64,000 nucleotides of DNA from Hyphomonas sp. (GTDB lineage Bacteria > Pseudomonadota > Alphaproteobacteria > Caulobacterales > Hyphomonadaceae): NCBI GenBank assembly GCA_017792365.1, contig CP051229.1:2480001-2544000 (forward strand), written 5' to 3'. Numbering within the stretch: the stretch's first letter is position 1; each line of letters opens with the position of its first letter. The position numbers and the translations under genes are program-made. The notes beneath the pieces were generated by a model. It was not told the origin of the DNA, did not search any database, and was given only the letters and a program-made list of their open reading frames with translations. Shown in pieces: positions 1 to 64,000 of this stretch.

Positions 1-1
1 C

Positions 2-37
2 GCATACTATCTGCTGCTGAAGCGGTTAACCGCCTAG
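2..37 (+). CDS. Possible C-terminal end of a membrane protein (partial)
   Basis: The second plus-strand frame is open from the window edge and ends AYYLLLKRLTA before a TAG at 35-37. The hydrophobic stretch followed by basic residues would suit the tail of a membrane protein, but only eleven residues are visible, so this is a guess. The last codons overlap a 12-bp palindrome GCGGTTAACCGC (23-34), which may simply be coding sequence. Confidence 0.2.
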   Translation, partial: AYYLLLKRLTA

Positions 38-103
38 CGCCTGCTGGCGAATTGGAACGTCATTGCAAGGCCTCGCGTTGGTTTGGCGACAGCGGAGGCA
101 GAT

Positions 104-355
104 ATGGAACCCACAAGAGACATTGAAGCGCTGATCGCGGATCCGGCCGGACATTTCGACCGCCCGGCCGACGTGCTCGCAGACGAGAATTTGTCTGTGC
201 ATCTGAAACAGAAAATCCTCGAAAGCTGGAAGGACGAGGCGAGCCATATGGTTGAGAGCGCCGGAGAGAACATGGCTGGCGGCGAGCCAGCGCGCCTGCG
301 GGAAGTGTCCGAGGCGCTGCTGCAACTCAACGAAAACACCGTTGTTAATCGCTAG
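104..355 (+). CDS. Small conserved-type hypothetical protein (83 aa)
   Basis: The ATG at 104 is preferred over an upstream TTG because a GGAGG Shine-Dalgarno lies about 6 nt before it. The product is acidic and predicted alpha-helical, with no signal peptide or membrane segment. The central part (ADENLSVHLKQKILESWKDEA) followed by a C-terminal segment ending in an aliphatic helix (LREVSEALLQLNE) resembles a family of short alphaproteobacterial proteins of unknown function in which a 'planned decrease/increase then helix' pattern recurs; I recognise the pattern but not a named function. It is followed 92 nt later by the glycine-zipper lipoprotein on the same strand and could share its transcript. 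Confidence 0.6.
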   Translation: MEPTRDIEALIADPAGHFDRPADVLADENLSVHLKQKILESWKDEASHMVESAGENMAGGEPARLREVSEALLQLNENTVVNR

Positions 356-447
356 TTCAGCTCAGGAAATCGAAACTGGCGGGGAAAGCTGAGATGGAAC
401 CAGGCTTTGTGTCCGACGTTCCAGACTCCAGTTCGAAGGAGACGACC

Positions 448-810
448 ATGAAGATCGCGACCTATACAATTGGCGCAACAGCTGCCTTGCTGATGGGCGC
501 CTGCACGTCGACCGGCAATATTGAGCGTGGCGCAGCAACCGGCGCCGTCCTCGGCGGCGCGGCCGGCGCAATTATCGGCAACAACGTCGGAAGCGGTGAC
601 GCAGAAACCGGCGCTGCGATCGGCGCAGTCGTCGGCGGCGCTTCGGGCGCCTACGCCGGGCGTGAAGCCGACAAGCGCAATAACAGCTCGCAGTATCAGA
701 CCGGGCCCAACGGCGAGCGTCTGATCTACGACACCCGTTCAAACCGGTACTACTACGTGGATGGCCAGTCCGGCAGAACGTACTGGGCTAACGGCGAATA
801 CCGCGGCTAG
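448..810 (+). CDS. Glycine-zipper outer-membrane lipoprotein (OsmB/YMGG-like)
   Basis: A 120-aa precursor. The ATG at 448 follows an AAGGAGA ribosome site. Residues 1-17 form a lipoprotein signal ending LLMGAC, so lipidation at the Cys is likely. The mature part has two glycine-rich hydrophobic segments (GAVLGGAAGAIIGNNVG and GAAIGAVVGGASGAYAG), the glycine-zipper 2TM pattern seen in OsmB/SlyB-type envelope lipoproteins. The C-terminal third is polar and Tyr-rich (SNRYYYVDGQSGRTYW), probably periplasmic. The role is inferred to be envelope stability or stress; no catalytic function is expected. The gene is followed by a strong hairpin and then the convergent hisE. Confidence 0.75.
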   Translation: MKIATYTIGATAALLMGACTSTGNIERGAATGAVLGGAAGAIIGNNVGSGDAETGAAIGAVVGGASGAYAGREADKRNNSSQYQTGPNGERLIYDTRSNRYYYVDGQSGRTYWANGEYRG

Positions 811-833
811 GCGAGACCACGCCTGCTGTGAAG

Positions 834-869
834 CGACGAACCGTCTCTGGAGCAGAGGCGGTTCAGTCG
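834..869 (+). terminator. Strong hairpin between the lipoprotein gene and hisE
   Basis: GAACCGTCTCTG (838-849), loop GAG, CAGAGGCGGTTC (853-864) pair over 12 bp with one G-U, and flanking CGAC/GTCG extend the stem past a bulged A. A short TTTCT follows on the plus strand and a T5 run further on. It probably terminates the plus-strand lipoprotein transcript and may work in both directions; the restored hisE stop codon (863-865 on the minus strand) sits in its arm. Confidence 0.6.
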
Positions 870-1218
870 TTTCTGGCCGCTTTTTCAGCTAGGCCAGAAA
901 CGCCCTCCCGGGCGCGCAGGACGTCCGCGACTTTATCGAGCGTCACGCCGCGCGCGCGCAGAGCGACCATCAGGTGGTAGACCAGTCAGCAGCCTCTTGA
1001 GTGACCGCGGCGTCAGACTCGGAGGCGACGGCGAGGGCGGCCTCGACACCTTCTTCCCCAAGCTTCTTGGCGCAGAGCGAGGGCCCGCCTGCGAGCAGCT
1101 TGGCGGTCCAGGACGAGCCGGGATCTGCACCAGCGCGCGCATCGATCGTGTTCGCTAAGTCAGACATGGCCGCAGCTAGGCTCGACGCATCGCCTAGCGG
1201 ATTGTGTTCAAGCTTCAT
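863..1218 (-). pseudogene. hisE: hisE, phosphoribosyl-ATP diphosphatase, with a one-base frameshift (real or sequencing error)
   Basis: HisE hydrolyses phosphoribosyl-ATP to phosphoribosyl-AMP, step 2 of histidine synthesis. The reading frame from ATG 1218 carries the family core (CAKKLGEEGVEAALAVA) and then runs into TGA after EAADWSTT, 82 aa. The family continuation is present one frame away: adding one base between 984 and 985 gives EAADLVYHLMVALRARG and then a normal C-terminus ending at 863, 118 aa in total, the usual size. The start overlaps the hisF stop (ATGA), so translation is coupled. If the deletion is real, the product loses the last third including the conserved EAADLVYH metal/substrate helix and should be inactive, leaving a histidine auxotroph unless a second hisE exists. 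Confidence 0.85.
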
Positions 1219-2006
1219 CGCGCTTCACCCGCAGCTGATCCAATGGCGGAGAAAGGTCGCACTGACGCGCCAGCTTCGGCAAGCGCTGCGCGCGCCTCAG
1301 CCAGCGTACATTCGCCGAAATGGAAGATGGACGCCGCGAGCACAGCATCGGCAAGCCCCTCGGTGACCGCTTCGGCGAGATGCCGGGCGTTGCCTGCGCC
1401 TCCAGAGGCGATGATGGGCACGGTGACGACGTCACGCACAGCGCGGAGCAGGGGAATGTCGAATCCTTCCTTCGTCCCGTCGCGATCCATTGATGTCAGG
1501 AGGATCTCACCGGCGCCGAGTTCGACCGCGCGGCGGGCGAAAGCGATGGCGTCCTTCCCGGTCGGCGTGCGTCCGCCATGCGTGAAGACTTCCCACTGAT
1601 CGCCCCGCCGCTTCACGTCGAGCGCCATGACGACGGCCTGGCGCCCGACTTTCCGCGCGCACGATCGCAGGATGTCGGGATTGTCGACTGCGGCCGTGTT
1701 GATCGCGACCTTGTCGGCGCCGGCGCCAAGCATCGCCACCATGTCATCCGCGGACCGTACGCCGCCGCCCACGGTCAGCGGCATGAAGCACTGGTCGGCG
1801 GTCCGCTCGATCACGTCGATCATCGCGCCTCTGCCTTCGACCGACGCCGTGATGTCCAGGAAACACAACTCGTCGGCGCCTTGCTCATCGTAAGCCTTGG
1901 CAAGGGCGACCGGATCGCCCGCATCACGTAGCCCGACGAAGTTCACGCCTTTGACGGTTCGCCCGTTCTTCACATCGAGACAGGGAATGATGCGCGTCTT
2001 CAGCAT
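1215..2006 (-). CDS. hisF: Imidazole glycerol phosphate synthase cyclase subunit HisF
   Basis: 263 aa, full length for the family. HisF takes ammonia from HisH and closes the imidazole ring, giving IGP and AICAR. The (beta/alpha)8 barrel starts [19 protein letters not shown]; the two catalytic aspartates fall at the expected places, Asp11 (CLDV) and Asp130 (ALDV). Phosphate-binding loops GGGVRS and SGGAG are present. The stop overlaps the hisE start by 4 nt. The upstream neighbour is a GNAT gene that ends 1 nt before hisF starts, so the cluster is one transcript. Confidence 0.97.
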
Positions 2007-2007
2007 G

Positions 2008-2460
2008 TCATGCTCCTGACGGCCTCTGGTACTTTATGAACGCCGTAAGCTCGCCGACGCGATCATAAAGGCGTCGACCAACCTCGTTGAAGTGCTGCGT
2101 GTTCCAGTACACGTTTTCCCACCCGTGACGATCCGCCTCCGCATACACGGCCTCGATCAGCGCCCGGCCGGCGCCCGTACCTCTGAGGTCCGGGGCGACA
2201 AACAGGTCCTGAAGATAGCAGACATCGCCAAGCTTCCAGCAGTGGCGATGCGTCATGTAGTGGACGATCCCCACGAGGCGCCCGCCGCTTTCCGCGACGA
2301 GGCATCGGGGCTCATACGCGCCGTCGGAAAAGAACCTTTCAAAGGTCGAAGCATAAACCGCCTCGGCGACGGTCGAGTTGTAGAACTGCAGATAGCCAGT
2401 CCAGAGCTCCCGCCACGCCGGCTCGTCGGTCTTCTGGATCGGACGGACCTGAACGCTCAT
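2008..2460 (-). CDS. GNAT N-acetyltransferase inside the his operon
   Basis: 150 aa, one GNAT fold. The acetyl-CoA pyrophosphate loop is visible as RGTGAGRAL, preceded by the beta4 strand LQDLFVAP and followed by the helix that ends in [10 protein letters not shown]. The substrate is unknown; similar stand-alone GNATs acetylate small amines, amino acids or antibiotics. The start ATG overlaps the hisA stop by 4 nt and the stop lies one base from the hisF start, so it is locked into the his operon between hisA and hisF. That position suggests a link to histidine metabolism but proves none. Confidence 0.88.
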
Positions 2461-3182
2461 TGCGCGGCGGCCAAGGCTTCGGCGGGATCAATGTCGCCGT
2501 CATAAAGGGCCCGACCGAGAATGGCGCCGTGCACCGGTCGAGCGCCGTCTCGCGCGCGCAGGGCGCGGATATCCTGCGCGTTGGCAAGGCCGCCCGATGC
2601 GATGATCGGGATGGACACCGCATCGGCAAGCCGTCCGGTGAAGTCGACATTCACGCCGGTCTTCATGCCGTCTCGGCCGATGTCTGTGGCGATGATCGCC
2701 GCGATCCCGCAATCTTCGAACATCCTCGCGAGCTCCACTGCGTCGAGATCGGTTGTCTCGGCCCAACCCTCCACAGCCACCATCCCGTCGATCGCATCAA
2801 TGCCGACAGCGACTTTGCCCTCGTGTTTCCGGGCCGCCTCCCTGACAAAGTCCGGATTGCGCACCGCCACCGTTCCCAGAATCACCCGCGCCACCCCCGC
2901 GGCCAGCCAGTGTTCGATGCCGGCCATGTCGCGAATGCCGCCGCCCAGCTGGACGGGGCAGGGCGTCGCTTTCAGGATTGACCTCACAGCCTCGACGTTC
3001 CGCGACTGTCCGTCGAACGCGCCATTGAGATCAACGACGTGCAGGTTGGAAAAACCCATCTGCGCAAAGCGCGCGGCCTGGTCGCCGGGCTCCGTATTGA
3101 AGGTTGTGGCCTGCGCCATGTCTCCGCGGATCAATCGCACGCATGCGCCGTCCTTGAGATCGATTGCGGGATACAATTCCAT
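2457..3182 (-). CDS. hisA: HisA, ProFAR isomerase
   Basis: 241 aa. HisA isomerises ProFAR to PRFAR, the fourth step of histidine synthesis. The start [10 protein letters not shown] at 3182 is chosen because it shares one base with the hisH stop (TGATG) and matches family N-termini; an in-frame codon four residues upstream is unlikely. Catalytic residues Asp8 (PAIDLKDG) and Asp129 (VGIDAIDG) are in place, and the phosphate loops QLGGGIR and ASGGLAN are intact. Confidence 0.97.
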
Positions 3183-3826
3183 CACGGCGACCACGAAAGA
3201 AAATTTGCGAGCAGCCGGATGCCGACGGCTTGGCTTTTCTCGGGGTGAAACTGCGTACCGACGACATTGTCTCGCGCAACTGCGGCGGCGAAGTTTCCGC
3301 CATAGGAAAAGCTGGCCGCGACGTCCGCTGCAGATTCTGGGCTGAATACATAGGAGTGCGTGAAGTAGACGTTTGGGGATGCGCCGAGCCCGCTGAACAC
3401 CTCGTGCTCATGATCAATACTCAGCTCGTTCCAGCCCATGTGCGGGATGGGCAATTGCGGATCATCCGGCGCCAATGGCTCGACCGATCCGGGAATCCAC
3501 CCAAGACCTTCAGTATCCCCATCCTCACGCCCGACATCCGCCAGCAATTGCATGCCGACGCAGACGCCAAGAAACGGCGCGCCGCGCTTTCGGACTGCAT
3601 CGGACATGGCTTCAACGACGCCCGGTCGTCCGCGCAGGCCTGATGCACAATCCGCGAAATGGCCGACCCCGGGCAGCACGATGCGGTCCGCCTTGCGAAT
3701 GACGTCAGGATCATCCGTCAGCGTGATCAACGTCGTCCCGCCCAGTGAATCCGCAGCCGCTGCGAGCGCGCGGCTCATTGAGCGCACATTCCCGGACCCG
3801 TAATCTATGAGAGCGATCTGGCTCAT
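3182..3826 (-). CDS. hisH: HisH, glutaminase subunit of IGP synthase
   Basis: 214 aa class-I glutamine amidotransferase. It releases ammonia from glutamine and channels it into HisF. The triad is readable: nucleophile Cys89 in GVCVGMQ, His194 and Glu196 in QFHPEKS. The N-terminal [12 protein letters not shown] and the oxyanion-strand region PGVGHF are family signatures. It overlaps hisA by one base; a 54-nt gap separates it from hisB upstream. Confidence 0.97.
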
Positions 3827-3880
3827 GCGCGCCGTCTATCGCCGGGGGAGGCCGTTGTCACGCTGTGGGCAGGCAGGTTC

Positions 3881-4480
3881 TTAAAGACTGCCCTTGGTGG
3901 AGGCGATTCCCCCGCGCAACCGCTCATCGCGCGCCAGCGCGGTGCGAAGCGATCGCGCCAGCGCCTTGAAGCACGCTTCTGCGATGTGATGCGAATTCGC
4001 GCCGTACAAGAGTTCGACATGAAGACACGCGCCAGAGTTCATCGCAAAGGCCTGGAAGAACTCTTTGAAGAGTTCGGTGTCGACCTCGCCAACCTTGTCG
4101 CGGTCGAACTGGACCTTCCAGATCAGGTAGGGACGATTGCAGAGATCCACGGCGGCTCTGGCCAGGGTCTCATCCATCGGGATGTAGGCGTGGGCGAACC
4201 GGACCACCCCTCCATACCCCCCGCAGGCCTCCTTGACGGCCTGGCCGAGGACGATGCCGACATCCTCCATCGTGTGGTGCTGGTCGATGTGCAGATCGCC
4301 CTTGGCGTCGATTTCGAGGTCGAGCGCGGCGTGCTTGGCGAGGGATTCCAGCATGTGGTCGAAAAAGCCAATCCCGGTCGAGACTTTCGCCTTTCCTGAA
4401 CCATCAAGATCAACCGTAACGCTGATCTGCGTTTCCTTGGTTTCGCGTGTGACCGTGGCTGACCGCCGTTTATCACCCAT
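3881..4480 (-). CDS. hisB: HisB, imidazoleglycerol-phosphate dehydratase
   Basis: 199 aa, monofunctional (no N-terminal histidinol-phosphatase domain as in E. coli). It dehydrates IGP to imidazole acetol-phosphate. The two manganese-binding HHxxE repeats are clear: HHTMED at 68-73 and HHIAEA at 164-169, with GFFDHML near residue 40. It is the first gene of the minus-strand his cluster (hisB-hisH-hisA-GNAT-hisF-hisE). The 140-nt gap to the divergent EAL gene should hold the promoters; I could not assign hexamers with confidence. Confidence 0.97.
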
Positions 4481-4620
4481 GACTGTTATCTCGCATTAAC
4501 CAACTATTTGGTCCGGGTTCCTAGCGTAACCGTGATTCCATCTAGGAATTCCGAAGACAAGACGACCCACTACGCCAGTGTTCCACGTAAAGCCACAACA
4601 ATGACGCCATCAGAAGTGGG

Positions 4621-6657
4621 ATGCAGGTCATGAAACTCCTGGACGGGCTGTCGCGAATGGGTCTCGCCGGCAGGGTGGTTTCCCTGGCTTGCTGCGCGGT
4701 GATTGTCGCCGCGATCGCGCAATGGGTGGCGACGCCGCTGCTGATGCGCCCGGAGTTGCAGTTCCAGCGTACGGCCGCTGTCCGCGCCGGCCTGGAAACG
4801 CTCGCGGCGATCGGCGCGCTCGATCTTGGCGAAGACAACGACGCCCAATACCAAGCAATTCTCGACTCGATCGGGAATGCCTTGCCGGGCGGCGCATCGA
4901 CGTTGTTCGACGCCGAGGGCAATGTGATCGCGCACTTCGACGGCGCCGGTAGTCCGCCGATGCCCGGTCTCCTCAGCGCGCCTCCTGATCAGGTCTTCGT
5001 CGCAAATGGTCGGTACGCGATGTCCCGTCCAATCGTCGAGGGAGGGGAGCTACGCGGCTATGCGGCATACTCCTTCCAGCCGCGGGCGCTGACGGCGATG
5101 ATGTCGGCGGTCATACCGCTGGCGTGCCTCGCGCTGCTGCTCGTGCTTGGGGTCATCGCGCCGTTCATGTTGCCAATCGCGCGTCGGGTGCTGAAGCCTG
5201 TGACCGACCTCGAACAACGCATCCGGAGGCGCTCAGCCCACGATCGATCGGCGTTGGCCAGCACCGAAGATGACGCGATGCTGAAGCCTTTGCTGTCGGC
5301 CATTGACGAGGCTCACGCCAAATCCGAGGCGACCGCAGCGCGCGCGATGCGGCTTGCCTACTCGGATCCGGTGACCAGACTTCCCAACCGCCTGCACCTG
5401 ATGGCGAAACTCGATGCGCTCCTGAGCAAGGATGAAGCGGCCCCGCTTTATTTTGCCGTTTGCGACCTCGACGGGTTCAGCAAGTTGAACGTGGCGCTGG
5501 GTCCGCGTGTGGCTGATGAAGCGCTGGCGATCGTTGGCCAAAGGCTGCAGGCTGCCTTCACGGGCGAAGTTCGAAACGTCATTCTCGGGCGTTTGGGGGC
5601 GGATCAGTTTGCGATCATCGCGACCGGTATGGGCGCCGATGCGATCCAGTCGCTGATGAAGAGAGCAGGGCAGGCCATTGCCGAGCCGATGATGCTCGAC
5701 GATCATCGACACAATCTCACGTGTTCATTCGGCGCGGCGCACGCACCTAACGACGCGATCGCGGCTCACGACCTGATGAAAAAGGCAGAGATCGCGCTGA
5801 AGGAGGCGAAGCGCCGGAGCGGGAACCGGCTGGTTCTTTTCGACGACAAGCTGCTCGAGAAGGCGCGCAACCGTTCACGACTGGAGGCAGAGGTCCGGCG
5901 CGGAATCGAGAATGGAGAATTCGTCGCCGTCTATCAGCCGAAGATCTATCTGGAATCCGGAGCGCTTGCCGGCGCCGAAGCGCTTGCAAGATGGAGGCGG
6001 CCCGATGGCGCGCTGGTCTCTCCGGGCGTCTTTATCCCGATTGCCGAGGAGCTGGGCTTGATCGCCGAGCTGGGCAAATCGGTCCTGCGCGACGCATGCA
6101 TGACTGCCGCCAGATGGAAGATGCACGGCCGAGCCGCAAGGATCGCAGTGAATGTTTCGCCAGTGCAGTTCGACGAACCGGACTTCGCTGAGACCGTCGA
6201 GCGCATCCTCGACGAGGCTGGCCTCGACCCGCGACAGCTTGAACTCGAGATCACCGAGTCGTCGGCGGTGCGGGACCCGGATCGCGTCTCCCGGATCATG
6301 TGGCCGCTCCGCGAGCGCGGCGTACACATGGCGATCGACGACTTCGGCACAGGTCACTCGAACTTCGCCTCGATCACGCGGCTGCCCTTCGACGTGTTCA
6401 AGATCGATCAGCAGTTCATACGCGGACTACAGAACGATCCGACCGCGCCATCGATTGTTGAGATGATCCTCGCCATGGCGGAGACCCTGGGGCAGGAGAC
6501 TGTCGCAGAGGGCATCGAGACTGCCGAGCAGGCCGAATTCCTGCTCAACCGGGCGTGCACGATCGGGCAAGGCTACTATTTCTCGCCGCCGTTGCCGGCC
6601 GACGAGTTCGACGCATTCATAAAAACCGGCAGCCGCGTAACCTGCGCCGTCTGGTAG
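4621..6657 (+). CDS. Membrane-anchored EAL phosphodiesterase with degenerate GGDEF domain
   Basis: 678 aa. A membrane helix at about residues 18-42, a periplasmic region of roughly 110 residues, and a second helix at about 160-185 precede a short linker, a GGDEF fold and an EAL domain. The GGDEF active loop reads GADQF (326-330), so cyclase activity is probably lost and the domain may only bind GTP or dimerise. The EAL domain keeps EAL (453-455), [27 protein letters not shown] and the C-terminal Glu in ETVAEGIET, so it should hydrolyse c-di-GMP. Two ATGs (4621, 4630) are possible starts. The periplasmic ligand is unknown. It is divergent from hisB. Confidence 0.92.
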
Positions 6658-6700
6658 CGTAGACAGTTATTCATCGATAAACGATAAATTCTTTGATCAG

Positions 6701-6716
6701 CTCCCGGTTCCGGGAG
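6701..6716. other. Short perfect inverted repeat before hslV
   Basis: CTCCCGG-TT-CCGGGAG, a 7-bp perfect GC-rich stem in the 91-nt gap between the EAL gene and hslV. It has no T run, so it is a weak terminator candidate; it could be an operator or a hairpin in the hslV leader. Confidence 0.35.
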
Positions 6717-6748
6717 TAGGGTCAGGAGATCAAGGGAACGATTGCCTG

Positions 6749-7297
6749 ATGACGACATCCGCGAGCTGGCACGCCACGACGATCCTTGCTGTCCGGAAGG
6801 GCGCCAAGCTGGTGCTCATCGGCGACGGACAGGTGAGCCTTGGCGACACCGTGATGAAGGGCAACGCGCGCAAGGTCCGCCGGCTTGGCGAGAAAAGCGA
6901 TATTCTCGCCGGCTTCGCAGGCGCCACCGCCGACGCCTTCACGCTGTTCGAGCGACTGGAACAGAAGCTTGAGCGCTTTCCCGGAAACCTCCAGCGCGCC
7001 GCGGTTGAGCTCGCCAAGGACTGGCGCACAGACAAGTACCTGAGAAATCTGGAAGCCATGATCATCGTTGGCGACGCAACGACGCTACTGGTGATCACCG
7101 GCCGTGGCGATGTGCTGGAGCCGGAGCACTCGGTTACGGCCATCGGTTCAGGCGGAAACTATGCCCTTTCGGCAGCGCGCGCGCTCTACGAGTACGAAGA
7201 AGACGCCGAAGTGATTGCAAAGCGTGCGATGCAGATCGCGGCCGACATCTGCGTCTATACCAACTCCCAGACGGTCATCGAGGTGCTTGGTGTTTGA
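6749..7297 (+). CDS. hslV: HslV, peptidase subunit of the HslVU protease
   Basis: 182 aa. HslV is the threonine peptidase of the ATP-dependent HslUV (ClpYQ) complex. The core TTILAVRKG is preceded by a 9-residue leader (MTTSASWHA), as in other alphaproteobacteria, so the catalytic N-terminal Thr after processing is expected to be Thr10. The block [20 protein letters not shown] and the C-terminal [13 protein letters not shown] are family hallmarks. An AAGGGAA ribosome site lies upstream. hslU follows after one intervening membrane-protein gene, so this is probably one heat-stress operon. Confidence 0.96.
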
Positions 7298-8378
7298 CCG
7301 GCGCGAAATACGCGCAGCTGCCGAAGAGGGCATTCTGACCGCCGAACAGGCGCGCGCCTTCGAGAACTTTGTCCAGCAAAGATCAGATCCGGATCGCGGC
7401 CTCAGCTCAGAAAACCTCCGCTTCCTGACCAATTTCAACGATATCTTTCTTTCGGTCGGCCTCACGATTTTCGTCTTCGGTGTTGGAGTGGCTGCGGCCT
7501 TCCTCGTCGGCGACAGCGGCTCCAGCCGCTGGGGCATTGTCTGGATTATGCTTCCAGTGCTGGCTTCGTCTTGGGCGCTTGCAGAATACTTCGCTGGGCG
7601 TCGCCGCCTTCTCCTGCCTGCGATGACGCTCGTGCTGGCGATCTGCGGGTCCGCCTTCGCGGTTTGCGCAGCCCTCATCGCGCCAGCATTTCAAGATTCG
7701 AGTGTCGGCTCATTCGACGAGGCAGCGGGCGCCGTTTCAACCGCGATGTATGCCGGGTTCCTGGGATCGGCGGCCGCCGCGCTTGCGAGCCACCTGCGCT
7801 TCAACCTGCCGTTCGCTCTTGCGCCATTCGCCCTGTCGATCGCTGGGTTGCTCTACACGGCCATCGCGCAGGCCGGGCAGGGCGATCAGATTCTGGGCGG
7901 CGCGGCGACACTCGCCATCGGCGTTGCAACACTGATCGCCGCGATCTGGTTCGACATGAAGGACCCGCTTCGCGCGAGCCTGTCTTCAGACAAGGCGTTC
8001 TGGCTGCACCTCGCAGCAGCGCCGCAGATCATTTTCGGCATACGGGGTCTGGTCCTGGGCTCCGGCTTCGCGCCAGCCGGCGCCGCCGATGCCTCCGCAA
8101 TGATCCTTGTGCTGGCGTTCTTCGCCCTCCTGTCGGTCGCGCTGAACCGCCGCGCGCTCATCGTCTCGGGTCTGCTCACGTTCGCGACTGCAATCATCGC
8201 GCTGCTGAACTCGGTAAGCGGCGGCGACACAGGGCAGACCCTGATGTTGTCGGCGCTGCTGATCGGCGGATCGATCGTTCTGCTTGGCGGAGGCTGGCGT
8301 ACTGCGCGGCGAGCGCTGTTGCGCTTCATGCCGGCCACCGGGACCATTTCTCGCATCTTTCCGCCGGAGCCGGCCTGA
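7290..8378 (+). CDS. Multi-pass membrane protein between hslV and hslU
   Basis: 362 aa. The start is GTG at 7290, 8 nt inside the hslV stop, with GAGG 6 nt upstream. A soluble N-terminus of about 55 residues ([23 protein letters not shown], the motif common in DUF2157-type proteins) precedes about ten hydrophobic helices with few charges, ending in a basic tail ([12 protein letters not shown]). No transporter signature or catalytic motif is visible, and its function is unknown. Translational overlap with hslV and position before hslU suggest co-expression with the protease. It is not a frameshift product, since the frame is open over its whole length and hydrophobicity is regular. Confidence 0.8.
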
Positions 8379-8424
8379 TGTAGCGGATTGTCTCTCAACC
8401 CTAGCGGCCCCATGTGGGAGAGGC

Positions 8425-9732
8425 ATGACCGAATTCACCCCCCGAGAGATCGTATCCGAGCTGGACCGCTTCATTGTCGGTCAACCGGAGGCGAAGCGAG
8501 CTGTCGCCCTCGCGCTGCGCAATCGTTGGCGCCGCAAGCAGCTTCCTGACGGCTTGCGCGAGGAAGTGACGCCCAAGAACATCCTCATGATCGGCCCGAC
8601 CGGTGTGGGTAAGACAGAAATCTCGCGCAGGCTCGCAAAGCTCGCCAAGGCGCCGTTCCTCAAGATCGAGGCGACCAAGTTCACCGAAGTCGGATACGTT
8701 GGTCGTGACGTGGAACAGATTGTCAGGGACCTCGTAGAAGTCGCGATTTCGATTGTTAAGGATCGCAGGCGCGCAGAAATACTCCCCAAGGCCGAAGCTG
8801 CGGCGGAGGAGCGGGTGCTGAACGCACTCGTCGGTGAGACAGCACAAGCTTCCACCCGCGAGAATTTCCGCGCGAAACTGCGAAACGGAGAGCTGGACGA
8901 GAAGGACATCGAAGTCGATGTCGCCGACACGTCTTCGCCGTTTTCCGGCATTGAGATCCCCGGCCAGCCAGGCTCCAGCATGGGGATGTTGAACCTTGGG
9001 GATCTGCTGTCGAAGGGGTTTGGCGGACGCAGCAAGCGGATCCGAACCAAGGTGCGCGACGCCTATGGGCCGCTGGTCAACGAGGAATCCGACGCGCTGC
9101 TCGATAATGACGCCGTCACCCGTGAGGCGATGGAGCTGACCGAGCAGGACGGCATCGTCTTCCTCGATGAGATCGACAAGATTGCAACGCGACAGGAGCG
9201 TGGCGGCGGCGACGTATCCCGCGATGGTGTACAGCGCGACTTGCTGCCCCTGATCGAGGGCACGACCGTGGCGACGAAATACGGTCCGCTGAAGACCGAC
9301 CATATCCTCTTCATCGCCTCGGGCGCCTTCCATGTCTCCAAGCCGTCGGATCTGCTTCCCGAGCTGCAGGGCAGGCTGCCGATCCGCGTCGAGCTGTCCG
9401 CGCTGAGCCGCGAGGACTTCCGTCGTATTCTCACTGAGCCTGAGGCCAACCTTGTGCGGCAGTACACTGAGCTGATGAAGACCGAGGGTGTGCAGCTCGT
9501 GTTCGAACAGGACGCGGTCGACGCTGTCGCGGACCTGGCTGTGCAGGTGAACGACGAAGTTGAGAACATCGGCGCACGCAGACTGCATACCGTAATGGAA
9601 CGTGTATTGGATGAGATCAGCTTTTCCGCCACGGATCGATCGGGCGAAATCTATACGGTGTCAGGCGACTACGTTCGAAAGACGGTTGGAGAACTTGCCA
9701 ACAACGGCGATCTGTCCAAGTACATTCTATAA
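8425..9732 (+). CDS. hslU: HslU, ATPase subunit of the HslVU protease
   Basis: 435 aa AAA+ unfoldase that feeds substrates to HslV. The ATG at 8425 follows GGGAGAGG. Walker A is GPTGVGKT (57-64), Walker B is IVFLDEIDK, and the pore-loop region follows GYVGRD. The middle I-domain is present. The C-terminus LSKYIL is the tail that docks into HslV. The stop codon TAA lies inside a palindrome shared with the end of the convergent HxlR gene. Confidence 0.97.
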
Positions 9733-9740
9733 TAGAATGT
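9722..9740. promoter_or_regulatory. Palindrome, probable distal HxlR operator
   Basis: ACATTCTAT-A-ATAGAATGT is a perfect 19-bp palindrome spanning the hslU stop codon and ending two bases before the HxlR stop. Its 13-bp core TTCTATAATAGAA (9726-9738) is identical to the core at 10133-10145 on the other side of the HxlR gene. Two identical cores bracketing a regulator gene are best explained as binding sites for that regulator. Confidence 0.55.
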
Positions 9741-9741
9741 G

Positions 9742-10086
9742 CTAGTTTTCCGATTGGACCTGCCGCCTCACCGGCATGTACATCTTGCCCCAGTCCTTCA
9801 GGGCGGCGAGCGCTGGTCCGAGATCCTTGCCTTTGGGCGTGAGTTTGTACTCAAATCGCGGCGGCTTGACGGAATAGGCGTGTTTTTCGATCACGCCGGC
9901 TTCGACCAGCCGTTTCAGACGTTCGGAGAGGACGTGGCGCGTCACACCGAGACTCTTCTGGAAATCCTCAAACCGCGAAATGCCCAGAAAGCAGTCCCTG
10001 AGGATGAGCAGGGTCCAGCGGTCGCCAACCACGGACATCGCCCGCGCCACAGGGCACCAATTCGTGTCGAGTTCATCCCATTTCAT
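9742..10086 (-). CDS. HxlR-family winged-helix transcriptional regulator
   Basis: 114 aa, typical for HxlR/MarR-like regulators. The conserved N-terminal CPVARAMSVVGDRWTLLILRD is present with Cys11, the residue that senses thiol-reactive compounds or redox change in family members such as HypR/QorR. The recognition helix region FEDFQKSLGVTRHVLSERLKRL and wing (YKLTPKGKDL) follow. It is divergent from an SDR gene and a DsbA-fold isomerase gene, the likely targets, through the TTCTATAATAGAA palindromes on both sides. Autoregulation is expected because the proximal palindrome lies 46 nt upstream of its own start. Confidence 0.92.
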   Translation of the reverse strand: MKWDELDTNWCPVARAMSVVGDRWTLLILRDCFLGISRFEDFQKSLGVTRHVLSERLKRLVEAGVIEKHAYSVKPPRFEYKLTPKGKDLGPALAALKDWGKMYMPVRRQVQSEN

Positions 10087-10131
10087 GGCACCAGTATGAA
10101 CCGGTTTGCAGAACTCACAAGAGAGTGATAG

Positions 10132-10146
10132 GTTCTATAATAGAAC
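10132..10146. promoter_or_regulatory. Palindrome overlapping a TATAAT box, probable HxlR operator/promoter
   Basis: GTTCTAT-A-ATAGAAC, a 15-bp palindrome in the divergent gap, contains a perfect -10 hexamer TATAAT (10136-10141) on the plus strand and TATTAT on the minus strand. The SDR start codon is 26 nt downstream of the palindrome. No good -35 at 17 nt is visible, which fits a promoter needing or excluding a regulator. Binding there would block or open transcription in both directions. Confidence 0.6.
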
Positions 10147-10171
10147 GCATTCCGGACGAGGGGCGAAAATT

Positions 10172-10900
10172 TTGGACGGAACCCGGGCGGCCTTGATCGT
10201 TGGCGCGGGCGACGCGACAGGCGGCGCTATCTCCCGGCGTTTTGCCCGGGAAGGCTACACGGTCGTTTGCACCCGTCGAGAGGCCAAGAGTCTCGAGCCG
10301 CTGCTCCAAGAGATCCGCGCCGACGGAGGTGTCGCGCACGGATTCGGGTCCGACGCCCGCGACGAAGAGCAGGTCGTCGAACTCTTCCGGAAAATTGAGA
10401 CAGATATCGCTCCGCTCGAAGTGCTGGTCTTCAATATCGGCGCGAATGTTCGCTTTCCGATCGCGGAGACGACCAGCCGGGTCTACCGCAAGGTCTGGGA
10501 GATGGCGGCGTTCTCCGGCTTTCTCGCTGGCCGCGAGGCGGCAAGGGTGATGACACCGCGAGGCAAGGGGACAATCATTTTCACGGGCGCCACGGCATCG
10601 ATGCGCGGCGGCGACGGGTTCTCTGCTTTTTCCGGCGCCAAGTTCGCGCTGCGTGCGCTTGCGCAGTCGATGGCGCGAGAGCTGGGTCCGAAAGGCATCC
10701 ACGTTGCGCATGCGGTGATCGACGGTGCGATCGACACGAGCTGGATCGCCGAGAACTTTCCTCAGCGATACGCCCTGAAGGATCAGGACGGCATACTGAA
10801 CCCTGATCATATCGCCGATGCTTACTGGACGCTTCATCGCCAGCCGCGCGACGCCTGGACCCATGAGCTAGACCTGCGTCCGTGGATCGAGAAATTCTGA
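10172..10900 (+). CDS. Atypical short-chain dehydrogenase (SDR) lacking catalytic Ser/Tyr
   Basis: 242 aa. The start is taken as TTG 10172, 8 nt after GAGGGG; upstream in-frame codons would cover the palindromic operator. The Rossmann motif reads GAGDATGG (11-18) and NIGAN stands for the usual NNAG. At the active site the YxxxK motif is FSGAK (Phe143, Lys147), and the Ser expected 13 residues earlier is Ala130, so the classical Ser-Tyr-Lys triad is reduced to Lys. The rest (LAQSMARELGPKGIHVAHAVIDGAI) matches a widespread divergent SDR group. It may use another residue for catalysis or be a binding protein. It is divergent from HxlR and followed by the isomerase gene after 30 nt. Confidence 0.88.
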   Translation: MDGTRAALIVGAGDATGGAISRRFAREGYTVVCTRREAKSLEPLLQEIRADGGVAHGFGSDARDEEQVVELFRKIETDIAPLEVLVFNIGANVRFPIAETTSRVYRKVWEMAAFSGFLAGREAARVMTPRGKGTIIFTGATASMRGGDGFSAFSGAKFALRALAQSMARELGPKGIHVAHAVIDGAIDTSWIAENFPQRYALKDQDGILNPDHIADAYWTLHRQPRDAWTHELDLRPWIEKF

Positions 10901-10930
10901 TCACCCGCTAGAAGGGAAGGGCCCATACTC

Positions 10931-11518
10931 ATGGCGCGCAAGCTGGAGTTCTTTTTCGACGTCGTGAGTCCGACCGCCTATCTGGCGTGGACGCAGCTAC
11001 CGGCGCTGGTTGAACGCACCGGTGCGGAACTCGATTACCGGCCCATGTTTCTTGGCGGAGTCATGGCGTCGACAGGAAACCGCCCGCCCGGGACCGTGGG
11101 AGCCAAAGGCCGGTGGATGACCGCCGATCTCGCGCGCTTTGCGGCGCGATACGGCGTGCCATACAGGCAGAACCCCGCCTTCCCGATGAACACGCTGCCG
11201 ATCATGCGCGCGGCGATGACCTTTAAGGACAGGGCAGACTTCGAGACGTTCCTGAAAACGGTCTTCGAGGCCATCTGGGTCAACGCCAAGGACGTTGCGC
11301 AGGAGCAGGTGCTTACCCAGGCGCTCGCAGACGGCGGTGTGGATCCAGAAGCGTTCTGGACGGCCGCTAAGGATCCGGCCAACAAGGAAGCGCTCAAGGC
11401 CAACACAGATGAGGCCGTCGCCCGAGGCGTATTTGGCGCGCCGTCATTTTTTGTCGGCGAAGAACTGCACTTCGGCCAGGACCGGTTGGACTTCGTCGAA
11501 AGCGCGCTGACCCGCTAG
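10931..11518 (+). CDS. DsbA-fold 2-hydroxychromene-2-carboxylate isomerase family protein
   Basis: 195 aa, thioredoxin/DsbA-like fold of the GST-kappa/NahD group. FFFDVVSPTAYLAW carries Ser13 at the position that replaces the DsbA Cys and binds glutathione in NahD. The C-terminal GVFGAPSFFVGEELHFGQDRLDFV is the family signature (cis-Pro loop APSF). Members isomerise aromatic-degradation intermediates or conjugate glutathione; the real substrate here is unknown. It lies 30 nt after the SDR and has a good GAAGGGAAGG ribosome site. Its TAG stop overlaps the TAG of the convergent kinase gene within CTAG. Confidence 0.9.
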   Translation: MARKLEFFFDVVSPTAYLAWTQLPALVERTGAELDYRPMFLGGVMASTGNRPPGTVGAKGRWMTADLARFAARYGVPYRQNPAFPMNTLPIMRAAMTFKDRADFETFLKTVFEAIWVNAKDVAQEQVLTQALADGGVDPEAFWTAAKDPANKEALKANTDEAVARGVFGAPSFFVGEELHFGQDRLDFVESALTR

Positions 11519-12513
11519 ACCTTCAAGCCCAGTTGGCCGGCCATCTCCCTCAGCGAGGTCGCTGGTCTCGGACCAAGATGCGAGATGACTTCCATCGCGC
11601 ACATGTGACCGAGCGCCCCGGCTTCCGGCGGCGTGAGTCCGTGGGTTAGCCCGTACAATACGCCAGCCGCGTACTGGTCGCCGGCACCGGTCGCATCCAC
11701 GACCTGATCCACGGGGAGGGCCTTGAGCCGCCAGGTATCGGACCCGGCGATGATCACCGACCCTTTGTCGGAACGCGTGACCGCCGCCATCTGACTGTCA
11801 TTTCGAATCTGGACGAGCGCTTCGTCGAAGTCGTCCGTCTCATAGAGCGACAAGAGCTCGCCTTCGTTTGCGAACACCAGGTCGGCGTGAGTCCGGATGA
11901 GTTGGCGGAAGCTATCCCTGTGACGGTCCACACAGAAACCGTCCGACAGCGTCAGCGCAATCTTCCGCTTGGCGGCTTGGGCGGCCTCGCATGCGTGAAC
12001 GAACGCGCGCATCGCAGCCGGCTTGTCGAAGAGATACCCCTCCAGATAGAGCCATTCAGCCGCGGCGATGGCGTTTGCGTCGACGTCGGTGGGTGCGAAC
12101 TCTGTCGACGCGCCAAGGAAGGTGTTCATCGACCGCTCGCCGTCGGGTGTGACGGCGATCATTGAGCGGGCGGTCGCCGGCCCGTTCTTCAGCGGCGTGC
12201 CAAAGAATTCCGCGCCGATCTTCCGCATGTCGGCGACATAGGTTTCTCCCGGATCATCATCCGCCACCTTACCCATAAAGGCGGCTGAACCGCCGAGGCT
12301 GCAGATGCCCGCGATGGTGTTCCCCGCCGATCCGCCCGACGTCTCAATACGCGTGTCCGGGAGGTCGTTATACAGTTCCTCGCTGCGGGCCTCATCGATC
12401 AGGCTCATCGCGCCGCGCTCGATGCCATGCGCGGCGATGAAGTCGTCATCCACCCGGGCGATGACGTCGAGGATGGCGTTGCCCACCGCGACAACGTTGT
12501 AGCTGTTGGCCAT
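11515..12513 (-). CDS. PfkB-family sugar/nucleoside kinase, adenosine kinase-like
   Basis: 332 aa ribokinase-like fold. The N-terminal VVAVGNAILDVIARVDD and glycine-rich SGGSAGNTIAGICSLGG bind substrate; the C-terminal DATGAGDQYAAGVLYGL holds the anion hole and catalytic Asp. The overall pattern is that of alphaproteobacterial proteins annotated as adenosine kinase, which phosphorylate adenosine or a related nucleoside or sugar with ATP. Substrate choice cannot be read from sequence. Transcribed alone, convergent with the isomerase gene. Confidence 0.9.
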   Translation of the reverse strand: MANSYNVVAVGNAILDVIARVDDDFIAAHGIERGAMSLIDEARSEELYNDLPDTRIETSGGSAGNTIAGICSLGGSAAFMGKVADDDPGETYVADMRKIGAEFFGTPLKNGPATARSMIAVTPDGERSMNTFLGASTEFAPTDVDANAIAAAEWLYLEGYLFDKPAAMRAFVHACEAAQAAKRKIALTLSDGFCVDRHRDSFRQLIRTHADLVFANEGELLSLYETDDFDEALVQIRNDSQMAAVTRSDKGSVIIAGSDTWRLKALPVDQVVDATGAGDQYAAGVLYGLTHGLTPPEAGALGHMCAMEVISHLGPRPATSLREMAGQLGLKV

Positions 12514-12628
12514 GGGTCTACCTCGTGATCGGCTGGGAGCTGTCTCGTTTGAAGTTGGGCGTCATACGTCCGACAGCCCCATAGGCCAAGCGGAGAAGTC
12601 TCGCGGCGGCAATATCCCGCAACAGCGC

Positions 12629-13441
12629 TCAGCGGCCGGTGAAGCGTGGGGCGCGCTTCTCGACAAAGTGGGCGACGCCCTCTTTGAAGTCTTCCGAGGC
12701 AAAGCTTGGCGGCATGTCCGCGTTCGCTGTTTCTATCGCGTCGCTCAGCGTCTGGAATTGGGCCTCCCACAGCTCGCGCTTCATCTCGCGCAGCGACCGG
12801 GGCGAAACCTCGTTTGCCAGCATGCGCGCATAGTCCAACACGCTGGCTTCGAAATTTTCGGCAGGATAGGAGCGGTTGATGAGACCCATACGTTCGGCCT
12901 CTTCACCGGTGAACGTCCGCGCGGAGTAGAGCAGGTCCGCAGCGTTCGCGAAGCCCACGAGGCGCGGCAACAGCCAGGATGCGCCGTGCTCGGCGACGAG
13001 GCCGCGCCGGGAAAAGGCCGTCGTGAACTTGGCTGATGCGGACGCGAACCTGATGTCGGCGTAAAGCGCAAGCACCAGCCCGAGGCCTGCGCACGAGCCA
13101 TTGATGGCGGCGATGATGGGTTTCGGGACGGACGGGAACCATGAATTCTGTTTTTTGAAGTCGTCCCGCGCATTCGGATCAAACACTTCGGCGGCGCCAC
13201 TGCGATCGCCGGATCCGGCCTGGATAGACTGAAGCAGGCTCATGTCTGCGCCGGCGCAAAAGCCGCGGCCTGCGCCGGTCAGAACGATGACGCGTACATC
13301 ATCGTCATCGCTCGCGGCGCGCATCGCAGCGCGAACATCGCGATCCATTTCTGAGCGCCAGGCATTAAGCTTGTCCGGCCGGTTCAGCGTGATAACAGCG
13401 ACGCCGTCCACGACGCGATACAGTATGTCTTCGAACGTCAT
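12629..13441 (-). CDS. Enoyl-CoA hydratase/isomerase family protein
   Basis: 270 aa crotonase fold. The start MTFEDILYRV at 13441 is preferred over a 16-residue upstream extension because GGAG lies upstream and families start here. Oxyanion-hole loops are GAGRGFCAGADM and NGSCAGLGLVLALYADIRFAS; the RRGLVAEHGASWLLPRLVG segment carries the Glu expected for the second catalytic position. It should hydrate or isomerise an acyl-CoA; the chain specificity is unknown. Gap of 115 nt to the kinase gene holds nothing I recognise; it is divergent from the SRPBCC gene. Confidence 0.92.
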   Translation of the reverse strand: MTFEDILYRVVDGVAVITLNRPDKLNAWRSEMDRDVRAAMRAASDDDDVRVIVLTGAGRGFCAGADMSLLQSIQAGSGDRSGAAEVFDPNARDDFKKQNSWFPSVPKPIIAAINGSCAGLGLVLALYADIRFASASAKFTTAFSRRGLVAEHGASWLLPRLVGFANAADLLYSARTFTGEEAERMGLINRSYPAENFEASVLDYARMLANEVSPRSLREMKRELWEAQFQTLSDAIETANADMPPSFASEDFKEGVAHFVEKRAPRFTGR

Positions 13442-13476
13442 CTCAGCCTGCGCTCCCCGTCGGCAATAAATTCTGT

Positions 13477-13488
13477 TGGTCCGGACCA
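13477..13488. promoter_or_regulatory. 12-bp perfect palindrome upstream of the enoyl-CoA hydratase gene
   Basis: TGGTCCGGACCA lies 36 nt upstream of the hydratase start in the 184-nt divergent gap. A perfect 6+6 palindrome in this place is a reasonable operator candidate, though its regulator is unknown. Confidence 0.35.
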
Positions 13489-13531
13489 TAGCCTAGACAT
13501 GCGCATCACCAAGGTCACGACTGACTGTTCG

Positions 13532-13554
13532 TTGATCAGATAGCATCTGGTCAT
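13532..13554. promoter_or_regulatory. Imperfect inverted repeat in the divergent hydratase/SRPBCC gap
   Basis: TGATCAGAT-AGC-ATCTGGTCA pairs 8 of 9 positions around a 3-nt centre. It sits mid-way between the two divergent start codons and could be an operator for either gene. Confidence 0.35.
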
Positions 13555-13625
13555 TGACCCATTCCAAGGTGCAGTGTGGCCGCCGAACAGCGAAACGGAG
13601 GAGTTCGCTGAACCTGGAGGGAATG

Positions 13626-14123
13626 ATGAACCGAGTAACCACCGGCCTTTGCTTGGCCGCAGCGATCGGGTTGGCCGCACCAGCCTTTGCCGACCCAGAG
13701 TATGTGACGATCGAGATGGAGACCGACGTCTCGAAATCGGCGGAAGAAACCTGGAGCAAGGTCGGGGGCTATTGCGACATCTCCGAATGGTTCAAGATTC
13801 CCTGCGAACTCACATCGGGCGAGGGCGGCATCGGCACAGTGCGTTCGCTCGTCGGCGGCCGGATTCTTGAGGTTCTGGTGGCGAAGACAGACCTTTCCTA
13901 CGGCTATGTTCAGCCCGTGACCGAAGGTCAGCCGTACAATCTGTACCATGGCTTCCTTGAAGCCGTGCCGGTTTCCGACGGCGCCTCCAAGCTCAAGTAC
14001 ACGCTGATGTACGATGTCTCCATGCTTGAGGACCAGGCTGCGAAAGACGCCGATGTCGCGCGCCGGCGGGCGCAATTTGAAGGCGCGCTCGCAACCATGA
14101 AGGGGATTGCAGAGGCGGACTAA
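13626..14123 (+). CDS. Secreted SRPBCC (polyketide-cyclase/START-like) domain protein
   Basis: 165 aa. GGAGG at 13616-13620 favours the second of two adjacent ATGs. Residues 1-23 form a classical signal peptide ending APAFA before DPEYV, so the protein is periplasmic. The rest fits the SRPBCC/PYR1-like helix-grip fold: SAEETWSKVGGYCDISEWF at the start, GTVRSLVGGRILEVLV strands, and a C-terminal helix RAQFEGALATMKGIAEA. Such proteins bind hydrophobic ligands in a central cavity; the ligand is unknown. The gene ends 39 nt before the convergent nth stop. Confidence 0.82.
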   Translation: MNRVTTGLCLAAAIGLAAPAFADPEYVTIEMETDVSKSAEETWSKVGGYCDISEWFKIPCELTSGEGGIGTVRSLVGGRILEVLVAKTDLSYGYVQPVTEGQPYNLYHGFLEAVPVSDGASKLKYTLMYDVSMLEDQAAKDADVARRRAQFEGALATMKGIAEAD

Positions 14124-14162
14124 GGCCGGAGCGATTTTTCCGCGTTGCCCGGTCGGCGATCC

Positions 14163-14861
14163 TCAACCTGTCTTGTCCTTGAACTTGCACAGGTCGCGGA
14201 TCGAACATTCCGCGCAGCGCGGCTTCCTCGCAAGGCAGGTGTATCTGCCATGCAGGATGAGCCAATGATGGGCGCCATGCACATACTGCTCAGGCGTCAC
14301 TTTCATCAGCAGCGCTTCGACCTTGTCCGGTGTCGCGCCAGGGGCCAGTCCTGTTCGGTTGGCCACCCGGAACACGTGGGTGTCGACCGCAATCGTCGGC
14401 TCACCATAAGCCTCGTGTAGGACCACGTTCGCCGTCTTTCGGCCGACGCCAGGCAGGGCTTCGAGCGCCTCGCGTGTCCTCGGCGTCTGTCCGCCGTGCA
14501 ATTCCAGTATCTGGCGTGACAGCGCCACGACGTTCTTCGCCTTGTTCCGCCACAGGCCGATCGTGCGGATGTATTGTGCAACGCCATCCTCGCCGAGCGC
14601 AGCCATCGCTTCGGGCGTGTCTGCGACGGCAAACAGCTTTTCCGTCGCCTTGTTCACGCCGACGTCTGTCGCCTGCGCAGACAATGCGACCGCTACGACA
14701 AGCGTGAACGGGTCCTTGAAATCGAGCTCTGTCCTGGGATCAGGGCGGTCGATCGCCAACCGACGATAAAGCTCGGCCGCCTTGTCTCTTGGCATGCCCC
14801 TCGGCCCGCGGCGCGCCTTTGAGCGCGTTGACTTCATGGACGTTTTCGGAGCCTGGGCCAT
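14163..14861 (-). CDS. nth: Endonuclease III (DNA glycosylase/AP lyase)
   Basis: 232 aa from MAQAPKTSMK; the reading frame is open further upstream but the extra residues are not family-like. Nth removes oxidised pyrimidines and cuts the abasic site. The helix-hairpin-helix LPGVGRKTANVV carries catalytic Lys142, and Asp160 follows in VDTHVFRV. The [4Fe-4S] cluster loop has the exact C-X6-C-X2-C-X5-C spacing (CLARKPRC..C.....C). It is divergent from the DUF2244 gene, a neighbour pair common in alphaproteobacteria. Confidence 0.96.
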   Translation of the reverse strand: MAQAPKTSMKSTRSKARRGPRGMPRDKAAELYRRLAIDRPDPRTELDFKDPFTLVVAVALSAQATDVGVNKATEKLFAVADTPEAMAALGEDGVAQYIRTIGLWRNKAKNVVALSRQILELHGGQTPRTREALEALPGVGRKTANVVLHEAYGEPTIAVDTHVFRVANRTGLAPGATPDKVEALLMKVTPEQYVHGAHHWLILHGRYTCLARKPRCAECSIRDLCKFKDKTG

Positions 14862-14969
14862 CGGCGGGAAACTAGGTGCAATCGTCAGCGACGACAACGC
14901 GACTAGAAGCCAGCCCCCGCCTGCGTGACGTCCCTTGCCTGTGTCCGGGGCCGTTGCCAGTGTAGCGGC

Positions 14970-15473
14970 ATGAGCCAAACCGCTGTCTATCTGGATGCTG
15001 TTCTGGAACCGCCGCGATCCCTCAGTCGGAAGGGCTTCGCCCGGCTGATGCTGGCGCTGGGGTCTCTGTCGTGCATTTTCTCATTGGGCTTTCTCGCGGT
15101 CGGCGCCTATCCAGTCGTCGGGTTTCTCGGCGCAGAGGTCCTGCTGTTGTGGATCCTCATGAAACGGAAGGTTGAGGGCAGGGCGGCCCGAACGCTGTTG
15201 CGCGTGACAGCCGAGCGAATTGAAGTCCGGCGTGTATCGGCTGATGGCGCAGAGAAGAGTGAATGGCTGCCGGCCTACTTTGCCCGTGTTGTTCACGACG
15301 CCCGAATGCGGGGTGCGCGCGCATTGCGGATCGTATCTGGGGATCAGGCGGTTCAGATTGGCGAACACCTGAGCGCCGACGAGCAGTCGTCGCTGGCGAC
15401 CAGGATCGACGCCGCCCTCCGTGACGCAAGGCGGGAACGGTATAGCTCGGAGGGCGAGACGAATGACGATTGA
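14970..15473 (+). CDS. DUF2244 family integral membrane protein
   Basis: 167 aa. A short cytoplasmic start (AVYLDAVLEPPRSLSRKGF) leads to two adjacent membrane helices (about residues 25-70) and then a soluble domain of beta strands (TLLRVTAERIEVRRVSADG, ALRIVSGDQAVQIGEHLS). This is the DUF2244 layout, whose function is not known. Start chosen at MSQTAVYLD. The 3' end overlaps the glyoxalase gene by 11 nt, so the two are translated together. Confidence 0.82.
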   Translation: MSQTAVYLDAVLEPPRSLSRKGFARLMLALGSLSCIFSLGFLAVGAYPVVGFLGAEVLLLWILMKRKVEGRAARTLLRVTAERIEVRRVSADGAEKSEWLPAYFARVVHDARMRGARALRIVSGDQAVQIGEHLSADEQSSLATRIDAALRDARRERYSSEGETNDD

Positions 15474-15933
15474 GTTTCTGCACACGATGATCCGCGTGAG
15501 CGACGTGGATGCGAGTCTTCGGTTCTTCTGCGACGGCCTAGGTCTCAGGGAAGTTCGGCGGACTGAGAACGAAGGCGGGCGCTTCACGCTCGTTTTCCTG
15601 GCTTCGCCTGCAGATATTGAACGAAGTGGAATCGCCGGGACTGACGGGCCTCTGCCGGCCGGCCTGCCGATGATCGAGCTGACCTATAACTGGGACCCGG
15701 AACCCCACACTGGAGGTCGGAACTTCGGGCATCTGGCTTATCGGGTCGATGATATCTACGCGGCCGTCGAGCGACTGGCGGACATGGGCGTGACGATCAA
15801 TCGACCGCCTAGGGATGGTCGCATGGCGTTCGTGCGCTCACCCGATGGCATCTCGATTGAGCTGCTCCAGTCCGGCAGTCCGCTCGAGCCCCGCGAACCC
15901 TGGAAGAGCGCGGAGAATATCGGCTCCTGGTGA
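15463..15933 (+). CDS. gloA: Lactoylglutathione lyase (glyoxalase I) family protein
   Basis: 156 aa, two beta-alpha-beta-beta-beta repeats of the VOC fold. Metal ligands are readable: His7 (FLHTMIRV), Glu72 (MIELTYNW), His90 (FGHLAYRV) and Glu123 (SIELLQ). This matches glyoxalase I, which converts the methylglyoxal-glutathione hemithioacetal to lactoylglutathione; gshB at 33.6 kb supplies the cofactor pathway. Start MTIEFLHTMI overlaps the DUF2244 gene. Confidence 0.88.
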   Translation: MTIEFLHTMIRVSDVDASLRFFCDGLGLREVRRTENEGGRFTLVFLASPADIERSGIAGTDGPLPAGLPMIELTYNWDPEPHTGGRNFGHLAYRVDDIYAAVERLADMGVTINRPPRDGRMAFVRSPDGISIELLQSGSPLEPREPWKSAENIGSW

Positions 15934-15936
15934 GTG

Positions 15937-17523
15937 CTACTTCTGCGCTTTCTTGCGCGCTCTCCTGACCCGCTGTGCGCGTGATTTGACAGCCTTGGCG
16001 CGCGCCCTCGACCGGGTTCGCGCAGGCTTTGGTTTCGGCTTCGGCTTGGGCCCGGGCGGCGGTGGAGGGGGGGACGTCGGTGGATCGTCTGGCGGAACGA
16101 CGAACCCGCCAAGCACCCGCTCGATCTCTTCGGCGATTGCCAGCACGCTATTATCGGCGCCTTCCGGACCAATGATCTGAATGCCAGCTGGAAGACCGCC
16201 GCCCTTCTGGGGTACCGGGATGACCACCGCGGGAAGGTGGCAAACCGTGGCTAGCGCGATCCAGGAGTGGAAGGTGTGGTAAGGGGTGCTCTCGCCGTCG
16301 ACCAGTAGCTTCCGCGTAACGCTGTTGCCCTTGTCGATGTGTTCGAAAGCTGCTGAAGGCGCGATCGGACAGATAATGGCGTCCCAGTTGTCGAAGTAGT
16401 GCGCGATATTTCGCTTGAGCCGCTGCCGCGCCTCGTCTGCCTTCAGCCAGTCGTGGTGGGTCGCGGCGGAGTACGCGACCCACTTGCCGTGCGAATAAGG
16501 CTCCCGCTTCACCAGAAGCTTGGTAAGCGGGCGGCCCATCTCCATGGCCTTGACCAACGGACGCGGCATGTCCGTCGCGAGGATTGGCAGAAGCAGCTGC
16601 AGGTAGAGATCGAGGAGGGCGGGGCCATCGATCGGAGGACGGGTGACCGACACCTTTGCGCCGGTCTGGCTGATGACATCGGCTGCGTCTTCGATCGCTT
16701 CGCTGCACCGCCGGTCCAGCGGAAAGGTTTTCTCCTCGGACCAGATCCCGATACGCCGGGACTTCAGGCTGGCGTTGCGGCCGACCCGGTCGGGCTCGCC
16801 GGAAAGAACAGAATAAAGCAGCGACAGGTCGCGTGCAGATCGCGCCATAGGCCCCGCGACGTTCAGGTCTCGAATGGACAGGGAGCCAGGCGCAGGAGGG
16901 ACGTGTCCGAGGATCGGCACACGACCAAAGGTCGGCTTGAGCGCGGCCACGCCGCAGAAGTGCGCCGGGAATCGCAGCGAACCTCCGATGTCAGACCCGA
17001 TCTCGATCGGGGACAGTCCGGTCGCCAGCGCTGCGGCGGCTCCGCCCGACGAACCGCCGGGCGTTCGTCCCAGATCCCAGGGGTTGTTTGTCCGGCCGTG
17101 GATCTCATTGAAGGTCTGGTTGTCGCCTGCAAGGTAGGGCGTGTTTGTCTTGCCCCAGATCACAGCGCCCGCCGATCTTACCTTTGCAACGGCTTCTGCA
17201 TCGGGCGTGCGTGCAGGCCTGTCGATGTATTCCGGCGCGCCTGCGGCGGCGGGCATGCCGTTCACGTCGAACGTGTCTTTTACCGTCATCGGCAGACCGT
17301 GCAGCGGCCCGGCGCGCTCGCCAGCCCGCGCCATCCGGTCCAGCTCCCGGGCGCGGGCGCGCGCTGCGGGCAGGTCGGTTCGGACCACGGCATTGATGGT
17401 CGGGTTGACCTTCTCCATCCGCTCAACGTGGAGCTCAAGGAGTTCGGACGCGTCGATATCGCCAGCGTGAAGGCTAGCCAGCATGTCCCGGGCGGACAGA
17501 AACGTATCCGGTATCGACGTCAT
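15937..17523 (-). CDS. Amidase (amidase-signature family) with basic histone-H1-like tail
   Basis: 528 aa. The amidase-signature core carries the Ser-cisSer-Lys triad: Lys82 (TVKDTFD), Ser158 (GGSSGG) and Ser182 (GSDIGGSLRFP), with spacings as in FAAH and GatA. It should hydrolyse an amide; the closest layout is stand-alone amidases rather than GatA, since gatB/gatC are not nearby. The family core ends near residue 476 (RVLGGFVVPP); the last 52 residues are low-complexity, first Pro-rich (PPTSPPPPPPGPKPKPKPKP) then Arg/Lys/Ala-rich, unlike the family. The tail may bind nucleic acid or the cell envelope. Convergent with gloA, 3 nt apart. Confidence 0.9.
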   Translation of the reverse strand: MTSIPDTFLSARDMLASLHAGDIDASELLELHVERMEKVNPTINAVVRTDLPAARARARELDRMARAGERAGPLHGLPMTVKDTFDVNGMPAAAGAPEYIDRPARTPDAEAVAKVRSAGAVIWGKTNTPYLAGDNQTFNEIHGRTNNPWDLGRTPGGSSGGAAAALATGLSPIEIGSDIGGSLRFPAHFCGVAALKPTFGRVPILGHVPPAPGSLSIRDLNVAGPMARSARDLSLLYSVLSGEPDRVGRNASLKSRRIGIWSEEKTFPLDRRCSEAIEDAADVISQTGAKVSVTRPPIDGPALLDLYLQLLLPILATDMPRPLVKAMEMGRPLTKLLVKREPYSHGKWVAYSAATHHDWLKADEARQRLKRNIAHYFDNWDAIICPIAPSAAFEHIDKGNSVTRKLLVDGESTPYHTFHSWIALATVCHLPAVVIPVPQKGGGLPAGIQIIGPEGADNSVLAIAEEIERVLGGFVVPPDDPPTSPPPPPPGPKPKPKPKPARTRSRARAKAVKSRAQRVRRARKKAQK

Positions 17524-17588
17524 GGCCTGAATCTATGCCCACTGATATCTGCACAGACCAAGGCCAAAATCGGAAAAAATGAGACGAA

Positions 17589-18368
17589 TCAGAGCGAGAG
17601 CACATCCCGCATGGAATAGAGACCCGGCGGCCGCTCGACCGCCCACCGCGCCGCCTCCAGCGCGCCGCGCGCAAAGATCGACCGGTCGAGCGCGCGGTGA
17701 CTGATCGACAGGACTTCCGCGTCCGACGCGAACGCGGCGGTATGATCGCCGACAATGCCGCCGGCCCGGGTCACCGAAAACCCGATGCCGCCAGACTTGC
17801 GGGGGCCGGTCTTCCCGTCGGCTGGCGGAAGCCTGAGGTCAGCGAGCGGCGATCCGCGGCCGCTTGCAGCCGCATCGCCCATCATCAGCGCGGTGCCCGA
17901 CGGCGCATCGGCCTTGTGGCGATGATGCGCTTCATGGATTTCGATGTCCCAATCGGCGCCCAGCCTTTGCGCGGCTTGTTCGATCAACGCGTTCATCAGG
18001 TTCACGCCCAGGGAGAAGTTTCCCGCTTTGACGATCGCAATCCGCTCAGCGTGCTTCGCGATCGCCTCTTCTTCTTCGGCGCCGAAACCTGTCGTTCCGA
18101 TGATCGCAGCGCGAACGGGCGTGAGCGTCAGGGCGTCAAGCGCCGATAGCGTGACAAGCGGCGACGTGAAGTCGATCCAGACATCCGCCTCGGAAGCCGC
18201 GGTTCCTGCATCCTCGCTCAGCGTAAGTCCGAGTTCGCCGCTCCGCGCCAATCCGTCCGGCGCCTCGGAGCCGCCGACCACGGTCAGGTCATTCTGGTTC
18301 TTGGCCGCCGCGATGAGCGTGCGTCCCATGCGCCCGGCAGCGCCAGCAATGGCAAGTCTGATTGTCAT
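17589..18368 (-). CDS. dapB: 4-hydroxy-tetrahydrodipicolinate reductase
   Basis: 259 aa. DapB reduces the DapA product with NAD(P)H on the way to lysine and meso-diaminopimelate for peptidoglycan. The nucleotide loop is AGAAGRMGR, the active-site block is HEAHHRHKADAPSGTAL (His-His and Lys in the usual E.HH..K.DAPSGTA motif) and the central strand is IGTTGF. It lies 44 nt downstream of dnaJ on the same strand, a dnaK-dnaJ-dapB order seen in other alphaproteobacteria, so part of its expression may follow heat shock. Confidence 0.96.
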   Translation of the reverse strand: MTIRLAIAGAAGRMGRTLIAAAKNQNDLTVVGGSEAPDGLARSGELGLTLSEDAGTAASEADVWIDFTSPLVTLSALDALTLTPVRAAIIGTTGFGAEEEEAIAKHAERIAIVKAGNFSLGVNLMNALIEQAAQRLGADWDIEIHEAHHRHKADAPSGTALMMGDAAASGRGSPLADLRLPPADGKTGPRKSGGIGFSVTRAGGIVGDHTAAFASDAEVLSISHRALDRSIFARGALEAARWAVERPPGLYSMRDVLSL

Positions 18369-18412
18369 GGGCGCACTATAACTTCAGTTCAGTGAGTTAG
18401 GGGAGGGCGTCC

Positions 18413-19561
18413 TCACGCGACGGCGCTATCGCCCCCATCGCCATCCTTGTCGAAGAATGTCTTCACGCGCGTCAGGAAGCTGCGGCTCTCCGGGTGACTG
18501 CTCTCACAGCATCCTTCCGAGAACTGCCGCAAGATTTCCTTCTGCTGAGCAGAAAGATTTCTCGGCGTCTCCACGAACAGTTCGACGAACAGGTCGCCGG
18601 TTCCGCCGCCGCGTAGGCTTGGCATGCCCTTGCCGCGCAGACGCATGCGTTTGCCGGTCTGCGCGCCCTCGGGGATTGTCATCCGCATCCGGCCGCCATC
18701 GATCGTCGGCAGGTCGATCTCGCCGCCAAGCGCGGCCTTGCACATTGGCACGGCGGCGCGAGCGTAAAGGTGCGGACCATCGCGCTCGAAGATCTCGTGA
18801 GGCTCGATGGATACGAAAATGTAGAGATCGCCTGGCGGCCCGTTGCGCGCGCCCGGTTCGCCTTCGCCGCTCAGCCTGATCCGCTGCCCGTCCTCGATGC
18901 CCGCGGGAATCTTGATCGACAGCGTGCGCTCGGTGCGGACCGCGCCGCGACCCGAACAGGTCGAACACGGCGTCTTGATGAAGTGTCCCTTGCCCTGACA
19001 ACGCGCGCAGGTGCGCTCCATCGTGAAGAAACCCTGCTGGGTGCGAACGCGGCCGTGCCCATCGCAGGTCTCGCAGACATCCGGCTTCGTGCCTTCAGCT
19101 GCGCCGGAACCATTGCAGGTGTCGCACTTCTGGTTTGCCGGGATGACGATCTCGGCCTGCTTGCCGGCATGAGCCTCCTCAAGCGAAATCTCGTAGTCGT
19201 ACCGCAGATCGGCGCCCCGCGCCGGGCCGCTGCGCGGACGCCGGCTTCCGGCGCCGAAGAATTCGGAGAAGACGTCACCGAACACATCCCGGAAGACATC
19301 CTCGGGGCGATGAGCCCCGTGGCCGCCGCCCATCCCGTTCAGGCCAGAGCGTCCGAACTGATCGTAGATCTGGCGCTTCTCGGGGTCCGAGAGTGTCTCG
19401 TAGGCTTCGCTGGCTTCCTTGAACTTCGCAGCCGCTTCTTCGCACCCGCCGTTACGGTCCGGGTGGTACTTCATCGCCAGCTTGCGAAATGCAGACTTGA
19501 GAGCTTTCTCGTCGGCGTCCTGGGCGACGCCCAGAATGTCGTAGAAACTGCGATCGCTCAT
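18413..19561 (-). CDS. dnaJ: DnaJ (Hsp40) co-chaperone
   Basis: 382 aa. Start MSDRSFYDILGV at 19561. The J domain has HPD at 33-35, followed by a Gly-rich linker (GLNGMGGGHGAHRPEDVF). The zinc-binding region has four CxxCxGxG-type repeats (CDTCNGSG, CETCDGHG, CARCQGKG, CSTCSGRG), giving two zinc sites. C-terminal domains I and II bind unfolded proteins. It stimulates DnaK ATPase. dnaK lies upstream across a 171-nt gap that contains a hairpin. Confidence 0.97.
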   Translation of the reverse strand: MSDRSFYDILGVAQDADEKALKSAFRKLAMKYHPDRNGGCEEAAAKFKEASEAYETLSDPEKRQIYDQFGRSGLNGMGGGHGAHRPEDVFRDVFGDVFSEFFGAGSRRPRSGPARGADLRYDYEISLEEAHAGKQAEIVIPANQKCDTCNGSGAAEGTKPDVCETCDGHGRVRTQQGFFTMERTCARCQGKGHFIKTPCSTCSGRGAVRTERTLSIKIPAGIEDGQRIRLSGEGEPGARNGPPGDLYIFVSIEPHEIFERDGPHLYARAAVPMCKAALGGEIDLPTIDGGRMRMTIPEGAQTGKRMRLRGKGMPSLRGGGTGDLFVELFVETPRNLSAQQKEILRQFSEGCCESSHPESRSFLTRVKTFFDKDGDGGDSAVA

Positions 19562-19636
19562 TGTTTCGGCCAAACGTATTCCACTGCAGGTCTCCCGGCT
19601 CGCCTGCAAAAGGAGAGCCTAGAATTCGAGCGTTCA

Positions 19637-19661
19637 CCAACCCCTAAGAAACATGGGTTGG
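19637..19661 (-). other. Hairpin in the dnaK-dnaJ spacer
   Basis: CCAACCC and GGGTTGG form a 7-bp stem around an 11-nt loop, about 72 nt downstream of the dnaK stop. There is no T run right behind it. It may protect the 3' end of a dnaK-only message or attenuate read-through to dnaJ, giving the higher DnaK:DnaJ ratio cells use; this is inference. Confidence 0.35.
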
Positions 19662-19732
19662 CGCGGGCTGCTTTGAAGTCCCCTGAACGCATCGAACACA
19701 CCGGAATTGCTACAAAATACAGGGATTTCCGA

Positions 19733-21652
<1,920 letters not shown>

Positions 21653-21979
21653 GAATACTCAAGGTCCTCTTCTGGCGGCCGCCATCGCCTGTTACTCGGC
21701 CCGTTCTCGGCGCCGGGTCCTGACGGCCCCGCGGGTCTCCCCGCAACTTCACTGGGGCTGATATGGGAGCCGCGCCGTCTTGCTCAATAGGTCGGGTCAA
21801 ACTTGTGTGAAGCGCGTTTCGCCTCATCTGGCCCGCGCTTCAAGGCCTTTTTTGACGCAATGGAGGCTGCTTGCAAGGTCTGTTCGCGTGTCGCTGGGTA
21901 GACGGTGTCAGAATTCCGGCTGCGCCGTCATCTGCTTCAGGACACTAGGCGCCGCAACGATATCGCTGATGGTGGTCAA
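21653..21979. other. 327-nt intergenic region between dnaK and alkB
   Basis: Divergent gap with no open frame that looks coding. It holds the sigma-32-like promoter for dnaK (separate entry). A T6 run follows an AAGGCCTT palindrome near 21841-21852, and a TTGACG occurs at 21852-21857, but I could not pair it with a good -10 for alkB. Confidence 0.5.
21761..21787 (-). promoter_or_regulatory. Sigma-32-type heat-shock promoter for dnaK
   Basis: On the minus strand ATTGAGC (ending with the complement of 21782-21787) is followed after 14 nt by CCCATAT (complement of 21761-21767). The heat-shock consensus is CTTGAAA, 13-17 nt, CCCCATNT; the -10 side is a close match and the -35 keeps TTGA. Transcription would start about 100 nt upstream of the dnaK ATG. 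Confidence 0.5.
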
Positions 21980-22588
21980 ATGATCGAGGGCTTCCGGGTC
22001 TTTCCAGAATTTCTATCCCCGACGGCTCAAAAAGATCTGGTCGACGCGGTGACGGAGCGCATCGGGCGGGCGCCGCTGTACCAGCCGGTCATGCCGCGCA
22101 CTGGCAGGCCGTTGTCAGTCAAGATGACCAACTTTGGTCCGCTCGGCTGGATTTCAGACGTCAGCGGATATCGCTACGATCCGTTGCACCCGCGCACGGG
22201 AAGGCCCTGGCCGGAAATCCCGCAAAGCTTGATCGAGCTGTGGGACGAGTTGTCAGGATACCCTGCTGGTCCGGAAGCCTGCCTGGTCAATTGGTACGGA
22301 CCCGGCGCAAAGCTCGGACTTCATGTTGACGCTGACGAGGACGCCCAAGACGCCCCCGTCATATCCGTATCTCTTGGTGATCGAGCCTTGTTTCGAATTG
22401 GCGGACTGAAACGGTCAGACCCAACTGGTTCCGTACGGCTCGCGTCCGGGGATGTAGTTGTATTGGGGGGACGAGCTCGCCATGCCTATCATGGGATAGA
22501 TCGCATTCATCCCGGAACGTCGCGGCTGGCGCCCGGAGGAGGGCGGATCAATCTGACGATGCGACGGGTGACACGCCCGGAGCTGTAG
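21980..22588 (+). CDS. alkB: AlkB-type Fe(II)/2-oxoglutarate DNA/RNA dealkylase
   Basis: 202 aa. The dioxygenase removes alkyl groups such as 1-methyladenine and 3-methylcytosine from DNA/RNA by oxidation. Iron ligands are His115 and Asp117 (GLHVDADE) and His171 (AYHGIDR). Arg189 and Arg195 in RINLTMR bind 2-oxoglutarate. NWYGPGAKLGLH and the substrate lid near GRPLSVKMTNFGPLGW match E. coli AlkB. Start MIEGFRVFPEF is preferred over a 25-residue upstream extension. Confidence 0.93.
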   Translation: MIEGFRVFPEFLSPTAQKDLVDAVTERIGRAPLYQPVMPRTGRPLSVKMTNFGPLGWISDVSGYRYDPLHPRTGRPWPEIPQSLIELWDELSGYPAGPEACLVNWYGPGAKLGLHVDADEDAQDAPVISVSLGDRALFRIGGLKRSDPTGSVRLASGDVVVLGGRARHAYHGIDRIHPGTSRLAPGGGRINLTMRRVTRPEL

Positions 22589-22593
22589 CGCCC

Positions 22594-22884
22594 TCAAGCC
22601 GGATAGGGCCGGCGGGGTGCGCTCCAATGCAGGTTAAGCACGGGTGTGTGATCGTTTTCCTCAAGCTGGTCCACGACGTGACGCAGAGGGTGTTTACCGA
22701 TCCGGCGGCGGAGCTCATCCACGGGCGTCTGCTGGGACATACGGTAAACGCCATCGCCGGTATCGCGTTCGTCAATGATGAGAACTTCCGCGTCGCCCCT
22801 GAAGTAGGCGCCCTTGGCTTGGCCGTCCTCATCAATGTGAAGCACGACCACAGAACGCGTTGTCGATTTCTTGAACGGCCACAT
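22594..22884 (-). CDS. Hypothetical protein (96 aa)
   Basis: I do not recognise the family. The protein begins MWPFKKSTTRSVVVLHID, has a beta-rich first half (AEVLIIDERDTGDGVYRM) and a helical segment (TPVDELRRRIGKHPLRHVVDQL), and ends in a Pro/Arg tail. No signal peptide or membrane helix is visible. A TGAGGGC ribosome site precedes the ATG by about 9 nt. It is convergent with alkB (5 nt apart). Translation is plausible from composition and the start site, but function is open. Confidence 0.6.
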   Translation of the reverse strand: MWPFKKSTTRSVVVLHIDEDGQAKGAYFRGDAEVLIIDERDTGDGVYRMSQQTPVDELRRRIGKHPLRHVVDQLEENDHTPVLNLHWSAPRRPYPA

Positions 22885-23019
22885 GTTTTAGCCCTCATCC
22901 CGTCTCGTTGACGATCGGGCCAGCCCGGCCCAGCAAGTTTCGAACGCCCGATAGTGAGGATGGTTCCGCATGCTCCCGAATCGGAAACCATTGAAAACAG
23001 GGATTTCTACGCCCGAATG

Positions 23020-23034
23020 TTAATCAGGACTTAA
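23020..23034 (+). promoter_or_regulatory. CtrA-type box TTAA-N7-TTAA upstream of the DUF1217 gene
   Basis: TTAATCAGGACTTAA is an exact match to the CtrA consensus half-sites TTAA spaced by 7 nt. It ends 23 nt before the start codon of a flagellar-type gene, and CtrA controls flagellar genes across alphaproteobacteria. At that distance it would overlap the promoter. A four-plus-four match can occur by chance in 64 kb, but the position makes it worth testing. Confidence 0.55.
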
Positions 23035-23057
23035 TCGAGACGCCCTATCAGACGGGC

Positions 23058-23870
23058 ATGGTTTCAAACCTCGCCATAGCTGTTTCGCTGTTGCCTCAAC
23101 CGAGATCCGGCGGGTTCGACTTCTCCATATTTGCACAGCGATCGGCAGGCGGCGGCGCTGGCGGCATCTTCAACGCCGGGAGCGTTCACGTTGCCCTCTC
23201 TCAGGCTGAGGCGAACGAAGAGAAACAGTTGGATCAGCTCCGCAAGTCGCCGACCGTTCAGCGCGATCTCGAGCGCTATGCAAAGGTCGTCGCGGAAGCC
23301 GAGACGCTTGACGATCTCATCGACGACCCGGTCGCGCGGCGCGTGCTCCTGAAAGGGTTCGGGCTCGGAGACCAGGCGGACTATGTCGGCCTCGTGAAGA
23401 AGGCGCTCGCATCTGACCCGTCGGACCAGAACTCGCTCGCGAACAAGCTCGCCAACATCAATGGCGCGTGGCTTGAGATGGCGACCAAGTTCAACTTTTC
23501 GCTGTTCGGTCTGACCGAACTCAAGACCGCGGCCTCAATTGAAGAGGTGTCCGAAAACTACCTCGGGGAAATGAGGCTCGACGAACTCGATCAGCAACTG
23601 CCGGGGCTTGGCACAGCCATCCTCTTCAAGCGCGTCGCCGCCAGCCTTGATGAAACCGTGAAGGTATTGGGTAGCGCGCTGGGCCGGGAAGTCGTCACGA
23701 CTGCACTCGGGTTGCCCAAGGAGATCGCTTTGCAGTCTCTCGTGGCGCAGGAGAAAGCGGTCAATCAGCGGCTCGACATTACCAAGCTGCAGGATCCGGA
23801 ATTCGTTGACCGACTGGTTCAGCGTTACCTTCTGCAGCTAAACGGCGGTCAGGCCGGCGTGACTGCCTAG
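23058..23870 (+). CDS. DUF1217 family protein, flagellum-associated
   Basis: 270 aa. Mostly alpha-helical, with the DUF1217 body: SPTVQRDLERYAKVVAEAETLDDLIDDPVARRVLLKGFGLGDQADYVGLVKKAL and a C-terminal LQDPEFVDRLVQRYLLQLN. Genes of this family occur in rhizobial and other alphaproteobacterial flagellar clusters, but the molecular role is unknown. No other flagellar gene is in this window, so it is an outlier whose expression may be tied to CtrA by the upstream box. The TAG stop shares CTAG with the convergent GNAT gene. Confidence 0.85.
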   Translation: MVSNLAIAVSLLPQPRSGGFDFSIFAQRSAGGGAGGIFNAGSVHVALSQAEANEEKQLDQLRKSPTVQRDLERYAKVVAEAETLDDLIDDPVARRVLLKGFGLGDQADYVGLVKKALASDPSDQNSLANKLANINGAWLEMATKFNFSLFGLTELKTAASIEEVSENYLGEMRLDELDQQLPGLGTAILFKRVAASLDETVKVLGSALGREVVTTALGLPKEIALQSLVAQEKAVNQRLDITKLQDPEFVDRLVQRYLLQLNGGQAGVTA

Positions 23871-24463
23871 CTGAGTTCTCGCAACCAGACCTGCATCGGC
23901 TTGGCGGTTTCAGTCGTTTCGCCGATATCTTTCCAGCTGAATGTCGCGACCGCGCCGTCCAGTTTGCGATAGCCGCGTTTTTGCCAGAACTCATCCAGCG
24001 GAGAATAGTCGGCAGGTCTCATCGGATGATCTTCAGGCCCGATAACCGCGCAAAAGCAGGAATACCTATAACCGCGCGCGCGGGCGTGCGCTTCGCGATG
24101 GTCGAAGAAGGCATGGCCAATCCCACGACCGCGATATCCCGGAAGAAGGACCGACTCACCGCAATAGAAGCAGGCCGCCGGGTCGATTCCGTGCGCCTGT
24201 AGCGGAGCCGCAAACGAGTTGTGGTGACCGTCCAGCGCGGAGCCAGTCGCGCAACCGATCAACTCCTCGCCGCGACGCGCAACCACAATGATATTGTCAC
24301 GCGCTTCGCCAAGTACGCGCAGGTACGACGCCTCGTACGCCATGTCGCCGTCATAGAGGTAGGGAAACGCGTAAAAGACCTCGATCCGCAGTCGGGCCAG
24401 CGAGAGGAGGGCGGTCTCGATGGCGGCTCCGGTCAGGCTTTCAAGTTGGATTTCTGTTTCCAT
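23867..24463 (-). CDS. GNAT-family N-acetyltransferase downstream of grpE
   Basis: 198 aa. Start METEIQLESL at 24463, 28 nt after the grpE stop, so it is probably the third gene of an hrcA-grpE operon. The acetyl-CoA loop is RGRGIGHAFFDHREAHA, preceded by ESVLLPGY. The Trp/Tyr-rich middle and the C-terminal strand VATFSWKDI are typical of this GNAT group. Substrate unknown. The stop overlaps the DUF1217 stop. Confidence 0.88.
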   Translation of the reverse strand: METEIQLESLTGAAIETALLSLARLRIEVFYAFPYLYDGDMAYEASYLRVLGEARDNIIVVARRGEELIGCATGSALDGHHNSFAAPLQAHGIDPAACFYCGESVLLPGYRGRGIGHAFFDHREAHARARGYRYSCFCAVIGPEDHPMRPADYSPLDEFWQKRGYRKLDGAVATFSWKDIGETTETAKPMQVWLRELS

Positions 24464-24491
24464 ACCTTCGCCGCTGGAGTCGTACCGATTG

Positions 24492-25178
24492 CTAGGACGC
24501 CGGCTCTTCCTTGCTGTCTTCAGCTGATCCGGCCTCGGCGCGCGCTTGCCCGCCGCCGGCGCTGACCGCGACCATCGCCGCACGCAGCGTACGGTCCCCG
24601 ATCTTCCAGCCTGACTGGAAGGTCTGGGCAACGGAGCCGGCAGGATGCTCGGAGGGGATCTGCGAGACGGCCTGGTGCAGGTTCGGATCAAACGACGCGC
24701 CCGGGGCTGCGTCGATAGGGGAGACGCCGTGGCGGCTCATGACAGCGTGCAATTCCTTCTCGGTCAGCTCCACGCCGGCAACGAGATTTTTTCCTGCGTC
24801 GGAAAGTCCAGCTCGGCTGTCTTCCGGCAGGGCCAGCAAAGCGCGGGACAGGTTGTCGGAGACATTCAGGAGATCCCGGGCGAACCGCTCGACCGCGTAT
24901 ATCCGCTCATCGTCAATCTGCCGGTTGGCGCGCTTCCGTACGTTTTCCGTCTCGGCAAGCGCGCGGAGAAGCTGGTCCTTCAGGCCGTCGCGTTCAGCTT
25001 CAAGAGCCTGCATCTGGGCGGCATGCGGGTCGGCGGTGGCACTGGGCTCGTGTTCGGCGGCGGCTTCCGGGTCCGCACCATCGAGCAGCTCATCGAGCTG
25101 AGCTTCGCCGCTTGTATCTGCGTGATGGTTGCCGCTCTCCGGTTTCCCATCAGCGTCCTGTGCCGTGTCGTTACTCAT
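24492..25178 (-). CDS. grpE: GrpE, nucleotide exchange factor for DnaK
   Basis: 228 aa. The start MSNDTAQDADG at 25178 has AGGAAG upstream. A long acidic, disordered N-terminus (about 70 residues) precedes the dimeric coiled coil (ALEAERDGLKDQLLRALAETENVRKRANRQ) and the C-terminal beta domain with the signature FDPNLHQAVSQIPS and VAQTFQSGWKIGDRTLRAAMVAVS. It releases ADP from DnaK. The gene starts 13 nt after the hrcA stop. Confidence 0.96.
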   Translation of the reverse strand: MSNDTAQDADGKPESGNHHADTSGEAQLDELLDGADPEAAAEHEPSATADPHAAQMQALEAERDGLKDQLLRALAETENVRKRANRQIDDERIYAVERFARDLLNVSDNLSRALLALPEDSRAGLSDAGKNLVAGVELTEKELHAVMSRHGVSPIDAAPGASFDPNLHQAVSQIPSEHPAGSVAQTFQSGWKIGDRTLRAAMVAVSAGGGQARAEAGSAEDSKEEPAS

Positions 25179-25191
25179 CACTTCCTGCTCT

Positions 25192-26301
25192 CTACTTGGT
25201 CCCCGCCGGATCGCTGAGCACACGGCTCACGACCTGAGCGGTGTAATCAACCATCGGGATTACCCTAGCGTAATTCAACCGCATGGGTCCGATCACGCCC
25301 AAGGCTCCTACGATCTTTCGCTCGGCGTTCATATAGGGCGCGATAATCGTTGAAGAACCGGACAGCGAAAACAGGGGGTTCTCCAGGCCGATATAGAGGC
25401 GGATCCCCTCGGCCTTGCTGGCTGTCTCAAGGACGTTGAGGAGATTCTCGGCCCGTTCCAGTTCCGCGAAAATCTGCCGCACGCGCTCGATGTCCTCCAC
25501 GGCGTGGGAATTCTCCAGCAGATTGGCTTGTCCGCGCACGATGAGCGAGCGACCACTGGAAGGGTCTTCGCCGGACCACTCAGCAAATCCGTCTTCGATC
25601 AGCCGTGCGGTCGTAGCGTCCAGCTGGGCGCGGCGGGACCGGATCTCCTCTATAACGGAGGCGCGCGCCTCGCTTAGCGTTCGCCCGCGCATCCGGGCAT
25701 TGAGGAAGTTGCCTGCCTCGATCAGTGCCGAGGCGGGCAGGCCGTTTGGCAGCGCCAGCAGCCGGTTCTCGACATCGCCGCCCTCCGACACGATGACGGC
25801 CAGCGCCTGTTCGTTGGAAATCCTGACGAACTCGATGTGCTTGATCGGCGCTTCATGCGTCGATGCTGAAACCACGCCCGCGCCGCCGACTAGCCCGGAC
25901 AGGAGCTGCGACGCCTCGGAGAGAACGTTCTGCATCTGCCGGCCTGTGCCCGCGAGGCGGCTCTCGATTGACTTGCGGTCAGCCTCTCCAGGCTCGCCGA
26001 TCTGCAGGAAGCTGTCGACGAAGAGCCTGAGGCCCGAATGGGTGGGAATCCGGCCTGCGGACGTGTGGGGAGATTCGATCAGGCCCATCCTCGTCAGATC
26101 CGACATGATCGACCGGATCGAAGCAGGCGAGAGGTCGAAGCCCCGCTGCGACAGGGTCCGCGATCCGATCGGCTCTCCAGTCGAAAGGTAGGATTCAACG
26201 ATCTCGCGCAGCACTTCCCGCGAACGCGCATCCATCGCAGCGAACGTCGACTGCGAAACGCTTCGCAAAGCGGGGGGCTTGTTTTCGGAACCGCGGCTCA
26301 T
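25192..26301 (-). CDS. hrcA: HrcA heat-inducible transcription repressor
   Basis: 369 aa from [10 protein letters not shown]; 100 further in-frame residues upstream overlap rph and are a shadow. The N-terminal winged helix reads [28 protein letters not shown]...[28 protein letters not shown]. The rest is the GAF-like dimer domain, ending [27 protein letters not shown]. HrcA binds CIRCE elements, classically in front of groESL; I see no CIRCE in this window, so its targets are elsewhere. Operon with grpE, divergent from rph. Confidence 0.95.
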
Positions 26302-26392
26302 GATCGCGAAATTATGGGTGATGCCGTCGCGATTCAACGCTACATCACGATCCTTCAGCCAATCCGTGATCCGCAGACCCTCAGGAAACGCC

Positions 26393-27106
26393 ATGAGACC
26401 TTCCGGCCGCAAACCAGACGAACTTCGCACCATTTCGCTGGAGCCCGCCGTCAGCCGGTACGCTGAAGGATCCTGCCTTGCGAAATTCGGCAACACCCAC
26501 GTCCTGTGTACGGCCAGCTGGGCGCGCGAAGTCCCGCGTTGGCGCAAGGGTAGTGGCAGCGGCTGGGTGACGGCCGAATACGGGATGCTGCCGCGCGCCA
26601 CGCATACGCGAGGACGTCGCGAAGCAGCTCAGGGTCGGCAGTCAGGCCGGACACAGGAAATACAGCGTTTGATCGGCCGGTCACTTCGATCGGTGACGGA
26701 TCTCGCGGCGCTTGGGGAGAACCAGATCACGCTGGATTGCGACGTGGTCCAGGCCGACGGCGGTACACGCACGGCCGCCATCACGGGCGCCTATGTGGCG
26801 CTGGCGCTCGCCTGCAAACACTTGGTCGAGGAGGGCGTGATTGAGGCCGACCCGTTGAGCGCCCAGGTGTCTGCGGTCTCGTGCGGCATCTTCGAAGACA
26901 ATCCGGTTCTGGATCTGGACTATGCGGAGGATTCTTCGGCCATGGTCGACGCCAATTTCGTCATGGCGTCCGGCGACCGGCTGATCGAGATCCAGGGCAC
27001 CGGCGAAGAGCGCGCATTCTCGCGGCAGGAGTTCGATCAATTGCTCGATCTCGCACAGGCTGGTTGCGCCAGCCTCTTCGAAGCTCAGCTCCAGGCGATT
27101 GGCTAG
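26393..27106 (+). CDS. rph: RNase PH
   Basis: 237 aa, full length. The phosphorolytic 3'-5' exoribonuclease trims tRNA 3' ends. [17 protein letters not shown] opens it; [40 protein letters not shown] carries the hexamer and phosphate-binding Arg residues; VDANFVM and [10 protein letters not shown] follow. The ATG at 26393 has AGGA upstream. Divergent from hrcA with a 91-nt gap, an arrangement common in the class. Confidence 0.96.
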
Positions 27107-27109
27107 GAG

Positions 27110-27370
27110 CTACTCGGCGGCTACGGCGCTGGCCCCATCGTCGTCGCTGTCCTCGTCGGCCGCCTCGCCGGGCTCCCAGACGAGGATGTCGCCGGGTTGG
27201 CATTCCAGCTCCCGGCACAGCGCCTCCAGGGTCGAAAAGCGGATTGCGCGGGCCTTTCCAGTCTTGAGGATCGAGAGGTTGGCCAGCGTAATGCCCACGC
27301 GCTCGCCCAACTCTGTGAGCGACATCCGGCGATCCAGCAGGACCCGGTCAAGGGTGACGCGAATGCTCAT
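27110..27370 (-). CDS. Small XRE-family (YozG-like) HTH regulator
   Basis: 86 aa. A single Cro/C1-type helix-turn-helix: DRRMSLTELGERVGITLANLSILKTGKARAIRFSTLEALCRELECQPGDILVWE, followed by an acidic tail. This is the YozG form commonly paired with DUF2975 membrane proteins, as here: the DUF2975 gene lies upstream on the same strand, 116 nt away. It probably regulates the pair. Its stop is 3 nt from the convergent rph stop. Confidence 0.88.
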   Translation of the reverse strand: MSIRVTLDRVLLDRRMSLTELGERVGITLANLSILKTGKARAIRFSTLEALCRELECQPGDILVWEPGEAADEDSDDDGASAVAAE

Positions 27371-27486
27371 GCACTGATCATCCCGGTTGGGTTGCGGCTA
27401 TCCCGCCAGTCTCTGGAGGGTGAACTTCGCAACGCTCTGGGTTGCGACTGGAACGAGCCGTCATTGGTGGTGCGCGTCGCCATCGA

Positions 27487-28032
27487 TCAGATCGTCATCT
27501 TCTGGTCTTCACGCAGAGCGGACCCTTCACTGAAGACTTGCGACAAGACAAGGATCGTCAGGACGCCCATCCACACCGTGAGGTCGAAATGCAGGGTTGC
27601 GGCAGTTGTTCCATCGCCGTTCGCACCGCCGGTAACAACGAAGAGCAGGGGAACCACGAAGTTTACGAACGTTCTCAACAGCTCAAGGCCCGCGACAACG
27701 ATGGCGATCATGCGAAGGCGGCCTGCATTCTCAGGGACAAACGGATCGCCATTGATCAGTGTGCCGAAGATGCCGCGAAGATAGGCGCAGATGATCATCG
27801 CGCCTACGCAGAGAGCGCTCCAGTTGAGGATCCAGCGGGTCACCTCCGCGGGGCTGCTGGTTGCGATTCGCTCGAAGCCGGGAATGCTGGCGGAGGGGTT
27901 GGCGAGGGCGTAGACCGAGATCGCGGCAATGATTACGACAAAGCCCAGTCCGGCGCAGGCCAGAACCCAGGCGATGTCGACAACAACCTTGAGGACCGAA
28001 GAGATGGATCCGCGGCCGATTGCGCGCAGCAT
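27487..28032 (-). CDS. DUF2975 membrane protein paired with the XRE regulator
   Basis: 181 aa. The ATG at 28032 is preceded by GGAGG with 5 nt spacing, which decides it over a TTG 17 codons upstream. Four hydrophobic helices alternate with short loops (VVVDIAWVLACAGLGFVVIIAAISVYAL; WILNWSALCVGAMIICAYL; LRMIAIVVAGLELL; VWMGVLTILVLSQVF), the DUF2975 layout with the conserved FGTLINGDPFVPENAGRLRMI loop. Function unknown; DUF2975/YozG pairs are widespread and have been proposed to sense membrane state. Divergent from rdgB. Confidence 0.85.
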   Translation of the reverse strand: MLRAIGRGSISSVLKVVVDIAWVLACAGLGFVVIIAAISVYALANPSASIPGFERIATSSPAEVTRWILNWSALCVGAMIICAYLRGIFGTLINGDPFVPENAGRLRMIAIVVAGLELLRTFVNFVVPLLFVVTGGANGDGTTAATLHFDLTVWMGVLTILVLSQVFSEGSALREDQKMTI

Positions 28033-28109
28033 GTATGCCTCCAAGCTCGCCCACCCGGACTCGCCATCCGCGCCGCCAGCCAAATCGACAGCGCACGCAA
28101 GTAATACAA

Positions 28110-28128
28110 CATATCGAATGTCAATATG
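28110..28128 (-). promoter_or_regulatory. Inverted repeat around a TTGACA hexamer upstream of the DUF2975 gene
   Basis: CATAT-N9-ATATG (28110-28114 and 28124-28128) surrounds a minus-strand TTGACA (complement of 28119-28124). This is a plausible -35 with an operator in the DUF2975/rdgB gap, though no convincing -10 follows at 16-18 nt. Confidence 0.3.
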
Positions 28129-28178
28129 AAAATCCAGTTAGTTTCGGGAGTCGGACAATTGGCCGAAGGAAACAACCG

Positions 28179-28796
28179 ATGAGCCGCCGTCCGATCCCAC
28201 GCGGCGAAATCGTGGCCGCGACGCATAATCCGGGGAAACTCAAGGAGTTGGCTGCGCTCATGGAGCCGTTGGGGTTCACGGTGACCTCGGCGGGGGATGC
28301 GGGGCTGCCGGAGCCCGAAGAAACCGAAACGACGTTTGAGGGCAATGCTGACCTGAAATCCGTGGCCGCGGCGCTGGGGACCGGAAAGATCGCTCTGTCG
28401 GACGATTCCGGGCTTGCGGTGGAAGCGCTCGATGGAGCGCCGGGCATCTATTCGGCCCGCTGGGCTGGGCCCGACAAGGACTTTTCGGTGGCGATGAAGA
28501 AGGTTGAGGAGGCGCTGCAGGCCAAATCCGGGCCTGACGGGCAAATCGATCGGCGCGCGAAGTTTGTGTGCGTCCTGTCGCTGGCTGGCCGGACGGTGAA
28601 ACTGAAACCTTCAGAGGGAGGTGGAGGGTCGCTTGGTGTGGCCGCCACGGGGGACAGAGGGTTTGGATACGACCCGATCTTCGTGGCCGACGGTCAGGAC
28701 ATCACGTTTGGCGAGATGGAGCCGGAAAAAAAGCACGCAATGAGCCACCGCGCCGTCGCCTTCGCCAAGCTGAAGGCGCGGCTCGAGAACAGATGA
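28179..28796 (+). CDS. rdgB: RdgB/HAM1 non-canonical purine NTP pyrophosphatase, with a frame-scrambled internal segment
   Basis: 205 aa. RdgB hydrolyses ITP, dITP and XTP and keeps them out of nucleic acids. Start ATG 28179 after GAAGGAAAC. ATHNPGKLKEL, SDDSGLAVEALDGAPGIYSAR, GFGYDPIF and SHRAVAF are intact family motifs. Between residues about 136 and 158 the frame reads GRTVKLKPSEGGGGSLGVAATG, which is not family-like. The missing consensus exists in the other two frames: WPDGETETFRG from 28586 and EVEGRLVWPPRG from 28619, and the normal frame returns at 28654. Three one-base losses explain this. The fold would be damaged in one strand-loop region if the sequence is real. Its stop overlaps hemW (ATGA). 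Confidence 0.9.
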   Translation: MSRRPIPRGEIVAATHNPGKLKELAALMEPLGFTVTSAGDAGLPEPEETETTFEGNADLKSVAAALGTGKIALSDDSGLAVEALDGAPGIYSARWAGPDKDFSVAMKKVEEALQAKSGPDGQIDRRAKFVCVLSLAGRTVKLKPSEGGGGSLGVAATGDRGFGYDPIFVADGQDITFGEMEPEKKHAMSHRAVAFAKLKARLENR

Positions 28797-29953
28797 GCGA
28801 AAGCAGCGACGCGGCGGTATCGGATCGCGGCTTTGCGATCTACGTCCATTGGCCGTACTGCGCGCGGAAATGCCCCTACTGCGACTTCAACGTCTTCGCC
28901 GCCAAGGACCGCGATCCCGAGCCGCTGCTCGCGGCGATCAACGCCGATCTGGGTGACTGGCGGGCGCGCAGCGGGCCGCGGGAAGTGACTTCGGTCTTCT
29001 TTGGCGGGGGCACGCCGTCGCTACTGTCGGGCGGCCAGATCGCCAGTATCCTAGAACGCATCGACAGCCTGTGGGGTCTTGGCGCCGATGCGGAAGTGAC
29101 GCTGGAGGCGAACCCGGAGGATCGCGCACGGCTTCCGGACATCGCCCGCGCGGGCGTCGACAGGGTGTCGCTGGGGGTTCAGTCGCTCGATGAGGAAGAG
29201 CTGCGTTTCCTTGGCCGGTTGCATCGGCCCGAGGACGCGCTTGATGCGTTCGATCTGGCGCGAAAGTCTTTCCCTTCGGTCTCGCTGGACTTCATCTACG
29301 GTCTCCCGGAGCAGACGCTTGATGCCTGGGCCGTCCAGCTCGACCGCGCTCTCGAGCTCGGTGCGGACCATCTCTCCCTGTACGAGCTGTCTGTCGAGCC
29401 GGGCGCAGCCTTCGCCTACGCGGTGCGGAGAGGGGAGTGGGCGCCCATGGACGATGACGTTGCGGCCGATCTCATGGAGTTCACCTACGAGCGGACGGCA
29501 AGTGGCGGGATGCCTGCCTATGAAATCTCCAACCATGCGCGCAGCCCCGAACACCGCTCGCGCCACAACTCGGTGTACTGGCGCAGCGGAGACTGGGTAG
29601 GGGTGGGTCCGGGGGCGCACGGACGGCTGACAACCGAGTCAGGCCGGGTGGCGATCGAATGCGAGCGGCAGCCGGCCAGATATGTTGAGCAGGTCACGAA
29701 CACCGGACGCGGCTGGAGAGTCTCAGAACCGCTGTCTGAACTCGATCAGGCCCGGGAGCGCGTATCGATGGGGCTGCGCATGACCAGCGGGATTCCGGTT
29801 GGCGATCTTGCAGACCTCGGCTTTTCGCTCGACGGCGATGCGATCGCGGAGCTGACCGAGCAAGGCTTGATTACAAAAGCGGACGGGCGCGTTGCGCTGA
29901 CCATTGCCGGACGGCTCGCCGCGGACCGCGTGGCGGCGATGATCTCGCCGTAA
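28793..29953 (+). CDS. hemW: HemW, radical-SAM heme chaperone (HemN-like)
   Basis: 386 aa. CX3CX2C is in CARKCPYCDF, the [4Fe-4S] motif of radical SAM enzymes; IYVHWPYC, FFGGGTPSLLSGGQ, EANPED, GVQSLDEEELRFLGRLH and SLDFIYGLPEQTLDAW follow. HemW-type proteins lack the fourth cluster Cys of HemN and bind heme for insertion into respiratory enzymes; they are not coproporphyrinogen dehydrogenase. Translationally coupled to rdgB by a 4-nt overlap, the usual order rdgB-hemW in alphaproteobacteria. Confidence 0.95.
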   Translation: MSESSDAAVSDRGFAIYVHWPYCARKCPYCDFNVFAAKDRDPEPLLAAINADLGDWRARSGPREVTSVFFGGGTPSLLSGGQIASILERIDSLWGLGADAEVTLEANPEDRARLPDIARAGVDRVSLGVQSLDEEELRFLGRLHRPEDALDAFDLARKSFPSVSLDFIYGLPEQTLDAWAVQLDRALELGADHLSLYELSVEPGAAFAYAVRRGEWAPMDDDVAADLMEFTYERTASGGMPAYEISNHARSPEHRSRHNSVYWRSGDWVGVGPGAHGRLTTESGRVAIECERQPARYVEQVTNTGRGWRVSEPLSELDQARERVSMGLRMTSGIPVGDLADLGFSLDGDAIAELTEQGLITKADGRVALTIAGRLAADRVAAMISP

Positions 29954-29961
29954 CCTCAGCC

Positions 29962-31287
29962 TCAGGATCCGGGTGCAAACGACTGCGCAGCCGGCGCAAC
30001 AGTACGGACCGTTCCGTCATTCTGGACTTCCATCACGGCGAGCTCTCGCTCGGCGCTGCCATCGGCAAGGAACCGGAACAGGCCGTTGACGCCCAGCCAC
30101 CCGTCACGGGTTTCCACCGTGGCGCGGTCCAGCCGGTCGTTGACCGCAAGGGTTGCGACGAGCGCGCCGGCGTCGTGACCGAAGCTGGAGATTGCTGGCG
30201 GCGTTTCGCCGAACGTCGCTTCGTATCTCATGCGGAAGTCTTCCAGCGCGGCCGGGTCGGGCGCAGCGAACACGCCGCCGCGCAGGGAAGGCTCGCGCCA
30301 CACTTCAGGGTCGTTCCACGCGCCGGTTCCAAGGAACTGGACCTGACGGAGGTCGACATCGAAGTAAGGGAGGAGCGAGGCGACGGAACGCAGCTGCACG
30401 CCCCGTTCGGGGATCAGGACAGCCACCTGGCCTGGATAGGCGCGGTCCTCGGTCTTGACGACGCCGGCAAGCCGCTGCGCCGTTTCAGTCGGGGTAGTTG
30501 TTCCGGGCGCGTAAAATTCCGATGCAATGACCAACCCGCCGTGACGGCCGGTGGAGTCGCGCAGGGCCCGGTCGACGGCGTGTCCGTATGCCGAGTTGGG
30601 CCCGAGCATGGCGAAGCGCGTCACGCCCTGCTGGGTCGCCCATTCGACGATCCGGTCAACTTCGGCATTCGGCGTCAGCGACATCAGGTACGCGCCCTGG
30701 CCGGTCGCGGTCGTATCGGTGGAGAAAGAGAATATTGGTGCGCCTGAAGCCTGTGCTTCCCGCGCGACAGCCGGGATCTGTTGACCGAACACGGGACCGA
30801 CGACAGCGACGGCGCCCTTGTCGATCGCCTGGGCTGCGAGTGCGGCGACTTCCTCGGCTGAACCGCTGGCGTCCATCGGCATCAGCACCACATTTTCCGC
30901 GCCGATCTCGAACAACGACATCTGCATCGAGTTGAAGAGGCTGTCCGCAAGCTGGCTGACCTGCTGGTTGGTCGAGGAAAACGGCAGAAGCACCGCCACG
31001 CGCTGGATATCGCGGGACCGGACGTCCGCCATGTGGCGGGGACGATAGGGGCCGGACCCTGCAAACGGATCGGCGATGGTTGTGCCGGGCTGTGGCGCGT
31101 CGGGGCGGGGCGGACGGCTTGGATCGGGGCGCTGGTTGCCCGTATAGGTAGGCGTCGTCGGGCGTGGCCCGCCGTCGCCGACGCATCCGCTGAGCGCCGC
31201 GAGGGCCATGATCGCGATCACGAGCAGGGGTTTGCGAGCGCCGGACGGGCGCTTGGCGGGATTCAGGATACCTGATTCAGTCGACAT
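29962..31287 (-). CDS. LppC/LpoA-like penicillin-binding-protein activator lipoprotein
   Basis: 441 aa from MSTESGILN. The signal peptide ends ALAALSGC, a good lipobox, so it is an outer-membrane lipoprotein. A Pro-rich linker (about residues 40-75) leads to a periplasmic-binding-protein fold: IQRVAVLLPFSSTNQQVSQLADSLFNSMQMSLFEIG, GAVAVVGPVFGQQIPAVAREA, RFAMLGPNSAYGHAVDRALRD. This is the C-terminal half of E. coli LpoA, which activates PBP1A; the N-terminal TPR half is absent, as is common in the class. The gene is divergent from rsmI, as E. coli lpoA (yraM) is from rsmI (yraL). Confidence 0.9.
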   Translation of the reverse strand: MSTESGILNPAKRPSGARKPLLVIAIMALAALSGCVGDGGPRPTTPTYTGNQRPDPSRPPRPDAPQPGTTIADPFAGSGPYRPRHMADVRSRDIQRVAVLLPFSSTNQQVSQLADSLFNSMQMSLFEIGAENVVLMPMDASGSAEEVAALAAQAIDKGAVAVVGPVFGQQIPAVAREAQASGAPIFSFSTDTTATGQGAYLMSLTPNAEVDRIVEWATQQGVTRFAMLGPNSAYGHAVDRALRDSTGRHGGLVIASEFYAPGTTTPTETAQRLAGVVKTEDRAYPGQVAVLIPERGVQLRSVASLLPYFDVDLRQVQFLGTGAWNDPEVWREPSLRGGVFAAPDPAALEDFRMRYEATFGETPPAISSFGHDAGALVATLAVNDRLDRATVETRDGWLGVNGLFRFLADGSAERELAVMEVQNDGTVRTVAPAAQSFAPGS

Positions 31288-31343
31288 GCTGATCCTCGTA
31301 GTGGAAGTCTGCGCCTGATCGCATTCGCGATGGGGAAGCCGCA

Positions 31344-32267
31344 ATGGAGCCGGACACTAGGATGCGAGACCCAGCCGGACAAGCAAAGGATGCGGTAGCT
31401 GAGGGCAAGCCGGGTGGACGCCTGTTCATCCACGATCCGAACCTCGTTGCGGGCCTGTATGTCGTCGCCACGCCGATCGGGAACCTGCGCGACGTAACGC
31501 TGAGAGCGTTGGATGTGCTGGCGTCTGCTGATGTCATCTGTGCGGAGGACACGCGGGTCACCGGAAAGCTGCTTGCAGCCTACGGTATCGCCACGCCGCT
31601 GCGGCCATATCATGACCACTCCAAGGCAGGCGCACGCACCGAAATCATCGCGCTGGTGGAAGAGGGCAAGCGCGTCGCGCTGGTCTCCGACGCGGGTACG
31701 CCTTTGATATCCGACCCGGGGTTCAAGCTGGTGCGTGAAATGCGGGCTGCGGGTCATCCGGTCTACGCCATACCCGGTGCGTCGTCCGTCCTCGCCGCCG
31801 TTGCAAGTGCAGGTCTGCCGACCGACCGGTTCATGTTCGTCGGCTTCCCGCCGCAGAAGTCAGGCGCGCGCCGGAAACTGCTGGAGGAGCTGAGGACGGT
31901 TGCTGCGACGCTGGTGTTCTTTGAAGGCCCCTCGCGTGTCGGGGCCAGCCTGGCTGACATGGCTGCTTGTCTTGGCGACCGCGACGCAGTGGTTGCGCGG
32001 GAGCTGACAAAGAAGTTCGAGGAGCTGCGATCCGGACCGCTGTCCGAGCTGTCGGCCGCCTATTCGGATACGCCGCCGCGCGGTGAAGTTGTCGTGCTGG
32101 TGGCGCCGCCGCTGGAGACGTCAGCCAGTATCGAGGATGTGGATGCGATGCTTCGCGGCGCCGATGCAGATCGGCCGCTGAAGGAGGTGTCGGCGGAAAT
32201 CGCAGAGGCGCTTGGTCTTCGCAAACGCGACGTCTATGCCCGCGCTCTGGAGTTGCGAAGCAAGTGA
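31344..32267 (+). CDS. rsmI: 16S rRNA (cytidine1402-2'-O)-methyltransferase RsmI
   Basis: 307 aa. RsmI methylates the 2'-OH of C1402 in the 16S decoding centre. The tetrapyrrole-methylase fold is clear: LYVVATPIGNLRDVTLRAL, ICAEDTRVTGKLL, VALVSDAGTPLISDPGFKLV, AIPGASSVLAAVASAGLPTDRFMFVGFPP. The N-terminal 28 residues precede the usual start and could be an extension. Divergent from the LppC gene; its stop overlaps yraN by 4 nt. Confidence 0.95.
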   Translation: MEPDTRMRDPAGQAKDAVAEGKPGGRLFIHDPNLVAGLYVVATPIGNLRDVTLRALDVLASADVICAEDTRVTGKLLAAYGIATPLRPYHDHSKAGARTEIIALVEEGKRVALVSDAGTPLISDPGFKLVREMRAAGHPVYAIPGASSVLAAVASAGLPTDRFMFVGFPPQKSGARRKLLEELRTVAATLVFFEGPSRVGASLADMAACLGDRDAVVARELTKKFEELRSGPLSELSAAYSDTPPRGEVVVLVAPPLETSASIEDVDAMLRGADADRPLKEVSAEIAEALGLRKRDVYARALELRSK

Positions 32268-32647
32268 GCAGGGCGGAGCCGACCCGGCAACGACAGGCGC
32301 GCGAAACCCATGGCCGCCGGGCCGAAAGGCTCGCGGAAGTCTGGCTGCGGCTGAAGGGCTACCGGATTCTGGCGCGTCGCGCACGGACGCCGCATGGCGA
32401 GATCGACGTCGTGGCGCGGAAGGGAAGAATTCTCGCCTTCGTCGAGGTGAAGGCGCGCGCCTCCCAGGCGGCGGCGATCGAAGCCGTCACGCCGCCAAAC
32501 CGGCAACGAATAGAGCGCGCAGCCCGCCTCTGGGCGGCCCGGCGTCAGGATATTGAAGAGTGTCATTGGCGTTTTGACATCATGGCGATCGCGCCGGGGC
32601 GCTTGCCCCATCATCTCCGCGACGCCTGGCGCCCGGAACGGTTATGA
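32264..32647 (+). CDS. yraN: UPF0102 family protein YraN
   Basis: 127 aa, restriction-endonuclease-like fold. The GTG start at 32264 overlaps the rsmI stop (GTGA). The conserved core is GRRAERLAEVWLRLKGYRILARRARTPHGEIDVVARKGRILAFVEVKAR, with the PD-(D/E)XK-like residues in GEIDVVA and FVEVKAR. The family has no confirmed biological role. rsmI-yraN order is conserved in proteobacteria. Confidence 0.93.
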   Translation: MSRAEPTRQRQARETHGRRAERLAEVWLRLKGYRILARRARTPHGEIDVVARKGRILAFVEVKARASQAAAIEAVTPPNRQRIERAARLWAARRQDIEECHWRFDIMAIAPGRLPHHLRDAWRPERL

Positions 32648-32775
32648 AGGGCAGGGCGGTGTCCCGTTCGTGGCCGCCATCGCCCGTCTGTGGAAATCTC
32701 GCCTACAAATCGCCGCTAAGCGCCTGTAAGGAACTTGATAACTTTGGGTATTGCACCCCGGACTGGAGGCATCAG

Positions 32776-33537
32776 TTGAAAACTCGCGCAGCAGTTTACG
32801 CAGTACTTCTAGCGGCGACGGGCGTCGCTGCCGGCGGATGCGCGGTCGTTCAGGAACGCACGATCGGCGAAAGCATCGACGACACCTCGGCGGGCACCCA
32901 GATCGAGACGGTTCTGTTCGCCAATGGCGGCGTCTCGAAGTTCGGTGAAGTGGACGTTGAGGTCGCCGACCGCCTGGCCCTGCTGGTCGGTCGCGTGCCG
33001 ACGGAAGCGGATCGGGCGGAAGCCGAGCGACTGGCCTGGACGATCAGCGCGATCGACGAGGTGGCAAATGAGCTCGTCGTTGCGAACCGCGATTTTGTCC
33101 GCGACATCAACGATCCATGGATCGCGGCGCGCGTGCGCGGCCGGTTGCTGGGTGACAGCTCCATCAAGGGCGTGAATTACAACATCCATGTCTTTGATGG
33201 GACGGTGTACCTCCTTGGCTTCGCCCAGAACGAAGAAGAGCTGCGCGCGGCTGCGCAGCATGCGAGCGTGATCCGAGGCGTCAAAAAGGTGGTGTCTTAC
33301 GTGAAGCTGCGCGACCGCATCGTGCCGCCAAGCCAGACCGCGCAGGTCCCTGGCGCCCAGCCGGTTTCGGAAGACGAGCAGGCGCCGGCGCCGGTCGTGG
33401 CGCCTGAGCGGCAGCCGACGACCCGGGGAAATTACTCCGACCCCTACGCGGGCGCTGAGGCGCAACAGCCGGCGTCCAATGGCCCGACGCGCCTGACCGG
33501 CAGCCCGCTTCCGCCCGTCGAGGGTGAATTCCAGTAG
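32776..33537 (+). CDS. BON-domain periplasmic lipoprotein
   Basis: 253 aa from a TTG start at 32776 with GGAGG 6 nt upstream. The signal peptide LKTRAAVYAVLLAATGVAAGGC ends at a lipobox-like AGGC. Two BON domains follow, about residues 35-105 (QIETVLFANGGVSKFGEVDVEVADRLALLVGRV) and 115-185 (IAARVRGRLLGDSSIKGVNYNIHVFDGTVYLLGFA), each with the central Gly. The last 60 residues are Pro/Gln/Glu-rich and disordered. DolP/OsmY relatives bind anionic phospholipid and help outer-membrane integrity; dolP lies near yraN in E. coli too, which supports the call. Confidence 0.88.
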   Translation: MKTRAAVYAVLLAATGVAAGGCAVVQERTIGESIDDTSAGTQIETVLFANGGVSKFGEVDVEVADRLALLVGRVPTEADRAEAERLAWTISAIDEVANELVVANRDFVRDINDPWIAARVRGRLLGDSSIKGVNYNIHVFDGTVYLLGFAQNEEELRAAAQHASVIRGVKKVVSYVKLRDRIVPPSQTAQVPGAQPVSEDEQAPAPVVAPERQPTTRGNYSDPYAGAEAQQPASNGPTRLTGSPLPPVEGEFQ

Positions 33538-33634
33538 ACGAGTGGTCCCGCACTTCTGGCGGGAGACGATTGCTTAGCAGGGTCTGCCGACCTATCTCCG
33601 GACAGGCGCACGTCGCCAGCCGGGGAAAGCCGCC

Positions 33635-34579
33635 ATGTCACTACGCGTCGCCGTCCAGATGGACCCGCTCGAGTCCGTAAACCCGGCGGGCGACACCTCG
33701 TTCATGATGATCGAGGAAGCGCAGGCCCGCGGTCATGCTGTCTGGGTCTACGGGGTGAATGACCTCGCTTACGAGCAGGGCGTGGTGCGCGCGACCGCCC
33801 GTCCGGCTCGCGTCCATCCCGGCGAGACGCCGCATGCCTCATTCGAGGCCGCCACGAAGATCGACCTGCGCCACGACATCGATGTCGTGCTGATGCGTCA
33901 GGATCCGCCCTTCCACATGGGTTACATCTCGGCGGCTCATCTGCTGGAGCTAGTTTCAGCCGACACGCTGGTGGTGAACGACCCGGCGGGCGTCCGGTCC
34001 AGTCCGGAAAAGGTTCTGCCGCTGCTCTGGCCCGACCTGCAGCCCCCGACCTTGATCACGCGAGATATCTCCGAGATGCGCGCCTTCCAGAAGCGTCACG
34101 GTGACATCGTGTTGAAGCCGCTCCACGGTCACGGCGGCGCGGGCGTCGTGAAGCTCGGCAGGGACGACGGCAATCTGGAGGCGGTCGCCGGCCTGCTGCT
34201 CGGTTCGGTCCCGGAGCCGATCATCGCCCAGGCGTTCCTGCCGGCGGTGGCGGAAGGCGACAAACGCATCCTTGTGGTCGACGGCGAAGCCGTGGGCGGC
34301 ATCAACCGCAAACCGCCAACAGGCGCGATCCGGTCGAATCTGGTCGTCGGCGGCACCGCAGAGGCGACCGACCTCACCGATCGCGAACGTGAGATCTGTG
34401 CGAAGATCGGCCCGGAACTCCGCAAGCGCGGCCTCCTGTTCGTGGGGATCGACGTCATCGGGGGCGCCTTGACCGAAATCAACGTAACGTCGCCAACCGG
34501 CGCGCGTGCGGTGAAGAATCTGTCCGGTATCGATGCGGTCGCGCGCATGTGGGACGTCATCGAAAAAAAGATCTCCTGA
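33635..34579 (+). CDS. gshB: Glutathione synthetase
   Basis: 314 aa, normal length. GshB joins gamma-glutamylcysteine and glycine with ATP. ATP-grasp landmarks: VLMRQDPPFHMGYI, VNDPAGVRSSPEK, DIVLKPLHGHGGAGVVKL, FLPAVAEGDKRILVVDGEAVGGINRKPP and EINVTSPTGARA. A 97-nt gap separates it from the BON gene and contains a weak 6-bp hairpin (TCCCGC/GCGGGA, 33546-33564) with no T run. Confidence 0.96.
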   Translation: MSLRVAVQMDPLESVNPAGDTSFMMIEEAQARGHAVWVYGVNDLAYEQGVVRATARPARVHPGETPHASFEAATKIDLRHDIDVVLMRQDPPFHMGYISAAHLLELVSADTLVVNDPAGVRSSPEKVLPLLWPDLQPPTLITRDISEMRAFQKRHGDIVLKPLHGHGGAGVVKLGRDDGNLEAVAGLLLGSVPEPIIAQAFLPAVAEGDKRILVVDGEAVGGINRKPPTGAIRSNLVVGGTAEATDLTDREREICAKIGPELRKRGLLFVGIDVIGGALTEINVTSPTGARAVKNLSGIDAVARMWDVIEKKIS

Positions 34580-34651
34580 TCGCCTCGTTGTTCTTGTTCT
34601 GTTCCGGCGACCGTGGTAGCGCTTTACCGATTGGGTTTGGAGGGGCGGTCA

Positions 34652-36211
34652 GTGGCCAGCGCGATCAGTCGGATCACCACATTCGCATTCGAGGGTGTGG
34701 AGGCGCGTCCGATTGATGTGCAGGTGCAGCTCTCCTCTGGCGCACCGACCTTCACGATCGTGGGATTGCCGGACAAGGCGGTAGGTGAAAGCCGCGAACG
34801 GGTGAGGGCGGCGTTCTCGGCGCTTGGCCTCGCAATGCCGCCCAACCGCGTGCTCGTGAATCTCGCGCCGGCTGATATGCCGAAAGAAGGAAGCCATTAC
34901 GATCTCGCGATCGCGCTGGCGATCCTTGCCGCGATCGGGGCCGCACCGCGCGATTCACTCGATGGCGTAGCCGCGATCGGTGAACTGGCGCTGGACGGCG
35001 GCCTTGCTGACACGGTCGGCGCGCTGCCGGCGGCGATGGGCGCCGAAGCTCTTGGACTTTCGCTGGTCTGCCCCGCTGCATGCGGAGCGGAAGCGGCTTG
35101 GTCGGGGGCCAACGTAATCGCCGCGCCGAGCCTCATCGCGCTCGTCAATCACTTCAACGGCACAAGCGTGCTTTCTCCAGCTCGCCCGGGCGAACTCGAG
35201 AGCGAACCTGCTGTCGCCGACATGCGCGACGTGAAAGGGCAGGAGGCGGCCAAGCGCGCGCTCGAGATCGCAGCGGCTGGCGGTCACAACCTGATGATGA
35301 TCGGCCCGCCGGGTTCTGGGAAGTCGATGCTGGCCCAGCGTCTGCCGGGCTTGCTGCCTCCGCTGTCCGCCCGCGAACTTCTGGAAGTCAGTCAGATCCA
35401 GTCGATCGCGGGCATGTTGCAGCGGGGACGCCTGTCGCGTGCGCGGCCGTTCCGCGCGCCTCACCATTCTGCAAGCATGGCCGCACTTGTCGGGGGCGGC
35501 ATCCGCGCGCGACCGGGAGAAGTGTCTTTGGCGCATCACGGAGTGTTGTTCCTTGATGAAATTCCGGAGTTCGCCAGCCAGACTTTGGACGCGCTGCGGC
35601 AGCCCCTCGAGAACGGCGAAGCGATGATTTCTCGCGCCAACCGTCACGTGCGCTATCCAAGCCGGTTTCAGCTGATCGCTGCCGCCAACCCCTGCAAGTG
35701 CGGCGGGGGCGCAGGAGCCCATGCCTGCCGCAAAGGTCCGAGCTGTCAGGCGAACTATCTCGGCAGGATTTCTGGACCGTTCATGGACCGCATCGATCTG
35801 TTCGTTGATGCGGCGCCGGTGACTGCAGCCGATCTGTCGCTTCCGCCGCCCGCAGAAGGCACGGCGGAGATTGCAGCGCGTGTGCGCGCGGCGAGGCAGG
35901 TGCAGGATACGCGCTATGCGGCCGCGCCCGCATCCCGCCGACCTGTAAACGCCGACGTGCCGGGTCCCGAGATCGAGGCCGCATGTGCAGCAGATGGTGA
36001 GGCGAGGGAGCTTCTTACCAAGGCGGCTGAAAAGATGGCGCTGTCGGCGCGGGGCTATTACCGGGTCCTGAAGGTTGCACGCACCATTGCCGATCTCGAC
36101 GGCGCGGCCGCTGTCAGGCGCCTGCATATCGCGGAGGCCTTGTCCTACCGGTTCAGGAGTTCGCAGGATGACGCGCGGCGACACGCGACCGGCTCGCGCC
36201 TGAGCGTTTGA
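34652..36211 (+). CDS. comM: YifB/ComM-family Mg-chelatase-like AAA+ ATPase
   Basis: 519 aa. GTG 34652 is chosen because GGAGG lies 8 nt upstream and the family start (SAISRITTFAFEGVEARPIDVQVQLSSG) is there. Layout: an N-terminal Lon-protease-like domain (GLPDKAVGESRERVRAAF), an AAA+ module with Walker A GPPGSGKSMLAQRLPGLLPPL, Walker B GVLFLDEIPEF, and a zinc-finger-like insert (NPCKCGGGAGAHACRKGPSC). The C-terminus is the YifB lid. ComM is a branch-migration helicase for natural transformation in gamma-proteobacteria; whether this species is competent is unknown. Confidence 0.93.
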   Translation: MASAISRITTFAFEGVEARPIDVQVQLSSGAPTFTIVGLPDKAVGESRERVRAAFSALGLAMPPNRVLVNLAPADMPKEGSHYDLAIALAILAAIGAAPRDSLDGVAAIGELALDGGLADTVGALPAAMGAEALGLSLVCPAACGAEAAWSGANVIAAPSLIALVNHFNGTSVLSPARPGELESEPAVADMRDVKGQEAAKRALEIAAAGGHNLMMIGPPGSGKSMLAQRLPGLLPPLSARELLEVSQIQSIAGMLQRGRLSRARPFRAPHHSASMAALVGGGIRARPGEVSLAHHGVLFLDEIPEFASQTLDALRQPLENGEAMISRANRHVRYPSRFQLIAAANPCKCGGGAGAHACRKGPSCQANYLGRISGPFMDRIDLFVDAAPVTAADLSLPPPAEGTAEIAARVRAARQVQDTRYAAAPASRRPVNADVPGPEIEAACAADGEARELLTKAAEKMALSARGYYRVLKVARTIADLDGAAAVRRLHIAEALSYRFRSSQDDARRHATGSRLSV

Positions 36212-36284
36212 GGCCGAAGGCAGCAATTCTGCACCAGCCCGGGCGTTAATGCTCTGGTCAAGTAGATCGCGGCAATCTGCGCCC

Positions 36285-38048
36285 ATGAACAAAGCCGCCT
36301 CCAAGCCGAATGCCGTGCCCCAGACGACGGGCGAGAGCGCGCTTGTCGAACTTGCGAAAAAGTGGTCAGCGCCAGCGATTGCGCTCGATGCGGCAGGGCG
36401 AGTGATCGCTGCAAGTTCGCAATCGGGCATCACCACCGGCATGTCGCCGCCATTCCGCCCGCCGGAAGCGCCCGGACCGGCGTTGGCGAAGGATGCAACC
36501 GGCCGCCAGTGGCGGCTGTCTCAATTGGTAGGTGGCGAGAGGATCGCGATCGCCGACGCCAATACTGGCCTCGATGCCGAGACGCGATTCACCGCGGCGG
36601 TGAGTCACGAAATCCGTACCCCGCTGAATGGCATTCTCGGAATGACTGCGCTGCTGGAGGAAGGCGAACTCTCGCCAGCCCAGAAGGAGTACGCATCAGC
36701 GATCCGCAGCAGCGGCGCTCGGCTGCTGGATCTGCTCAACAACATCCTCGACTATTCCCGCATCGAAGCTGGCGACGTGCCTCTGGAGTACGCGCCGTTC
36801 AGTCCGGCCGACCTCGTTCAGGGTGTTGCTGAACTCCTCGCTCCGCGGGCTCACGCCGCCGGTCTGGACCTCGCAGCGGTGGTGGAACCTGAACTTGCGA
36901 CCCAGCTGGTGGGCGACGCAGGCAGGCTGCGGCAGATCCTGTTCAATCTTGCCGGCAATGCAGTGAAGTTCACCGAGTCTGGCGGCATCCTGATCTCCGC
37001 GCGTCGGGGCCGGAACGGGGAAGGTGTTGCATTCGTCGTCTGCGATACCGGCCGCGGCATTCCGGATGAGGCGCGCGAGCGCCTGTTCGAAGCATTCAGC
37101 CAGACCCGCGCAGATGACTCGACGCGCGACGGTGGCGTCGGTCTCGGCCTGGCCATCGTCGCGCAACTTGTCCGGGCCATGAAGGGACGGATTACAGTGC
37201 AATCCCAGCCGGGCCAGGGCGCGGCGTTTCGCGTCGACATCCCACTCTTTCCAGCGGTCGGGCACGGCGGCGCGCGCCGGGGCGATGCAGACCTGGATCT
37301 CGACATACTTCTCGATCTGCCGCCCGCATCGCGTGTCGCCTGTGCAATGGCCGCGGCGTCGCAAGACGCGCGTGTCTATGTCAGACGCCCGACAGGTCCG
37401 CGGAAGGTCGACGTCACGATTGCCGATGCGGCTCTGCCGCCAGCGCAGATCACGGCCATGGCGCGCGCAAATCCGACACTGGTGGTGCTGCGCCCGGAGG
37501 ACCGCTCGCGCATTCCCCAGTTCCGCGAGATGGGGTGCGCCGGTTATCTCATTCGTCCGCTCCGCGCACAGTCCATCATCGAGCGGGTAGGGCTGGCGAT
37601 GAGCGGCGAGGTCGTGGAGGCCGAGGACGAACTCGTCGAGGCGGCAGCTCGACCACGCGATGCCGGCCGCGTCCTGATCGCCGATGACAACGCCGTGAAC
37701 ACCTTGCTGGCTTCACGCGCGCTGACGTCCGCAGGGTTCCGCGTGGATACCGCAGGGACTGGCGCCGAAGCGCTGGAACGCGCCGGTGAAGTCGAATACG
37801 ATGTCATCTTCATGGATATCCGCATGCCAGTGATGGACGGCCTTGAGGCGACCCGGCGGATCCGGCGGCTGCCGGGTAGCGCTTCAACGACGCCGATTGT
37901 GGCGATCACGGCCGATATCAATCCTGAGCTCGAGGGTCGGGCTGAAGCGGCAGGCATTAATCAGCTGGCGGCGAAGCCGATCGATCCGCTGCAATTGCGG
38001 AAACTGGCCGAACTTTGGACAGGTTCACGTGCGCAGGCTGCCGAATGA
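36285..38048 (+). CDS. Soluble hybrid sensor histidine kinase with C-terminal receiver
   Basis: 587 aa, no membrane helix. An N-terminal PAS-like sensory region (about 30-105), HisKA with FTAAVSHEIRTPLNGILGM, HATPase with NLAGNAVKFTESGG, DTGRGIPDEARERLFEAFSQ and GGVGLGLAI, a diverged middle receiver-like region (about 345-440) lacking an obvious phospho-acceptor Asp, and a C-terminal REC domain with acidic pair ADDNAVN and phospho-acceptor DVIFMDIRMPVMDG, plus the Lys in AAKPID. It phosphorelays to an unknown Hpt partner. The stop overlaps the AmpG-like permease gene by 4 nt, so the two are co-translated. Confidence 0.92.
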   Translation: MNKAASKPNAVPQTTGESALVELAKKWSAPAIALDAAGRVIAASSQSGITTGMSPPFRPPEAPGPALAKDATGRQWRLSQLVGGERIAIADANTGLDAETRFTAAVSHEIRTPLNGILGMTALLEEGELSPAQKEYASAIRSSGARLLDLLNNILDYSRIEAGDVPLEYAPFSPADLVQGVAELLAPRAHAAGLDLAAVVEPELATQLVGDAGRLRQILFNLAGNAVKFTESGGILISARRGRNGEGVAFVVCDTGRGIPDEARERLFEAFSQTRADDSTRDGGVGLGLAIVAQLVRAMKGRITVQSQPGQGAAFRVDIPLFPAVGHGGARRGDADLDLDILLDLPPASRVACAMAAASQDARVYVRRPTGPRKVDVTIADAALPPAQITAMARANPTLVVLRPEDRSRIPQFREMGCAGYLIRPLRAQSIIERVGLAMSGEVVEAEDELVEAAARPRDAGRVLIADDNAVNTLLASRALTSAGFRVDTAGTGAEALERAGEVEYDVIFMDIRMPVMDGLEATRRIRRLPGSASTTPIVAITADINPELEGRAEAAGINQLAAKPIDPLQLRKLAELWTGSRAQAAE

Positions 38049-39802
38049 GCGGACAGAGCACGACGGACATCCCAGACAAGGAGCGCCCGCGCTGGGAGCG
38101 GGCGCTGCGATCGCTCGGCGAGCGGAAGATGCTGGCGATGCTTCTCCTGTCGTTCGCGGCAGGGATCCCCTACGGCGCAGTGCTGGGCACGCTCAACGCC
38201 TGGCTGACTGCTGAGGGCATCACGCCGGCCGAAATCGGGGTGCTCGGGTTCATCATCCTCGCATACAGCTACAAGTTCATCTGGGCGCCCGGCTTCCAGA
38301 AGGCCTGGTTTCCGAAGATCGGCATCCCCGGCTTGCACGGGCTCGGCCCCCGGCGGGCATGGCTCCTGACCATGCAGGCGGTCATCGCCGTACTGCTGGC
38401 TCTGCTCGCATTCTCCCAGCCGGCGACCGCGATCGGCTACGTAGCGCTTGTCGGCGTGCTCGTCGCGTTCTCGTCCGCCACGCACGACATCGTCCTGGAA
38501 GCCTGGCGGATCGAGATCGCCGAGAGCGATGAAGACAAGGACCTGATGTCGGCTGTCTATCAGTTCGGCTATCGCATCGCCGGTCTGTTTACCGGGCTAT
38601 TCGCGCTGATGCTTGCGGACCACATCCCGTGGTCGATGATCTACGGCATGATCGCCGTGGGGATGCTGATCGCGGCGATCGGTTCAATCATCGCGCCTGA
38701 GCCGGACCACAGCCGGATGCAGGTGAACGGCGTCGACGCCCGGCCGAGCTTCGCTAGCAAACTACGGCCCAGCACAATCAGACTTTCAATGCTGGGCGTA
38801 GCGATAGGTTGGGCGATCGCCATCACCATGATCGTAACGTTCGCCGTGTCATCTCTGGGCGCAGAAGACCCGCCGAGCGCTGCCGTCTTCACGCGCGAAC
38901 AGGGTCCGATCATCGTGATCCTCTCGATCATTGTTCCGGGCATCCTCGGCGCCGTCTTGCTGCGCTATTCGCCTCAGGCCGGTTCACATCTCGTGGACCG
39001 CGGCGGAAGGGCGGACCGTGCGGCGCAGGCGCTGTTTCACACGATCCTCGACCCGCTGATGGACCTCATTCAGCGCTTGAAGTGGGCGACCGTGCTCATC
39101 CTGGCTCTGGTGCTGTCGTACCGCTTCGTGGATCTGATCTGGGGAGGCTTCGCCTATCCGTTTTACCTCGGCGATCCGACGGTCATGCAGATCGTGAACC
39201 CGGGAGTCAGCCTGGGAGCGCTGGGACACACCAATACAGACGTTGCGATCGCCTCCAAGACCTTTGGCGTACTGGCGACCGTTGCGGGAGCGGCCGTTGG
39301 CGGCGCCATGCTGCTGTTTGTCGGCAGATTGCCTTGCCTGTTCATTGGCGCTTTCCTCAGCGCAATCACCAACCTTCTGTTTGCCGACCTCGCCATCGGA
39401 GGCGCCGGTATGGATGCATTTCTGGCATTCACTGGTCTCGATAACGCGCTGTCGATTGTCGGGATGGATCAGAGGCTGGCGCGGCTGACGGTCGCCATCG
39501 CCATGGAGAACCTCGCTGGCGGGCTTGCAAGTGTCGCGTTCGTGGCGTTCCTGACTTCAATCGTGAACCCGGCATTCGCCGCGGTGCAGTACGCGCTGCT
39601 TGTCTCGCTCACGATGCTGATCGGCTCGCTGGGCCGCGGCGCGATGGGTGAGTACATCGACAATTACGGCTTCCACGACTTCTTCGTGCTGACAGCGTGG
39701 CTTGGCGGGATCGCCGTGCTGCTCACGGCCATCGAGTGGGCGCGCCAGAAGCTGGCGCCTGGCGGCGCGCCGCTTCAAACGGAAACGGCCCCGGCGGAGT
39801 AG
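38045..39802 (+). CDS. AmpG-like MFS permease
   Basis: 585 aa. Start MSGQSTTDIPDKER, overlapping the kinase stop (ATGA). About 12-14 hydrophobic helices. LLLSFAAGIPYGAVLGTLNAWLTAEGITPAEIGVLGFIILAYSYKFIWAP and FSSATHDIVLEAWRIEI match the AmpG/PAT family, which imports anhydromuropeptides or acetyl-CoA. It is longer than E. coli AmpG (491), with an extra loop around residues 310-350. Peptidoglycan recycling is the most likely role, not proved. Confidence 0.88.
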   Translation: MSGQSTTDIPDKERPRWERALRSLGERKMLAMLLLSFAAGIPYGAVLGTLNAWLTAEGITPAEIGVLGFIILAYSYKFIWAPGFQKAWFPKIGIPGLHGLGPRRAWLLTMQAVIAVLLALLAFSQPATAIGYVALVGVLVAFSSATHDIVLEAWRIEIAESDEDKDLMSAVYQFGYRIAGLFTGLFALMLADHIPWSMIYGMIAVGMLIAAIGSIIAPEPDHSRMQVNGVDARPSFASKLRPSTIRLSMLGVAIGWAIAITMIVTFAVSSLGAEDPPSAAVFTREQGPIIVILSIIVPGILGAVLLRYSPQAGSHLVDRGGRADRAAQALFHTILDPLMDLIQRLKWATVLILALVLSYRFVDLIWGGFAYPFYLGDPTVMQIVNPGVSLGALGHTNTDVAIASKTFGVLATVAGAAVGGAMLLFVGRLPCLFIGAFLSAITNLLFADLAIGGAGMDAFLAFTGLDNALSIVGMDQRLARLTVAIAMENLAGGLASVAFVAFLTSIVNPAFAAVQYALLVSLTMLIGSLGRGAMGEYIDNYGFHDFFVLTAWLGGIAVLLTAIEWARQKLAPGGAPLQTETAPAE

Positions 39803-39807
39803 GGCGG

Positions 39808-42075
39808 TCAGCTCTGCGGCGAGTAAGCTGCGAACGCGGCCAGGTTGACGATCTCCTGAACCTTGGCGTCCAGGGGCGCGATCTGCACCGACTTGTCCAG
39901 ACCATCCAGCAGCGGGCCAATGACCGTTGCCCCGCCGAGCACTGCGGCAATCTTCGTCGAGATCGCTGCGGAGTGTACCGCTGGCATGACCAGAACGTTG
40001 GCCGGACCCGACAAGCGTGAGAACGGGTAAAGCTTCTGCGCCTCGGGGTTGAGGGCGACATCGACCGCCATCTCGCCTTCATACTCGAACTCGATATCGC
40101 CGCGCTGGTCGAGGATCGACACGGCGTCGCGAACCTTCTCCATCCGCTCACCCGGCGGGTTGCCGAACGTCGAGAAGGACAGGAACGCAACGCGCGGCGT
40201 GAAGCCCAGTCGCTTGGCTGTGCGCGCGGCCGACAGACCGATCTCCGCCAGATCGCCAGCATCAGGCATCTCGGTCACGCCGGTATCCGCAATCAGCATC
40301 GGTCCGCTCTTGCCGATCACGATGGTCGCGCCGATCGCCCGCGCTTCCTTTGACCGGTCGATCGCTAGCGAGATTTCTTCAAAGCTTGTCGCGAAGTTGC
40401 GTGTGACGCCGGTGACCATGCCATCTGCATGATTCAGCGCGACCATACAGGCCGCGAACACGTTGCGATCATTGTTCACCCGCCGCTGCACGTCGCGCAG
40501 CAGGTAGCCGTGCCGCTGCAGGCGTGCGTAGAGGTAGTTGAGGTATTCCTCGTTCCGCTCCGACATCCGTGCGTTGATAATCACGAGCTCGCCCTCGGGC
40601 ACGCCGAGCGCCTTCATGTTCTGCGCGACCTGTTCCTCGCGCCCGACCAGCACGGGTTCGCCAAGGCCCTGCGACTTGAAAGCGTAGGCAGCCCGGATCA
40701 CCGATGGTTCTTCGCCCTCTGCAAAGACGATCCGCTTTGGCTTCGGTTCGTTGCGGACAGCGCCGTGGATGCGCTGGATGAACGAAGCCGCCGGATCGAG
40801 GCGCTGCGCGAGGCGATCGCGATAGGCTTCCATGTCTTCAATCGGTTTGCGCGCGACGCCGGTGTCCATGGCCGCCTGCGCAACGAATGGCGGGATGTAC
40901 CAGATCAGCCGCGGATCGAACGGGGCAGGGATGATGTACTCCGGGCCGAATCTCATCCGGGCGCCGTGATAGGCGGTCGAGACCTCGTCAGGCACGTCCT
41001 CACGCGCAAGCTGTGCGAGCGCGCGTGCGGCCGCCACCTTCATCTCTTCGTTGATCGTGCGCGCGCGCACATCCAGCGCACCGCGGAATATGTAGGGGAA
41101 GCCGAGGACGTTGTTGACCTGGTTCGGATAGTCGGAGCGACCCGTCGCCATGATCGCGTCCTTGCGAACCGCGCGGACTTCTTCGGGTGTGATCTCAGGA
41201 TCAGGGTTGGCCATCGCAAAGATGATCGGGTTGGCCGCCATCGACTTGACCATGTCCTGCGTGACGGCGCCTTTCACCGACAGGCCGAGAAAGCAGTCGG
41301 CGCCCTCCATGGCTTCGGCCAGCGTCCGCTTCTTCGTCTTGACCGCGAAACCCGACTTGAACTGGTCGACATCGGTCCGGTCTGTGTGGATGACCCCCTT
41401 GGAATCGCAGAGCAGGATGTTTTCCGGACGCACGCCGAGGTGCCGTATGAGTCCCGAGACCGAGATACCGGCGGCGCCGGCGCCCGATACCGCGACGGTC
41501 AGGTCGGACAGACGCCGCCCCGTGATCTCGCATGCATTGATGAGGCCGGCGGCGGCAATGATCGCTGTCCCGTGCTGGTCATCGTGGAAGACCGGGATAT
41601 CCAGCTGCTCGCGCAGCTCGCTCTCGATGATGAAGCAGGCTGGTGAGCCGATGTCCTCAAGGTTGATGCCGCCGAAGGTGGGCGCAATGGCGGCCACGCA
41701 CTCGATGAACTTGGCAGGGTCTTTCTGGTCCACCTCGATATCGATCGAATCGACATCGGCGAACCGCTTGAACAGGACCGACTTGCCTTCCATCACCGGT
41801 TTGGAGGCCAACGCGCCAAGATCGCCAAGCCCGAGGATCGCGGTTCCATTAGATACGACCGCGACAAGATTGCCCTTGGACGTGTAGTCGTAGGCGGTGT
41901 CCGGGTCGCGCGCGATTTCCTTGACCGGCACGGCGACGCCCGGGGAATAGGCAAGCGCGAGATCGCGCTGGGTGGCCATGGGCTTCGTCGGCGTGACCGA
42001 TAGTTTGCCGGGGCGCGGCAACTTGTGAAACGCGAGCGCTTCCTCTTCGGTCAGGGGTACATTGGTTGGGGGCAT
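39808..42075 (-). CDS. maeB: NADP-dependent malic enzyme with phosphotransacetylase-like domain
   Basis: 755 aa, two domains. Residues 1-430: malic enzyme (MATQRDLALAYSPGVAVPVKEIA, VFHDDQHGTA, VAVSGAGAAGISVSGLIRHLGV). Residues about 440-755: a phosphate acetyltransferase-like region (RIVFAEGEEPSVIRAAYAF, IINARMSERNEEYLNYLY, LNHADGMVTGVTRNFATSFEE) thought to bind acetyl-CoA as a regulator. It decarboxylates malate to pyruvate with NADP. Divergent from mutS with 94 nt between, a gene pair conserved in the class. Confidence 0.96.
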   Translation of the reverse strand: MPPTNVPLTEEEALAFHKLPRPGKLSVTPTKPMATQRDLALAYSPGVAVPVKEIARDPDTAYDYTSKGNLVAVVSNGTAILGLGDLGALASKPVMEGKSVLFKRFADVDSIDIEVDQKDPAKFIECVAAIAPTFGGINLEDIGSPACFIIESELREQLDIPVFHDDQHGTAIIAAAGLINACEITGRRLSDLTVAVSGAGAAGISVSGLIRHLGVRPENILLCDSKGVIHTDRTDVDQFKSGFAVKTKKRTLAEAMEGADCFLGLSVKGAVTQDMVKSMAANPIIFAMANPDPEITPEEVRAVRKDAIMATGRSDYPNQVNNVLGFPYIFRGALDVRARTINEEMKVAAARALAQLAREDVPDEVSTAYHGARMRFGPEYIIPAPFDPRLIWYIPPFVAQAAMDTGVARKPIEDMEAYRDRLAQRLDPAASFIQRIHGAVRNEPKPKRIVFAEGEEPSVIRAAYAFKSQGLGEPVLVGREEQVAQNMKALGVPEGELVIINARMSERNEEYLNYLYARLQRHGYLLRDVQRRVNNDRNVFAACMVALNHADGMVTGVTRNFATSFEEISLAIDRSKEARAIGATIVIGKSGPMLIADTGVTEMPDAGDLAEIGLSAARTAKRLGFTPRVAFLSFSTFGNPPGERMEKVRDAVSILDQRGDIEFEYEGEMAVDVALNPEAQKLYPFSRLSGPANVLVMPAVHSAAISTKIAAVLGGATVIGPLLDGLDKSVQIAPLDAKVQEIVNLAAFAAYSPQS

Positions 42076-42169
42076 GTTGAGTCGGGGCTTGAGGTGTCGG
42101 TTTGTCGTCGTCTAGGCAGGGGCGTACCCGCACGGGGCACAGTGGCTGGAGCGCATTCAGCCGGAAACC

Positions 42170-44975
42170 ATGGCTGAATCAAGCATGAAGACCAAGGGAT
42201 CCGCCTCGACAACTGCGGCGAAATCGTCCCCGACCAAGCGCAAGGGCGGGAGCGTACAGGATATTTTGCCCGCCGAAGAGTCGGCCGCAGGGCAGAAATC
42301 GCCGCCGGACAAGGCTGTGACGCCGTTCATGGCGCAATATCTCGAAGCCAAGGCGGATCATCCCGACGCCCTGTTGTTTTTCAGAATGGGCGACTTTTAC
42401 GAACTGTTCTTCGAAGATGCGAAACAGGCGGCGGCAGCGCTCGACATCACGCTGACCCACCGGGGCCAGCACAAGGGCGATCCGATCCCGATGGCGGGCG
42501 TCCCCCATCACTCCTCGGACGCATATCTCGCGCGGCTGATCCGCAAGGGCTTTCGCGTCGCGATCTGCGAGCAGGTAGAGGATCCCGCAGAGGCCAGGAA
42601 ACGGGGATCGAAGGCTGTCGTCAGGCGTGAAGTGGTGCGGGTCGTCACGCCCGGTACCCTCACTGAAGATACGCTGCTTGAACCGCGCACCTCCAACCGC
42701 ATCGCGGCGCTCGGCTACGCCAAGGGTCGAACCGAGGTCGGTCTCGCCATTGCCGATGTCTCGACGGGACAGATTGAATTCCTGCGCGCCGCGCCGGGAG
42801 CGGAAGGGGAGGCGATCGCCGCGTGCAGCCCGAAGGAATGCCTGGTGGCGGAGGCCAATGCATCTGACTGCGCTGACCTGGTCGAGCTGGTAGGGGCGCA
42901 GTTGGTCGTGCGCCCCGATGCCCGTTCCGGCGCACAACTCGGCGAGACCCTGATCAAGCAGGTCTATGGCGTCTCGTCGATTGACGGATTTGGCGACTTC
43001 AACCGCGCGGAACTGTCTGCGTGTGCGCTCCTGCTCGATTATCTCTCGCTGACACAGGCTGGACGGCAGGCGCGTCTGGATCCGCCGAAGAGGAGCGGCC
43101 CGGGAGAATTCCTTGCGATTGACGCAGCCACACGCGCCAGCCTGGAAATCGATCGAACGCTCTCTGGCGACCGGAATGGCTCGCTGGTCGACACGGTTGA
43201 CCGCACGGTCACAGCGCCTGGCGCGCGGCTGCTGGCGACCAATCTCTCGCGACCGCTTCGCGACGTGGACGCCATCACCGCAAGGCACGATGCCGCCGCG
43301 ATGTTCCTCGATGCCCGCGGGGCGCGAGCTGACGTTCGCTCGCTCTTGAAATCCTCGGCTGACCTGGAGCGCGCGCGCATGCGGCTGCTCTATGGGCGCG
43401 GCGGTCCGCGCGACCTTGCAGCCATCGCGAATGGACTTTCGCTCGGTGAGCAGATCGCTGCAATCCTCGAGCGCGAAGGCGCCCCGCTGGCAGAACTCGT
43501 GAGCCGGGCGGCGCAGTGTCTCTCGATGGCGGACAAGCCGGACCTGGCGACCTTCGTCGCGGATCTTGAAAACGCCCTCGCGGCCGAACTCCCGGTCCAC
43601 ACCCGCGACGGCGGCTTCGTCGCGGCCGGTTACGATCCGGCGCTGGATGAAGCGCGCTCACTCCGCGAGAATGCGCGCGGCGTGATCGCCGAACTCGAAG
43701 CGCGTTACGCCAAGGCGACCGGCGTCAGCGCGCTGAAGATTAAGTACAACAATGTACTGGGCTACTTCATTGAGGTCACCGCGCGGCACGCGGATGCGCT
43801 GACACGCGATGAGCATGCCGCAACGTTCACGCACCGGCAGTCGCTCGCCAACGCCGTGCGTTTCTCCACGCTCGAGGTCTCAGAGCTTGAGGCGCGGATT
43901 TCGCGCGCCGATCAGGAAGCGCTTGAGCGCGAAACAGCAATCTTCAACGGCTTTGTCTCGAGGCTTGAGAAGCTTGGCGCCGCCGTTGCGGCGGCGGCCA
44001 GCGCGCTCGCGGAACTCGACGTGGCAAGTGCTGCCGCGGAGTGGGCCGATGAGACTGGCAGTGTCCGGCCTGAACTGACAACCGAACCGGTCTTTTGCGC
44101 GGTCGACCTGCGCCACCCGGTTGTCGAAGCGGCCCTCCGCAGGGAGGGGAGGGCTTTACCGCCAACTCTTGCGAACTCGATGCATCGGGAAACGCCGGCC
44201 CCAGGCTGACGCTCGTCACCGGGCCGAACATGTCGGGCAAGTCGACCTTCCTGCGTCAGGCGGCGCTGGCGGTCATACTCGCCCAGGCCGGCTTCTTTGT
44301 TCCGGCGGCTAGCCTCAGGCTCGGCGTCGCCGATCGCGTCTTCTCCCGGGTCGGGGCGGCCGACGATCTCTCGCGGGGGCGGTCGACGTTCATGGTCGAA
44401 ATGATCGAGACCGCCGCGATCCTCAATCTTTCCACGGCACACTCATTCGTCATCCTCGATGAGGTCGGTCGCGGCACCGCGACCTGGGACGGGATGTCGA
44501 TCGCGTGGGCGGTGGTTGAGCATCTGCATGACGTGAACAGGTGCCGCGCATTGTTCGCAACTCATTACCACGAGCTGACCAGCCTCGCGGATACCCTCCA
44601 GGCGTGCGCGAATGTGTCCTTGCGTGCCAAGGAGTGGAAGGGCGACCTCATCTTCCTCCACGCAGTTCAGCCCGGCCCGGCCGATCGGTCCTACGGCGTG
44701 CAGGTTGCGAAACTCGCGGGCATGCCTGGAGCCGCCGTGAAGCGCGCCAAAGCCATCCTTGAGCGGCTGGAGTCGGAGAACCCGTCCGGGACCGGTTGAA
44801 CGATCTGCCGCTCTTTGCCGATTTCGCTGCGAAGGAAGAGGCGGCGCCGGCCTCGGAAGAGGGGCGTCGGCTGTTGGAGATTGTCGAGACGATCGATCCC
44901 GACGCGCTCACCCCTCGAGACGCCCTCGAGCTCATCTATCAGCTGCGCAACTTGGCGAGCGGCGACCAGAAGTAA
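42170..44975 (+). pseudogene. mutS: mutS, mismatch-repair ATPase, interrupted by two one-base frameshifts (real or sequencing error)
   Basis: MutS recognises mismatches and small loops. Domain order: K-rich N-tail, mismatch-binding domain with [29 protein letters not shown] (Phe-x-Glu), connector, core and clamp (to about residue 640). Frame 1 goes off after AALRREG near 44146 and stops at 44209. In the next frame [19 protein letters not shown] leads to Walker [15 protein letters not shown], signature [14 protein letters not shown], Walker [16 protein letters not shown] and the THYHEL segment, to a stop at 44799. A third frame then gives [11 protein letters not shown] and DPDALTPRDALELIYQLRN to TAA 44973-44975, the usual C-terminus. 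Two missing Gs (runs 44146-44149 and 44788-44790) restore a 935-aa MutS. If real, the protein has no ATPase domain in frame. Confidence 0.9.
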
Positions 44976-45100
44976 ATTTGGCCATCTTGCGGCGAAAGGC
45001 GCCACACCTCGGCGGCCAAATTCGCCAATCGCCTTGCGCGGTCTTCCGGCAAGATCAAGAAAAGCCAATGTAAACAAAGCCAAACGTGCTTAACAAAAGA

Positions 45101-45116
45101 TGGCATGGGGTTTGCA
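45101..45116 (+). promoter_or_regulatory. Sigma-54 (RpoN) promoter
   Basis: TGGCATGGGGTTTGCA matches the -24/-12 consensus TGGCACG-N4-TTGCA with the invariant GG (45102-45103) and GC (45114-45115) exactly 12 nt apart. Transcription would start near 45128, about 58 nt before the ATG of the small ORF. It is the best single promoter match in the window. Confidence 0.65.
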
Positions 45117-45185
45117 AAATATCTGGCACGGCCGCAGAGACCCGAAGGGCAGAACGGCCGGCAACAAAAGCCAGGAGAACAAAAA

Positions 45186-45413
45186 ATGCGCGGTCTGAAC
45201 GAGCTTCCCAAACCTGCCGACATCGATGTCTACGCCAGCCTGATGCTGGTCGTGAGCGGCCTCGGCGCCTTCGTCTACACCCTTTCAGCGCAACCGGCCG
45301 GTCGCCTGACACCCGGCGAGTTCCTCCCCGAGCCAACAGGCGCACTCGCCGAGCCCGGCCGCCACAAAATGGCAGCCGGGCTTCGGCTATTTGGTCAGGC
45401 GGCGCCTTGGTGA
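45186..45413 (+). CDS. 75-aa membrane microprotein between mutS and glnD
   Basis: The ATG at 45186 has a perfect AGGAGA 7 nt upstream. The protein has an acidic short N-terminus (MRGLNELPKPADIDVY), one hydrophobic helix (about residues 17-36, ASLMLVVSGLGAFVYTLSA) and a Pro/Gly-rich cytoplasmic or periplasmic tail, likely one membrane pass. I do not recognise a family. Strong ribosome site, sigma-54 promoter and clean composition argue for a real gene. It lies between the mutS end and glnD (nitrogen sensing), 36 nt before glnD, so RpoN control could relate to nitrogen. Confidence 0.7.
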   Translation: MRGLNELPKPADIDVYASLMLVVSGLGAFVYTLSAQPAGRLTPGEFLPEPTGALAEPGRHKMAAGLRLFGQAAPW

Positions 45414-45449
45414 CTGTATCGTTCGCATGAACCCCGCTATTCAGGCCCT

Positions 45450-48287
45450 ATGAGCCTGATCGAAACCACCCGGCAATCCATTCTCCCGGCCAGAACGCGG
45501 CCATGGCGGATCGGCGACATCATCGACGGTCGGAAACTGCGGGTGCAGCTCACGGCCGCTGCGCTGGACAACGCATCCGATCCTCAGGCCCAGCGCGCCC
45601 GGGCGTTGGACCTGATACACGCCGCCCTTTTCCGCGGCAGGATGATCGCGCAGGAGCGCCTCGAGGAAGGCGCTGATGGCCTGGATACGGCGCATCTTCT
45701 GTCGGCGGTGATGGACGAGGCGCTGTCCGCGCTATTCGACTTCACAGTCATTCACATTTTCAGGGCGCACAACCCGACAGAGGCCGAGCGGATGGCGGTG
45801 TTCGCGGTCGGGGGATATGGGCGGTCCGTTCTCGCGCCGTCTTCTGACGTCGACCTGCTGTTCGTCCGCAATTACAAGCAAACCGCCTGGGCGGAGAGCG
45901 TGATCGAATACATGCTCTATGCGCTCTGGGACATGGGGCTGAAGGTTGGGCACGCTTTCCGAACGGTCGATGAGTGTGTGCGGCTCTCACGACAGGACGT
46001 GGTGATCCAGACCTCAATCCTTGATCGGCGCTTCCTGTTCGGAGATGCAGAGCTCGCCGCTCGCCTGGACCAGAAATTCGAGAAGGATGTCGTCGCGGGG
46101 AGGGGGGCGGAGTTCGTCAGCGCAAAGCTTGCCGAACGCGATGACCGTCACAAACGCGAAGGCGGGTCCCGCTACCGCGTCGAGCCAAATGTCAAGGATG
46201 GGAAGGGCGGTCTGCGTGATCTTCAGACGCTGTTCTGGATCGCCAAATACCTGCACGGCGGTCGTACGCTGGACGAAGTCCTGGAAAACGCCGCGTTCAA
46301 CGAACAGGACAAGACCACCTACCTGCGTGCCGCCCGGTTTCTCTGGACGGTCCGGTGCCACCTGCATTTCCTGACCGGCCGCGAAGAAGACCGCCTGTCA
46401 TTCGATCTGCAGCCCGAGATGGCGAAGCGGATGGGTTTTGCCTCGCGCAGCAACAACACTGCGGTCGAACGCTTCATGAAGCGCTACTTCCTGGCGGCCA
46501 AGGAGGTCGGGTCGTTGACCCGGATCCTGTGCGCCAAGCTGGAGGCCGACAACCAGAAGCGGCCTGGCGGAAGGACCAGACTTTTCGACTTTTCATCGCC
46601 CAAACCGATGGACGAAAAGGGCTTCGTCCTCGACGGCGGCCGGCTTTCGATCACTGGTTCGGACGTGTTCCGCTCGGATCCGGTCAACTTGCTGCGCATG
46701 TTCGCCATCGCGCTCCGAGAAGAACTTGACATTCATCCCAACGCGATGGCCGCCGCGCGCCGGACCGCGGCTCGCACGATGCGTGGCCTGCGTCAGGACA
46801 AGCATGCGCGCGAGCTGTTCATCGAAATTATCGCCGGCGAAAACCACCCGGGTCGCATTCTTCCGCTGATGAACGAGACCGGAGTTCTTGGCGGCTTCGT
46901 CCCCGAGTTCGGGCGCATCGTCGGCCAGACCCAGTTCAACATGTACCATCACTACACGGTCGATGAGCACACGTTGAAAGCGGTCGAAACGATCCACGAC
47001 ATCGCGCACGGAAAGTATGCGGACGAGCATCCGCTTTCGACCGAAATCCTGCCGAAGATCCAGAACCGCCGTGCTCTGTTTATCGCGATGCTGCTGCACG
47101 ACACTGGCAAGGGCAAAGGCGATCAGCAGGTCGAAGGCGAGAAGGTCGCGCGAACCGCTGCGCTGCGTCTGGGCATGGATGAGGATGAAGCCGAGCTGGT
47201 CGCATGGTTGGTGGGCCATCACCTGGAGATGAGCGATACAGCGCAGAAACGCGATGTTTCTGACCCGCAGGCGGTTTCAGATTTCTGTCGAATGGTAGGC
47301 GGTCTCGAACGCCTGCGGCTTCTGCTCGTGCTCACCGTCGCCGATATTCGCGCTGTGGGGCCCGGCGTGTGGAATGCCTGGAAGGGACAATTGCTGCGCG
47401 ACCTCTATCACGCCGCAGAGGCGGCGCTGCGCGGCGGTCGAACCGATGAAGCGGGCGTGCGGGCGCAACTCGAGGACCGCGCCGCGCGCGCGCGCGAAGC
47501 GCTCGTTGAAAAGCTCGGCAGGTCATCGGCTGTGCTTGAGGGCGTCGAGGACGCATACTGGGTTCAGTTCACGCCCGAGGCTCACATCCGCCACGCTGCC
47601 GCACTCGAGGCTGGTCGCGACGAGATTGTCGTCGTCAACGCCAGCATCGACACGGAACGCTCGGTTACTGAGATCGTGCTCTCCGCGCCCGACCGGGGCG
47701 GCCTGTTTACGGACCTGTGTGGCGCGTTGAGCGCCTCTGGAGCCAACGTCGCCGCCGCGCACCTTTACGAGAGCGGCGCCAATCGCATCCTTGACGTGTT
47801 CGAGGTGCAGGACAGCCGCGGCGATCCTCTCGGCCATGACAACCCGCAAGCGTTGGAACGTTTGCTTACTGACCTCAAGACCGCCGCCATCGGTGGCGAC
47901 GGCATCAAGGCTCCGGGAAAGCCTACCGCGCCGAGCCGTCGTCTGGCCGCGTTTATTATCACCCCCAAGATCCGCATCGACCGCGGCGCCACCTCGAGCG
48001 GAATTGTCATCGAGGTTGCATGCCGTGACCGTCCCGGTGTCCTCTACGAAATCGCCTCCGAGCTTCTGGCGGCTGGCCTCTCCGTACGGTCCGCGCACGT
48101 CGGATCCTATGGGGAGAGAGTGCAGGACGTCTTCTACGTCGAACCGATGGAGGAGGGCGCCTTCCCGCCCGAAGGCGATCGTGAGTTCGTCGAACGCCTG
48201 ACGAAGGTGTTGAGAGCGGCGGGCCCGAATGCGCCGAAGATACCGGCGCACACGCTGGCGCGCGCGCCGGCCTCGACCAACCGCTAG
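45450..48287 (+). CDS. glnD: GlnD, bifunctional PII uridylyltransferase/uridylyl-removing enzyme
   Basis: 945 aa. GlnD uridylylates PII when glutamine is low and removes UMP when it is high. Nucleotidyltransferase motif GGYGRSVLAPSSDVDLLF; GlnE-like linker with VEPNVKDGKGGLRDLQTLFW; HD phosphohydrolase MYHHYTVDEHTLKAVE...LLHDTGKGKGDQQ; two C-terminal ACT domains (SAPDRGGLFTDLCGALSASGANVAAAHLY and CRDRPGVLYEIASELLAAGLSVRSAHV) that bind glutamine. It is followed 9 nt later by murJ. Confidence 0.97.
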   Translation: MSLIETTRQSILPARTRPWRIGDIIDGRKLRVQLTAAALDNASDPQAQRARALDLIHAALFRGRMIAQERLEEGADGLDTAHLLSAVMDEALSALFDFTVIHIFRAHNPTEAERMAVFAVGGYGRSVLAPSSDVDLLFVRNYKQTAWAESVIEYMLYALWDMGLKVGHAFRTVDECVRLSRQDVVIQTSILDRRFLFGDAELAARLDQKFEKDVVAGRGAEFVSAKLAERDDRHKREGGSRYRVEPNVKDGKGGLRDLQTLFWIAKYLHGGRTLDEVLENAAFNEQDKTTYLRAARFLWTVRCHLHFLTGREEDRLSFDLQPEMAKRMGFASRSNNTAVERFMKRYFLAAKEVGSLTRILCAKLEADNQKRPGGRTRLFDFSSPKPMDEKGFVLDGGRLSITGSDVFRSDPVNLLRMFAIALREELDIHPNAMAAARRTAARTMRGLRQDKHARELFIEIIAGENHPGRILPLMNETGVLGGFVPEFGRIVGQTQFNMYHHYTVDEHTLKAVETIHDIAHGKYADEHPLSTEILPKIQNRRALFIAMLLHDTGKGKGDQQVEGEKVARTAALRLGMDEDEAELVAWLVGHHLEMSDTAQKRDVSDPQAVSDFCRMVGGLERLRLLLVLTVADIRAVGPGVWNAWKGQLLRDLYHAAEAALRGGRTDEAGVRAQLEDRAARAREALVEKLGRSSAVLEGVEDAYWVQFTPEAHIRHAAALEAGRDEIVVVNASIDTERSVTEIVLSAPDRGGLFTDLCGALSASGANVAAAHLYESGANRILDVFEVQDSRGDPLGHDNPQALERLLTDLKTAAIGGDGIKAPGKPTAPSRRLAAFIITPKIRIDRGATSSGIVIEVACRDRPGVLYEIASELLAAGLSVRSAHVGSYGERVQDVFYVEPMEEGAFPPEGDREFVERLTKVLRAAGPNAPKIPAHTLARAPASTNR

Positions 48288-48296
48288 GGCCGAAGG

Positions 48297-49895
48297 ATGT
48301 CGCTCGCACGCAACGTGCTTGTGCAGACCGGCTTCACGCTGGGTAGCCGCGTGCTTGGTTTCGCGCGCGATCTCGCATTGAACGCGAAGTTCGGCGGGCA
48401 GGGACCCCTTATGGACGCATGGGGCACGGCGCAGATGCTCCCCAACTTCTTCCGCAGGCTGTTTGCTGAGGGCGCGTTCGCGCAGGCCTTCGTTCCCTCT
48501 TTTGCAAAGACGCGAGAAGTGGAAGGGGAGGCGGCGGCGCAGCAGCTGGCGTCGGACGTGATGGCCGTCATCCTGACGGTTGTCGCCTTGCTCGTGATCG
48601 CGATTGAGGTGGGGATGCCCTGGATCATGCCGGTCCTGCTGCAAGCCTATATCGATGATCCTGAAACCATGGCCACCGCCGTGCTGATGGCTCAGCTGGC
48701 GATGCCGTATCTGGTCGCCATGACGCTCGCCTCGTTGCTGTCAGGCGTGTTGAACACGTTCGGCAGATTCGCGCTTACGGCCGGAGCGCCGATACTTCTG
48801 AACATCTGCACCATCATTCCGCCCATGGTCATCGAGGACCAAAGGACCGCGGCGCTGCTCGCGAGCCTGGCCGTCACCATCGCGGGCGTGCTGCAGGTGA
48901 TCCTCTTGTGGTGGGGTGTGCGGCGGCTCGGCGTTTCGTTGTCTGCAGGATTTCCGGTCGTCAATCGCGGCGTTCGCAAGGTTATCGCGCTGGCCGTGCC
49001 CGGAGCCATCGCCGGCGGCGCGCTGCAGATCAACACGTTGGTGACGCAATACCTCTCCGGCTCCGACAAGGGCGCGCGCGCCGTGCTCTACAATTCGGAG
49101 CGGCTGTACCAGCTGCCCCTCGGCCTGATTGGCGTGGCGGTAGGCATCGCGCTGGTTCCCAGACTCACACGACACTTTGCGGACGCAGACCGCAGCGGGT
49201 CGGACCGCACAATGGATGACGGACTCGTGCTGGCCATGGCCTTCACCGTTCCCGCGACCATCGCCTTCCTGATCATGCCCTACGTCGTGATCGACGCGAC
49301 GATGACCCGCGGCGCATTCACGAGCGCCGACGCGCTGCGCACGGCGGAGGTGCTGCGCGCCTTCTCTTGGGGTATACCAGCCTTTGTGCTCGCCAAGGTG
49401 TTTGCCCCGGCGTACTTCGCACGGCAGCGGACCAAGCAGCCGATGCAGTTCGCGCTCATCACCGTTGTCGCGAACATCATCCTCGGCGCCACGCTATGGT
49501 ACTGGCTTCCTACGCAGGGCGTGGACGGCGCTATTGGTCTCGGCTGGGCGACAAGCGCCGCGAGCTGGCTCAACGTCTTCCTGCTGGCCGGGACGCTGGC
49601 CGCGGAGGGGGTCTATGTTGTCGGCGGCCGCGCCTGGTTGAAACTTGCGAGGCTCGGTCTCGCCAGCGCAATCATGGGCGCCTTTGTCGCCCTGGCCGCC
49701 GCAAACTATGAAATGCTGTCGGACATCCTGCTGGCCAAGGAGTTGGCGGTGGTCTCGATCGCTTTGTGCGGCTTCGCCATCTATCTCCTGGCGGCGTTCA
49801 TTCTGGGCGCAGTGAAGGCTTCGGAGATTACCGGCGCGCTGCGGCGAGATCGCGCAACGAAGACGGATGACTTGCCGAGCTCGTCACCCGACTGA
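48297..49895 (+). CDS. murJ: MurJ (MviN) lipid II flippase
   Basis: 532 aa, 14 predicted membrane helices. MurJ flips undecaprenyl-PP-MurNAc-pentapeptide-GlcNAc across the inner membrane. [21 protein letters not shown] at the start, [23 protein letters not shown] in loop 1 (Arg residues essential in MurJ), and the [20 protein letters not shown] segment are family marks. Part of the glnD-murJ-trpS order that is conserved in alphaproteobacteria. Confidence 0.96.
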
Positions 49896-49938
49896 TAAAG
49901 CGCGGGCGTCTCGCGGACGGCGGCTTGTGGAGCGGACG

Positions 49939-50970
49939 ATGAACGATCAGACCATCAGCTACACTGGGCCAGAGCGTGTGTTTTCCGGCGTCCAGCCGTC
50001 GGGTAGTCTCCATCTCGGCAATTACCTTGGCGCGCTCGTCAAGTTTGTCGCGATGCAGGAAGAGCGGGACTGCATCTTCTGCGTCGTCGATCTGCACGCG
50101 ATCACGGTGCCTCAGGATCCGAAACGTCTCGCCGCGCAGACCCGGGAAATTGCAGCCGCGTTCATCGCCGCGGGCGTTGATCCCAAGCGTTCCATCATAT
50201 TTGCCCAGTCCTCGGTTGGGGCGCATGCCGAACTTGCATGGATCCTCAATTGCTCCGCCCGCATGGGGTGGCTGGAGCGCATGACCCAGTTCAAGGACAA
50301 GGCGGGCAAGGACCGCGAGCGCGCTTCTGTGGGACTGTTTGCCTACCCGGTTCTTCAGGCCGCAGACATCCTCGTCTACCGGGCAACCCATGTGCCGACA
50401 GGCGAGGACCAGAAGCAGCACCTTGAACTGACACGCGACATCGCTGACCGCTTCAATCGTGACTTCGATGCACCGGGCTTCTTCCCGCTGCCGGAACCGC
50501 TGACCACCGGGCCGGGCGCGCGCATCATGAGCCTCAAGGACGGCTCGAAGAAGATGTCGAAGTCCGATCCTTCCGAGCTTTCGCGGATCAACCTCCTGGA
50601 CACGAGCGACGAGATCGCGCGCAAGATAAAGAAGGCGACGACGGACCCGGATGCGCTGCCTTCGGAACCTGACGGGCTGGAGGGTAGGGCGGAGGCCCGG
50701 AATCTCGTGGGGATCTACGCCGTGCTGGCAGGTATCAGCGAAGCGGAAGTTCTCGGTCAGTTCGGCGGGCAGGGTTTCGGCGTCTTCAAGCCCGCATTGG
50801 CGGAACTGGCCGTCGAGAAGCTGGGGCCGGTGGCGGAGCGGATGCGGCAGCTTGCCGACAACCCATCCGAAGTAGACCGCGTTCTGGCCGATGGCGCCGA
50901 CAGGGCAGGCGCCATCGCGGAGGGCGTCCTGAAAGATGTTCGACAGACTGTCGGGTTCTGGTCACCGTGA
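49939..50970 (+). CDS. trpS: Tryptophanyl-tRNA synthetase
   Basis: 343 aa class-I aminoacyl-tRNA synthetase. HIGH-like motif in [14 protein letters not shown] and KMSKS in [27 protein letters not shown] and [20 protein letters not shown] are tRNA/Trp-site signatures. Start [10 protein letters not shown] at 49939 follows GGAG; the in-frame extension upstream overlaps murJ. The stop overlaps the next gene's GTG (GTGA). Confidence 0.97.
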
Positions 50971-51413
50971 CCAATGCTCTCTTGCTGACAGGCGTTCGGC
51001 GAAGCGCGATGTGCCTCGCCGCTACAGCGTTCCTGATTGCCGCTTGCGGACAGCGTGGCGCGCCGGTCACCGTATCGGATCCTGTCTACCGGCCGCCCCT
51101 CGGCGCAGGGAGTGTCGGGGCCGCATATTTCACGATCGAATCTGCAAGTGACGACAGCGTTGTCTCGTTCTCCTCGCCGATGGCTGCTGCGGTCGAGATC
51201 CACGAGACAGTTGTGGAAAACGGACGCGCATCCATGCGCCCGATCGGCGTCCTTGAGCTGCCGGCACGCACCCCTGTGGCGCTCGAACCCGGGGGTCTGC
51301 ACCTGATGATCATCGACCCACAACCCCTTGAAGCGGATCAGACTTTTCCGCTGAGGATCGAGCTGGAGTCTGGCGTCACATTGACCGTGGAATCCGAGCT
51401 CTCAACTCCGTAA
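50967..51413 (+). CDS. PCu(A)C-type copper-chaperone lipoprotein
   Basis: 148 aa. GTG start overlapping the trpS stop; a lipoprotein signal ends LIAAC. The copper site is complete: His-X10-Met-X21-His-X-Met, read from [17 protein letters not shown] through GGLHLMI. PCu(A)C proteins deliver Cu(I) to the CuA or CuB centre of cytochrome oxidase. There is no Sco partner next to it here. Confidence 0.9.
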
Positions 51414-51522
51414 CGCCCTGCCGCACTTAGGCCGTTAACAAAGCGTAAGGGATTATTGGGTTGAGGTTAACGTCGGAGCGACTCACTCTGACGCTGGGTC
51501 CATTTGGAGCTGGGAACGGGCT

Positions 51523-52566
51523 ATGTCGGTGCTGCATCTCCGCCGCGACATGGTCGTGGCCGAAGAGCCGGTAGTAGAGATTGAAACGCCGTTTCCGCTG
51601 GTCGCCGTCGAGGACCGGCCGGGAGCCCGCGCCTCCAACGATCAGACTGGGAAGCCGAAAAAATCATTCGCGCGGCGTGTGGGAAGCACGGTGCGCTGGT
51701 TTGTTCTCATTGGGCTTCTGGCGGTCTACCCGGCGTTGATCGTGCTTTCGAGCGATGTCGGCGATCGGGAGATCGACGGGCTTGTCGATCGAACCCAATG
51801 GTCAGCCCCATGGGCCGGCGGCGCCGCGACCGTGCTCGAACATCACTACAGGCACCTGGGTTGGGCCACTGACGCACCTTCGTGGGCGCCGCTGGGCGTG
51901 CTGACAGCGAAACCTGCCTTTCAGGCTGCGCTGGCTGAGTCGGTCGGGGAATACGTCAGCCTGGTTGCGCGCCAGGCCTCGGCTCGCGGCGCGCCCGACA
52001 CGGATCTCGAAGCGGCTGCGCGGCTGCTCAACGCCAACACCACCGGCGTGCAGCTCAGGGCGGCGCGGGACGCTCTCGTTGGGTATGACGGCCGCGTACG
52101 AGCGCGCTCCGGTGAACCGGCCACGCGCCCGGTCGATCTCGACGCCCGGTTTTCACTAATCCAGCAATGGGCCGAGCGCAGCCAGACCGAGCTCGTCATG
52201 ACCGCATCCATGGTAGGTGGAAGCCCGTGGGACGAGGCGGCGACCCGGACGGTCTATGCCGCAAAAGGTCGTGCCCAGGCCGCCTACCTGTTCCTCGATA
52301 CGATCGCCTGGCCAGACGATTCGCGGGCGCTTGCCGCCCGTAGCGAGGCGCTGGCTGCCTGGAAGGCGGCGGCCCAGTTCCGTCCGGTCTTTGTCTTCAA
52401 CGGCGCCCCGGACGCCGCGCTGTTTGGCAACCACGCATCGTCCATGAGTTTCCTGACGGCTCAGGCGATGGCGAAGACCCAATCCTACCTGGCGTATTTC
52501 CCAAGCGAGCCGCAGGATGCGGCGCCGGCTGATGGCGTTGCTGCCGGCCCGGTTGACGGCGCCTGA
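51523..52566 (+). CDS. Membrane protein, DUF2333-like
   Basis: 347 aa. A 50-residue polar N-terminus with a basic stretch (KPKKSFARRVGSTVRW) leads to one transmembrane helix (FVLIGLLAVYPALIVLSS) and a periplasmic domain of about 260 residues with WATDAPSWAPLGVLTAKPAFQAALAESVGEYVSLVAR and DARFSLIQQWAERSQTEL. The shape matches DUF2333 (type-2 membrane protein), whose function is unknown. A GTTAAC-rich upstream spacer (51431-51480) contains a half-matching CtrA-like site, not convincing. Confidence 0.6.
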   Translation: MSVLHLRRDMVVAEEPVVEIETPFPLVAVEDRPGARASNDQTGKPKKSFARRVGSTVRWFVLIGLLAVYPALIVLSSDVGDREIDGLVDRTQWSAPWAGGAATVLEHHYRHLGWATDAPSWAPLGVLTAKPAFQAALAESVGEYVSLVARQASARGAPDTDLEAAARLLNANTTGVQLRAARDALVGYDGRVRARSGEPATRPVDLDARFSLIQQWAERSQTELVMTASMVGGSPWDEAATRTVYAAKGRAQAAYLFLDTIAWPDDSRALAARSEALAAWKAAAQFRPVFVFNGAPDAALFGNHASSMSFLTAQAMAKTQSYLAYFPSEPQDAAPADGVAAGPVDGA

Positions 52567-52635
52567 GGGCGCGGATCCATGCCCGGCGCCAATGCCGGGC
52601 TTGACCGATCGACGCGCACGGAGCCTCATGCCAAC

Positions 52636-53121
52636 ATGACAGAACCGACACGAAAGTTCCTGGTCGTGTCAGACGAGACCGAGGAATGCCTCTCGGCGCT
52701 CGTCTATGCGGGCCTGCGCGCGCGCGCGATTCCAGCTGGCCTTGCAGTGTTGAGGTGCATTCGCGTTCCGGGCTGGGGCGGATGGATCGGGCTCGACCAA
52801 CACATCGAAGAAGACGCCATCGACAGCGCCCGGCTGGCCGGGATGAAGCATGTCGACCTCATCCGCGAGCGGACGGGCGTCGAAGCGGAGCTGATTGTCA
52901 GCCAGGACGAGCCGGTCGACGCAATTCGCTCGCTCGTGGACGACGACCCGACGATAAAGGTCCTGGTTCTCGCTTCAGGCGAGGGGAGAGGGGGGCCGGG
53001 ACCGCTCGTGTCGAGACTTGGCAAGGGTCGCCCGCTCGCAGACCGGCCAATTGCCGTCACCGTCGTGCCCGGCGGATTGAGCGATGCTCAGCTCGATGAA
53101 ATGGGCGGAATGGTGGGCTAG
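52636..53121 (+). CDS. Universal stress protein family
   Basis: 161 aa. FLVVSDETEECLSALVYAGLRARAIPAGLAVLRCI is the first beta-alpha unit, and VLVLASGEGRGGPGPLVSRLGKGRPLADRPIAVTVVPGGLSD corresponds to the ATP-binding G-2x-G-9x-G-(S/T) region of UspA-type proteins in a loose form. Often found before nfuA in alphaproteobacteria, as here (68 nt). Start MTEPTRKFLVV. Confidence 0.85.
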   Translation: MTEPTRKFLVVSDETEECLSALVYAGLRARAIPAGLAVLRCIRVPGWGGWIGLDQHIEEDAIDSARLAGMKHVDLIRERTGVEAELIVSQDEPVDAIRSLVDDDPTIKVLVLASGEGRGGPGPLVSRLGKGRPLADRPIAVTVVPGGLSDAQLDEMGGMVG

Positions 53122-53189
53122 TCCGCGCCGCGCGCACTTGTTCGCGGAAGCGGAAGGGGCCATGTGCCTATCAGGCTCAAGGATTACGC

Positions 53190-53762
53190 ATGTTTATTCA
53201 GACTCAGTCGACGCCCAACCCTGCCACGCTGAAGTTCATACCGGGCAAGCAGGTGTCTCCGGCTGGAACTCACGAATATCGCGACCGCGACTCCGCCAGC
53301 GCATCGCCGCTCGCACAAGGCATTTTCGCGCTCAATGGCGTCGATGGCGTATTCCTGGGCGACGAGTTTGTAGCCGTCACGAAGGCGGAAAGTTCGGATT
53401 GGTCGTATCTCAAACCGCAAGTGCTCGCCGCGATCATGGATCACTACATGTCGGGGCAACCGGTATTGAGCGCTGCGGCCGACCCGCAGGAGACAACCCC
53501 TGAAGAAGTTTATACGGGCGAAACCGCCGAGATCGTCGATGAAATCAAGCAGCTGATCGACGCGCGGGTGCGTCCGGCGGTGGCGCAGGACGGCGGCGAT
53601 ATCGAGTTTCACCGCTTCGATGCAAGCACAGGCGTCGTTGAGCTCGTCATGCGCGGCGCGTGCTCTGGCTGCCCGTCGTCGACGATGACCCTCAAGCAGG
53701 GGGTTGAGAATTTGCTCAAACACTATGTTCCTGAAGTCACGGCGGTCGAAGCCGTAATGTAG
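53190..53762 (+). CDS. nfuA: NfuA-type Fe-S scaffold/carrier protein
   Basis: 190 aa. N-terminal NFU-N domain (MFIQTQSTPNPATLKFIPGK, typical of alphaproteobacteria/mitochondria NFU1) and C-terminal Nfu domain with CXXC in RGACSGCPSSTMTLKQGVENLLKHYVPEV. It carries [4Fe-4S] clusters to targets such as lipoyl synthase; MiaB and HemW in this window are plausible clients. Confidence 0.95.
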   Translation: MFIQTQSTPNPATLKFIPGKQVSPAGTHEYRDRDSASASPLAQGIFALNGVDGVFLGDEFVAVTKAESSDWSYLKPQVLAAIMDHYMSGQPVLSAAADPQETTPEEVYTGETAEIVDEIKQLIDARVRPAVAQDGGDIEFHRFDASTGVVELVMRGACSGCPSSTMTLKQGVENLLKHYVPEVTAVEAVM

Positions 53763-53819
53763 CGCATCGATCTGGCAGGGTTCAGCAAGGCGGCTTTCCT
53801 GCTAGATTTGCCACCAGAC

Positions 53820-54458
53820 ATGAACATACTCGCGATTAATACAGTCGGTCCCGCTTGTGAGATCGGTGTGCAGACCGCGCATGCAGAATTCTGCGTGCGC
53901 GAGGAGATGACGCGCGGACATGATGCCAGGATCGCCGTGCTGACCGGGCAGGCCATTGCTGAAAGCACGCTCACCTGGTCTGAACTCGACCGGATTTGCG
54001 TGATCACAGGTCCGGGGTCTTTTACCGGCATCCGGGTTGGCGTCGCGTTTGCGCACGGACTTGCGCTCGCGCTTCGGCTTCCTGTCCATGGCGTATCGGC
54101 GCTGGAGGCGATTGGTGTCGAGGAGAGTGAGAACATTCTGGCGATCCTGCCCGCACAGCGCCGCCCGCCCGACCGGACTTGGTGGGCGCAGCGGCTTAAC
54201 GATGGCCTCGGAGCATCCGACCCGGTCGAGATCGATGAAGTCGCGGTTCGCGAGATGGGCTCATCGTCAGCCGTGGTGGTTGGATTGGCGCCCCCGGTCG
54301 CGTTGCCGGTTCGGTTTGTCGAGCGTGCGCCCTCAGCGCTAGCCGCCGCCAGCCTTTGTCGCCGTATGAGCAAATCTGGCGGCCCGGTTCGCCCCGTCTA
54401 TGTTCGGCCGCCTGACGCGACTCCCATGGCGTCTGTCTCCAGCAAGCCGGTCTCGTGA
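53820..54458 (+). CDS. tsaB: TsaB, tRNA t6A37 biosynthesis subunit
   Basis: 212 aa. Non-catalytic ASKHA-fold partner of TsaD in threonylcarbamoyl-adenosine synthesis. ILAINTVGPACEIGV, MTRGHDARIAVLTGQAI and GPGSFTGIRVGVAFAHGLALAL are family motifs. Start ATG 53820; an upstream TTG in frame is less likely. The stop overlaps rimI (GTGA). Confidence 0.92.
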   Translation: MNILAINTVGPACEIGVQTAHAEFCVREEMTRGHDARIAVLTGQAIAESTLTWSELDRICVITGPGSFTGIRVGVAFAHGLALALRLPVHGVSALEAIGVEESENILAILPAQRRPPDRTWWAQRLNDGLGASDPVEIDEVAVREMGSSSAVVVGLAPPVALPVRFVERAPSALAAASLCRRMSKSGGPVRPVYVRPPDATPMASVSSKPVS

Positions 54459-54934
54459 TCGCAAGGGGGGCACAGCTACGGGACGCTGCGCGTATGGCGA
54501 GGCTCCACGCCCGCGCATTCGGTAAACCTTGGTCCAGACTGGATTTTGAGACCTGGCTGCGGCGCGAGAACGCATTCGGCGCGGTCGTTGAGCGAAGTGG
54601 GCGCCTCGCCGCGCTCGGATTTGCGATGGCCGCAGGCGAGGATGCGGAACTGCTGACGATTGCCAGTAGTCCATCGGTTCGAAGGAAGGGCGCGGCGCGG
54701 GCCGTTTTGTGCGAGCTCGACCAGAAAGCGCAGGAGATGGGTCTCAAGCGCTGGGTGCTTGAGGTCGCCTGCAACAATAAGCCTGCGCGCACGCTGTATC
54801 AGCGCCTGAATTTCGTGGAAATCGGGGTCCGGAAGGGCTATTATTCTGCTGGTCCGGATCAATTCGACGGGTTCGTCCTTGCGCGACCGGTGGGACTGGA
54901 GCCAACTTCCTTGGGTGGACACGGATCGGATTGA
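54455..54934 (+). CDS. rimI: RimI-type ribosomal protein alanine N-acetyltransferase
   Basis: 159 aa GNAT. GTG start overlapping the tsaB stop. Acetyl-CoA site: LLTIASSPSVRRKGAARAVLCELDQKA; LEVACNNKPARTLYQRLNFVEIGVRKGYY is the RimI C-terminal signature. E. coli RimI acetylates the N-terminal Ala of S18. tsaB-rimI adjacency is conserved. The last 15 residues (VGLEPTSLGGHGSD) exceed the family core. Confidence 0.92.
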   Translation: MIARGAQLRDAARMARLHARAFGKPWSRLDFETWLRRENAFGAVVERSGRLAALGFAMAAGEDAELLTIASSPSVRRKGAARAVLCELDQKAQEMGLKRWVLEVACNNKPARTLYQRLNFVEIGVRKGYYSAGPDQFDGFVLARPVGLEPTSLGGHGSD

Positions 54935-54980
54935 TCCGCATATCGGGATTAAGCATGCCGCATCGATAGCGGCGGGATTT

Positions 54981-55400
54981 GTGGATCGGCTAATGATCGA
55001 GCAAAAATGCGCTGAAAAAGGCCTGCGCATGACTGAACAGCGTCGCGTCATCGCACGCGTTCTGTCAGAAGCGGAAGATCATCCCGATGCTGAGGAGCTC
55101 CACAGGCGGGCCGCAGCAATCGATTCCAACATTTCGCTGGCGACCGTGTACCGGACGATGAAGCTGTTTGAGGATTCGGGCATCATCGAGCGCCACGACT
55201 TTCGCGATGGACGCTCGCGTTACGAGGAAGCTACCGAGGATCACCACGATCATCTGATTAACGCAAAGACAGGCGAGGTGATCGAGTTCACGTCCGAGGA
55301 GATCGAGCGGCTGCAGGTCGAGATTGCACGCAAGCTCGGCTACCGACTGGTCGATCACCGGCTGGAATTGTATGGCGTCCCGCTTGACGACAAAAAGTAG
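54981..55400 (+). CDS. fur: Fur-family metalloregulator
   Basis: 139 aa from GTG 54981, whose N-terminus (VDRLMIEQKCAEKGLRMTEQRR) aligns with Caulobacter-type Fur; ATG 54993 is the alternative. Winged helix: MTEQRRVIARVLSEAEDHPDAEELHRRAAAIDSNISLATVYRTMKLFEDSGIIERH. Metal site HHDHL (EDHHDHLINAKTGEVIEF) is intact; the C-terminal CxxC zinc knuckle of some Furs is absent, as in alphaproteobacterial Fur/Mur. It may sense Fe or Mn. Confidence 0.93.
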   Translation: MDRLMIEQKCAEKGLRMTEQRRVIARVLSEAEDHPDAEELHRRAAAIDSNISLATVYRTMKLFEDSGIIERHDFRDGRSRYEEATEDHHDHLINAKTGEVIEFTSEEIERLQVEIARKLGYRLVDHRLELYGVPLDDKK

Positions 55401-55425
55401 CCAATCAGTGGCGTCTTCCGGACAA

Positions 55426-56801
<1,376 letters not shown>

Positions 56802-56805
<4 letters not shown>

Positions 56806-57797
56806 GTACGGACGCGCGTGCACCGGACAAGTGTCGGCGTGTCGTACCGATCGAGTCACCGCAATTGCTGCGGGACATTTGCGGCCCTGCACACAGCCAC
56901 CTCCAGATGATCGAAGCTGCGTTTGCCAGTGACGATGTCCGAGCTGAAAGTCAGGGCGGTGAAATTGTCCTGACCGGGGAGGAGAGCGGTTGCGAGCGCG
57001 CGGCGCGCGCCATCGAAACGTTCGCGCGCCGGCTCGCAGCTGGCGCTGAAGCGAGCCAGGGCGAACTGCAAGCTGCCATCCGCTTGTCGCTCGATGCCGG
57101 CGACAATGAGGGAAACGACACCGTCATCGGCGGGCTGCGCAAGCCCGTGATGGCGCAGTCCGCGGGGCAGCGCGGCTATCTGGCCGATCTGAAATCTGAT
57201 GCACTGCCGCTCGTGTTCGGTGTCGGCCCGGCAGGCACAGGAAAGACCTTCCTGGCCGTAGCGGCGGGAGCCGCAGAACTCAAAGCTGGCCGACGCGAGC
57301 GATTGGTCGTGGCGAGACCTGCTGTCGAAGCAGGAGAGAAGTTGGGCTTCCTGCCGGGCGCGCTCGAGGAGAAAGTCGACCCATACATGCAGCCGGTTTG
57401 GGACGCTCTGAACGAGACGCTCGGTCCGCAGGAGGTCGAGCGGCGCAAGGAGCGCAAGGAGATCGAGGTCGTTCCGCTCGCTTTCATGCGCGGCCGTACG
57501 CTGAAGAACGCCTTTGTCGTGATCGATGAGGCGCAGAACGCAACGATCACCCAGATGAAAATGGTGCTCACTCGACTGGGTCGGGGATCAAGAATGGTAG
57601 TCACTGGAGACCCCAGTCAGTCAGATCTCGACGCGCGGACGCCGTCCGGCCTGGCGCACGCCATGGGCATTCTCGACGATGTCGAGGGTGTCTCCATCCG
57701 CCGCCTTACAGCGCGGGACGTCGTCAGACATGAAATGGTGGCCAGAGTTATCGCGGCGTATGACCGGGCCGAGTCGGTCCAAGGTCGAAGATCATGA
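56802..57797 (+). CDS. PhoH-like ATPase
   Basis: 331 aa. GTG start within the miaB stop. N-terminal KH-like region, then Walker A GVGPAGTGKTFLAVAAGAAEL, DEAQN-type Walker B (FVVIDEAQNATITQMKMVLTRLG) and GDPSQSDL. Family members bind RNA and form the phoH-ybeY pair for rRNA/RNA processing. The ybeY ATG overlaps its stop. Confidence 0.94.
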
Positions 57798-58300
57798 GCC
57801 GGGGCGGCGTTGACGTAGACGTTCGCATCGCCAGCGAGGACTGGCAGGACGTCATTGCGCGCGATGAAGACCTCATCGCCCGTTCGATCAATGCGGCTGC
57901 GAAGGCGGCGGACGCACCAGGCGGTTCGGTAGATGTGCTTCTCACGTCAGACGATGAGATGCGGGCGCTGAACGCCCGATGGCGCGGCAAGAACAAGCCG
58001 ACGGATGTGCTGTCGTTCCCCTCTGGTGAAGCCGCGCTTGGAATCGGTTCGCCGTTCCTTGGAGATATTGCGCTTGGCTGGGGAACTTGCGTACGCGACG
58101 CTAAGGAAACTGACACAGACATGCAGGCTCACCTTGCCCATTTGACGATACATGGTTTCCTCCACCTGGTTGGATACGACCATGAGGAGTCAGAAGCGGC
58201 AGACGTCATGGAGGCGCTGGAAGCGAAGGTTCTGGCCAGCCTCGGCTATGCCGACCCCTATGAGCGTATGGCATCAGATGCAGCTACTCAGGTACGATGA
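57794..58300 (+). CDS. ybeY: YbeY rRNA endoribonuclease/maturation factor
   Basis: 168 aa. Zn site HGFLHLVGYDH (H3 of the HGxLHLxGYDH motif), preceded by HLTI and the family block NKPTDVLSFP. YbeY is needed for 16S rRNA 3' maturation and 70S quality control. The overlap with phoH and corC on either side (ATGA each) marks a tightly coupled operon. Confidence 0.95.
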   Translation: MSRGGVDVDVRIASEDWQDVIARDEDLIARSINAAAKAADAPGGSVDVLLTSDDEMRALNARWRGKNKPTDVLSFPSGEAALGIGSPFLGDIALGWGTCVRDAKETDTDMQAHLAHLTIHGFLHLVGYDHEESEAADVMEALEAKVLASLGYADPYERMASDAATQVR

Positions 58301-59202
58301 CTGAAGGCGATCCCCCACCACGAACCAACTTGCGCCGCCGGATCGCTGAGCTGATCGGGCGGCGTCCTGGAGGTGACGCTGCATCCGCAATGGCGCTCAA
58401 TCGCGCGGGCGATGTGCTCGGTCTCCGGGTCAGTGAATTCGAGGAAGCGAGCGTGGCTGACGTCATGACGCCGCGCGTCGACATCACTGCTGTAGACATC
58501 GACTCGTCTCTTGACGATGTCCTGAAGCTCTTCGTCGCCGAGGCGCACTCGCGGATGCCTGTCTACCGCGACTCGCTGGATTCGCCGTTGGGCTTCGTGC
58601 ACATCAAGGACATCGTTGCCGAACTCGTCGAGGCAGGTTGGAGCCCTGAAACGCTCGCTTCACGGCCGCTCGATCGGCTGCTTCGTGAAGTCATGTTTGT
58701 CCCTGAATCGATGCCGCTGCCGGACCTGCTGCGTCGCATGCAATCCTCGCGCATGCACATGGCGATTGTCATCGACGAGTTTGGCGGGACAGACGGCCTG
58801 GTTTGCCTCGAGGATGTTGTCGAGGAGATCGTGGGTGATCTCGAAGACGAGCACGACGAGATCTCGCCGGCGGCCGAGCGGCGCGGCCGCAACACCTGGG
58901 ATGTCGACGGTCTCGCCGAGATCGAGCAGGTCGAGGAACTCACCGGGCTGGCTTTAGGCGTGGCCGAATTCGAGGATGAAGTCGAAACCATGGGCGGGTT
59001 GGTGTCCGCTCTCGCCGGGCGGGTGCCGAAGGCCAGCGACTCGATTCCCCATCCAAATGGTCTGGCGCTCGATGTTCTGGCGGCTGATCCGCGGCGGGTG
59101 CTCCGTGTGCGCATCCGGCCGACGGCGAAACCTCAGCTGGCAAACGACCATACAGCGGAGCCGGTCAGCCAACCGGGTTCATCTGCCCGTCGAGAGGGGT
59201 AG
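58297..59202 (+). CDS. CorC/TlyC-type CBS-pair protein
   Basis: 301 aa. Cytoplasmic, with no membrane helix. VADVMTPRVDITAVDIDSSLDDVLKLFVAEAHSRMPVYRDSLDSPLGFVHIKD is CBS1; VMFVPESMPLPDLLRRMQSSRMHMAIVIDEFGGTDGLVCLEDVVEEIVGDLEDEHD is CBS2; a C-terminal transporter-associated (CorC_HlyC) domain follows. E. coli CorC (YbeX) affects Mg/Co efflux and RNA metabolism. ybeY-ybeX-lnt order matches E. coli. Confidence 0.93.
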   Translation: MTEGDPPPRTNLRRRIAELIGRRPGGDAASAMALNRAGDVLGLRVSEFEEASVADVMTPRVDITAVDIDSSLDDVLKLFVAEAHSRMPVYRDSLDSPLGFVHIKDIVAELVEAGWSPETLASRPLDRLLREVMFVPESMPLPDLLRRMQSSRMHMAIVIDEFGGTDGLVCLEDVVEEIVGDLEDEHDEISPAAERRGRNTWDVDGLAEIEQVEELTGLALGVAEFEDEVETMGGLVSALAGRVPKASDSIPHPNGLALDVLAADPRRVLRVRIRPTAKPQLANDHTAEPVSQPGSSARREG

Positions 59203-59210
59203 GGCGATCC

Positions 59211-60884
59211 GTGGAGCAGGCACACGAGAAGGGCGCACCGCCGGCACCAGCTGCCTTGGCCCGTCGTAACCCGGTCGTCGTTGCCTACGACTGGGTTTAC
59301 CGCGTGCGCGGGAAGCAGGCCTTGGGACTGGCGTTCCTGCTAGGTCTGCTGGCGAACCTTGCATTTCCCCCAATCTGGATATGGCCAGCTCTGGCCGCTG
59401 CGTTGTGCGGCCTTGTCTGGTTGCTGGATGGCGCTCGAGCGACGCCGAGGAGAGGCAGGGCGGCGTTCTGGCGGTCTTTCGCGTTCGGCTTCGGCTACTT
59501 TCTTGGCGGCCTGCACTGGATCGCCGCCGCCTTTGTCGTCGACGCCTCCGCTCACCTCGCTTTGATCTGGATGCCGCTGGTGGTGTTGCCCGGCGGACTG
59601 GCGCTGATCTTCGCTCTCGTCATGAGACTTGGCTATCGCTTCTGGAATGCCGGTCCCGCCCGGTTGGTGATATTTGCGATCTTCTTCACGTTGGCCGAAT
59701 GGATACGCGGCGCGCTGTTCGGGCTTGGCGGATTGCCGTGGAACCTGCCTGGAATGGTTTGGGAACCTGGCGGGGCGGTGTCGCAGTCGGCCTCGATCTG
59801 GGGAATTTACGGACTGTCGTTGTTGACTGTCATAGCGCTGGCCGCGCCCGCGGCGGTGTTCGACTCTCGCCCGCGCGGCTCGCTGCCATCGAGGGTCGCC
59901 CCGGTGCTGGTCGCCGCAATCGTGTTTGGAGCAATCTGGGGGTGGGGCGCCCGACGCCTTGCGGATATCCCGGATGGAACCGAGACGATTTCGGCACGGC
60001 TTGTCGATGCCGGTGTCCCGCAATCAGAGAAGTTTGAGGCGGGCACAGCGGAGCTCCTGATCCAGCGCTTCCGCGCGCTCTCGGGGCCGGATGATGGATC
60101 CTCGCCCCCGATCGTCATTTGGCCAGAGGGCGCGCTGCCATACTACTTGTTCGAATGGCCGGAAGCGCTGGACGCAGTGGCGGACCGAATTGGAGATCGC
60201 CGACTCATTATCGGCGTGGCGCGGCGCCAGTTTGACGAAGCGGGCGAGGCCAGCGCCTACAACAGCCTCGCCGTACTGACCGGGGCGAGCGCGCTCAATG
60301 GACCGCTGTATGTCTACGACAAGCATATGCTGGTGCCATTTGGCGAGTTCATGCCGTTCGGCGGTGTGTTGGAGGCCATCGGTCTTGAAACGCTGCAGAA
60401 CCTCTCGCCGGGCGGGTGGGACGCCGGTCCGCCGCCAGCGACCGTCAGCATCGCCGGCATGCCGGCATTTGCGCCTCTCATCTGTTACGAAGCGATTTTC
60501 CCCGGACTGGCGCCCGCCGGTCTGGATCGCCCGAGCTGGCTGGTGAACATTTCGAACGACAGCTGGTTCGGCGCATTCCTTGGACCGTACCAGCACGCGG
60601 CGCAGGCGCGGTACCGCACGATCGAAGAAGGGCTGCCAATGGCGCGCGTCGCGGTCGGCGGAACCACGGGAATGATCGACGCTTACGGCAGGTGGACTGC
60701 CAAGGGCCAGTCGCCGGACCCCGACATCTACGGTCCCGACCCACGTGGCTGGGAGGCGAGGATCGTGGATGCCCAGATCCCACAGAGTGCGCCGCCGACG
60801 CCATACTCGCGATACCGGGACGGCATTTTCTGGCTTATGTTCCTCAGTATGGGCCTGGCGTTCTTGGTGCTGCCCCGTCGATAG
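59211..60884 (+). CDS. lnt: Apolipoprotein N-acyltransferase
   Basis: 557 aa. GTG start 8 nt after corC. Six or more N-terminal membrane helices, then the nitrilase-like periplasmic domain. Catalytic Glu is in IVIWPEGALPYY, Lys in VYDKHMLVPFGEFMPF and Cys in APLICYEAIFPG. Lnt adds the third acyl chain to lipoproteins, matching the lipoprotein genes at 0.4, 30, 32.8 and 51 kb. Confidence 0.96.
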   Translation: MEQAHEKGAPPAPAALARRNPVVVAYDWVYRVRGKQALGLAFLLGLLANLAFPPIWIWPALAAALCGLVWLLDGARATPRRGRAAFWRSFAFGFGYFLGGLHWIAAAFVVDASAHLALIWMPLVVLPGGLALIFALVMRLGYRFWNAGPARLVIFAIFFTLAEWIRGALFGLGGLPWNLPGMVWEPGGAVSQSASIWGIYGLSLLTVIALAAPAAVFDSRPRGSLPSRVAPVLVAAIVFGAIWGWGARRLADIPDGTETISARLVDAGVPQSEKFEAGTAELLIQRFRALSGPDDGSSPPIVIWPEGALPYYLFEWPEALDAVADRIGDRRLIIGVARRQFDEAGEASAYNSLAVLTGASALNGPLYVYDKHMLVPFGEFMPFGGVLEAIGLETLQNLSPGGWDAGPPPATVSIAGMPAFAPLICYEAIFPGLAPAGLDRPSWLVNISNDSWFGAFLGPYQHAAQARYRTIEEGLPMARVAVGGTTGMIDAYGRWTAKGQSPDPDIYGPDPRGWEARIVDAQIPQSAPPTPYSRYRDGIFWLMFLSMGLAFLVLPRR

Positions 60885-60940
60885 GCTATGACATGGCCAC
60901 CACTGGTTGTGGTCGAACGGGTTGCGCCAGAGAAAGCAGA

Positions 60941-61357
60941 ATGGAAGCAAAGTCCCCAAGCCATGTCGACCAATACGTAGGCCGCCGCCTGCATGCGCGT
61001 CGCCGCGAGCTGAAGCTTTCGCAGGAGGGTCTCGCCACCAAGCTCGGCCTGACGTTTCAGCAGGTGCAGAAGTATGAGCGGGGCACAAACCGGATATCCG
61101 CCGGCCGGCTGTATGAGCTCGCACGGGCGCTGGACACGTCGATCGCCTACTTTTTTCACGGCGTGGATGTTGTCGACACCGTTGCAACCCGAGGGCTCGC
61201 AGAAGACGGCGCCGAATTCGCCGCACCGATTGATGCCGACGCCTGCGATCTTCTCATCGCATACCGGTCTTTGCCCGATCCGGCTGAACGCAAGGAGATG
61301 GTCCGCCGTGCGAGAAAAGCGGCCGAAGCGGCGCCTGCCTCGAAGAAATCCAACTAG
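60941..61357 (+). CDS. XRE-family HTH regulator between lnt and trmB
   Basis: 138 aa. Start MEAKSPSHVDQYVGRRL. Strong HTH: RRLHARRRELKLSQEGLATKLGLTFQQVQKYERGTNRISAGRLYELARAL. This regulator is conserved across alphaproteobacteria, often followed by metK and trmB; here trmB follows directly. In Brucella and Sinorhizobium relatives it affects stress and fitness; targets here are unknown. A Lys/Ala-rich helical C-terminus ends the protein. Confidence 0.92.
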   Translation: MEAKSPSHVDQYVGRRLHARRRELKLSQEGLATKLGLTFQQVQKYERGTNRISAGRLYELARALDTSIAYFFHGVDVVDTVATRGLAEDGAEFAAPIDADACDLLIAYRSLPDPAERKEMVRRARKAAEAAPASKKSN

Positions 61358-61404
61358 CGACGGCGCGACGTGCAAGTCGTCGGTCGCATTATCTAGGGCT
61401 CCAG

Positions 61405-62103
61405 ATGGCCACTAGTTCTCACGGGTCGGATCGACCATTGCGCTCGTTTGGGCGGACAGGCGGCCGACCTCTATCGCCTCGTCGCGCAGCGCTCATCCAG
61501 GACCGTCTTCCCGGATTGATCATCCCGACGGACAAAGATGTCTCGACATCTGAACTATTCGGCTTTGAGCCATCGGAGCTTTGGCTGGAGATCGGATTTG
61601 GCGGCGGCGAACATCTCGCACAGCAGGCCAAGGCGAACCCGCAGGCAGCGATCATCGGCGCTGAGCCATTTGTCGAAGGACAGGCCAAACTCGTCGCCGA
61701 GCTTGAATCTCAAGGGCTCGAGAACGTGCGGATTCATCCGGGCGATATCAGAGAAATTCTCTCGCTCTTGCCAGAGCAATCCACGGATCGGGTCTTCATC
61801 CTGTTTCCCGATCCGTGGCCCAAACAGCGGCATCGCAAGCGCAGGCTGGTCCAGCCAGAATTTCTCTGCGGCCTTTCACATACTTTGAAGCCGGGTGCGC
61901 GTGTTCGGTTCGCGACTGACATCGCAGATTACGCTGAGCAGGCGCTTGCCGTGTTCTTGAATGATGGGCGTTTTGCGTGGTCGGCACAGACAGCCACCGA
62001 TTGGCGCGATGAGCCGCCTGACCATTTCAAAACGCGCTACCAGTCGAAGAAGCTCGGCGACTGCGAGCCCGTCTTTCTGGATTTCCGTTTTCAGGCCGGT
62101 TGA
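61405..62103 (+). CDS. trmB: TrmB, tRNA (guanine-N7)-methyltransferase
   Basis: 232 aa. SAM-binding LWLEIGFGGGEHLAQQA; active block RVFILFPDPWPKQRHRKRRLVQPEFL; C-terminal TRYQSKKLGDCEPVFLDFRF. It forms m7G46 in tRNAs. It ends the 20-kb plus-strand run and overlaps the convergent CDF gene by 13 nt. Confidence 0.95.
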   Translation: MATSSHGSDRPLRSFGRTGGRPLSPRRAALIQDRLPGLIIPTDKDVSTSELFGFEPSELWLEIGFGGGEHLAQQAKANPQAAIIGAEPFVEGQAKLVAELESQGLENVRIHPGDIREILSLLPEQSTDRVFILFPDPWPKQRHRKRRLVQPEFLCGLSHTLKPGARVRFATDIADYAEQALAVFLNDGRFAWSAQTATDWRDEPPDHFKTRYQSKKLGDCEPVFLDFRFQAG

Positions 62104-63002
62104 GTTTCGCTGCAGTCGGCGCCGGCGCATACGTCAGTCTCGATTTCGACGGTTGCGTGTTGCACGCCGTGTATTTCGCTCAACCGGTGCTTGATCAAAG
62201 ATACGACAGCGGGTCCATCTGCTCCCTCACTAATCCGCGCGTGCAACGTCATCAGCGGCGCGACGCCGTCAAGCGACCAGACATGAGCGTGATGGACATC
62301 CAGAACGTCATCGATCGCTTCGACAAGATCACGTGAAATGCTTTCGACCGCGACTTGTGTCGGCGCGCCTTCGAGCAGCACATGGCCGGACTCGGAAATC
62401 AGCATCCACGCGGAGCGCAGGATGATAAGCGCAATGAGGAGGGACAACAGGGGATCCGCGATCGTCCATCCGGTCGCCATGATGATCAGCGCCGCCGCGA
62501 TTGCCGCGACCGATCCCAGAAGGTCGCCGATCACGTGTAGCAGGGCGCCGCGCACATTCAGACTGGATCGGTCGGCGCCGTGGAGAATTGCGAAGGCGGC
62601 GACATTCACAAGAAGGCCAGCCACGGCCACCCACAACATCGTGCCTGCGAGCACTTCACCCGGCTCGAAGATGCGGCGCACCGCTTCGATGACGATCCAG
62701 ATTGAAATCGCAATCAGCGAGAGGCCGTTGACGAAGGCTGCGAGAACCGAAACGCGGCCGAAACCATAGGTGCGGCGCGCATCTGGCGGGCGGCGGGCGA
62801 TACGGAAGGCGAGCCAGGCGAGGGTCAGGCTGGCGAAATCCGAGAGCATGTGGCCTGCATCGGCAATCAGCGCCAGCGATCCGGAGATGACGCCGCCGAC
62901 GACTTCGGCGATCATGAAAGCGCCAGTCAGCAGTGCAGCGAGGCCGATGCGGCGCTCGCTGTGGTGGTGATGGTGGTGGGCGTGGCCGGCGTCGTGAGGC
63001 AT
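62091..63002 (-). CDS. CDF-family cation efflux protein
   Basis: 303 aa from MPHDAGHAHHHHHHSERR. A His-rich N-terminus, six membrane helices with metal motifs HMLSD (TM2) and HVIGD (TM5), and a cytoplasmic metallochaperone-like domain (LDVHHAHVWSLDGVAPLMTLHARI). It should export Zn(II), Co(II) or Cd(II) against protons (CzcD/ZitB-like). Its promoter side (63003-63120) faces glk. Confidence 0.94.
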   Translation of the reverse strand: MPHDAGHAHHHHHHSERRIGLAALLTGAFMIAEVVGGVISGSLALIADAGHMLSDFASLTLAWLAFRIARRPPDARRTYGFGRVSVLAAFVNGLSLIAISIWIVIEAVRRIFEPGEVLAGTMLWVAVAGLLVNVAAFAILHGADRSSLNVRGALLHVIGDLLGSVAAIAAALIIMATGWTIADPLLSLLIALIILRSAWMLISESGHVLLEGAPTQVAVESISRDLVEAIDDVLDVHHAHVWSLDGVAPLMTLHARISEGADGPAVVSLIKHRLSEIHGVQHATVEIETDVCAGADCSETQPA

Positions 63003-63120
63003 GACCGGGAGATGGCGCCGATAAGCCAAAAAGGCAAATGAATACAACGATATGATATACCAACACTGCGTGAGGGCGCGCTGCTTGTCGCCTGATGCAG
63101 GGGGAGCCTAGGGTGGTTGC

Positions 63121-64000
63121 ATGGCGGAAGACGCACAGACGATCATTGTCGGGGACATTGGCGGCACCAATGTGCGGCTGGCGTTTGCGCGCCTGAACCG
63201 CGACAGCGTCACGCTCGAATCCGTCTGGAAACAACCCGGTAGCCAATACGCGACCTTCCGCGACGCACTCGACGACTTCCTTGCCGCCCATCCGGAGGCC
63301 GAGGGGGGCTCTCGGGTGAAAAACGCGCGTGGAGGGGGCCTAGAGGGTGGCGGCGCCGTCGGCATCGCGCTCGGGCTGGCCGGACCGGTGGTCGGCGGCC
63401 GGGTCGAGATGCTGCACTCGGGCTGGGTCGTCGATGCGGCCGACATCGGCACCCACCTGTCGACTGACGCCGTCCTGATGGTCAACGACTTCGTTGCGAT
63501 GGCGCGTTCGGCGCCGGAGCTGACCGACGACCAGACACAGATGCTGTCCGAGGGTTCAGCGGACCCGATCGGCAACATCGTGGTCGGCGGTCCGGGCACC
63601 GGGTTCGGGCTCGGTACGCTGAAGCAGGCGCGGTCCGGACAGCGGCCCGCTGGATGGGTCGTGGTTGGCGGTGAGGGCGGTCACCAGGCGTTTTCGCCGG
63701 AGACCGACCTCGAGTGGCGGGTTGCCGAGACGCTGCGCGCCAACGGCGTCTATGTATCCAACGAGGTGATCGCTTCCGGCTCGGGCTTCCGCGTGACGCT
63801 CGATGCCTTGGCGATGGTACTCGACCTGCCGGTCACTACCGACGATCCTGCGGCGATCATCGAGCAGGCCGAAAAGGGTGACGCGCTCGCCCTGGCGCTC
63901 TGCAGGTTGCGCGCACGGTGCACCATGGCGGCGCTCGGCGATGCGGCCTTGGCGGCGAACGCAACCGGCGGAGTGTTCATCGCCGGCGGCGTCAGCCCAT
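63121..64000 (+). CDS. glk: Glucokinase (partial, cut by the window end)
   Basis: 293 codons open to the window edge. ROK-unlike bacterial glucokinase: VGDIGGTNVRLAFARL (phosphate 1), MVNDFVAMARS, GNIVVGGPGTGFGLG, GGEGGHQAFSP and GGVFIAGGVSP (adenosine motif). It phosphorylates glucose with ATP. A loop (AEGGSRVKNARGGGLEGGG, about residues 61-79) is longer than in E. coli Glk. GGGGAG lies about 18 nt and GGGTGG about 4 nt before the ATG. Divergent from the CDF gene across 118 nt. Confidence 0.92.
   Translation, partial: MAEDAQTIIVGDIGGTNVRLAFARLNRDSVTLESVWKQPGSQYATFRDALDDFLAAHPEAEGGSRVKNARGGGLEGGGAVGIALGLAGPVVGGRVEMLHSGWVVDAADIGTHLSTDAVLMVNDFVAMARSAPELTDDQTQMLSEGSADPIGNIVVGGPGTGFGLGTLKQARSGQRPAGWVVVGGEGGHQAFSPETDLEWRVAETLRANGVYVSNEVIASGSGFRVTLDALAMVLDLPVTTDDPAAIIEQAEKGDALALALCRLRARCTMAALGDAALAANATGGVFIAGGVSP

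Follow-up and report, generated by a model that had tools for sequence, protein, structure and literature searches.

The gene described here belongs to the RdgB/HAM1 family of non-canonical purine NTP pyrophosphatases, which is represented by the models TIGR00042 and PF01725 and the structures PDB 2pyu and 1k7k. A second body of knowledge that bears on it concerns genome assembly, since deletions at short homopolymers are a typical residual error of long-read assemblies. In such assemblies, homopolymer deletion errors break genes, and in a poorly corrected genome they are reported to fragment hundreds of them (PMC12007338). The present rdgB resembles the RdgB/HAM1 family over its whole length and in its motifs outside one scrambled stretch, departing from it only in 22 residues before GFGYDPIF, by way of frame breaks. 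The genome, in turn, is like the published case of indel errors in single-molecule assemblies, with what are very probably false one-base deletions for the most part, an enrichment at short runs, and many frameshifted genes in an otherwise complete single-contig genome (PMC12007338). It differs from that case in that the three apparent errors in rdgB cancel within a short stretch and leave the gene unflagged.

The rdgB gene and its scrambled stretch

The window, that is, the whole stretch of 64,000 nucleotides analysed, covers positions 2480001-2544000 of a single-contig genome of 3,398,407 bp. Its features at rdgB are as follows, in window coordinates.

28179..28796, + strand: rdgB, RdgB/HAM1 non-canonical purine NTP pyrophosphatase gene; open frame of 205 aa (PF01725, TIGR00042)
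28586..28618, + strand: family consensus WPDGETETFRG, in the +1 frame, which is that of the following hemW-like ORF
28618..28653, + strand: family consensus EVEGRLVWPPRG, in the third frame, with a return to the original frame at 28653

The rdgB product matches Pfam PF01725 from residue 11 to 200, near its whole length, with 169.7 bits (E 8e-50; cut-off 22.5), and scores 145.6 bits against TIGR00042, barely above the curated cut-off of 145.35, so that by the family models it is a full-length RdgB/HAM1 pyrophosphatase. The motifs HNPGK, DDSGL, GFGYDPIF, and SHR, which flank the scrambled stretch, are kept. The gene is single copy, and the idea that it might be dispensable through a duplicate was rejected because the genome holds no second rdgB.

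A first-pass annotation of the window had singled out part of this protein as not family-like, and the alignment agrees: residues ~137 to 158, GRTVKLKPSEGGGGSLGVAATG, are unlike those of all 40 aligned relatives. Each of these has a recognisable AWPDGhxexFxGxVxGxLvwPPRGd-type block before GFGYDPIF, where the window protein alone has GRTVKLKPSEGGGGSLGVAATG; the block is conserved among the 40 relatives aligned here and less so across the whole RdgB/HAM1 family. Missing from the open frame of rdgB, it is present in the other two, which hold WPDGETETFRG and then (E)VEGRLVWPPRG, and whether the real gene contains it depends on whether the losses described below are real. Alignment of the rdgB reading frames to RdgB homologues, which the annotation had proposed as a check, matches the block out of frame and not in frame. 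Read out of frame, the two blocks reach 33.2 and 34.6 bits, compared with -25.6 and -29.6 when they are read in frame, and the next best match in all six frames of the whole 64 kb reaches 6.8 bits. Their sum of 67.8 lies far above anything obtained from 2000 codon shuffles (maximum 5.6, mean -21, sd 6.6). Chance is thus excluded as the source of the out-of-frame consensus, and the missing sequence is indeed preserved in the other two frames, as had been claimed.

A frameshift-aware alignment of rdgB to the family profile gives three -1 steps and no more, at 28584-85, 28619-20, and 28654-55, raising the score from 444.8 to 496.9 bits net of a penalty of 36 bits (a gain of 52 bits), and the same steps were recovered at both penalty settings tried. 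The three one-base losses first read from the sequence alone are therefore reproduced. Their positions hold to within 1-2 bases, with a small correction to two coordinates, which move back by one base: the codon for the E of EVEG starts at 28618, and reading returns to the original frame at 28653. Bases 28586, 28618, and 28653 each belong to both of the frame segments that meet there. The scrambled stretch exists as described, except that it spans 22 residues in rdgB, the 23 originally counted being its length in the relatives. Since the three losses together make up a single codon, reading returns to its original frame and an ORF caller has nothing to flag; as had been pointed out, the CDS at 28179-28796 remains open, over 205 codons. 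The second and the third break adjoin runs of three and five G, and one of the three breaks has no run of three or more bases. The same scrambled peptide in close relatives, which would have spoken against the losses, was not found in any of the relatives compared, the nearest RdgB proteins among them being ~61-68% identical.

Frame breaks across the genome

Frameshift-tolerant alignments of the relatives' proteins were made to 864 kb of the genome and, as a control, among the relatives themselves. Given that stop-to-stop reference ORFs give rise to spurious breaks where genes overlap and ahead of start codons, reference ORFs were start-trimmed and strict flanks were used, a break being counted only where both of its flanks were well supported. 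On this basis, the genome under study shows 38 supported frame breaks over 166 kb of aligned sequence in conserved genes, compared with 5 over 128 kb for the relatives. One call on each side, that at 2515394 and its counterpart in the relative G026, is best discounted because the reference ORF runs antisense to a gene with a frameshift of its own in the relative G020, which leaves 37 versus 4.

The breaks are dominated by the deletion type, with 27 of -1, 8 of -2, 2 of +1, and 1 of +2 (3 insertions). As a -2 step cannot be told from +1 by frame alone, the deletion bias rests mainly on the comparison of 27 with 2. Homopolymers of at least 4 bases lie within 5 nt of 8 of the 34 deletion-type breaks, while 5.8% is expected from random codons of the same genes, an enrichment of about fourfold (p = 0.0006). 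For runs of 3 or more, the enrichment is weaker (p = 0.026), and many breaks occur at shorter runs.

Most of these data come from 464 kb around the window. In the region tested, a base loss that breaks the frame occurs roughly once in every 4-5 kb of conserved coding sequence; the density is less certain elsewhere, a second region contributing 3 breaks in 10 kb of alignments. In rpoB and rpoC (~8 kb, at 1.03 Mb), no breaks were found, from which it follows that the errors are not everywhere. The breaks are also unevenly spaced at a finer scale. Two triplets within 70 bp were seen, compared with about 0.003 expected under even spacing, so the errors cluster, as a locally weak consensus would make them do. 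All of this concerns a genome that consists of one contig and is scored 100% complete.

Several of the affected genes deserve description in their own right, two of which are listed here.

42170..44951 of the window, + strand: mutS, with one base lost near 44144 and another near 44791, neither of them compensated
2354870-2355671 of the genome, outside the window: fabI, with three -1 steps within 53 bp and two more that are uncompensated

The match to mutS is split here, while 11 of the 12 relatives give it at full length and in the remaining one, G004, contig ends interrupt it; the mutS breaks are most likely further errors like those in rdgB. In fabI, the triple step keeps the frame open, and RASPSSSLRRARACVHLS replaces GISQQLAAQGAELAFTYQ-like sequence in the same manner as in rdgB; the genome has no other strong FabI match. 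At its one locus, trmD gives two half-matches in two frames, whereas the gene is intact in all 12 relatives examined. The gyrB match begins at profile position 19, its first 18 positions being lost and its N-terminal codons lying in another frame, whereas 12 of 12 relatives match from position 1. Among these genes, gyrB, trmD, and fabI are expected to be essential. A likely one-base loss near 49928 was also seen, in one alignment, in a class Ib tRNA synthetase gene of the Trp/Tyr type (window 49715-50967), and it disappears under a stricter filter.

Origin of the losses

An excess of deletion-type breaks over the relatives, breaks left uncompensated in genes that are presumably essential, and enrichment at homopolymers, each sought as a mark of assembly indels, were all found. 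The annotation had left the choice between very recent changes and artefacts; the losses and their recency stand, and the genome-wide comparison decides for artefact. It is very probable that rdgB owes its three losses to errors in the assembly consensus, in which a single base would be missing at each of three closely spaced sites, two of these being G runs, and we infer that the frame steps arose in the sequencing or assembly process. This reading is chosen because the breaks are dense and of the deletion type, because they stand uncompensated in expected-essential genes, and because the triple loss recurs in fabI. A living cell could not carry trmD, gyrB, mutS, and fabI all so broken, and base loss in the consensus is the simplest joint account of these four genes and rdgB. 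In the organism itself, rdgB would then most likely be intact and encode an ordinary RdgB/HAM1 pyrophosphatase.

Other origins have been weighed against this one. A real, very recent compensated frameshift, in which one base of rdgB was lost and two more were later lost nearby, so that the frame was restored over a scrambled but open stretch, would agree with the motifs kept on either side, and a restored frame is what selection would favour. It is nevertheless improbable, for three separate losses would have had to become fixed within 70 bp while no substitution eroded the out-of-frame consensus, and breaks of the same kind stand uncompensated in trmD, gyrB, mutS, and fabI. Loss of mismatch repair typically leaves one-base indels at runs, and mutS, in this very window, is split by two one-base losses; a natural mutator could therefore be imagined in which MutS loss scatters fresh one-base losses at runs over the genome, housekeeping genes included, some of them compensated, as in rdgB and fabI. 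However, trmD, gyrB, and fabI must still work in such a strain, yet they are broken without compensation, many breaks lie away from long runs, two triplets within 53-70 bp would be unexpected, and the mutS breaks themselves are more simply explained as further errors of the same kind, all of which makes a mutator very improbable indeed. Translational frameshifting or transcript editing that carries the cell through the breaks would fit the consensus kept in other frames in many genes, but no shared site motif is evident by eye in the listed break contexts, the relatives are almost free of such breaks, and we know of no bacterial precedent in which ordinary genes are each shifted several times, so that hardly any probability can be given to it.

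Consequences for annotation

The main value of the locus is as a warning that a single-contig genome scored 100% complete still carries many frame-breaking base losses. Compensated clusters such as those in rdgB and fabI can slip past ORF callers and enter protein databases as false divergent residues. Base-loss errors should be the first thing considered for any odd protein or pseudogene that is reported from this genome; a real loss of mutS, if true, would be of interest. The rdgB of the window is best regarded as an ordinary RdgB/HAM1 pyrophosphatase gene that probably contains a consensus error.

The 3' end of rdgB overlaps the start of the downstream gene, which we take from a reading of its sequence to be hemW-like. 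The frame of this gene is open far upstream into rdgB (window 28568-28793), and a caller that takes the longest ORF would place its start at 28568, giving 461 aa, while its likely start is near 28793.
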